DNA of 34,901 nt from an uncultured Nocardioides sp. (GTDB taxonomy: Bacteria > Actinomycetota > Actinomycetes > Propionibacteriales > Nocardioidaceae). The stretch lies in the NCBI RefSeq assembly GCF_902805925.1, contig NZ_CADCUP010000111.1:1-34901 (forward strand), given 5' to 3'. Position 1 is the stretch's first letter. Each line of letters begins with the position of its first letter. The notes below the pieces were generated by a model that saw only the letters and a program-made list of their open reading frames with translations, was not told the DNA's origin and made no database searches. Shown here piece by piece: positions 1-34,901 of this stretch. Position numbers and translations under genes: made by a program.

Positions 1-2065
1 GAAGGGCCTGCACGGCGGCCTGGTCGTAGGTGCCCAGCTCGGCCCGGCGTGCCATCGCCCGCCAGGTGAGGTCCACGTTGTCGCGCGCGGCGTCGTCGAG
101 GAGCGCGAAGTGCGCCTCCGTGCTCGCGCTGGCGGCCAGGGCGTTGAGGGCCTGGGCACGCAGGTCGGGCACGGCGATGACGTCGGTCAGCACGTCCGCG
201 AGCGCGTGCTTCATCGTCGTCACGTCGGCGGGCGGAGCCCACTGGTCCACGGCGACGCGCAACAGCCCCAGCGCGGGCTCCACGATGGCGGGCGACCGCT
301 CGGCCTGGAGGACGCGCAGGCCCAGCGCGACGAAGTCGGCGACCGGCAGCTCGCCCTTGAAGACCAGGTCCTGGCCCGTGGCCAGCGCCAGGGCGCGTGC
401 CATGGGAGTGGGCAGGTCGCCGGCGCGGTCGAAGAGGGCCCGCTGGGACGCCTCGTCGGTGCGTACGGCGGCGAAGGTCAGGTCGTCGTCGTTGAGCAGG
501 TGGAGCTCGGCGTCGGGCAGGGCGACCTCGACCAGGCCACCCTCGGTGAACACGTCGGTGCGGCCGGAGCGCACCAGCGTGCCGTCACCGGCGGCTGAGT
601 AGGAGCCCACGACCAGCGTGTGCGGTCGGGGCGTGCCCGCGGGGGCCGCGACCTCGAGCCGGCCCCCACGGCCGCCGTCGCCGCGCACCAGGGTGATCGT
701 GTCGGTGCCGGCCCGGTCGAGCCAGTCGGTCGTCCACGGCCCCAGGTCGCGGCCGGCAGCCGTGCCGAAGGCGTCCATCAGGTCGGTGAGCCGGGTGTTG
801 CCCCAGGCGTGGTCGCGGAAGTAGGCGCGCAGCCCCTCGACGAAGGCGTCCTCGCCGATCGTGGCGGCGAGCTGCTTCAGGACGCTCTCGCCCTTGGCGT
901 AGGTGATCGCGTCGAAGGTCGCCATGGCGGCGGAGACGTCGGGTACCGCGCCGCGGATCGGGTGGCTGGCCGGTCCCATGTCGAGGCGGTACGCGTCGAG
1001 CTTGCGGGTGGTCAGGAAGCCGGCCCACGCGTCGGTGAACTCGGTGACCGCGGACGCCGCCCAGGTCGAGGCCCACGAGGCGAAGGCCTCGTTGAGCCAC
1101 AGGTCGTCCCACCACCGCATGGTGACCATGTCGCCGAACCACATGTGCGCCATCTCGTGGAGCAGCACCATGGCGCGCTGGCTGCGCTGCCCGTAGGTGG
1201 GGGTGGTGCGGAAGAGCACGGCATCGGTCCAGGTGACGCAGCCCCAGTTCTCCATGGCGCCGCCCATGTTGGGCACGAACACCTGGTCGTAGCGCTGCTG
1301 CGGGAACGGCAGCGCGAAGCGCTCGCCGAAGAAGGCGAGCCCCTTGTCGGTGAGGTCGAAGAGCTCGTCGGCGTCGCGGTCCAGGAACGGCGCGGTCGAG
1401 CGGCGGCTGTACAGGCCGAGGTCGTAGCCGCCGACGGTGCGGCGTACCTCGTGGAAGGGCCCGGCGTTGACGACGACGACGTACGTCGAGAGCGGGGGAG
1501 TGTCGGCGAACGACCACACCCGCCCGTCGCCGTCAGGTGCGGGCTGCACGCCGTCGGGGGCGCTGTTGGACAGCACCGTCCAGGACTCGGGCGCGGTGAC
1601 GGTGAAGGCGTGCGGCGCCTTGAGGTCGGGCTGGTCGAAGCAGGCCCAGGCCCGGCGTGCGTCGTCGCACTCGAAGCTCGACCAGACGTAGACCTCGCCG
1701 TCCGAGGCGTCGACCGTGCGCAGGATGCCGGCGCCGTGGCCGGTGTCGGACTGCGTGGCGGTGACGACCAGGACGTTGTCGGCGCGCAGGTCCGTCAGCG
1801 GCAACCGGCCCGCCGAGGCGGTGCCGACGTCGAGCGGCTCACCGTTGAGGGTGGCCTCGGAGATCTGCGCGACGCAGTCGACGAAGGTGGCGGCACCGGG
1901 GGTGGCGCAGGTGAAGGTGATGGTCGAGGTGGAGGCCCACACCTCGCCCTCCAGCAGGCCGCGCAGGTCGACGGTGATGTCGTAGCGCTCCACCGAGAGG
2001 AGGGCGGCGCGCTCGCCCGCCTCGTGCTGCGTCAGGCTGGCCGTGACGTGGTCGTGGTTGCTCAT
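1..2065 (-). CDS. pepN: Aminopeptidase N, M1 family zinc metallopeptidase (C-terminus cut by window edge)
   Basis: Cytoplasmic metallo-aminopeptidase that removes N-terminal residues from peptides. The 688 visible residues hold both M1 signatures: the substrate-binding GAMEN motif at residues 269-273 (in GGAMENWG) and the zinc site HEMAH at 303-307, with the third zinc ligand in WLNEAF (Glu326). The N-terminal beta domain (about 1-190) precedes the thermolysin-like catalytic domain. The reading frame stays open to base 1, so the C-terminal helical domain continues outside the window; family members are usually near 850 residues. The ATG at 2065 was chosen because a -10-like TACGGT lies exactly 6 bases before it, consistent with a leaderless transcript. 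It is divergent from the alanine dehydrogenase gene. No secretion signal is seen. Identity is very secure. Confidence 0.96.
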   Translation of the reverse strand, partial: MSNHDHVTASLTQHEAGERAALLSVERYDITVDLRGLLEGEVWASTSTITFTCATPGAATFVDCVAQISEATLNGEPLDVGTASAGRLPLTDLRADNVLVVTATQSDTGHGAGILRTVDASDGEVYVWSSFECDDARRAWACFDQPDLKAPHAFTVTAPESWTVLSNSAPDGVQPAPDGDGRVWSFADTPPLSTYVVVVNAGPFHEVRRTVGGYDLGLYSRRSTAPFLDRDADELFDLTDKGLAFFGERFALPFPQQRYDQVFVPNMGGAMENWGCVTWTDAVLFRTTPTYGQRSQRAMVLLHEMAHMWFGDMVTMRWWDDLWLNEAFASWASTWAASAVTEFTDAWAGFLTTRKLDAYRLDMGPASHPIRGAVPDVSAAMATFDAITYAKGESVLKQLAATIGEDAFVEGLRAYFRDHAWGNTRLTDLMDAFGTAAGRDLGPWTTDWLDRAGTDTITLVRGDGGRGGRLEVAAPAGTPRPHTLVVGSYSAAGDGTLVRSGRTDVFTEGGLVEVALPDAELHLLNDDDLTFAAVRTDEASQRALFDRAGDLPTPMARALALATGQDLVFKGELPVADFVALGLRVLQAERSPAIVEPALGLLRVAVDQWAPPADVTTMKHALADVLTDVIAVPDLRAQALNALAASASTEAHFALLDDAARDNVDLTWRAMARRAELGTYDQAAVQAL

Positions 2066-2071
2066 CCCCTG

Positions 2072-2077
2072 ACCGTA
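2072..2077 (-). promoter_or_regulatory. -10 element of pepN, leaderless
   Basis: On the minus strand TACGGT (TAnnnT) is followed by 6 bases and then the pepN ATG. With the usual 6-7 base distance from -10 to start of transcription, the first transcribed base is the A of the start codon. No clear -35 is seen. Confidence 0.55.
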
Positions 2078-2097
2078 TCTGTCACGTGAGGTGGCGA

Positions 2098-2103
2098 TAG
2101 GTT
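2098..2103 (+). promoter_or_regulatory. -10 element of ald
   Basis: TAGGTT (TAnnnT) lies 52 bases before the ald GTG, so the transcript would have a leader of about 46 bases that contains the purine-rich ribosome site GAGGAAGAGGAAG. It is back to back with the pepN promoter in the 90-base divergent spacer. No -35 is identified. Confidence 0.4.
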
Positions 2104-2155
2104 GTGAGCGGTCACGACGAGGTGTCCCGCGGCGAGTCGAGGAAGAGGAAGCAAC

Positions 2156-3271
2156 GTGAAGGTCGGCGTCCCGAAGGAAGTCAAGAACCACGAGTACCGC
2201 GTCGCGATGACGCCCGTCGGAGCACACGAGCTGACCCACCGTGGTCACCAGGTCGTCGTCCAGAGGGGTGCCGGCCTCGGGTCGCAGATCGCCGACGAGG
2301 AGTACGCCGCCGCAGGCGCCACCATCATCGACTCCGCCGACGACGTCTGGGGCAGCGTCGACATGGTGCTCAAGGTCAAGGAGCCCGTGGCGGAGGAGTA
2401 CCACCGGCTGCGTGAGGGCCTCACGCTCTTCACCTACCTCCACCTTGCCGCCGACAAGCCCCTGACCGAGGAGCTGCTGAGCACGAAGGTCACCGGCATC
2501 GCCTACGAGACCGTGCAGCTGCCCTCCGGCGGGCTGCCGCTGCTCTACCCGATGTCGGAGGTCGCAGGCTGCCTCGCGCCGCAGGTCGGTGCCCACTCCC
2601 TGCTGCGCGCCCAGGGCGGCCGCGGCGTGCTGATGGGCGGCGTCGGTGGCGTCGCCAACGCCAAGGTCGTCATCATCGGGGCCGGCGTCTCCGGCCAGAA
2701 CGCCGCCAACATCGCCCTCGGCATGGGCGCCGACGTGACACTGCTCGACACCGACCTCGACAAGCTGCGCATGTCGTTCTGGCGCTACAACAACCGCGTC
2801 CACGGCCTCGCCTCCTCCACCCTGGCGATCCGCCAGCAGGTGATGGAGGCCGACCTGGTCATCGGTGCGGTGCTCATCCCGGGCGCCCGGGCACCGAAGC
2901 TGGTCAGCAACGAGCTGGTCTCGCAGATGAAGCCCGGCTCGGTGCTCGTCGACATCGCCGTCGACCAGGGCGGCTGCTTCGAGGACACCCGGCCCACCAC
3001 GCACGCCGACCCGACCTACGAGGTCCACGGCTCGATCTTCTACTGCGTGGCGAACATGCCCGGCGCGGTGCCCAACACCTCGACGTACGCCCTGACCAAC
3101 GCGACGCTGCCCTACGCCGTGGCGCTGGCCGACAAGGGCTGGCAGCAGGCGTGCCGGGACGACCGGAGCCTGGCGCTGGGCCTCAACACCCATGCCGGCA
3201 CGCTCACCAACGCCCCCGTCGGGGAGGCGGTCGGCATCTCCGCCACCTCCCTCGACGAGGCGCTGGCCTGA
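2156..3271 (+). CDS. ald: Alanine dehydrogenase
   Basis: NAD-dependent oxidative deamination of L-alanine to pyruvate and ammonia (reversible), a soluble cytoplasmic enzyme. The 371 residues match the usual family length. The N-terminus [20 protein letters not shown] is the AlaDh/PNT signature. The catalytic lysine context is [10 protein letters not shown] near residue 74. The Rossmann motif [14 protein letters not shown] is near 173-186, and the [10 protein letters not shown] segment near 268 carries the conserved Asp. The GTG at 2156 is chosen because it opens this signature and follows a GAGGAAGAGGAAG ribosome site. The related PntA near 27.2 kb shares the fold but has a membrane extension; this gene has none. 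Transcription is divergent from pepN. xerD begins 5 bases after the stop, so read-through is possible. Confidence 0.97.
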
Positions 3272-3276
3272 CGAGC

Positions 3277-4212
3277 GTGGTGGCCTCCGGGCCGGGTGAG
3301 GTCTCCCGCGCGATCCGCACCTACCTCGACCACCTGAGCGTGGAGCGCGGGCTCGCGGCGAACACCCTGTCGTCGTACCGCCGCGACCTCCGGCGGTACG
3401 CCGCGCACCTGGCGGGCGCGGGGGTGGAGACGCTCGACGCGGTCACCGAGGCGATGGTGGCCGGCTTCCTGGTGGCGCTGCGCGAGGGCGACCCCGAGCA
3501 CCCGCCGCTGAGTGCCACCTCGGCGGCGCGGACGGTCGTGGCGGTGCGGGGGTTCCACCGGTTCGCGGTGCGCGACGGCCTGGCGGGCGCCGACCCGGCG
3601 AGCGCGGTGAAGCCGCCCACGCCGGCGAAGCGGCTGCCGAAGGCGCTGCCGCTGGCCGACGTGGAGGCGATCCTCGAGGCGGCGGGGTCGAGCGGCACCA
3701 CCCTGGCGCTGCGCGACCGGGCACTGCTGGAGGTGCTCTACGGCACGGGGGCCCGGATCTCCGAGGCCGTCGGCCTCGACGTCGACGACCTCGACCTCGT
3801 CGACAGCACCGTGCTGCTGCGCGGGAAGGGCGCCAAGGAGCGACTGGTGCCGGTCGGCTCCTACGCGAGCGACGCGGTCACCGCCTACCTCACCCGGGCG
3901 CGGCCCGCGCTCGTCTCGGCGGCGTCCGGCCCGGCCCTCTTCCTCAACTCACGAGGCGGCAGGCTGTCGCGACAGAGCGCGTGGGCGGTGCTGGTCAAGG
4001 CCGCCGACCGCGCCGGCGTGCAGCGCGACGTCTCGCCGCACACGATGCGCCACTCCTTCGCCACCCACCTGCTCGACGGCGGGGCGGACGTGCGGGTCGT
4101 GCAGGAGCTGCTCGGCCACGCCTCGGTGACGACCACTCAGATCTACACCCTGGTCACCGTGGACAACCTGCGAGAGGTCTTCGCCACCGCGCACCCGCGG
4201 GCCCGCGCATGA
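3277..4212 (+). CDS. xerD: Site-specific tyrosine recombinase XerD
   Basis: Resolves chromosome dimers at dif together with XerC and FtsK. From the GTG at 3277 the protein has 311 residues. The N-terminal SAM-like core-binding domain (about 10-105) has the typical [23 protein letters not shown]. The C-terminal catalytic domain carries the full set of active residues: Arg160 (GTGARISE), Lys184 (RGKGAKERL), His255 and Arg258 ([10 protein letters not shown]), His281 (LLGHAS) and nucleophile Tyr290 (QIYT). GTG at 3277 or 3280 are equally possible; upstream sequence belongs to ald. It sits in the position xerD usually has upstream of parA-scpAB in Actinobacteria, though here four other genes intervene. 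The stop overlaps the ATG of the helicase gene by 4 bases, implying translational coupling. Confidence 0.95.
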
Positions 4213-6803
4213 GCCCGACGGGAGGAGGCGACGGCTCCGACGACTTCCTCGCCTGGGTGGAGCAGCAGGGGCTGGAGCTCTATGCCCACCAGGAGGAGGC
4301 GGTGCTGGAGGTCTTCGCCGGCAACAACGTCGTGCTGGCCACGCCCACCGGCTCCGGCAAGTCCCTGGTGGCGACGGCGGCGCACTTCGCGGCGCTGGCA
4401 GGCGACCGGGTGAGCTTCTACACCGCGCCCATCAAGGCGCTGGTGAGCGAGAAGTTCTTCGCGCTCGTCGAGGTCTTCGGGGCCGACAACGTCGGCATGC
4501 TCACCGGTGACGCGGCCGTCAACGCCGACGCGCCGATCATCGCCTGCACCGCCGAGGTGCTCGCCAACATCGCCCTGCGCGAGGGCTCCGGGGCCGACGT
4601 CGGCCTCGTGGTGATGGACGAGTTCCACTTCTACGCCGAGCCCGACCGCGGCTGGGCGTGGCAGGTGCCGCTGCTCGCGCTGCCCCAGGCGCAGTTCCTG
4701 CTCATGTCGGCGACGCTCGGCGACGTCACGGCGCTGGCCGCCGACCTCACCCGGCGCAACGGCCGGGAGACCGCGGTCGTCGACGACGCCGTACGCCCGG
4801 TGCCGCTGACCTTCACCTGGGCGCTGACCCCGCTCGCCGAGACGCTCGAGGAGCTCATCACCACCAACCAGGGCCCGGCGTACGTCGTCCACTTCACGCA
4901 GAAGGACGCCGTGGAGCACGCCGTGTCGCTGCTCAACGCGGGCCTCAAGACCGAGCCGGCCGACAAGGAGGCGCTGCTGGGACGGCTGGCCGGCTTCCCG
5001 TTCGGCGCCGGCTTCGGCAAGACGCTCAACAAGCTCCTGCGCCGCGGGATCGGGGTGCACCACGCCGGGATGCTGCCGAAGTACCGCCGGCTCGTCGAGA
5101 CGCTCGCCCAGGCCGGCCTGCTGACCGTCATCTGCGGCACCGACACGCTCGGCGTGGGCATCAACGTGCCGATCCGCACCGTGCTGTTCTCCGGGCTGGC
5201 GAAGTTCGACGGCACCAGGCAGCGGGTCCTGCGCACGCGCGAGTTCCACCAGATCGCCGGCCGGGCCGGCCGGGCGGGCTACGACACCGCCGGCTACGTC
5301 GTCGTCCAGGCGCCCGAGCACGTCATCGAGAACGAGCGCGCCAAGGCCAAGTCGGCGGCCAAGAACGCCGCGCTGAGCCCGGAGAAGAGGGCCAAGAGGA
5401 AGAGCAAGGCCCAGCTGCGCAAGCCGCCCGAGGGCACGGTGGTGTGGACCGAGCAGACCTTCGACAAGCTCGTGGCCGGTGCGCCCGAGCCGCTGCCGTC
5501 GCGGATGAAGGTCGACAACAGCATGCTGATCAACGTGCTGACCCGCGAGGAGGACGCCTTCCCGGTGCTGCGCTCCCTCCTGACCGACAACCACCAGGAC
5601 GCCCGCGGCCAGCTGCGGCTGGCCAGGCGGGCGCTGCGGCTGACCCGGTCGCTGGTGCACTCCGGCACGGTCACCCGGCTCGACGAGCCGGACGAGCACG
5701 GTCGCCGCTACGTGCTCACCGTGACCCTGCCGCCCGACTTCGCGCTCAACCAGCCGCTCGCACACTTCGCGCTGGCCGCCCTCGACACCCTCGACCCGGA
5801 GGCCGAGACCTACACCCTCGACATCGTCTCGGTGATCGAGGCGGTGCTCGAGGCGCCCCGCCAGATCCTCTTCGCCCAGCAGCACGCCGCCCGGGGCGAG
5901 GCGATCGGCCAGATGAAGGCCGACGGGCTGGAGTACGACGAGCGGATGGCCCTGCTCGACGAGATCACCTGGCCCCAGCCGCTGGCCGAGCTGCTCGAGG
6001 CGACGTACTCGATCTATCGCGAACGGCACCCCTGGCTGCCCGAGGACGCGCTGGTGCCGAAGTCGGTGGTGCGCGAGATGTGGGAGCAGGGGATGAGCTT
6101 CACCGACGTGGTCGGGCGCTACCAGCTGGCCCGCTCGGAGGGGCTGGTGCTGCGCTACCTCACCGACGCCTACCGCACCCTGCGCCAGACGGTGCCCGAC
6201 GCGCACCGCACCCCTGAGCTCGACGACCTCGTGGAGTGGCTGGGGGAGACCGTGCGGCAGACGGACTCCTCGCTGCTCGACGAGTGGGAGGCGCTCTCGG
6301 ACCCCGCGCACGTGCGCTCCGACGTCGCGCACCACGCCCCGCCACCGCCGCCCCGGCCGATCTCGCGCCAGGAGCGGCCGTTCACGGTGATGATCCGCAA
6401 CGCGATGTTCGCCCGGGTCACCCTGTGCGCCCGCGACGACCTCGACGGGCTGGTGCGGCTCGAGCGCGCCGCGGCCGACCGCCTGGAGCCGCCGCGACAG
6501 GTCGTGATGGGCCGGTCGCGGTGGGACTCCGGCCTGGAGGACTACTACGCCGAGCACGACAGCCTGGCCACCGACGGCGACGCCCGCGGACCCGACCTGG
6601 TCAGCATCGGCCCGGAGGAGCCCGGCACGCCCGCCGGCGTCGACGAGGACGACGAGGTCACCGCCCGGCTCCGCCGGGTGCGCCAGACCCTGCACGACCC
6701 CGAGGGCCACCACGACTGGGTGATCGACGCGGTCGTCGACTGCGACGCCTCCGACGAGGCCGGCGAGCTGGTGCTCGCCGCCGTGGCCCTGCACCGGCTG
6801 TAG
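4209..6803 (+). CDS. Ski2-like DEAD/DEAH-box helicase, DUF3516-type C-terminus
   Basis: Superfamily 2 ATP-dependent helicase, presumably acting on RNA; the substrate cannot be read from sequence. In 864 residues the motifs appear in order: Walker [10 protein letters not shown] near 44-52, motif II DEFH at 137-140, motif III SAT at 167-169, and motif [12 protein letters not shown] from 348. A basic, lysine-rich stretch follows near 380-410. The long C-terminal half (about 470-864) resembles the actinobacterial domain known as DUF3516; this assignment is from memory. The ATG at 4209 overlaps the xerD stop by 4 bases (ATGA) and matches the start of the alignable region. It is distinct from the longer HelY. 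The next gene has its own promoter, so this probably ends the xerD transcript. Confidence 0.87.
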
Positions 6804-6829
6804 GCGCCGGCTCCGGGCCCTCGCACTCC

Positions 6830-6835
6830 TATGCT
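6830..6835 (+). promoter_or_regulatory. -10 element of the AfsR-type regulator gene, leaderless
   Basis: TATGCT is followed by 6 bases and then GTG at 6842, the spacing of a leaderless actinobacterial promoter. It decides the start between the adjacent GTG codons at 6839 and 6842 in favour of 6842. Confidence 0.55.
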
Positions 6836-6841
6836 GGCGTG

Positions 6842-9800
6842 GTGCCCTCCCTCCAGCTCCTCGACGGCGTGCGGTGGCAGGGGACGCCGGTGCCGGGTGG
6901 GCGGCTCGCCACCCTGCTGTCCGTCCTGGCGCTGAGCCCCTCCGGGCTCTCCGACTCCGTGCTCGTCAAGGAGATCTGGGCCGACGACCCCCCGGCGGTG
7001 CCCACCAAGGCGCTGCAGGTGCTGGTGTCCAGGGTGCGGTCGGTCTGCGGGCCCGACGTCGTGGCCCGGTACGACGGCGGCTACCGGCTCTCGCTGCCCG
7101 ACGCCGAGGTCGACGCGTGGCTGCTGCGCCGGCTCGTCCGCGATGCCGGGTCGGCGCTGTCGGCCGGCGAACCGACAGCCCTCGACCTGGTCACCCGGGC
7201 GCAGCTCCTGGTGGACGGGGTCGTCGAGGTCGATGCGGACGACGGTCCCCGCGCGGAGCTGCTGACGCGGGCGCGGGAGACGGCCTCGGCGCTGCCGCGC
7301 CTGCACGGTCTCGCACTGGTCGCCGCGGGCCGGCCGGCCGACGCGGTGCCGCCGCTGGCCGAGGCCCACCGGGCCGAGCCCGACGACACCCCCGTCCTCC
7401 TGGCGCTCCTGCGGTCCGAGGCGGCCGCGGCGGGGGCGTCTGCGGCGCTCCGGCGCTACGAGGCCTTCCGGGCCGACCTGGCCGACCGCCTCGGGGTCGA
7501 CCCGGACCCACAGCTCCAGCGCCTGCACCGCGAGCTGCTGTCGGCCGACGAGCCGGTGCGCACCGGACTGCGCTACGACGCCGATGCGCTGCTGGGCCGC
7601 GGCGACGACCTCGCCCGGCTGCGCGCCGCGATGGCCTCGGGCCGGCTGACGACGGTGCTCGGTCCGGGGGGCATCGGCAAGACCCGGATCGCCCAGGTGC
7701 TCGCGCAGGAGTCGACCGCACCACGGGTGCACGTCATCGAGCTGGTCGGCGTGGCGTCGGGCGACGACGTGGTCGCCGAGGTCGGAGCGGCGCTCGGCGT
7801 GCGCGGCTCGGTGACGTCGCGGCACGCGCTCACCCCCGCCCAGCAGGCCGACGTCCGCGGCCGCATCGCGCAGGAGCTCGACGCCGGGCCGGCGCTGCTC
7901 GTGCTCGACAACTGCGAGCACGTCCTGGAGACCGTCGCCTCGCTGGTGGCGTTCCTGCTGGCCACCACCCGCGACCTGCGCGTGCTCGCCACCAGCCGGG
8001 CGCCGCTGCGCATCGGCGCCGAGCGCGTCGTACCCCTCAGCCAGCTCGCACCGGGCGACGCCGCCGGCCTGTTCCGCCGGTGTGCGCTGGCCGTGCGGCC
8101 CGACGCCGAGCTCGACGACGTCCAGGTCGCCGCCGTGGTGGAGCGCCTCGACGGCCTCCCGCTCGCGATCGAGCTCGCCGCCGCGCGGCTGCGGATCATG
8201 TCGGTCGCGGAGGTACGCCGGCGTCTCGACGACCGCTTCGAGCTGCTGCGCAGCCGCGACCGCGGGACGCCGGCCCGGCACCGGACCCTCACCGCGGTCA
8301 TCGAGTGGTCCTGGGACCTGCTGTCGCCGCGTGAGCAGGAGGCGCTGGCGCGGATGTCGGTGTTCCACGACGGCTTCGACGACCACGCTGCCGGGGCCGT
8401 GCTCGGCCCGGGCGCGGTCGACGACGTGGAGACGCTGGTCGACCAGTCGCTGCTGGTGGTGGTCGAGGACGCCGTGGGCACCCGCTTCCGCGCCCTGGAG
8501 ACCATCCGGGAGTTCGCGGCGGCGCGGCTGCTCGAGCGGGGCGGGCACGAGGACGCGCTGGCCGCCCAGGACCGGTGGGCCGACGAGCTGGCCGACCAGG
8601 ACGTCTGGATGATCGACGGCGGCTCGCAGTTCGAGTCGATCGACCGGATGATGCGCGAGGAGAACAACCTCACCGACGTCCTGCGCCGGGCCCTGGCCCG
8701 GCGCGACCCGGCCCGGGTCGCCCGCCTCGTCGCCGTGCTGGGCGGCCTCTGGACCGTCTCCGGCAACCACCCGCGCGTCTTCGCGGTGGCCGACGCCGTC
8801 GAGGACGTTTTGGTCGGGTGGGACCCGACCCCCGAGCTGCGCAGCGCCGCGCACGAGGCGGCGTCGCTCATCCTCATCCACCTCAGCTGGGTCCACGACC
8901 GCCAGTTCGGCGAGCTCACCGACGCGATGCGGCGCTGGGGTGAGCCGGAGACGCCGTGGTCGCGCGCGGCGTACGCGATGTTCGTGCAGCCGGGGCCGGG
9001 CAGCACCATCGACCGGCTCCTGGCCATCGCCGACGACAGCGGGGACCACCTGACCGCGGCGATGATGCTGCTGTGGGCCTCGTTGACCGCGGAGAACAGC
9101 GGAGACGTCCGCGAGGCGCTCGTCCTCGCCCGGCGCGGCCTCGCCACGGGCCCGCTGACGCCGTACCTCGAGGCCTCGCTGCTGGCCCAGCTGGCGCAGC
9201 TGGCCATGGCGCTCGGCGACCACCGGGAGGCGGCCCGCCACGCGGAGCGGGCCTGGCCGTTGCTGCTGCGGCTCCACGCGGTCGACGACGCCCGGACGCT
9301 GAGGGTGGCGACCGCGCTGGTGCCGCTGGTGGACGGCGACCTCGACGCCGCTGAGCGGATCCTCGACGAGCTCGGCGCCGACCCGGAGGGTGCCCAGATG
9401 GGCTCGCGGATGGCCGTGCTCGCGGCTCGGGCCGAGCTGGCGCTGGCGCGCGGCGACGTCGAGGAGGGGCTGCGGCTCTTCGACGCCGCGGTCGCCTCGG
9501 TCATCGAGGCCGAGGTGCCAGGCGTCGCCCTCACGCCCTGGGTGCTCCTGGCGGCCGCCGGCGCGATCGTCGCGCGGGTCCAGCACACGACCGGTCCCGA
9601 CCCCCGCGCGGCCGAGCTGCGGGACCTGCTCGCCGGGCGCACCGTGCTCGTGGGCGGGACGTCGCTCGCCTTCACCGACCTGCCGCTCAACGGCGTGCTG
9701 GTCGTGGCGCTCGGGGCGTGGACGCTGCGCTTCGGCGACCCGGGCGCGCACGAGGACGCGGTGCACCTGCTCGCCGTCGCCGACCGGTGGACCTACAACC

Positions 9801-9961
9801 GCAGCTTCCCGAGCATGGCGTGGCCGCGGCTGGCAGCACTGGCGGAGACGGCGCTGCCCGGACGGCTCGACGCGCTCCGCGAGGAGTACGCCGGCCGCCC
9901 GGGCGGCGAGCTGGTGGCGGTGGCCGAGGAGATCCTGCGGCGGCTCACATCTTCCTGGTGA
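6842..9961 (+). CDS. AfsR/DnrI-family transcriptional regulator with STAND ATPase and TPR-like tail
   Basis: Large SARP-type regulator of 1039 residues, presumably cytoplasmic and DNA-binding. A short OmpR-like winged helix fills about 1-85 (VLVKEIWADDPPAVPTKALQ and ARYDGGYRLSL are typical). A bacterial transcriptional activation domain (BTAD) follows to about 240, ending in LADRLGVDPDPQLQRLHREL. An NB-ARC-like ATPase has Walker A GPGGIGKT at 274-281 and Walker B LLVLDNCEH with Asp356, then ATSRAPL and GLPLAIELAAARL. The C-terminal 400 residues are helical and alanine-rich, as expected of TPR-like sensor repeats. Its 3' end overlaps the convergent ABC permease gene by 17 bases. Such regulators often control nearby transport or antibiotic genes, so a role in drrAB control is possible but is only inferred. 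Confidence 0.9.
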   Translation: MPSLQLLDGVRWQGTPVPGGRLATLLSVLALSPSGLSDSVLVKEIWADDPPAVPTKALQVLVSRVRSVCGPDVVARYDGGYRLSLPDAEVDAWLLRRLVRDAGSALSAGEPTALDLVTRAQLLVDGVVEVDADDGPRAELLTRARETASALPRLHGLALVAAGRPADAVPPLAEAHRAEPDDTPVLLALLRSEAAAAGASAALRRYEAFRADLADRLGVDPDPQLQRLHRELLSADEPVRTGLRYDADALLGRGDDLARLRAAMASGRLTTVLGPGGIGKTRIAQVLAQESTAPRVHVIELVGVASGDDVVAEVGAALGVRGSVTSRHALTPAQQADVRGRIAQELDAGPALLVLDNCEHVLETVASLVAFLLATTRDLRVLATSRAPLRIGAERVVPLSQLAPGDAAGLFRRCALAVRPDAELDDVQVAAVVERLDGLPLAIELAAARLRIMSVAEVRRRLDDRFELLRSRDRGTPARHRTLTAVIEWSWDLLSPREQEALARMSVFHDGFDDHAAGAVLGPGAVDDVETLVDQSLLVVVEDAVGTRFRALETIREFAAARLLERGGHEDALAAQDRWADELADQDVWMIDGGSQFESIDRMMREENNLTDVLRRALARRDPARVARLVAVLGGLWTVSGNHPRVFAVADAVEDVLVGWDPTPELRSAAHEAASLILIHLSWVHDRQFGELTDAMRRWGEPETPWSRAAYAMFVQPGPGSTIDRLLAIADDSGDHLTAAMMLLWASLTAENSGDVREALVLARRGLATGPLTPYLEASLLAQLAQLAMALGDHREAARHAERAWPLLLRLHAVDDARTLRVATALVPLVDGDLDAAERILDELGADPEGAQMGSRMAVLAARAELALARGDVEEGLRLFDAAVASVIEAEVPGVALTPWVLLAAAGAIVARVQHTTGPDPRAAELRDLLAGRTVLVGGTSLAFTDLPLNGVLVVALGAWTLRFGDPGAHEDAVHLLAVADRWTYNRSFPSMAWPRLAALAETALPGRLDALREEYAGRPGGELVAVAEEILRRLTSSW

Positions 9962-10781
9962 ACCCCCGCACCGACAGTGGCGCGAAGATCGCGATGACCG
10001 CCAGGCAGCCGAGCAGCGCCCAGCCGACCTCGGCCGTCACGGCGCCCTCGTTGGCGAGGTCGCGGAGCGCCGAGACGATGTGCGACACCGGGTTGACCCG
10101 GGTGAAGGCCTCCAGCCACCGCGGCAGCGTCTCCACGGGGACGAAGGCGTTGGAGAGGAACGTCAGCGGGAACATCACCATGAGGGAGTAGCCCTGCACG
10201 GCCTGCGCCGAGGAGCCCACCGTGCCGAACCACGTGAAGATCCAGGCCAGCGACCAGCCGGCGACGATGGCCAGCGCGATGGCGGCCGCCACGCCCAGGA
10301 CCCCGCCGCCCGGCCGGTAGCCCAGGGCGATGCCGGTGGCGAAGGTCAGCGTCGCGGCGATCGCGTAGCGGATCATGTCGGCCACCATCGGGCCCGCCAG
10401 GGGAGCGATGCGCGAGATGGGCAGCACCTTGAACCGGTCGAAGACCCCCTTGTCCATGTCCTCACGCAGCTGGGTCCCGGTGGCGACGCACGCGGTCAGC
10501 ACAGTCTGGCCGATCAGGCCGGGGATGAGCAGCGGCAGGTAGTCCTCGACGCTGCCGGCGATGGCGCCCCCGAAGATGCCGGCGAACATCGCGGTGAAGA
10601 GCAGCGGCTGGATGGTGACGTCGAAGAACTGCTCGAAGTTGCGCCGCATCTTCAGCGTCGCCCGCCAGGCCATCGTCATCGTCTGGGTGACGGTGTCGGC
10701 GACGCTGACGTGCCGGGGGAGGGTCGAGGGGTCGAGCGTCGCCCGCGCGGGGGTCGTGGGTGTCGTCGTGGTCGTGCTCAT
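9945..10781 (-). CDS. ABC-2 type transporter permease, DrrB family
   Basis: Membrane subunit of an exporter, 278 residues. A Thr/Pro-rich N-terminal tail is followed by about six hydrophobic segments (PLLFTAMFAGIFGGAI, LIPGLIGQTVLTACVATG, AAIALAIVAGWSLAWIF, GYSLMVMFPLTFLSNAFVP, and a last one near the C-terminus). The segment FVPVETLPRWLEAFTRVNPV is characteristic of the DrrB/ABC-2 family. The ATG at 10781 overlaps the stop of the ATPase gene by 4 bases, so the two are translationally coupled. The 3' end runs 17 bases into the convergent AfsR-type gene. The substrate cannot be deduced; DrrB relatives export drugs and lipids. Confidence 0.92.
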   Translation of the reverse strand: MSTTTTTPTTPARATLDPSTLPRHVSVADTVTQTMTMAWRATLKMRRNFEQFFDVTIQPLLFTAMFAGIFGGAIAGSVEDYLPLLIPGLIGQTVLTACVATGTQLREDMDKGVFDRFKVLPISRIAPLAGPMVADMIRYAIAATLTFATGIALGYRPGGGVLGVAAAIALAIVAGWSLAWIFTWFGTVGSSAQAVQGYSLMVMFPLTFLSNAFVPVETLPRWLEAFTRVNPVSHIVSALRDLANEGAVTAEVGWALLGCLAVIAIFAPLSVRGFTRKM

Positions 10782-11866
10782 CGCAGTGCCTCCATCGGGG
10801 CGTCGGCGGCGGCGTCCGCGGGGGTGTCGTCCAGGTCGGTCGTCGTGCCCTGCTGCGTGTCGGCCTGCGTGTCGGCCTGCGTGTCGGCCTGCGTGTCGGC
10901 CTGCGTGTCGGCCTGCGTGTCGTGGCCCGTCAGCGCCATGAACACCTCGTCGAGCGACGGCTTCTGCACCGTCACCGAGTCGATGGCGACGCCGAGCTCG
11001 CGCAGGGCGACGAGCACGTCGACGGCCTGGTCGCTGCGCTCGAGCGGGATGTTGAGCCGGCGGGCCTCCGGGGTGGGCACTGCGTCCTCACCCAGCACCC
11101 GGTGGACCACCTGCGCGGCCTCGGCGAGGCGCTCGGGCTCGACGAGGGTCAGCTGGAGGGTCGAGCGACCCACCGACGCCTTGAGCTCATCGGAGGTGCC
11201 CTGGGCGACGATGGCGCCGCGGTCGACGACGGCGATCCGGTCGGCGAGCTGGTCGGCCTCGTCGAGGTACTGCGTGGTCAGCAGCACGGTGCAGCCGTCA
11301 GCGACCAGCTCGCGGATCGTCTCCCACATCTGGCCGCGGGTGCGCGGATCGAGCCCGGTGGTGGGCTCGTCGAGGAAGATCAGCGGCGGCCGGGTGATCA
11401 GGCTGGCGGCGAGGTCGAGGCGTCGCCGCATGCCGCCGGAGAACTGCTTGATCGGCTTGCTCGCCGCCTCCTGCAGGCCGAACTGCTCGAGCAGCCGGGC
11501 GGCGGTCGACCGGGCGCGGGCCCGGTCGAGGCCCAGCAGCCGGCCGAAGAGCACGAGGTTCTCGGTGGCGGTGAGGAGCTCGTCGACCGAGGCGTACTGG
11601 CCCGTCACGCCGAGCAGCTGGCGCACGACGTGGGGCTCGCGGCGGACGTCGACCCCGAAGATCCGCGCCTCGCCCGCGTCGATGGGCAGCAGCGTGGCCA
11701 GCATCTGCATCGTGGTGGTCTTGCCGGCGCCGTTGGGCCCGAGGACGCCGAAGACCTCGCCGCGGCGCACCTCGAGGTCGATGCCGTCGACGGCCCGCAG
11801 GTCGCCGAAGGTCTTGACGAGCCCGGCGGCCGAGACCGCCAGGTCGGTGGTGGGGATCGTTGTCAT
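10778..11866 (-). CDS. ABC transporter ATP-binding protein, DrrA family
   Basis: Cytoplasmic ATPase that powers the neighbouring permease; 362 residues. Visible motifs are Walker A GPNGAGKTTT near 44-53, the Q-loop, the signature FSGGMRRRLDLAASL near 145, Walker B PPLIFLDEPTTGLDP near 165, and the H-loop region TTQYLDEADQLADRI. The DrrA-type C-terminal domain (about 230-310) follows. The protein ends in an unusual tail with five tandem copies of the tetrapeptide DTQA and a sixth DTQ, encoded by a 12-base tandem repeat. The ATG at 11866 has no strong ribosome site, so the start is less certain than the function. The gene is divergent from parA with a 284-base spacer containing an inverted repeat. 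Confidence 0.93.
   Translation of the reverse strand: MTTIPTTDLAVSAAGLVKTFGDLRAVDGIDLEVRRGEVFGVLGPNGAGKTTTMQMLATLLPIDAGEARIFGVDVRREPHVVRQLLGVTGQYASVDELLTATENLVLFGRLLGLDRARARSTAARLLEQFGLQEAASKPIKQFSGGMRRRLDLAASLITRPPLIFLDEPTTGLDPRTRGQMWETIRELVADGCTVLLTTQYLDEADQLADRIAVVDRGAIVAQGTSDELKASVGRSTLQLTLVEPERLAEAAQVVHRVLGEDAVPTPEARRLNIPLERSDQAVDVLVALRELGVAIDSVTVQKPSLDEVFMALTGHDTQADTQADTQADTQADTQADTQQGTTTDLDDTPADAAADAPMEALR
10854..10922. repeat. 12-base tandem repeat inside the ABC ATPase gene
   Basis: Five perfect copies of TGCGTGTCGGCC (10854-10913) plus a 9-base partial copy. Since the unit is a multiple of three, changes in copy number keep the frame; read on the minus strand it encodes Asp-Thr-Gln-Ala repeats in the disordered C-terminal tail of the ATPase. 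Perfect identity suggests recent expansion by slippage. Confidence 0.97.
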
Positions 11867-11967
11867 GGCCCGATCGTGCGGCGCACCGGTTTCAGGAGGC
11901 CTTCACCGGGCCTTCCTGGGGCCTTCACCGGCGCCGTACGCGTGCACAGGCCCGTCCACAATCGGTC

Positions 11968-11988
11968 CACAGGCAGGCGCTGCCTGTG
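11968..11988. promoter_or_regulatory. Inverted repeat in the divergent drrA/parA spacer, possible operator
   Basis: Perfect 8-base arms CACAGGCA and TGCCTGTG are separated by 5 bases. A second, overlapping small palindrome, GCCTG-TG-CAGGC, starts at 11982. It lies about 100 bases upstream of the ABC ATPase start and 160 bases upstream of parA, next to several further CAGGC copies. The position suits a regulator site for the exporter or for parA; a hairpin role is also possible. The binding protein is unknown. Confidence 0.4.
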
Positions 11989-12071
11989 CAGGCAAGCGAG
12001 GCCGGGTGCACAGATGTCCGGGACGGCCTGGGGGTTGGGGCCCCCGTCTTGTTGCCCGCCGGAGCCGGGCA

Positions 12072-12077
12072 TAGGGT
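12072..12077 (+). promoter_or_regulatory. -10 element upstream of parA
   Basis: TAGGGT fits TAnnnT and would start transcription near 12084, giving a leader of about 67 bases before the parA ATG. No convincing -35 is visible. Confidence 0.3.
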
Positions 12078-12150
12078 CCAGCACGGATCGTGGACAGGGC
12101 ACCAAGTCGCCGTGTCGACATGTGGGGCGAAGCGACGAGAGGTGCACGAG

Positions 12151-13182
12151 ATGAGCGGGAACGGGCCGTACGCTGGATCCTCGGGCCAGGGCAGCAGCGC
12201 GTCCGAGATGCCTCCCATGGTGTCGCCGCCGCTCCGGCCGTCCACCCCTCCGCCGCCCCCTGGAGCTGACACCCCCGTGAGTGATCCCCTGCCGTTCGCG
12301 CGACCCGAGCCGGTGGCCGCACCGGAGCCCACCCCGGAGGTCGCGATCGGTCCCACGGGTCGCCCCGTCCCGGAGTTCCCGCAGCCGCGGCCGGTCACCC
12401 GGCACGGCGGCGCCCGTGTGGTGGCGATGTGCAACCAGAAGGGTGGCGTCGGCAAGACCACGACCACCATCAACCTCGGTGCCGCGCTGGCCGAGACCGG
12501 CCGCACCGTGCTGCTCGTCGACTTCGACCCGCAGGGCTCCCTGTCGGTCGGGCTGGGCCTCAACCCGCACGAGATGGACCTGACCATCTACAACCTGCTC
12601 ATGCAGCGCGACGTGGCGCTCGACGAGGTCGTCGTGCCGTCCGGCGTGCCCGGCATGGACCTGCTGCCCTCCAACATCGACCTCTCCGCCGCCGAGGTGC
12701 AGCTGGTGCACGAGGTGGCCCGCGAGCAGACCCTGCAGCGGGTCCTGGCGCCGGCGATCGGGCAGTACGACGTCATCCTCATCGACTGCCAGCCCTCGCT
12801 CGGCCTGCTCACGGTCAACGCGCTGACGGCCTCCGACGGCGTGATCGTGCCGCTGGAGTGCGAGTACTTCGCCCTGCGCGGCGTGGCGCTGCTCAAGACC
12901 ACCATCGACAAGGTGCGCGAGCGGCTGAACCCCAAGCTCGAGATCGACGGCGTCCTCGGCACCATGTTCGACGGCCGCACCCTCCACAGCCGCGAGGTGA
13001 TGGAGCGCCTGGTGCAGGCCTGGGGCGACACGGTCTTCCACACCGTCATCCGGCGGACCGTGAAGTTCTCCGACGCCACCGTCGCCGGCGAGCCCATCAC
13101 GTCCTACGCCTCGGCCTCCAGGGGCGCCGACCACTACCGCCAGCTGGCGAAGGAGGTGCTGAGCCGGTGGCCCGACGGGTGA
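12151..13182 (+). CDS. parA: ParA/Soj family chromosome-partitioning ATPase
   Basis: Deviant Walker-A ATPase of the ParA/MinD superfamily, 343 residues. The N-terminal 85 residues are a Pro/Ser-rich, probably disordered extension. The core begins VVAMCNQKGGVGKTTT with the deviant P-loop lysines Lys97 and Lys102, then LLVDFDPQGSLS and DVILIDCQPSLGLL. The start at ATG 12151 is supported by AGAGGTG just upstream and by codon use. It is followed without a gap by the RHH-like gene and scpAB, which places it as the scpAB-linked ParA of Actinobacteria and not the parAB near the replication origin; no parB gene is present. The GTGA overlap at 13179-13182 couples it to the next gene. Confidence 0.94.
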   Translation: MSGNGPYAGSSGQGSSASEMPPMVSPPLRPSTPPPPPGADTPVSDPLPFARPEPVAAPEPTPEVAIGPTGRPVPEFPQPRPVTRHGGARVVAMCNQKGGVGKTTTTINLGAALAETGRTVLLVDFDPQGSLSVGLGLNPHEMDLTIYNLLMQRDVALDEVVVPSGVPGMDLLPSNIDLSAAEVQLVHEVAREQTLQRVLAPAIGQYDVILIDCQPSLGLLTVNALTASDGVIVPLECEYFALRGVALLKTTIDKVRERLNPKLEIDGVLGTMFDGRTLHSREVMERLVQAWGDTVFHTVIRRTVKFSDATVAGEPITSYASASRGADHYRQLAKEVLSRWPDG

Positions 13183-13505
13183 GCGTGCCGCGGGCGGACG
13201 ACATCTTCCGCCCCACCGGCGAGATCGGGCCGGTGCGCGCCGTCCCCGACTCCGGGCCCGACACCGAGGCGCCGCCCGGGCCGCGCCGGCCCAGCGGCCG
13301 CGTGCGCCACGACGAGAAGATGACGGTCTACGTCACCTCCGACGAGCTGCTCGACCTCGAGCACGCCCGCCTCGTGCTGCGACGGACCCACGGGCTGGCC
13401 GTCGACCGGGGCCGCCTCGTGCGCGAGGCGATCTCGCTGATCCTGGCCGACTTCGAGGTGCACGGTGACGACAGCGCGCTCGTGCAGCGGCTGACCGAGC
13501 AGTGA
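13179..13505 (+). CDS. Small protein with ribbon-helix-helix-like C-terminus, possible ParA partner
   Basis: A 108-residue protein (GTG start overlapping the parA stop by 4 bases; GTG at 13185 is an alternative). The first 45 residues are Pro-rich and look disordered. The rest begins EKMTVYVTSDELLDLEHARL, continues RTHGLAVDRGRLVREAI and ends SLILADFEVHGDD, a pattern of one beta strand followed by two helices as in CopG/MetJ/ParG ribbon-helix-helix DNA-binding proteins. ParA ATPases normally need a DNA-bound partner, and RHH proteins such as ParG play that role on plasmids, so a centromere-binding or ParA-stimulating role is a reasonable inference. No experimental function is known to me. Its stop overlaps the scpA GTG by 4 bases. 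Confidence 0.8.
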   Translation: MSVPRADDIFRPTGEIGPVRAVPDSGPDTEAPPGPRRPSGRVRHDEKMTVYVTSDELLDLEHARLVLRRTHGLAVDRGRLVREAISLILADFEVHGDDSALVQRLTEQ

Positions 13506-14383
13506 CCGCGTCCGCTCCCGCGCTCGTCGCCGACCCCGAGGGTGCGGCGCCGGCCGGCTTCGAGGTGCGCCTGGACAACTTCGAGGGCCCCTTCGACCTG
13601 CTGCTGAGCCTGATCGCCAAGCACAAGCTCGACATCACCGAGGTGTCGCTCTCGCGGGTGACCGACGAGTTCATCGCCCACGTCAAGGCCGCCGGCCCCA
13701 CGTGGGAGCTGGAGCAGACGACGTCCTTCCTGCTGGTCGCCGCCACCCTGCTGGACCTGAAGGCGGCGCGGCTGCTGCCGCAGGGCGACGTCGAGGACGA
13801 GGAGGACCTCGCCCTGCTGGAGGCCCGGGACCTGCTCTTCGCCCGCCTCATCCAGTACCGCGCGTTCAAGCAGGTGGCCGGGGTGCTGGAGACCCGGCTG
13901 GCGCAGGAGGCGCGCCGGCACCCTCGGGCCGTGGGGCTGGAGCACCGCTTCGCCTCGCTGCTGCCCGAGGTGCTCATCGGCATCGGGCTCGACCAGTTCG
14001 CCCGGGTCGCGGCGAGGGCGATGGAGCCCAAGCCCGTGCTCGAGGTGTCGCTCCAGCACATCCACGCGGCCCGGGTGAGCGTGCGTGAGCAGGCGCAGCT
14101 CGTGGTCGACCGGCTCCGCCGCGGCGGCACGATGACCTTCCGGGCCCTCTGCGGCGACTCGCCCGACCGGCTCACCACGGTCGCGCGGTTCCTGTCGCTG
14201 CTCGAGCTGTTCCGCGAGGGGGCGGTGTCCTTCGAGCAGGTCACCCCGCTGGGCGAGCTCAGCGTGCGCTGGACCGGCAGCGACGACGGGGACATCGAGA
14301 TCGACGACGAGTTCGACGGCGCAGCCCCCGAGGACGCGCTGCCCGTCGACGGCCCGGACCGACCCGACGAGGAGCAGCAGTGA
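13502..14383 (+). CDS. scpA: Segregation and condensation protein A (kleisin)
   Basis: Kleisin subunit that bridges SMC heads and binds ScpB in the bacterial condensin. The 293 residues begin with an about 20-residue tail, then the signature FEVRLDNFEGPFDLLLSLIAKHKLDITEVSLSRVTDEF split over residues 20-57. The helical middle has the typical LLVAATLLDLKAARLLP. The C-terminal winged helix is near 210-265 (TVARFLSLLELFREGAVSFEQ). The acidic tail (DDGDIEIDDEFDG) is common in Actinobacteria. The GTG start at 13502 and the stop at 14381-14383 both overlap neighbours by 4 bases, showing strong coupling with scpB. Confidence 0.96.
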   Translation: MTASAPALVADPEGAAPAGFEVRLDNFEGPFDLLLSLIAKHKLDITEVSLSRVTDEFIAHVKAAGPTWELEQTTSFLLVAATLLDLKAARLLPQGDVEDEEDLALLEARDLLFARLIQYRAFKQVAGVLETRLAQEARRHPRAVGLEHRFASLLPEVLIGIGLDQFARVAARAMEPKPVLEVSLQHIHAARVSVREQAQLVVDRLRRGGTMTFRALCGDSPDRLTTVARFLSLLELFREGAVSFEQVTPLGELSVRWTGSDDGDIEIDDEFDGAAPEDALPVDGPDRPDEEQQ

Positions 14384-15090
14384 GCCAGGACGTCACAGCC
14401 CCCGGAACCCTGGACGTGGCGGTCGCCGAGCTGCGACCCGCGATCGAGGCCGTCCTGATGGTCGCCGACCAGGCCCTCGAGCCGGTGGTGCTCGCCTCCG
14501 CGGTGGGCCACCCGGTCGAGGCCGTCGAGGACGCCCTGCGCGACCTCGCCCGCGAGTACGACGAGCAGGGGCGCGGCTTCGAGCTGCGCGCCGTGGCCGG
14601 GGGCTGGCGGTTCTACACCCGCGACGAGCTCGCGGCCGTCGTGGAGGCGTTCGTGCTCGACGGTCAGCAGGCGCGGCTCACCCAGGCGGCGCTGGAGACG
14701 CTCGCCGTCGTGGCCTACAAGCAGCCGATCTCCCGGGCGCGCGTCTCGGCCGTCCGTGGCGTCAACGTCGACGGCGTCATGCGCACGCTGCTCACCCGTG
14801 GGCTCGTCGAGGAGGCGGGGCAGGACCACGAGACCGGCGCCAACCTCTACCGCACCACGGCCTACTTCCTCGAGCGCATCGGCATCGCCTCGATCGAGGA
14901 GCTGCCCGAGCTCGCGCCATACCTCCCCGACATGGACGACCTTCAGGACGAGCTGGCGCAGATGTCGGGCGGGACCCCCGAGCCGCAGCCGGCCCCCGAG
15001 CCGCCGCCCGCGCCGGTTCACCCAGCTCCCCACCCGGCTCCCCACAGCGGCGACGGCACCGAGCCCGACGCCGGGACCGAGATCGGGTGA
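14380..15090 (+). CDS. scpB: Segregation and condensation protein B
   Basis: Dimeric winged-helix regulator of the SMC-ScpA complex; 236 residues. It has tandem winged-helix domains, with typical LRPAIEAVLMVADQALEPVVLA near 13-35, FELRAVAGGWRFYTRDEL near 67-84, and the most conserved stretch LTQAALETLAVVAYKQPISRARVSAVRGVN near 97-128. The C-terminal about 45 residues form a Pro-rich, low-complexity tail containing repeated PAPHPAPH. It starts with GTG inside the scpA stop and ends inside the rluB start, continuing the chain of 4-base overlaps. Confidence 0.96.
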   Translation: MSQDVTAPGTLDVAVAELRPAIEAVLMVADQALEPVVLASAVGHPVEAVEDALRDLAREYDEQGRGFELRAVAGGWRFYTRDELAAVVEAFVLDGQQARLTQAALETLAVVAYKQPISRARVSAVRGVNVDGVMRTLLTRGLVEEAGQDHETGANLYRTTAYFLERIGIASIEELPELAPYLPDMDDLQDELAQMSGGTPEPQPAPEPPPAPVHPAPHPAPHSGDGTEPDAGTEIG

Positions 15091-15863
15091 GCGACATGAG
15101 CGGACCCGACGTCGAGACCGACGACGACGGGCTCGTCCGGCTGCAGAAGCTGCTGGCCCAGGCCGGCGTGGCCTCGCGCCGCAAGTGCGAGGAGCTGATG
15201 CTCGACGGGCTCGTCGAGGTCGACGGCGAGGTCGTCACCCGCCTCGGCACCAAGGTCGACCCGCGCACCGCGGTGATCCGGGTCGACGGCAGGCGGCTGC
15301 CGCCGATGTCGGCGCACGTCTACCTCGTGCTCAACAAGCCGCGCGGCGTGGTCTCCACCATGTCCGACCCCGAGGGCCGGCCCACGCTCGCCGACCTCGT
15401 CGCGGACCGACCGGAGCGGCTCTTCCACGTCGGGCGGCTCGACACCGACACCTCCGGCCTGATCCTGCTCACCAACGACGGCGACTTCGCGCACCGGATG
15501 GCGCACCCCTCGCACGAGGTCGACAAGACCTACGTCGCCGAGGTCGAGGGCGAGGTCTCCCGCGCCACGCTGCAGCTGCTCCGCGACGGCGTGACCCTCG
15601 ACGACGGGCCGGTGCAGGTGAGCGTCGCGAAGCTGGTCGAGGCCGGCCGTGGCGCCGCCCGCGGGCGCTCGATCGTCGAGCTGGTGATCCACGAGGGACG
15701 CAACCGGATCGTCCGCCGCCTCCTCGAGCAGGTCGGCCACCCGGTGCGCCGCCTCACCCGCACCCGCTTCGGCCCCGTCGATCTGACCGGTCTCAGGCCG
15801 GGGGAGCTGCGCCACCTTGCCACCGACGAGCTCGGCGCCCTGCTCGACTCCGCGCAGCTCTGA
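15087..15863 (+). CDS. rluB: Ribosomal large subunit pseudouridine synthase RluB
   Basis: Pseudouridylates 23S rRNA (position 2605 in E. coli numbering, from family knowledge). The 258 residues contain an S4 RNA-binding domain near 16-75 (VRLQKLLAQAGVASRRKCEELM) and the RsuA/RluB catalytic domain with NKPRGVVSTMSDP near 87 and the catalytic Asp in GRLDTDTSGLILLTNDG near 112-128. The segment HEGRNRIVRRLLEQVGHPV is also diagnostic. The GTG at 15087 overlaps scpB by 4 bases; ATG at 15096 is a plausible alternative start. It ends the parA-scpAB chain; the next gene has its own promoter. Confidence 0.95.
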   Translation: MSDMSGPDVETDDDGLVRLQKLLAQAGVASRRKCEELMLDGLVEVDGEVVTRLGTKVDPRTAVIRVDGRRLPPMSAHVYLVLNKPRGVVSTMSDPEGRPTLADLVADRPERLFHVGRLDTDTSGLILLTNDGDFAHRMAHPSHEVDKTYVAEVEGEVSRATLQLLRDGVTLDDGPVQVSVAKLVEAGRGAARGRSIVELVIHEGRNRIVRRLLEQVGHPVRRLTRTRFGPVDLTGLRPGELRHLATDELGALLDSAQL

Positions 15864-15898
15864 CCGGACCGAGACCGTCACGGCGGGCGAGGAGGGCG

Positions 15899-15904
15899 TA
15901 GCGT
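15899..15904 (+). promoter_or_regulatory. -10 element of the AraC-type gene, leaderless
   Basis: TAGCGT, 6 bases, then ATG at 15911: the exact spacing for a leaderless transcript. It fixes the AraC start. Confidence 0.55.
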
Positions 15905-15910
15905 CCCAGC

Positions 15911-16732
15911 ATGGGCGACAGGTGGCCGGTGCCCCCGGCGCTGCGGCCGCACGTGCTCGGCATGGTCGGCTACGACCTGGCGATGCCAGGCCCCGGCGTG
16001 CACGTCGGGATGCCGTCGAGCAGCCTGACGTTCGTGCTGCCGGTCGGTGAGCCCCTCGACGTCGGCTGGGCCGGGGTGCCGGCCTCGCGACGTACGCGCT
16101 GGTCGACCGTGTCCGGCCTCCACACCGGGCCCGCCGAGATCCACTACGGCCACCGGCAGACCGGGGTGCAGCTCGCCCTCACCCCGCTCGGGGCCCGCAC
16201 CCTGCTCGGCCTGCCCGCCGGCGTGCTCGCCGGGGAGATCGCGACCCTCGACGAGGCGGTGCCGGCGCTGAGCGACCTCCCCGACCGCCTCTCCGCGTGC
16301 GACGACCCCTCCGCCCGGCTCGCGATGCTGGAGCAGCGGCTGCTGGCCGTGCTCGCCCGCAGCGACGCCTCGGTGCGCGCCGACGTCGGGCACGCCCTGG
16401 CCGCCCTGACCCGGGGCACCGGCGTGCAGCGCACGGCCGACGAGGTCGGGCTCAGCCGGCGCCACCTCGCCACCCTCGTGCGCGCCGAGTGCGGGGTGTC
16501 CCCGAAGGAGCTGCACCGGATCGCCCGCCTCGAGCGCAGCCGCTCCGTGCTCGTGTCGGCGGCGCGCACCGGACGGCCGTCGCTGGCCGGCGTCGCGGCC
16601 GCCTGCGGGTACGCCGACCAGGCGCACCTGACCCGGGAGTGGCACGCCCTGGCGGGCTGCACCCCCACGACGTGGCTGCGCGAGGAGCTCCCATTCGTCC
16701 AAGACGTGGCGGCGGCCGACCCGGGAGGCTGA
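15911..16732 (+). CDS. AraC-family transcriptional regulator
   Basis: A 273-residue regulator. The N-terminal about 150 residues look like a beta-rich sensor domain (SSLTFVLPVGEPLDVGW; PAEIHYGHRQTGVQLALTPLGARTLLGLPAG), as in AraC proteins annotated with a DUF6597-type domain; that name is from memory. The C-terminal double helix-turn-helix covers about 160-260: VQRTADEVGLSRRHLATLVRAECGVSPKEL and then LAGVAAACGYADQAHLTREWHALAGCTP, both standard AraC HTH signatures. The VOC-fold gene starts 4 bases after the stop, so the two are very likely co-transcribed, and the regulator may respond to the substrate of that protein. The ligand is unknown. Confidence 0.93.
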   Translation: MGDRWPVPPALRPHVLGMVGYDLAMPGPGVHVGMPSSSLTFVLPVGEPLDVGWAGVPASRRTRWSTVSGLHTGPAEIHYGHRQTGVQLALTPLGARTLLGLPAGVLAGEIATLDEAVPALSDLPDRLSACDDPSARLAMLEQRLLAVLARSDASVRADVGHALAALTRGTGVQRTADEVGLSRRHLATLVRAECGVSPKELHRIARLERSRSVLVSAARTGRPSLAGVAAACGYADQAHLTREWHALAGCTPTTWLREELPFVQDVAAADPGG

Positions 16733-16736
16733 GGCC

Positions 16737-17120
16737 ATGACCGCATCCGAGGTACGCCTCTGGCACACGATGGCCTTCGACGACTCCGAGGCGATGACCG
16801 CCTGGCTCACCGCGATCGGCTTCACCGAGCACGCGACGTACCGCGACGAGCGAGGGGTCGCCCACGCCGAGTGGCTCTGGCCGGGCGGCGGGGGCATCAT
16901 GTTCGGCGACCGCACGAGCGGCACCGGGGTGCTGGAGGGCACCGGTCCGGCCGCGGCGTACCTCGTGTGCGAGCACCCCGACGCCGTGTTCGACGCGGCC
17001 GTGGCAGCGGGCGCCACCGTGCAGCGGCCGATGGTCGACCAGGAGTACGGCGGCCGAGGCGGCAGCGTGCTGGACCCGGAGGGCAACCACTGGTCCTTCG
17101 GCGACTACCAGCCCTCCTGA
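16737..17120 (+). CDS. Glyoxalase/bleomycin-resistance (VOC) superfamily protein
   Basis: A 127-residue single-module VOC protein with paired beta-alpha-beta-beta-beta units. The N-terminal half has DDSEAMTAWLTAIGFTEHATYRDE. The C-terminal half ends GGRGGSVLDPEGNHWSFGDYQ, the typical closing strand with the metal-ligand-like Glu in DPEGN. This version resembles the subgroup of 'VOC family proteins' with sequence AEWLWPGGGGIMFG, whose reaction is not known. It is paired with an AraC regulator. No transit signal or extra domain is present. Enzymatic role (glyoxalase, dioxygenase or binding protein) cannot be decided from sequence. Confidence 0.9.
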   Translation: MTASEVRLWHTMAFDDSEAMTAWLTAIGFTEHATYRDERGVAHAEWLWPGGGGIMFGDRTSGTGVLEGTGPAAAYLVCEHPDAVFDAAVAAGATVQRPMVDQEYGGRGGSVLDPEGNHWSFGDYQPS

Positions 17121-17151
17121 GACGCGGCGCGGCGGGCGGGCGCGACCTCGT

Positions 17152-17157
17152 TAGCCT
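17152..17157 (+). promoter_or_regulatory. -10 element of aroH, leaderless
   Basis: TAGCCT followed by 7 bases and ATG at 17165. No ribosome site precedes the ATG, in keeping with leaderless translation. Confidence 0.5.
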
Positions 17158-17164
17158 TGGCCGC

Positions 17165-17566
17165 ATGGCGACCCGGGCAGTGCGAGGAGCGACCCAGCTC
17201 GACGTGGACACCCGCGAGCACATGCTCGACCGGGTGGCGGAGATGGTGCAGGACGTCATGGACGTCAACGGCCTCACCGCCGACGACTTCATCTCGGTGG
17301 TCTTCACCGCCACCTCCGACCTGGTGGCGGAGTTCCCCGCGTACGCCGCCCGCCAGCTCGGCTTCGCCGACGTGCCGCTGCTGTGTGCCCGCGAGCTCGA
17401 GATCGAGGGCTCGATGCCACGCGTGGTGCGGCTGCTCGCGCACGTGGAGACCGACCTGCCCCGCGCCGACGTCACCCACGTCTACCTGCACGGCGCAGCG
17501 GGCCTGCGCCGCGACCTCGCCCGCACGCACGCCGTGCCGGACGAGGCCGGGGGCAGTGCCCCGTGA
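17165..17566 (+). CDS. aroH: Chorismate mutase, AroH type
   Basis: Converts chorismate to prephenate, the branch to tyrosine and phenylalanine. The 133 residues are the size of the monofunctional Bacillus-type trimeric enzyme, which is quite different from the helical AroQ type. Diagnostic stretches are VRGATQLDVDTREHML near 5-20, VNGLTADDFISVVFTATSDL near 35-54, EFPAYAARQLGFADVPLLC near 57-75, and VYLHGAAGLRRDL near the C-terminus. The ATG at 17165 is fixed by the leaderless -10 element. The stop overlaps the tyrA GTG by 4 bases, so two successive steps of tyrosine synthesis are coupled. Confidence 0.95.
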   Translation: MATRAVRGATQLDVDTREHMLDRVAEMVQDVMDVNGLTADDFISVVFTATSDLVAEFPAYAARQLGFADVPLLCARELEIEGSMPRVVRLLAHVETDLPRADVTHVYLHGAAGLRRDLARTHAVPDEAGGSAP

Positions 17567-18630
17567 CGCTCACCGGTCCTGTCGAGGTGGTCGGCGTCGG
17601 TCTCCTCGGCACCTCGGTCGCGCTGGCGTGCCGCCGCGCCGGCCTCGACGTGCTGCTCTCCGACGTCTCGCCGGAGCACCTGCGCACCGCCTCCGGCCTG
17701 GGAGCGGGCCGCCCGCGCGCCGAGGACGACCGCCCGCAGCTGGTGGTGGTGGCGGTCCCGCCAGACCACCTCGCCACGTCGGTGGTGGACGCCCTGCAGG
17801 GCACGGGCGCCGTCGTCACCGACGTCGGCAGCGTCAAGGAGGCCCCGCTGCGCGCGGTGCTCTCCGAGGTGGGCGTCGACGACGCGGCGCGGTACGTCGG
17901 GTCGCACCCGATGGCGGGCAGTGAGCGCTCGGGCCCGTTGGCGGCCAGCTCCGCCCTCTTCGACGGCCGGCCGTGGGCGGTGGTGCCCCACGGGGGGTCG
18001 GCGCCGGACGCGGTCGCCCTCGTCGAGGCGCTGGCCGTGCTGTGCGGTGCCGCGACCGTGCGCCTCTCGCCGGCCGACCACGACCGGGCGGTCGCCCGCA
18101 CCTCCCACCTGCCGCACCTGGCCGCGGTGCTGGTCGCTGGTCGGCTCGCCGACGCGCCCGCCGACCACCTGGCCCTGTCGGGGCAGGGGCTGCGCGACGT
18201 CACCCGGGTCGCGGGCAGCGACCCCCGGCTGTGGGAGCAGATCGTCTCGGCCAACGACCAGGCCGTCCTCGGTGTCCTGGGGGAGGTGCGCGAGCAGCTC
18301 GACACGCTGATCGACGCCCTGACGACGGGGGAGCGGCCCGGGCTGCACGACGTGCTGAGCCGCGGCGTGGCCGGCACCCGCGCCATCCCCGGCAAGCACG
18401 GCGGCCCGGCGCGGCCGGTGCGCGCGGTCTTCGTCTCCGTGCCCGACCACCCCGGCGAGCTCGCCCGGCTCTTCGCCGACGCAGGTGCCAGCGAGGTCAA
18501 CATCGAGGACGTCCGCATCGACCACGACCCGGCCCGTCCCGTCGGTCTCGTCGAGCTCCTCGTCGAGGAGGTCCGGGCCGACCACCTGCTGGTCTCCTTG
18601 GAGTCGAGGGGCTGGGTCACCCACCGGTAG
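17563..18630 (+). CDS. tyrA: Prephenate dehydrogenase with C-terminal ACT domain
   Basis: NAD(P)-dependent oxidative decarboxylation of prephenate to 4-hydroxyphenylpyruvate for tyrosine synthesis; 355 residues. The Rossmann motif VVGVGLLGTSVAL is at about 9-21. The catalytic region has DVGSVKEAPL near 88 and GSHPMAGSERSG near 112-123, with the conserved His in both. SHLPHLAAVLVAG and LSGQGLRDVTRVAGSDPRLW belong to the helical dimer domain. A C-terminal ACT domain (about 287-355; SVPDHPGELARLFADAGASEVNIEDVRI) suggests feedback control by an aromatic amino acid. The GTG overlaps the aroH stop by 4 bases. The stop TAG is itself part of a possible -10 for cmk. Confidence 0.95.
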   Translation: MTLTGPVEVVGVGLLGTSVALACRRAGLDVLLSDVSPEHLRTASGLGAGRPRAEDDRPQLVVVAVPPDHLATSVVDALQGTGAVVTDVGSVKEAPLRAVLSEVGVDDAARYVGSHPMAGSERSGPLAASSALFDGRPWAVVPHGGSAPDAVALVEALAVLCGAATVRLSPADHDRAVARTSHLPHLAAVLVAGRLADAPADHLALSGQGLRDVTRVAGSDPRLWEQIVSANDQAVLGVLGEVREQLDTLIDALTTGERPGLHDVLSRGVAGTRAIPGKHGGPARPVRAVFVSVPDHPGELARLFADAGASEVNIEDVRIDHDPARPVGLVELLVEEVRADHLLVSLESRGWVTHR

Positions 18631-18633
18631 GCT
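18628..18633 (+). promoter_or_regulatory. Possible -10 element of cmk, overlapping the tyrA stop codon
   Basis: TAGGCT fits TAnnnT and begins with the TAG stop of tyrA. Transcription would start near 18640, giving a leader of about 48 bases with the ribosome site GAAGGATGG before the cmk GTG. No -35 was identified. Confidence 0.35.
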
Positions 18634-18687
18634 GCGGCCTGCGCCGGCGCCCCGGCGGACACCGCACCGACGAAGGATGGGTCACCC

Positions 18688-19380
18688 GTGAGCACCACCC
18701 CGGCCGAGACGCCTCCGGGCGGCCTCGTCGTCGCCATCGACGGCCCCTCCGGCTCGGGCAAGTCGAGCACGTCGCGGGGCGTCGCGAGCCGCCTGGGCCT
18801 GCGCTACCTCGACACCGGCGCGATGTTCCGCGGCATGACGTGGTGGATGCTCCGCGAGGGCGTCGACGTGCACGACGCGGCCGCCGTCGCCGCGCGGGCC
18901 GGCGAGCCGGAGATCCTCTCGGGCACCGACCCGCGAGGGCCCGGCATCGCCGTCGACGGCGTCGACGTCTCGGTCGCGATCCGCACCGACGAGGTCACCT
19001 CGGCGGTCAGCCCGGTCAGCGTCGTGCCGGAGGTGCGGGCCCGGCTGCTGGAGCTGCAGCGCGCGGTCATCGGTGCCGGTGGCATCGTGGTCGAGGGTCG
19101 CGACATCGGCTCGGTCGTGGCGCCGTACGCCCAGGTCAAGGTCTACCTCACCGCGGACCCCGGGGCGCGGGCCGAGCGCCGGGCGGCGGAGGAGGGCGGC
19201 AGCGACCTGGACGCCACCCGCGCGTCGCTGCTCTCCCGCGACCGCATCGACTCCGGACGTGCGACCGCCCCGCTGGTCATGGCCGACGGCGCCGTCCACG
19301 TCGACACCACGCCGTACACCCTGGACGAGGTCGTCGACCAGGTCGTCTCGCTGGTGGAGGCGGTCGGGGAGCGCGCGTGA
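18688..19380 (+). CDS. cmk: Cytidylate kinase
   Basis: Phosphorylates CMP and dCMP with ATP; 230 residues, the usual length. P-loop AIDGPSGSGKSS is at about 16-27, then RYLDTGAMFRGMTWWML near 40-56, VVEGRDIGSVVAPYAQVKVYLTADP near 132-156, and the C-terminal RDRIDSGRATAPLVMADGAVHVDTTP, all cmk signatures. The GTG start has GAAGGATGG 8-16 bases upstream. It is followed with a 4-base overlap by a small open frame and then der; adjacency of cmk and der is a conserved bacterial arrangement. Confidence 0.96.
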   Translation: MSTTPAETPPGGLVVAIDGPSGSGKSSTSRGVASRLGLRYLDTGAMFRGMTWWMLREGVDVHDAAAVAARAGEPEILSGTDPRGPGIAVDGVDVSVAIRTDEVTSAVSPVSVVPEVRARLLELQRAVIGAGGIVVEGRDIGSVVAPYAQVKVYLTADPGARAERRAAEEGGSDLDATRASLLSRDRIDSGRATAPLVMADGAVHVDTTPYTLDEVVDQVVSLVEAVGERA

Positions 19381-19571
19381 GCGTCCTCGACGGCGCCGCC
19401 GCACGTCCCCGGGAACACGCCCCGCCCGCCTCGGCGTTGTCGTCCCAGCACCCGCGCGCCGCCCGGGCGCGCGCACTCGCCCGCACCGGGCGTCCCCTGC
19501 CGGGATCCGTCCCGGCCCCTGAACCACAGCCCGACCCCACGACGGGGCCCGGGCGACGAGGAGCATCATGA
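19377..19571 (+). CDS. Possible 64-residue protein between cmk and der
   Basis: An open frame starting with GTG overlapping the cmk stop by 4 bases and ending with a TGA overlapping the der ATG by 4 bases. The product is Ala/Pro/Arg-rich ([20 protein letters not shown], later [16 protein letters not shown]) with no recognisable domain, no hydrophobic helix and high GC at third positions in the first half only. The double 4-base overlap matches the style of the rest of the chain and favours a real, coupled gene; the composition is what random high-GC DNA would also give. In several other Actinobacteria an acyltransferase gene occupies the cmk-der interval (from memory), so this may also be a vestige. 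Confidence 0.4.
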
Positions 19572-20932
19572 CCGACGACATGCCCGAGATCACCGACGAC
19601 GCGGAGTCCGCGTCCGGTCCGGTGCCCGTGCTGGCCATCGTGGGCCGCCCCAACGTCGGGAAGTCGACGCTGGTCAACCGCATCATCGGCCGCCGGGCGG
19701 CCGTGGTGGAGGACCGCCCCGGCGTGACCCGGGACCGTGTCTCCTACGATGCGACCTGGAGCGGCCGGTCCTTCACCGTCGTCGACACCGGTGGCTGGGA
19801 CCCCGATGCGCGCGGGCTCGCCAGGAGCATCGCCGACCAGGCCGAGGTCGCGGTCTCCCTGGCCGACGCGGTCCTCTTCGTCGTGGACGCCGGCGTCGGG
19901 ATCACCGACTCCGACGAGGCGGTCGTGCGCATCCTGCGCAAGTCCGGCAAGCCGGTCGTGCTGGCCGCCAACAAGGTCGACGACCAGCGCGCCGAGGCGG
20001 AGGCCTACGGCCTGTGGAACCTCGGCCTGGGCGAGCCGATGCCCGTCTCCGCCCTGCACGGCCGGGGCACGGGCGACCTGCTCGACGCCGTGCTCGCGGC
20101 CCTGCCGGAGACCCCGCCCGAGACGTTCGGCGAGGTGGGCGGTCCGCGCCGCATCGCCATCGTGGGCAAGCCCAACGTCGGCAAGTCCTCGCTGCTCAAC
20201 AAGCTCGCCGGCGCCGAGCGGGTCGTGGTCGACAACGTCGCCGGCACCACCGTCGACCCGGTCGACGAGCTCATCGAGCTCGGTGGCGAGACCTGGCGCT
20301 TCATCGACACCGCCGGCATCCGCAAGCGGGTCAAGGAGGCCTCCGGCCAGGAGTACTACGCCTCCCTGCGCACCACGACCGCGATCGACCGTGCCGAGGT
20401 CGCCGTGCTCGTGCTCGACGGCAGCCAGACGGTCTCCGAGCAGGACATGCGGATCATCCAGACCATCCGCGACTCCGGCCGGGCCATGGTCATCGCCTTC
20501 AACAAGTGGGACCTGGTCGACGAGGAGCGCCGCTACTACCTCGGGCGCGAGATCGAGCGAGACCTCGTCCAGGTGCAGTGGGCCCCCCGCATCAACGTCA
20601 CCGCCCGCACCGGCTGGCACGTCGACCGGCTGGTGCCGGCGCTGGAGAAGGCGCTGGAGGGCTGGGAGACCCGCATCTCGACCGGTGCGCTGAACACCTT
20701 CCTGGGTCGCCTGGTCTCCGAGCACCCGCACCCGGTGCGCGGGGGCAAGCAGCCCCGGATCATGTTCGCGACGCAGCCCTCCACGGCTCCACCGACGTTC
20801 GTGCTGTTCACCAGCGGCAAGCTCGACGCGTCGTACGAGAGGTACATCGAGCGGCGCCTGCGGGAGCAGTTCGGCTTCGTCGGCACCCCGATCGTGCTGC
20901 AGCAGCGCCCGCGCGAGAAGCGCAAGCGCTGA
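19568..20932 (+). CDS. der: GTPase Der (EngA), ribosome biogenesis
   Basis: Essential double GTPase needed for 50S subunit maturation; 454 residues. The first G domain has G1 GRPNVGKST near 26-34, DTGG near 74-77 and NKVD near 137. The second has G1 GKPNVGKSS near 199-207, DTAG near 252 and NKWD near 318. The C-terminal KH-like domain closes with [18 protein letters not shown] and PREKRKR. The ATG follows AGGAG closely. The short N-terminal acidic extension ([13 protein letters not shown]) is usual in Actinobacteria. The gene ends 3 bases before the convergent small gene, with no visible terminator between them. Confidence 0.97.
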
Positions 20933-20935
20933 TCC

Positions 20936-21145
20936 TCACTCCGACGGCTGCGGGACGTCGATCTCGGAGCAGTCCACCTCGGGGTTGACGCCGACGTAGT
21001 TGAGGGGACCGGCGACCACGGTCAGCGCGATGCTGCCGGCCTCCGCGCAGTTGGTCTCGATGTCGGAGAAGTAGTCGCGCTGGTACGCAGCGATCGCCCC
21101 GATGACGAGCCAGACGACCACCAGCAGGCTGAGGATGCGTGTCAT
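20936..21145 (-). CDS. Small single-pass membrane protein, unknown function
   Basis: A 69-residue protein with an N-terminal hydrophobic segment (ILSLLVVVWLVIGAIAAYQ, about 4-22), likely an uncleaved anchor or signal, followed by an acidic outside region with two cysteines (NCAEAG and VDCSEID) that could form a disulfide. The start is well supported: a -10-like TAGGTT stands exactly 6 bases before the ATG (leaderless). It is convergent with der, 3 bases away. I do not recognise the family, although small proteins of this layout next to der are familiar from Nocardioides-like genomes. Confidence 0.75.
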   Translation of the reverse strand: MTRILSLLVVVWLVIGAIAAYQRDYFSDIETNCAEAGSIALTVVAGPLNYVGVNPEVDCSEIDVPQPSE

Positions 21146-21151
21146 GGGTGG

Positions 21152-21157
21152 AACCTA
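21152..21157 (-). promoter_or_regulatory. -10 element of the 69-residue membrane protein gene, leaderless
   Basis: Minus-strand TAGGTT followed by 6 bases and ATG at 21145, the same module as at pepN and the AraC gene. Confidence 0.55.
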
Positions 21158-21196
21158 ACGCGCCCGTCGATCGAACCGCAGCCTCCCCGGCGCGGG

Positions 21197-21925
21197 TCAG
21201 GGAGCGAGTTCCAGGGCCTCCAGCCAGGACATCGGGTCGACCGGGCCGATCCCGGGAGGCCGCACCTCCAGGTGCAGGTGCGGGCCGGTGCTGTTGCCGG
21301 TCGAGCCGAGCGCCCCGACGGGCTGGCCCACCTTCACCTCGTCACCGGGCTCGACCTCCGCGCTGAGCTGGTGGCAGTACCAGACCTCGGTGCCGTCACG
21401 CAGCGTGATGATCGTCCGCAGGCCGTAGGCGCCGCTGTCGGCGACCGAGGTCACCACGCCGTCCCCGACGGCCACGAGGGTGGTCCCGAGCGGGGCCGCG
21501 AAGTCCAGGCCGGTGTGGTCGTGCTCCCAGTGCGGCCCGGCCAGCCCGTACGTCGCGGACAGCCGGTAGCCCGCGAGGGGCAGCACGTGGGTGACGTCGG
21601 CCAGCGGGCCGGTGTAGGCCAGCACCGCCAGGCGGTGCGCCTCGTCCTCCTTGACCTCCTCGTAGTTCGCGGCCCGCACCGTGATGGAGCGCAGCACGCG
21701 CTCGCGCTGGCGGACCCGGCGCTCCAGCAGCAGGGCGGCCTTCTCCGCGGGGTCCGCGACGGCCGGCGAGGCGGCGCTGTCGCTGTGGGAGTCCGGCTGC
21801 GGCACGGCCGCGGCCGCCGTCGGCAGCGCCAGCGGCACGGCCGTGCCCACCAGCACCGCGGCAGCGGCCACCGCCCGTGCCAGCCGTCGCCGGCGTCGTA
21901 CGCCGCCGGTCCGAGTGGTCCCCAT
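21197..21925 (-). CDS. Secreted M23 family metallopeptidase (LytM-type)
   Basis: Predicted peptidoglycan endopeptidase, 242 residues. A strongly basic N-terminus (RRRRRLARAV) and a hydrophobic run AAAAVLVGTAVPLALPTAAAA form a signal peptide with likely cleavage near residue 40. A helical linker follows (EKAALLLERRVRQRERVL). The LytM domain holds the zinc set: His137 and Asp141 in HDHTGLDFAAP, and His216/His218 in GPHLHLEVRPP. ATG at 21925 is chosen over an upstream in-frame start because GTGGGGA precedes it and the upstream segment lacks signal-peptide features. Its expression leader could be long, as the region to the tRNA promoter has no other gene. It may turn over wall peptides during growth. 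Confidence 0.9.
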   Translation of the reverse strand: MGTTRTGGVRRRRRLARAVAAAAVLVGTAVPLALPTAAAAVPQPDSHSDSAASPAVADPAEKAALLLERRVRQRERVLRSITVRAANYEEVKEDEAHRLAVLAYTGPLADVTHVLPLAGYRLSATYGLAGPHWEHDHTGLDFAAPLGTTLVAVGDGVVTSVADSGAYGLRTIITLRDGTEVWYCHQLSAEVEPGDEVKVGQPVGALGSTGNSTGPHLHLEVRPPGIGPVDPMSWLEALELAP

Positions 21926-22136
21926 GACTATCCCCACGTAGTTGAAGATCCATCGTCGGCCGCCAGGGGCGAGCGGTCCGGCGAACCCCGGCATTCGGCT
22001 CGAACGGGCCATCGACAGCCCGCGACGGGGTCATGCCCGGTAGTTAGAAGGGGCCACGTGGCGGCTCCTCGGGCGGTCGGGAGGCCGGCCTGCTGCACGC
22101 CCGTGGGCCGATTCGAGACGTCCCGGCACCGTGCGA

Positions 22137-22142
22137 TAGTGT
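22137..22142 (+). promoter_or_regulatory. -10 element of tRNA-Pro
   Basis: TAGTGT 28 bases before the tRNA 5' end, with a weak -35-like TTCGAG at 22112. The layout fits a short-leader tRNA transcript. Confidence 0.4.
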
Positions 22143-22170
22143 TCACTCCGCTCCGGCCGACCGGGGCGTT

Positions 22171-22244
<74 letters not shown>

Positions 22245-22251
22245 CCGAGAA

Positions 22252-22289
22252 GTGGCCCCTGACCTGCGGGAACGCAGGTCAGGGGCCAC
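22252..22289 (+). terminator. Strong hairpin after tRNA-Pro
   Basis: A perfect 16-base stem (GTGGCCCCTGACCTGC paired with 22274-22289) closes a 6-base loop, 7 bases after the tRNA. There is no T run, so it would be a hairpin-only terminator of the type common in high-GC Actinobacteria. Confidence 0.75.
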
Positions 22290-22518
22290 GAGGCGTTTGA
22301 GCTGATCGACTTGTGTCGTGTTGACGGACCAGAACCGTCGAGTTCGCGATCAAGGATGGCTTCACGCGGGCGGGCGCAGGTTCGGCGCTTCGATGCCGCG
22401 GTCGTCATCGCCGATGCGCTCCCGGCCACCTGGCTCACTTCGCATATCCGTGCCGAGGAAGTCACCGGTGGCGCATCTCGATCAGCTCGGCTCGGCACGC
22501 CGCGTGCGGCGCCGGCCA
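22290..22518. other. Gene-free stretch after the tRNA
   Basis: No reading frame here has a supported start, a recognisable family or a homologous-looking motif. It marks the switch from the dense conserved block to a lower-density region. I see no integrase remnant and no second copy of the tRNA 3' end. Confidence 0.5.
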
Positions 22519-22544
22519 GGGTGCGGCCACCAGGGACCGCACCC
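22519..22544 (-). terminator. Hairpin downstream of the M28 peptidase gene
   Basis: Perfect 8-base arms GGGTGCGG and CCGCACCC around a 10-base loop, 16 bases beyond the stop of the M28 gene when read on the minus strand. No T run. Confidence 0.5.
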
Positions 22545-22559
22545 AGGCCTGGTCAGACG

Positions 22560-24239
22560 CTACGACGTCGCACCGTGATCGTGATGCAGGCCACCGCCTC
22601 CTTCCCCTGCGAACGTGCCCTGCGGACCCGCCGGTGTGGGCATCCAGCGCGGGCCCGGCACCTTCCTGCCGGGCACGCCGTTGACCGACTCGGTCGAGTA
22701 CGCGAACGTCAACATCGAGAACGCGATGAGGTTGCTGTTGACGCGAAGCGCGTTGTTGTTGACATTCGCGATCGTGTCGCACTCGAGGTGGTAGCAGGGG
22801 TCGAACTGCTCCCCGGCGGTGCCACCCCAGATGGCCGCCTGCTCCTCCGTCTTGATCACCTCGGCGCCGGTGAACAGGCCGCTCGACGGGATGCCGGCGA
22901 GAATGAATGCCTCGTAGTCGCTTCGGCCGGAGAACAGGGTGTCGTCGTACGGCTCACCGATCCTCGTGTAGTACGACTCGTAGACGTCCTCGATAGCCGC
23001 CGAGCCTGCCGGGATCGGCACGCCCTCCGGCGCCGGGAACGTCGACTCGTCCGCGTCGTAGACCATGAAGATGTAGTTCGGCGACGCGACCATGTCGTAG
23101 TTCATGTAGAGCGCGATGCGCTCCCGCTCGGTGTCCGAGAGACCCGCGACGTAGTCGGCTGAGCCGACGAGTCCCTGTTCCTCGGCGGCCCACCAGGCGA
23201 AGCGCAGGGTGTTGGGTGCCTTCGTGTTGGCCATCATCAGGGCGGTCTCGAGCAGCGCGGCCGACCCGGACCCGTTGTCGTTGATCCCCGGGCCCTCGAT
23301 GACGCTGTCGAGGTGCGCACCGGCCATGACAACGTTGTCCTTCTTCTTGCCCGGCAGCTCGGCGATCACGTTGTGGTCGGTCCGGGTCTCAGCGGGAAGC
23401 ACCTTGACGAAGGCGGTGGAGCCCGACTGGGCCAGGGCGACACCCTGGGCGAAGCTCGCACCCACCACCGGGATGCCGTGCGTGATGGGTCCGGGTGCCC
23501 CGGGGATCGGCTCGTCCACGGTCGTGGCGTCCGCCACGATGAGCTCCTCACGGTCAGGGGCGTTGCCCTGGTTGAAGATGATCACTGCCTCCGCGCCGGC
23601 CTGCTCGGCGTAGTAGGCCTTGGTGCCGAAGAAGCAGGTGCCGCGTTGGACCAGGGCGATGTCGGCTGTTCCGCTGAAGTCCAGGCCGGTGAAGTCCGCC
23701 GCCTCGCAGCCGCTCGTGGAGGCACGGTCGCCAGTGAGGTTGATGTCGACCGGGATGACCTGCCCGCCGTCGATGGTCCCGCTGCCGCTGCCGGTGAAGA
23801 CACCGGTCTCGTACTCGGCCGCCACCGGTGTGAGCTGGCGGAGCTCCGCCGGGAAGTTGAACGTGATGTCGACCGGATCCAACGTCACCTTGTATCCGGC
23901 TTTCCTGAGGAGGCGGGACACGTAGCGGACGCTGTCGTCGTAGCCATCGGTGCCCGCAGCACGCGTCCCGGGGTAGACCGGGTCGGTGCTGTTGTCAGCG
24001 ATCTTCTGCAGCACCTTCAGGTGCTGCCGGATGCCCTTCACCGAGACGCACTTGAGCAGCTTCCGATAGGTGTTGTTCGCACGGTCGTCGCACGCGTCGT
24101 ATCCGGATGCCGGTGCGGTGGGCGGTGCCGAGGCTGATGCCGTCTGCCCGGGCAGTAGCGCTGTGGTGGTAAGCATCGCCGTGGCGGCTAGCGCCGCGAG
24201 GCGTGTCGCGCGAGGGCGCGAAGTGAGCCGAGGTGCCAT
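22560..24239 (-). CDS. Secreted M28 family aminopeptidase with PA domain
   Basis: Exported zinc aminopeptidase of the Streptomyces griseus aminopeptidase / aminopeptidase Y type; 559 residues. The signal peptide is residues 1-38 (basic RPRATR, hydrophobic core, AxA sites before APPTAP). A protease-associated (PA) insert covers about 150-270 (VQRGTCFFGTKAYYAEQAGA, AVIIFNQG). The di-zinc ligands are all present: His309 (GAHLDSV), Asp321 (GINDNGSGS), catalytic Glu353 with Glu354 (WWAAEEQG), Asp382 (MNYDMV) and His484 (CYHLECD). ATG at 24239 was chosen because AGGAGAGG lies just upstream and the signal peptide follows; a start at 24287 would add an atypical leader. Cysteine pair CYHLEC suggests a disulfide. 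It likely feeds peptide and amino acid scavenging. Confidence 0.94.
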   Translation of the reverse strand: MAPRLTSRPRATRLAALAATAMLTTTALLPGQTASASAPPTAPASGYDACDDRANNTYRKLLKCVSVKGIRQHLKVLQKIADNSTDPVYPGTRAAGTDGYDDSVRYVSRLLRKAGYKVTLDPVDITFNFPAELRQLTPVAAEYETGVFTGSGSGTIDGGQVIPVDINLTGDRASTSGCEAADFTGLDFSGTADIALVQRGTCFFGTKAYYAEQAGAEAVIIFNQGNAPDREELIVADATTVDEPIPGAPGPITHGIPVVGASFAQGVALAQSGSTAFVKVLPAETRTDHNVIAELPGKKKDNVVMAGAHLDSVIEGPGINDNGSGSAALLETALMMANTKAPNTLRFAWWAAEEQGLVGSADYVAGLSDTERERIALYMNYDMVASPNYIFMVYDADESTFPAPEGVPIPAGSAAIEDVYESYYTRIGEPYDDTLFSGRSDYEAFILAGIPSSGLFTGAEVIKTEEQAAIWGGTAGEQFDPCYHLECDTIANVNNNALRVNSNLIAFSMLTFAYSTESVNGVPGRKVPGPRWMPTPAGPQGTFAGEGGGGLHHDHGATS

Positions 24240-24285
24240 GTCCCTCTCCTCTTCGGGAGTCCCGGTCGGGTCTCCCCTCTCCAGC

Positions 24286-24318
24286 ACCGTATAGCGAGGG
24301 GTACGTGACCTCTAGAGG
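24286..24318 (-). promoter_or_regulatory. Promoter region of the M28 gene with a palindrome
   Basis: Minus-strand TACGGT (24286-24291), inside TATACGGT, would start transcription near 24279 with a 40-base leader. About 18 bases upstream is the perfect 10-base palindrome CCTCTAGAGG (24309-24318), at the place of a -35 or an operator. Confidence 0.4.
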
Positions 24319-24957
24319 CCCGACCCCCCCAAAACAAGGTACGTTCCAGCGTGGTGGGTGTGGTCCTGCCGGGGTCGATCCCCCCACAACTTGTCGGCCA
24401 CGATCGAGGTCGTCGATCACCGCGTGTCCGGGTTGTACGGTCAGGGCCCCGAGCCCGCGACTCGGCGGAGGACGTTGCTGGTGTACATCTCGGCCGGCAC
24501 GCCTACCTCGTTGATGTCGTGGGTCCGTCCCGCGGACCGATCGGCTACGACGGCGACCGGGCAGTGCACGGCAAGGTCCACGCGGAGGTGGTGTGGTCCG
24601 GCTGCACCGGGAGGGACTTGAGCACCGGGCATCTCACCGGCGCGCCACCGTGACGACTCCCGCGACGGCACAGGTTCGACGGCAGGGGGTCTAGACCGCT
24701 GAACCACAGGCTGGAGCGGGTCAACGTTGGGCGTGTCCCTTCGCCCAGGGGGCCTGCATCCGCCGATTCCCGCCTGCCGCGCCACACCCATCCGGGCGCG
24801 TCGGCGGCGTTGCGCACGCTCGATGGTGCGACCAGACCGCTTGCGCGCCCACGCTTTGCCGTCACACCCGTCTGGTGCCGCTCCTGACGCCGCGAATCGA
24901 TGATCCGGGGCTCAGCCCGAGTGGCCGCGCCGTGACTCACCACAGAGCATCCGGACG
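24319..24957. other. Gene-poor stretch between the M28 and GntR genes
   Basis: No confident gene. Two overlapping plus-strand frames between about 24351 and 24653 look weakly coding in turn: one reads EVVDHRVSGLYGQGPEPATR and then the other reads VDVVGPSRGPIGYDGDRAVHG. A frame change between them would suit a broken gene, but I cannot assign a family. The part after 24654 shows nothing. Confidence 0.3.
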
Positions 24958-24967
24958 ACTGTATGCT
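24958..24967 (+). promoter_or_regulatory. ACTGTATGC box and -10 upstream of the GntR gene
   Basis: ACTGTATGCT contains the -10-like TATGCT (24962-24967) 53 bases before the gntR ATG. The first nine bases recur before the 47-residue gene and pntA, so this may be an autoregulatory operator that overlaps the promoter. Confidence 0.45.
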
Positions 24968-25020
24968 AAGAACAATCGGATCATGCCAAAGGACTTCGAA
25001 GCGAGAGGCCGGAAGATGCC

Positions 25021-25758
25021 ATGAAACAGCGGGAAGCCGGATCGTCGCTAGGTGGGGGAAGCGTCCGGGGGGCCTCTGCTCGCCGAGCCACGCGGCCACC
25101 ACTCGAGCGTCCGACGCCGCTGCGCGAGCGCGTCTACGAAGCGATCGCCGAGATGATCGTCACGCGCGAGCTGAAGCCGGGGGAGCACCTCGTCGAGAAC
25201 GAGCTGGCGAGAGATCTCGGCGTCAGCCGGCAACCGGTCCGTGAGGCACTGCAGCGACTGCAGACCGAAGGATGGGTCGACCTCCGCCCGGGCCACGGCG
25301 CCTTCGTCCACGTGCCGACCGACGAGGAGGCCGACCAGCTCCTGGCGGTCCGTGCCATGTTGGAATCGGAGTCCGCCCGCCTGGCGGCCAAGTATGCGAC
25401 GGCTGAGCACCTGGAGGAGCTCCGTGCGCTGTTGCGGGCCGGGGAGGAGGCTGTTGCGGCCGACGACCAGGCAGACATGGTGACTGCCAACGCCGCACTC
25501 CACGCCCATGTGGTCTCCATTTCCGGCAACCGCGTGCTCACCAATCTCATCGCGTCGGTCGAGCGGCGGGTCCGGTGGTACTACCTGCCGATCGCACGGT
25601 CGCGCGGCAAGGACGCGTGGGACGAGCACGCCGGCATCATCGACGCGATCGAGGAGAAGAACTCGCGGCGCGCAGCCACGCAGATGCGCCAGCACGCCGA
25701 GCGGACCCGCGAGCTGTACCACGAGTGGCGCGAGGAAGTCGCCGCGGAGCGAGCCTGA
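25021..25758 (+). CDS. GntR-family transcriptional regulator, FadR/FCD subfamily
   Basis: A 245-residue regulator. After a Ser/Gly/Arg-rich tail of about 28 residues, the winged helix runs to about 100: LRERVYEAIAEMIVTRELKPGE, LARDLGVSRQPVREALQRLQTEGW and RPGHGAFVHVP are the classical GntR pattern. The all-helical FCD domain (about 105-230) has the metal/ligand-site residues in NAALHAHVVSISGN, WDEHAGIIDAIEEKN and MRQHAERTRELY. FCD proteins usually sense carboxylates or amino acids. The ATG at 25021 follows a GGAAG ribosome site. It stands alone, but a 9-base box upstream of it also occurs ahead of the pnt/hyi genes and of a small minus-strand gene, making it the probable local regulator. Confidence 0.94.
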   Translation: MKQREAGSSLGGGSVRGASARRATRPPLERPTPLRERVYEAIAEMIVTRELKPGEHLVENELARDLGVSRQPVREALQRLQTEGWVDLRPGHGAFVHVPTDEEADQLLAVRAMLESESARLAAKYATAEHLEELRALLRAGEEAVAADDQADMVTANAALHAHVVSISGNRVLTNLIASVERRVRWYYLPIARSRGKDAWDEHAGIIDAIEEKNSRRAATQMRQHAERTRELYHEWREEVAAERA

Positions 25759-26234
25759 GCCGTCTCCCTCCCGGGGATTGAGAAGACTGCTCGCCGCCGT
25801 CCTCTCGTTCGTCAGGGTCAGACGCGACACCACTTCTGCGGTCTATTCCTATGCGGGGGGCGAAGCGACGCCCGGATCGATGATGGGGTGCTGAGCCCAC
25901 GATCAGATCGACCCAGGCGACGCACGTTTCACCGTGAGGTGCAAGGCGGAGATCCCAGCCGTGTATCACGCCGCTGGTCGGGCGAGCTGTGAGAGAGAGG
26001 TGCTGCGGCGCGAGGGCCTCATGCTTTCCCCACAGGCTCGCTCTCGTGATCCCCGTAGTAGCCCGAGACTGACAGTGTGAGCGCGTTCTCCCGTGGTAGG
26101 AGAAGGAGGCAGTCGCACGCTTGAGAATCTCGTTCTCCACCGCGAGCCGACGCTCGTCGCGCCGCGATTGGACCGGCTCGCCGCGCCCGGCAGTGGACGT
26201 ACGCTCATTCCGCCTCGTGGCTCGAGTGGCTGCC
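25759..26234. other. Gene-free stretch after the GntR gene
   Basis: No frame has a ribosome site, a family match or a consistent codon pattern. GC is lower than in the conserved half of the window. I see no terminator of note and no repeats. Confidence 0.45.
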
Positions 26235-26378
26235 TCAGTTGGTGGAGCGGTCAGTGGCGGGTGCGAGGTCCGCGTCGTTCAGCAGATCATTGAGCTCACG
26301 GTCGAGGTCGTCTTGGCTGGCGATGCTCTCGAACGTCGGGCGGGCTGCCAGGGCACCGAATCGACGAGTGAAGATCAT
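26235..26378 (-). CDS. 47-residue protein of unknown function
   Basis: A short gene supported by a near-ideal ribosome site: AAGGAG (26386-26391) stands 7 bases before the ATG. The product begins MIFTRRFGALAARPTFESIA and continues with an acidic helix-like stretch DDLDRELNDLLNDADLA. It has no transmembrane segment and no cysteines. The ACTGTATGC box lies 56 bases upstream of the start on the same strand, linking it to the GntR-type regulator. I do not recognise the family. It could be a regulatory small protein, a leader-type peptide or a precursor peptide; nothing in the neighbourhood (no modifying enzyme, no transporter) favours the last. Confidence 0.55.
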   Translation of the reverse strand: MIFTRRFGALAARPTFESIASQDDLDRELNDLLNDADLAPATDRSTN

Positions 26379-26433
26379 GGTCCTTCTCCTTGCTCTCGGG
26401 GGCCGAACCAATGGGGTTCCGCCCGGCCTGTGT

Positions 26434-26445
26434 ACTGCATACAGT
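26434..26445 (-). promoter_or_regulatory. ACTGTATGC box upstream of the 47-residue gene
   Basis: Minus-strand ACTGTATGCAGT, an imperfect palindrome with ACTG/CAGT arms, 56 bases before the small gene's ATG. It contains a TATGCA hexamer that could act as -10. Confidence 0.45.
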
Positions 26446-27150
26446 CTCCCGACTGCGTCGCGCGCGATCCGAATCGCCGAGCACGTGAGTCTGACCACAA
26501 GGCCGACTTGTCCGTTGCCGCGCGCACAGAAGTCGGTCTGACCGGAAGATCTCAAGCAGCCGAGACACGGCTCGTCCCGCGGGCTGCATGTGGGGCGCCG
26601 GCCAGGGACGCGAAGGCGCCCAGACCCACGGCTCGGGGTGTCTCCCTGGTAGGCAAGCCAGGTCCAGCAGGTCGGCCTCGACGGTTGCGTCCTCCTGATG
26701 GTGCCGGCCCTGGCATCTGGGTGTCTCACTTCGCGACCGGGACAGAGGGATGGAGCTCAGCCGTGGTGTCTCATCTCCGCCTGACGGCACAGGGTCCCCG
26801 AGGGCGAGTGCACGCCTTGGTGGTCCAGCGACTCGAGGTCCAGCTCGACCCCGATGAGCCGAGCCCGAAGGGCAGGCCGTGGGACGCGTTGACCAGGCGG
26901 TCAAGGAGCCCCTCGATCAGGGAGTGCGACTCTCGAAAACCCATGAAGGCGACCACTTCGGGTGTGAGGACGCGCTCTCCCGGGCTCGGCGTGGTGGGCC
27001 CGCGAGTACAGGAGCTCAGGCGTGCCACGTCCATGCCGGCGTGGACGAGCTCGGTGGTGGCTGCGACGTCACGCGAGGCATGGCCTAGGGTGCAGACGAC
27101 CTTCGCGCGCCCGGTTCACGTGCTGAAGGGCTCCGCTCCGGGTCGGACTT
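26446..27150. other. Gene-poor stretch between the 47-residue gene and pntA
   Basis: Several mutually overlapping frames on both strands, none with a start site or recognisable family. The sequence may hold decayed genes, but I cannot align any part to a family by eye. Confidence 0.4.
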
Positions 27151-27173
27151 GACGAACTGCATATCGCTGACGA

Positions 27174-27188
27174 CATACTGTATGCGAT
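27174..27188 (+). promoter_or_regulatory. ACTGTATGC box and likely operator upstream of pntA
   Basis: CATACTGTATG (27174-27184) is a perfect inverted repeat around a central T, and it contains ACTGTATGC (27177-27185). A related ACTGCATA copy in the other orientation is at 27156-27163. The box is 37 bases before the pntA GTG, and the TATGCG inside it could serve as -10. Confidence 0.5.
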
Positions 27189-27221
27189 CTCACATCGTGT
27201 GCAGTCCTGATCGGAGATGCC

Positions 27222-28763
27222 GTGATCATCGGAATCCTCAAAGAAGCGCGCACGGGCGAGCGCCGCGTGTCTGCGACCCCGCAGACCGTGACCCGGCTCA
27301 TCGACCTCGGCTACGAGGTCGTCGTGGACCCCGGGGCGGGCGTGGAGGCGAGCTTTCTCGACGCTGCGTACACCGCGTCCGGCGCATCGATCGACAACGC
27401 GCTGGCGGCAGACATCGTTCTCGGCGTCAACCCTCCCTCGCGGCCCCAGCTCGAACGGCTCCGCCCCGGCGCCACGCTGATCGGCATGCTCAACCCGGGG
27501 ATTGACGCCGACCTGGTCAAGGATCTCGCCAAGCGCCCGATCACTGCGCTGGCGATGGACGCCGTGCCGCGGATCTCGCGGGCTCAGTCGATGGATGTGC
27601 TGAGCTCGATGGGCAGCGTCGCCGGCTACCGAGCGGTGCTCGAGGCCGGTCACCAGTTCGGCCGGTTCTTCACCGGGCAGGTGACCGCGGCAGGCAAGGT
27701 GCCGCCGACGAAGGTGCTCGTCGTGGGTGCGGGCGTTGCCGGCCTGGCCGCCATCGGGACCGCGCGCAGCCTGGGCGCGATCGTCCGGGCGACCGATCCG
27801 CGTCCCGAGGTGGCGGATCAGGTGGAGTCGCTGGGCGGCCAGTACATCGCCATCGAGTCGCCGGAGGTGGAGATCAGCTCCACCGGGTACGCCAAGGAGA
27901 TGGGCGACGACTACAAGGAGCGCGAAGCCCGTCTCTACGCGTCGCAGTGCGAGGAGGTCGACATCATCATCACCACCGCCTTGATCCCTGGCAGGGCGGC
28001 GCCGCGGCTGATCGACGCCGCGATGGTGGCGAGCATGAGGTCGGGGAGCGTGGTCGTCGACATGGCCGCGGCCAACGGCGGGAACGTCGAAGGCACGGTG
28101 CCGGGTGAGGTGGTCCGCACTGACAACGGCGTGATCCTGATCGGCTACACCGACCTCGCGGGCCGGATGCCTGCGCAGGCGTCACAGCTGTACGGCACGA
28201 ACGTCGTCAACCTGCTCAAGCTGATGACCCCAGACGGGGACGGCCAGCTGGTGCTCGACCAGACCGACGTCGTGCAGCGTTCGATCACGGTCGTCCACGA
28301 CGGTGAGCTGACCTGGCCACCGCCCCCGGTGCACGTGTCGGCAACGCCCGCGGCACCGGCGTCGGGGAAAGCTGCGGATGCCCCCGTGGAGGCGTCGGAG
28401 GAACGGCGGCCGATGTCGCCCGCACGGCGTGCTGCTCTGCTCGGTGTGATCGGTGCGGCGTTCTTCGTCGTCGCGGCACTCTCCCCACCGGCGCTGCTGG
28501 GCCACCTCACGGTGTTCGCCCTGGCGATCGTCGTGGGCTTCTATGTCATCGGGAAGGTTCACCACGCGTTGCACACGCCGCTGATGAGCGTCACCAACGC
28601 GATCTCCGGGATCATCGTGGTCGGCGCTCTGCTCCAGATCGGCCACCGCGGGGACACCGCGATCACCGCTGTCGCGGCCGTTGCGATCCTGCTCGCCAGC
28701 ATCAACGTCTTCGGCGGGTTCGCGGTCACCCAGCGCATGCTCGGCATGTTCCAGAGGAGTTGA
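27222..28763 (+). CDS. pntA: NAD(P) transhydrogenase subunit alpha (domain I plus membrane helices)
   Basis: Alpha subunit of the proton-translocating transhydrogenase, which uses the proton gradient to reduce NADP+ with NADH. The 513 residues match the E. coli-type alpha chain in one piece. Domain I opens [20 protein letters not shown] and contains the NAD(H)-binding Rossmann motif [15 protein letters not shown] near 168-183, then [18 protein letters not shown] and the mobile-loop-like region near 220-240. A linker rich in Ala/Pro (about 370-395) leads to four membrane helices (about 405-510). The GTG start at 27222 follows GGAGAT. pntB begins 3 bases after the stop. It lies downstream of the ACTGTATGC box shared with the GntR-type gene. 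Confidence 0.95.
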
Positions 28764-28766
28764 GAC

Positions 28767-30188
28767 ATGACTGTCGACACGGCGGCTCAGGCGGCCTACA
28801 TCCTCGCGGCACTGTTCTTCATCCTTGCCCTCGCCGGGCTGTCGCGTCACGAGACCGCCAAGGCCGGCAACGGCTACGGCATGGTCGGCATGGCGATCGC
28901 CATCGTTGCGACGATCGTGGTGACCATCGACGGTCAGATCCAGGGGACCGCGCTGGTCCTGCTCGTCACGGCCATGGTGGTCGGAGCGGCGATCGGGATC
29001 TATCGGGCCCGGGTCGTGGAGATGACCGGCATGCCAGAGCTGATCGCGCTGCTGCACAGCTTCGTGGGTCTGGCGGCGGTGCTGGTCGGCTGGAACGGCT
29101 TCCTCGAGGTCGAGGGTGACGCGGCCGGGGGCGAAGCACGGCGTCTCGACGCGCTCGGCACCCTCGGTATCCACCATGCCGAGGTCTTCATCGGTGTCTT
29201 CATCGGTGCGGTGACGTTCACCGGCTCCATCGTCGCGTTCTTGAAGCTGTCGGGCCGGATCAATTCCGCACCACTGATGCTGCCGGCCAAGAATCTGCTC
29301 AACCTCGGGGCGCTGGGCGCCTTCGCCATTCTCACAGCGTGGTTCGTGATCGATCCCCAGCTGTGGTTGCTCGTGGTGGTCACGATCCTGGCACTGCTGC
29401 TCGGCTGGCACCTGGTGGCCTCCATCGGCGGTGGGGACATGCCGGTGGTCGTGTCGATGCTCAACAGCTACTCCGGCTGGGCCGCGGCGGCCTCGGGCTT
29501 CCTGCTCGAGAACGACCTGCTCATCATCACCGGAGCACTGGTCGGCTCCTCCGGTGCCTATCTGTCCTACATCATGTGCAAGGCGATGAACCGCTCGTTC
29601 ATCTCGGTGATCGCCGGTGGCTTCGGCATCGAGGCATCCGCCGGCGGGGACGAGGACTACGGCGAGCACCGCGAGATCAACGCCGAGCAGGTTGCCGAAC
29701 TGCTTCTCGATGCCGAGTCGGTCATCATCGCGCCTGGATACGGCATGGCCGTCGCGCAGGCCCAGCACGGCGTCGCGCAGCTGACCCGCAAGCTGCGCGA
29801 CCGTGGCGTGGACGTGCGTTTCGGCATCCACCCGGTGGCCGGACGACTGCCCGGCCACATGAACGTGCTCCTCGCCGAGGCCAACGTGCCCTACGACATC
29901 GTCATGGAGCTGGATGAGATCAACGACGACTTCAAGGACACCTCGGTCGTCCTCGTCATCGGTGCCAACGACACCGTCAACCCCGCGGCGGCCGAGGACC
30001 CGAGCAGCCCGATCGCCGGGATGCCCGTCCTCACGGTGTGGCACGCGAACGACGTGATCGTGTTCAAGCGATCCATGGCGTCGGGCTACGCCGGTGTCCA
30101 GAACCCGCTCTTCTACCACGACAACGCCGCGATGCTCTTCGGCGACGCCAAGGAACGGGTCGACGACATCCTGGCGGCCCTCGAGTGA
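28767..30188 (+). CDS. pntB: NAD(P) transhydrogenase subunit beta (membrane domain plus NADP domain III)
   Basis: Beta subunit, 473 residues. About eight or nine hydrophobic helices cover residues 1-270, with the conserved [20 protein letters not shown] near 87-106 and [22 protein letters not shown] near 221-243. Domain III, which binds NADP(H), fills about 300-473 and contains [15 protein letters not shown] near 322-336, [22 protein letters not shown] split across 355-378, [10 protein letters not shown] near 400 and [18 protein letters not shown]. The ATG has AGAGGAG upstream. The gene is followed by hyi after 26 bases and is very likely in the same transcript as pntA. Confidence 0.96.
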
Positions 30189-30214
30189 GACAGCCGACAA
30201 CAGAAGGCTCGACG

Positions 30215-31054
30215 ATGAGCCACTCGCTTCGCTACGAGGTCAACTGTTCCATCCTCTTCACCGAGGTCCCTCTGCTCGAGAGGCCGGCCGCCGCTGCGGA
30301 TGCCGGATTCACGGCGGTCGAGTTCTGGTGGCCCTTCGACGAGTCGGTGCCGGGTGATCGCGACGTCGACGCGTTCGTGTCCGCGGTTCGCGATGCGGGT
30401 GTTGCGCTGGTCGGTCTGAACTTCGCCGCGGGCGACATGCCGGGTGGTGACCGGGGGCTCGTGTCCTGGCCCGCCCGAAGCGTCGAGTTCCGCGAGAGCG
30501 TCGAGGTGCTCGTGGGCATCGGCGAGCAGCTGGGGTGCTCCGCCTTCAACGCGCTCTACGGCAACCGGGTCCCGGACCTGTTCCCCGTGGAGCAGGACGA
30601 GATGGCCCTGACGAACCTCGCGTTCGCCGCGAATGCCGCGAGTGCGATCGGCGGCACGGTCCTCATCGAGCCGATCAGCGGGGCGTCCGGGTATCCGTTG
30701 CGCACGGCTGCCGACGCGATCGCCGTCATCGAGCAGGTCGAGGCCGATGCCGGGGTCACCAACATCGCCCTCCTGGCCGACCTCTATCACCTGGCCGTCA
30801 ACGGTGACGACGTCGACAGGGTCATCGCCGACCACGCCGACCGGATCGGCCACGTCCAGATCGCCGACGATCCAGGTCGGCACGAGCCGGGCACCGGCGA
30901 GCTTCCACTCGAGCGCCAGCTGGCCGCACTCGAGGCCGCCGGGTACGCCGGCTGGGTCGGTCTGGAGTACACACCCTCCACCACGACCGCGGACAGCTTC
31001 GCCTGGGTCCCGCGCGCGCGGCGTACCGCTGCTGTCGCCGATGCCCGTCACTGA
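30215..31054 (+). CDS. hyi: Hydroxypyruvate isomerase family TIM-barrel protein
   Basis: Likely interconverts hydroxypyruvate and tartronate semialdehyde, or acts as a related sugar-acid isomerase such as 2-oxo-tetronate isomerase. The 279 residues form an AP-endonuclease-2-like TIM barrel: YEVNCSILFTEVPLLERPAA near the start, GFTAVEFWWPFD near 31-42, the metal-site region TVLIEPISG near 150 and LLADLYHLAVNGDD near 187-200, HVQIADDPGRHEPGTGEL near 214-230, and VGLEYTPSTTT near 250. ATG at 30215 has AGAAGG upstream. Linked to pntAB, it suggests NADPH-dependent reduction of the product, as in glyoxylate or glycerate use, but no glyoxylate carboligase or semialdehyde reductase is in the window. 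The last 15 residues diverge from the usual ending. Confidence 0.85.
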   Translation: MSHSLRYEVNCSILFTEVPLLERPAAAADAGFTAVEFWWPFDESVPGDRDVDAFVSAVRDAGVALVGLNFAAGDMPGGDRGLVSWPARSVEFRESVEVLVGIGEQLGCSAFNALYGNRVPDLFPVEQDEMALTNLAFAANAASAIGGTVLIEPISGASGYPLRTAADAIAVIEQVEADAGVTNIALLADLYHLAVNGDDVDRVIADHADRIGHVQIADDPGRHEPGTGELPLERQLAALEAAGYAGWVGLEYTPSTTTADSFAWVPRARRTAAVADARH

Positions 31055-31058
31055 CCAC

Positions 31059-31087
31059 CCGGGTGCCCGTGGCCACGTGGCACCCGG
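31059..31087 (+). terminator. Hairpin after the pnt-hyi operon
   Basis: Nine-base arms CCGGGTGCC and GGCACCCGG around CGTGGCCACG (itself a small palindrome) and one T, 4 bases after the hyi stop. No T run. Confidence 0.65.
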
Positions 31088-31335
31088 AGGACCTCCAGGC
31101 GATCAACGTCGCCGACGTCGCCTGTCGGGGACCACCGGGGCACCACGGCGGGGCCATCGACGACGTGACGTCACGGCTGGAGATCTCGGTCTCGCCAACC
31201 CCAAGGAGCGCATCGAGGTACGGCGCCCACGCCCGCGGGACCCGGCAGCTGCCGACGCTTCCGCACCTGCGCCCTCGTCGCCTGTGGCCGGTCATGGCCG
31301 TGGTGGTCGCGATTCTCGGCGTAGGCTGATCCCAC
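31088..31335. other. Spacer between hyi hairpin and the cofactor operon
   Basis: About 250 bases without a credible gene. A plus-strand frame that starts at 31063 and ends with a hydrophobic stretch has no ribosome site or family. Two -10-like elements at its end (31322 and 31379) belong to the next operon. Confidence 0.4.
31322..31327 (+). promoter_or_regulatory. Possible upstream -10 element before the cofactor operon
   Basis: TAGGCT would start transcription near 31334, two bases before a GTG at 31336 that opens a 19-codon frame leading directly into mobA. Confidence 0.35.
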
Positions 31336-31395
31336 GTGGGAGGAGGGGCGGGTGGTGGCGGACGCCAGGGTCGTCGTATACCGTCTACATTGTGA
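31336..31395 (+). CDS. Possible 19-codon leader frame overlapping mobA
   Basis: GTG at 31336, then mostly Gly and Arg codons, ending with a TGA that overlaps the mobA GTG by 4 bases. The exact overlap and a -10-like element in the right place make it a candidate leader peptide; being so short and glycine-rich it could be chance, and the region's GGGAGGAGGGG would also look like a ribosome site. Confidence 0.2.
   Translation: MGGGAGGGGRQGRRIPSTL
31379..31384 (+). promoter_or_regulatory. -10 element of mobA, leaderless
   Basis: TACCGT, 7 bases, then GTG at 31392. No ribosome site is within 20 bases of that GTG. Confidence 0.45.
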
Positions 31396-32267
31396 CAACT
31401 ACCGCAGGGATCGTGCTCGCGGGCGGTCGCTCATCGCGGATGGGAACCGCCAAGGCAGCGTTGGAGTGGCATGGGTCCACGCTGCTCCGGCACGTCACGG
31501 GAGTGGTGCAGCGCGGCGTCGACGGACCGGTGTTCGTCGTGCGGGCGCCGGGGCAGGAGCTTCCCGAGCTCGACCGCGAGACCGTCGTCTGCGACGACCC
31601 TCGAGAGGGCATGGGACCCATGCAGGGCCTAGCGGTCGGGCTGCGCGCCGCCGCTGAGCACCCCGCGCGTCCGGACTTCGCTTTCGTGTGCTCCACCGAC
31701 CTGCCGTTCCTGCACAGCGCGTTCGTACGCGCCGTGCTCGCCGCCTTCACCTCCGGCCCCGACGCCGAGCCGGAGGTCGACGCCGTCCTGCCGATCGTCC
31801 GCGGCTTCCGGCAGCCGCTCGCCGCGGGCTACCGCACCGCGCTGGCCCCGTTGGTGGAGGAGCTGCTCGGCGAGGGTCAGCTGCGCCCCGCCCACCTGCT
31901 CGCGCAGTGCCGGGTGCGAGTCCTCGACGAGGAGGCCCTGCTCACCGACCGCGACCTCGCGGCCGTGGACCCCGAGCTCGAGTCGGTGGTGAACGTCAAC
32001 GAGCCCGACGACTACGAGGCCGCCCGCCGCCGTCCTGAGCCCGAGGTGGTCGTCGAGCGGTACGGCGTCCTCGCGACGCGCGGGGGAGAGCGCGGGGCAC
32101 GCGTGGTCAGGGCGGCCACCATCGGTCATGCCGCCGACCTCGTCGGGCTCGCGTTCGACGGCCACATCCTGGCCGCCGTCAACGGTGACCAGATCCGCAG
32201 CGACGGCACCCTTCCCCTGCAGGCGGGCGACACCGTCTCGTTCATCTCCGCGGACGCAGGAGGCTGA
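31392..32267 (+). CDS. MobA-MoaD fusion: molybdenum cofactor guanylyltransferase plus ubiquitin-like sulfur carrier
   Basis: A 291-residue protein with two parts. Residues 1 to about 205 are MobA: the NTP-binding signature AGIVLAGGRSSRMGTAKAAL at 5-24, and the metal-binding Asp in FVCSTDLPFLHS near 100. MobA attaches GMP to molybdopterin to make MGD. Residues about 217-291 form a MoaD/ThiS-like beta-grasp domain: VVVERYGVLATRGGER, then AFDGHILAAVNGDQIRSDGT and LQAGDTVSFISADAGG, ending in the C-terminal Gly-Gly that is thiocarboxylated when sulfur is passed to molybdopterin synthase. GTG at 31392 is preferred for the leaderless -10. The downstream oxidoreductase follows after 1 base. The fusion is unusual; the two ends are normally separate genes. 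Confidence 0.9.
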   Translation: MTTTAGIVLAGGRSSRMGTAKAALEWHGSTLLRHVTGVVQRGVDGPVFVVRAPGQELPELDRETVVCDDPREGMGPMQGLAVGLRAAAEHPARPDFAFVCSTDLPFLHSAFVRAVLAAFTSGPDAEPEVDAVLPIVRGFRQPLAAGYRTALAPLVEELLGEGQLRPAHLLAQCRVRVLDEEALLTDRDLAAVDPELESVVNVNEPDDYEAARRRPEPEVVVERYGVLATRGGERGARVVRAATIGHAADLVGLAFDGHILAAVNGDQIRSDGTLPLQAGDTVSFISADAGG

Positions 32268-32268
32268 C

Positions 32269-34053
32269 ATGCACGGCTACTTCGGACGCGCGCTCGTCGT
32301 CGACGTCACCGACGGCTCCGCGACGACGCTGCCCCTGAGTGAGGACGTGCTCCGGGCCACCCTGGGCGGCGTCGGCCTCGGCACCTGGCTGACCGCTGAG
32401 CTCGCCCCTCCCGGGGTCGACCCGCTGGCTGCGGAGAACCCGCTCTCGTTCGTGTTCTCCCCGCTGGTCGGGACGCCGCTGACCACCAGCGCCAAGTTCG
32501 CCGTCGTCGCGAAGTCGCCGCTGACCGGGCTGCTCACCGACGCACTCGCCTCCAGCCACTTCGCGATCGCCGGCAAGTTCACCGGGTACGACGCCATCGT
32601 CATCACCGGCCGCGCCGAGCGGCCCACCCACGTCTTCATCAGCGAGGACGGCGTCACCCTGGCCGACGCGTCCGCCGAGTGGGGGATGTCCGCCGCCGAC
32701 GCCGAGGCGACGGTGCGCGAGCGCAGCGGACCCCGCTGGCGGGTGGCCTCGATCGGCCCGGCCGGTGAGGCGCAGGTGCGCTACGCGACCATCTCCCACG
32801 ACGGACGGCACGCAGGCCGGGGCGGGCTCGGTGCCGTGCTCGGCAGCAAGCTCGTCAAGTCGGTCTCGGTGAGCGGCCGGACGCGGGTGACGCTGGCCGA
32901 CAAGGATGGCGTCCTGGCTCTGGCCAAGGACCTCCGCAAGCGCTCGTTCGGCCCGGCCACAGAGAAGTACCGCGAGCTCGGGACGCTCGCCAACCTGCTC
33001 GCCTTCAACGCGATCAGCACCCTGCCGACGCGCAACTTCCAGGCCGCCACGTTCGAGGGCGCGGCCATGCTGTCCACCGAGGAGCTGGCGAGCACCCGCT
33101 CCGTCGCGAAGAACAGCTGCGCCTCGTGCTCCATCGGCTGCGAGCACATCTATGCCGGCAAGGACGGCAAGAAGTCGCGGGTGGAGTACGAGAACGTCTT
33201 CGCCCTCGGCCCACTCTGCGGGGTCTCCGACGCCGACGACGTGCTGGCCGCCAGCTCTCGCTGCGACGAGCTCGGCCTCGACACCATCTCGGCCGGCGGC
33301 ACGATCGCCTGGGCGATGGAGTGCGTCGAGCGGGGGCTGCTCGACGCGTCGTGGCTGAGGTTCGGCGACGGCTCCGCGGTGCTGCGGGCTCTCGACGAGA
33401 TCGGCTCCCGCACCGGCATCGGCGCCCTCCTCGCGGAGGGGACGCGCCGTGCCTCCGCGCAGGTCGGCCAAGGGTCGGAGGACTTCGCCGCGCACGTGAA
33501 GGGCATGGAGATGCCGGGGTACGAGCCCCGCACGCTCCAGTCGATGGCGCTCGGTCTGGCCGTGAACGCGCGCGGTGCCGACCACAACCGCTCCGGCGCC
33601 TACGAGGCCGACCTGAGCGGTGACCGCGACCGGCTCGCGGGAGCCGCCGACCACGTGCGCGCCGCCATCACCACCGAGGACCGGGCCGCGGTCATCGACT
33701 CGATGATCCTGTGCAAGTTCCTCCGAGGCGTCTTCACCGACCCCTACGTCGAGTGGGCCGACCTGCTCTCGCGCGTCACCGGGTGGGACATCACCGGTGC
33801 CGAGCTGCAGGAGACCGCCCGGCGGATCGTCCTGGCGAAGCGGGCATTCAACCTCCGCGAGGGGTGGACGCCCGACGACGACTGGCTGCCCGAGCGGTTC
33901 CTCGACACCCCCCTAACGCTCCAGTCAGGACGCACGGCTACTCTGCCCGCCTCCCGACTGCGCGACATGATCGACACCTACTACCTAGAGCGCGGGCTTG
34001 ACGCTGAAGGGCGTCCACAGCTCGTCGCCACAGGATCGGAGACGACACCGTGA
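32269..34053 (+). CDS. Aldehyde:ferredoxin oxidoreductase family (tungsten-type) enzyme
   Basis: Likely oxidises aldehydes to acids, or the reverse, with a W- or Mo-bis-pterin and one 4Fe-4S cluster; 594 residues, close to the roughly 600 of archaeal AOR. The N-terminal domain starts with GYFGRALVVDVTDG and has the typical GGVGLGTWL near 33-41, SPLTGLLTDALASSHF near 83-98 and GYDAIVITGRAE near 106. The cluster ligands are Cys284, Cys287 and Cys291 (CASCSIGC) with the fourth Cys482 (MILCKFLRG), matching the spacing I recall for Pyrococcus AOR. The ATG follows GGAGG in the end of mobA. The gene overlaps the next by 4 bases. AOR members in aerobic Actinobacteria are uncommon, and the natural substrate is unknown. 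Confidence 0.93.
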   Translation: MHGYFGRALVVDVTDGSATTLPLSEDVLRATLGGVGLGTWLTAELAPPGVDPLAAENPLSFVFSPLVGTPLTTSAKFAVVAKSPLTGLLTDALASSHFAIAGKFTGYDAIVITGRAERPTHVFISEDGVTLADASAEWGMSAADAEATVRERSGPRWRVASIGPAGEAQVRYATISHDGRHAGRGGLGAVLGSKLVKSVSVSGRTRVTLADKDGVLALAKDLRKRSFGPATEKYRELGTLANLLAFNAISTLPTRNFQAATFEGAAMLSTEELASTRSVAKNSCASCSIGCEHIYAGKDGKKSRVEYENVFALGPLCGVSDADDVLAASSRCDELGLDTISAGGTIAWAMECVERGLLDASWLRFGDGSAVLRALDEIGSRTGIGALLAEGTRRASAQVGQGSEDFAAHVKGMEMPGYEPRTLQSMALGLAVNARGADHNRSGAYEADLSGDRDRLAGAADHVRAAITTEDRAAVIDSMILCKFLRGVFTDPYVEWADLLSRVTGWDITGAELQETARRIVLAKRAFNLREGWTPDDDWLPERFLDTPLTLQSGRTATLPASRLRDMIDTYYLERGLDAEGRPQLVATGSETTP

Positions 34054-34901
34054 CCATCACCCGCGACGGCATCGCCCCTCCCACGAGCGAGGAAGTGAAG
34101 ACCGTCTCGCTGACCATCGACGGCCAGTCCCTCAGCGTGGCCGAGGGCACCACCATCTGGGAGGCCGCGCGCGACGCGGGCATCGACATCCCGGTCCTGT
34201 GCCACGACGAGCGGTACGACCCGGTCGGCGTGTGCCGGATGTGCGTCGTCGACACCGGAGGACGAGTCCTCGCCGCCTCCTGCGTCCGGCCCTGCGACCC
34301 GGGGATGGAGGTCACGACGTCCACGCCCGAGATCGAGCGCAGCCGCGCCGTGCTCACCGAGCTGCTCGTCGTCGACCAGCCGCCGCGCGAGCAGGACCCC
34401 AAGCAGACCACCACCGCGGACAACGAGCTGATCTCGGTTGCCGACCGTTACTCGGTCGGCAGCGTGGACGACCTGTTCGCCGGGCCCACGCGAGGCACCG
34501 ACGCCTCGAACCCCGTGATCTCCGTCGATCACGACGCCTGCATCCTCTGCGACCGCTGCGTGCGCGCCTGCGACGACATCCAGGGCAACGACGTGATCGG
34601 CCGCAGCGGCAAGGGCTACTCGACCCGCATCTCGTTCGACCTGAACGACCCGATGGGCGAGTCGTCGTGCGTGACCTGCGGCGAGTGCGTCGCGGCCTGC
34701 CCGACCGGCGCGATCACCAACAAGGCGATCAACAACATCCCGATCCAGCCGAGGGAGAAGCTCGAGGCGGTCGACACGGTCTGCCCGTACTGCGGCGTCG
34801 GCTGCGCGCTGACCTACTACGTCGACCGCGAGCGCGGCGGGATCTCGTTCGCCGAGGGCCGCGACCAGTCCCTGGGCAGCCAGGGACGACTCTGCGTCAA
34901 G
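34050..34901 (+). CDS. Formate dehydrogenase alpha/NuoG-like iron-sulfur protein (3' end outside window)
   Basis: First 284 residues of a molybdopterin oxidoreductase of the FdhA/NuoG type. A plant-type 2Fe-2S domain has Cys51, Cys62, Cys65 and Cys78. Two ferredoxin-like 4Fe-4S motifs are CILCDRCVRAC (164, 167, 170, 174) and CVTCGECVAACP (207, 210, 213, 217). CPYCGVGC (245, 248, 252) with Cys282 opens the cofactor-binding domain, so the bis-MGD part should follow. The His-Cys3 site expected after the 2Fe-2S domain is absent: the equivalent stretch reads DQPPREQDPKQTTTADNELI. The GTG at 34050 overlaps the AOR stop by 4 bases. It may act as a formate dehydrogenase, or pass electrons to or from the aldehyde oxidoreductase. 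Confidence 0.9.
   Translation, partial: MTITRDGIAPPTSEEVKTVSLTIDGQSLSVAEGTTIWEAARDAGIDIPVLCHDERYDPVGVCRMCVVDTGGRVLAASCVRPCDPGMEVTTSTPEIERSRAVLTELLVVDQPPREQDPKQTTTADNELISVADRYSVGSVDDLFAGPTRGTDASNPVISVDHDACILCDRCVRACDDIQGNDVIGRSGKGYSTRISFDLNDPMGESSCVTCGECVAACPTGAITNKAINNIPIQPREKLEAVDTVCPYCGVGCALTYYVDRERGGISFAEGRDQSLGSQGRLCVK

Follow-up and report, generated by a model that had tools for sequence, protein, structure and literature searches.

Since 2006, when genes for aldehyde ferredoxin oxidoreductase (AOR) were noted to be often accompanied by a MoaD gene, this linkage has raised the question of why one enzyme should have its own sulfur carrier. Here we report the analysis of a locus from an uncultured Nocardioides species, where a MoaD-type domain is joined to the C-terminus of a MobA-like protein and the fusion gene lies directly before a gene of the AOR family, and we ask which cofactor step and which client enzyme each part of this protein may serve. 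The whole stretch of DNA that was analysed, referred to below as the window, is 34,901 nucleotides long. In the molybdenum cofactor (Moco) pathway, the MoaD thiocarboxylate and MoaE produce molybdopterin, MogA and MoeA insert the metal, and MobA then adds GMP. The GMP-bearing cofactor is used by enzymes of the DMSO reductase family such as formate dehydrogenase (FDH); the cofactor of AOR, as in the Pyrococcus furiosus enzyme, consists of two molybdopterins and no nucleotide.

Domain composition of the MobA-MoaD fusion protein

The fusion gene occupies positions 31392..32267 of the plus strand, from a GTG at 31392 to a TGA at 32265-32267, and encodes 291 amino acids; its delineation is based on the open reading frame, domain matches, relatives, and an AlphaFold model of the whole protein. 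The top fold matches of this model (mean pLDDT 91.3, pTM 0.91) are MobA structures, and Pfam NTP_transf_3 matches residues 6-165 (31407..31886, plus strand) with 97.9 bits (E 9.1e-28; cut-off 27), a position also recovered by a profile scan of the genome that contains the window (G000; 234 contigs, completeness given by the tool as 98%). The MobA signature that an earlier note on this DNA had placed in the N-terminal half, namely the LAGG..RMG region LAGGRSSRMGTAKA, is present at residues 9-22, with L9, G11, and G12 invariant in all 28 alignment rows of the fusion family. The MobA domain is indeed N-terminal, but the MobA part makes up nearly three quarters of the chain, not half of it.

The LAGG form is the GTP-type signature of MobA, and LAAG is that of MocA. 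Of seven NTP_transf_3 matches in the window genome, only the fusion, with its LAGG, qualifies as a MobA candidate; L036, which was also considered, has LAAG and scores far better on NboR and MocA models than on MobA, and the remaining proteins would, by our reading, be GlmU, RmlA, ManC, IspD, and GlgC. Of the NCBIfam models, those for MobA match the fusion best, and they also match 27/27 relatives at E <= 1e-5. Because the fusion scores below the equivalog cut-offs of these models (TIGR02665, 67 vs 151.85 bits; NF001855, 110 vs 205 bits), we name its N-terminal part MobA-like. It shares with MobA the domain, the LAGG..RMG signature, and the fold, and differs by these scores and by the extra MoaD domain. 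Its predicted role is the addition of GMP to molybdopterin.

The second domain comprises about the last 75-78 residues (residues 214-291; 32031..32264, plus strand). Pfam ThiS, found at residues 243-291, scores 17 bits in the whole protein and 20.3 bits in the C-terminal 78 residues alone, below the cut-off of 22.5 bits, for which reason we name this part MoaD-type; at E <= 0.001, a ThiS profile scan of the window genome did not include the fusion among its matches. The relatives give a clearer signal: with a limit of E <= 0.1, ThiS recognises 23 of 25 domain sequences, the best of them at 4.6e-6. An AlphaFold model of the domain alone (pLDDT 88.4, pTM 0.80) gave a tie between SAMP1 (2l52, Z 9.5) and E. 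coli MoaD (1nvi_D, Z 9.4; 71 residues, rmsd 2.4), and its top Foldseek match is a mycobacterial MoaD (6jbz_B, E 3.2e-4), so that the predicted fold is the ubiquitin-like beta-grasp of MoaD. The chain ends, like MoaD, in a free C-terminal Gly-Gly, within the tail SADAGG (32247..32264, plus strand; read from the translation). The domain search that the earlier note had called for and the fold prediction agree with its description of a beta-grasp region of about 75 residues ending in Gly-Gly, the lack of a predicted beta-grasp being one of the outcomes that it had listed as fatal; the search placed NTP_transf_3 well above its cut-off and ThiS below it.

Between the window and its nearest relative, Nocardioides sp. 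21Sc5-5 (L007; 91% identity), the MoaD part has a dN/dS of 0.075, as against 0.217 in the MobA part and 0.166 in AOR, and is under purifying selection. A chance Gly-Gly end is ruled out by these values, by the family alignment, and by the pattern of Gly-Gly ends and AOR genes described below.

Both partners expected of a MoaD, a MoaE and an E1 enzyme, are encoded in the window genome. Its single MoaE match (117.3 bits) lies on a different contig, in agreement with the earlier expectation of a MoaE partner encoded elsewhere, and its one E1 match above the cut-off (ThiF family, 270.1 bits) appears to carry a rhodanese-like extension, by which we read it as MoeZ. The same profile scans found one AOR and four ThiS-family proteins besides the fusion, which by our reading would be two of the CysO type (L001, L002), a ThiS (L003), and a MoaD-like protein (L004). 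The C-terminal domain of the fusion is predicted to be a sulfur carrier for molybdopterin synthesis that bears a putative thiocarboxylate.

Gene neighborhood, distribution, and probable origin of the fusion

The AOR family gene (32269..34053, plus strand; 594 aa) begins with an ATG one nucleotide past the stop codon of the fusion, so the earlier description of the fusion as directly upstream of an oxidoreductase, putatively of the tungsten type, is accurate as to position. Its product belongs to the AOR family by its AFOR_N and AFOR_C scores (207.8 and 355.6 bits) and by an alignment with the solved P. furiosus enzyme (1aor, E 9.4e-105) that takes in residues 1-582 of the 594-residue product. 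With the start position given in the ORF list, the following gene (34050..34901, plus strand) shares 4 nt with the end of the AOR gene, the stop codon among them. It encodes the alpha subunit of a formate dehydrogenase, with an N-terminus like that of NuoG, and the contig end leaves only its first 284 residues. Over these residues the fragment is 91% identical to the FDH alpha of L007, whose full-length protein scores 798.2 bits on TIGR01591 (cut-off 666.25). No other contig of G000 gave a match to the missing PF00384 part of the window FDH, the sole PF00384 match in this genome probably being, by our reading, NuoG of complex I.

In L007, the AOR gene is followed by full FDH alpha, a NuoE-NuoF fusion, and MoeA. 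The order fusion-AOR-FdhA-NuoEF-MoeA recurs in 16 of the 22 AOR-adjacent loci from the plasmid-collection and homologue searches; in five others (L013, L015, L022, L023, L024) the fetched stretch stops before the gene order could be complete, and L018 has AOR and no FDH within the following 6 kb. Spacers of about 1.5, 2.3, and 3.7 kb separate AOR from FDH in L022 (10600-12060), L024 (10657-12975), and L095 (572-4238), and are absent in the other loci.

Upstream of the fusion, the window carries the NAD(P) transhydrogenase genes pntA and pntB (27222-30188). Similar pntAB genes precede the fusion in L007 and L015 and gave no match in the other loci; it is conceivable that they supply reducing power to the AOR/FDH system. 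A hydroxypyruvate isomerase-like gene (30203-31054; TIGR03234 276 bits, cut-off 353) separates pntB from the fusion; none of the other loci, not even L007, gave a match to it. At 2156-3271, about 25 kb from pntAB, lies the gene of a second AlaDh/PNT protein, which resembles alanine dehydrogenase. No Rfam family reached its gathering score in 26000-34901.

A homologue search with the fusion returned 28 loci: 26 from actinobacteria, one from a Pirellulaceae MAG in which MobA stands alone (L033), and a partial match (L034). The 26 loci (L007-L032, all actinobacteria by name) extend beyond the MobA part, with the extra domain shortened in one. The earlier note had named a frameshift joining two separate genes as a further possible refutation; such a frameshift or assembly artefact is ruled out by the recurrence of the fusion across many genomes, and the dN/dS values of its two parts likewise speak against it. 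The plasmid collection yielded six records, one of them spanning at least 80% of the query. A MobA-MoaD copy on a Rhodococcus opacus plasmid (L006, 9917-10867) has an altered tail without Gly-Gly, and its surrounding stretch carries recombinase and transposase genes; the plasmid has no AOR match. A family member at E <= 1e-40 was found in 19/394 genomes of the class to which the window belongs (G000 included) and in none of the 19 same-genus genomes listed in that survey. Because so few class genomes, and none of the listed ones from the same genus, carry a family member, we infer a sporadic distribution of the operon and probable horizontal transfer.

Across these 394 genomes, AFOR_C scored above 330 bits in 12 and lower in five more. 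All 12 high-scoring genomes have a MoaD ending SADAGG (SAAAGG in G060) directly upstream of AOR, fused in eight and free in two (G021, G044); in the remaining two (G078, G117) a contig edge leaves fused and free forms indistinguishable. No MoaD-like ORF ending in Gly-Gly was recognised near the weak AOR-superfamily genes L086, L087, L088, L089, and L091, which cover four of the five lower-scoring genomes (G385 was left out). A neighbouring MoaD is thus usual for the AOR type of this class.

In the Pirellulaceae MAG (L033, genome G009), a free MoaD ending SADAGG directly precedes AOR, and MobA lies about 6 kb away. AFOR_C matches 68/294 genomes of the phylum of this MAG, and we hand-picked 12 of its AOR loci (317-366 bits) from matches beyond the loci listed by the phylum search. 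Two of the 12 have a fused MobA-MoaD adjoining AOR and FDH (L139, ending SAQSGG; L143, ending AAVGG); in two more, AOR is preceded by a free MoaD whose last residues are SADAGG or SADVGG (L135, L137); and one (L142) has separate mobA and moaD genes that overlap as ATGA upstream of AOR-FDH. In the other seven, three of which have AOR-FDH (L138, L140, L141), no adjacent MoaD was found. These seven loci, together with 29 of the 30 AOR loci listed by the phylum search, where the MoaD profile matched in only one, indicate that a MoaD neighbour is no general need of AOR.

The overlapping genes of L142 plausibly represent the state before fusion. A mobA overlapping an AOR-linked moaD would probably have lost its stop codon and thereby given rise to the fusion, and the gain may have been co-production of the two domains with the MoaD C-terminus left free. 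In L142, about 1 kb (581-1563) lies between the separate moaD and AOR, and a reading frame there seems, as we read it, to begin like a lipoprotein.

The Gly-Gly end and the adjacent AOR gene

To compare the tails, we pooled 48 family proteins, namely the window protein, 29 from the plasmid-collection and homologue searches, and 18 from the class survey, and called a protein AOR-adjacent when AOR lies within about 155 nt downstream. The partial MobA match L034 was left out, and L016/L051, with identical MobA parts, and the nearly identical L027/L056 were all counted. The genome survey proposed in the earlier note thus finds the fusion recurrent and AOR adjoining 30 of the 48 proteins. The Gly-Gly end is present in 30/30 AOR-adjacent proteins, compared with 2/18 of those without an adjacent AOR (L029 and L030, both DAGG). 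The other 16 have ends such as DRSG, GPGD, GPRG, AGVR, NVGV, and NVPR, shortened tails, or no MoaD domain at all (L033, L065, L066), and L063 stops at the edge of its stretch; the domain is kept without Gly-Gly in L027 and L056-L062.

Fisher's test for Gly-Gly against AOR adjacency gives p 7e-11, a value uncorrected for the relatedness of the proteins. A tree built from the MobA part shows seven changes of AOR adjacency and six of Gly-Gly, and four independent pairs lie on its well-supported branches; Gly-Gly agrees with adjacency in 3.9 of the four on average and is never opposite. The tree-corrected test has a median p of 0.125, which is not significant, and four pairs cannot reach 0.05. The Gly-Gly end, whose activity the earlier note had left conditional, is suggested by this pattern to be a working tail tied to AOR.

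Two simpler rules are ruled out. Gly-Gly is not always kept, as the 16 of 18 members without it demonstrate, nor is it lost only in genomes without AOR, since G021, G044, and G078 have AOR elsewhere. The fused copies of G021 and G044 end in NVGV, with AOR about 1.3 Mb away in the former and on another contig in the latter, and both genomes encode, immediately before AOR, a free MoaD that ends in SADAGG and is 68-69% identical to the fused MoaD domains. AOR gave no match in the genomes of L027 and L029-L032 (several of them MAGs); the same search was positive in three AOR-adjacent genomes and in G009. The DAGG proteins L029 and L030 are sister MAG proteins, and their tails may reflect either an incomplete genome or another client. 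In genomes that lack AOR or encode it elsewhere, the MobA domain persists and the Gly-Gly end is mostly lost.

Since the domain outlives its tail in L027 and L056-L062, it might be a docking or stability module without sulfur chemistry that ties MobA to MoaE, MoeZ, or AOR. We consider this quite unlikely, in view of the Gly-Gly in every AOR-adjacent member and the same ending in the free MoaDs beside AOR. The divergence of the MoaD domain relative to MobA also speaks against it, at 1.2-3.6 in six AOR-less pairs vs 0.5-2.0 (median about 1) in ten AOR-adjacent pairs, although the pairs were hand-picked and the ranges overlap.

Predicted roles of the two domains and related systems

We regard the protein as probably a two-domain cofactor-maturation protein whose domains act separately, MoaD for AOR and MobA for FDH. 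An E1 of the MoeZ type would charge the Gly-Gly end of MoaD with sulfur, and the charged domain would pair with the only MoaE of the genome and place the dithiolene sulfurs on molybdopterin, a supply that would chiefly benefit the AOR next door. The MobA domain would add GMP and yield the dinucleotide cofactor for the neighbouring FDH, a step that AOR would not need. The MobA part more plausibly serves FDH because the AOR cofactor is expected to be nucleotide-free, as in P. furiosus, and the FDH is of the guanylylated-cofactor type (TIGR01591, L007). The earlier proposal that the whole protein is a single dedicated AOR maturation factor finds no support in that form, given this FDH behind AOR and the persistence of the MobA part in family members from genomes without an AOR match. 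Against the reading of separate roles stand the DAGG ends of L029 and L030 without an AOR match, the tree test short of significance, the ThiS and MobA scores below their cut-offs, L018 without FDH, the seven of 12 AOR loci in the other phylum without an adjacent MoaD, and the T. kodakarensis knockouts described below.

Close to the suggestion of the earlier note is a true coupling: a single complex, formed with MoaE and MoeA and perhaps also with AOR or FDH, would carry out both sulfur insertion and guanylylation and channel a tungsten cofactor from molybdopterin synthesis to its enzyme. In favour of this reading, many genera have retained the fusion, its operon also encodes MoeA, AOR, and FDH, and the whole-protein model has a confident domain arrangement (by its pTM). 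It is nevertheless unlikely: metal insertion by MogA and MoeA falls between the two steps, separate, overlapping, or free forms also occur beside AOR (L033, L135, L137, L142, G021, G044), and the MobA part persists without the Gly-Gly tail.

A different client chemistry, in which the thiocarboxylate replaces FdhD and supplies the terminal sulfido ligand of the FDH metal, is brought up by the distribution of FdhD. No FdhD match was found in the genomes of the window, L009, L014, L016, L020, L021, and L028 despite their AOR-FDH operons, some of these genomes being from isolates; FdhD occurs in 14/20 AOR-bearing actinobacterial genomes (in one as a fragment only) vs 5/5 AOR-less genomes with a family protein. 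This is only a weak pattern, since most AOR-bearing genomes do have FdhD, and draft assemblies may miss it, as the rest of the window FDH was likewise not found in its assembly. The same MoaD type stands in L033 beside an AOR without a closely similar FDH, and we know of no precedent for a MoaD-type thiocarboxylate standing in for FdhD. We therefore hold such a replacement to be highly improbable.

Several elements of the favoured reading, that of two separately acting domains, have counterparts in the literature. MobA-dependent guanylylation has been proposed for a tungsten FDH (PMC13197769). The MoaD genes linked to AOR were described in 2006 and proposed to act in tungsten cofactor synthesis (Iyer, Burroughs and Aravind 2006, PMC1779556); as in the window, MoaD lies directly beside AOR and is distinct from the general moa operon, whereas the MoaD fusion reported there in this context, in Azoarcus, is to AOR itself and not to the C-terminus of MobA. 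MobA does not occur in that article, and loss of Gly-Gly away from AOR was not found in the passages covered. AOR-linked MoaD-like genes are also known from passages on Aromatoleum aromaticum (AorD/AorE, in or beside the AOR operon; PMC6365974) and Thermococcus kodakarensis (UblC/TK1065; PMC11323500), where they are free-standing, unlike the fusion.

Fusions that place two steps of the pathway on one chain likewise have precedents. MobA-MobB and MoaC-MobA appear in NCBIfam model names, and MoaD-MoaE and MoaD-MoeB fusions are described in passages of PMC11237513; in MoaD-MoaE the MoaD end is internal and thought to need cutting, whereas in the order MobA-MoaD the free end of the chain is that of MoaD. 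None of the NCBIfam models matching the family names a MobA-MoaD fusion, nor does any open-licence PMC article found, as judged by titles, abstract starts, and passages, with subscription papers mostly outside this scope. MoaD and MobA have no occurrence in the available text of PMC13328260 and one each, as query genes, in that of PMC6147048. Fusion to MobA, loss of Gly-Gly away from AOR, and co-occurrence of a Gly-Gly-less fusion with a free MoaD next to AOR thus appear to be new with respect to the portions of the open-licence PMC literature covered.

It is possible, though we think it doubtful, that this MoaD gives its sulfur to a single client, with selection on its Gly-Gly tracking the neighbouring tungsten-type enzyme despite another MoaD-like protein in the cell. 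According to passages of PMC11323500, the Gly-Gly end of the related UblB is required in T. kodakarensis for growth dependent on a tungsten enzyme. In one medium, AOR activity fell to about 54% in the strain without the AOR-adjacent MoaD-like protein, with elemental sulfur it was unchanged, and loss of two non-adjacent MoaD-like proteins cut AOR activity as much or more; as far as these passages go, the knockouts suggest overlap among carriers and argue against strict dedication.

The family points to tungsten-type AOR/FDH operons in actinobacteria with an architecture that the matching NCBIfam models do not name. It offers natural test pairs, with Gly-Gly-tailed proteins beside AOR and Gly-Gly-less ones elsewhere, and a free MoaD where the fused tail has been lost, so that client-dedicated sulfur carriers become testable via the last residues of a single protein. 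If such dedication were true, sulfur or cofactor would possibly be delivered at AOR itself, or FdhD replaced where it is absent, and sulfur carriers would be client-specific maturases, not merely feeders of a common molybdopterin pool.
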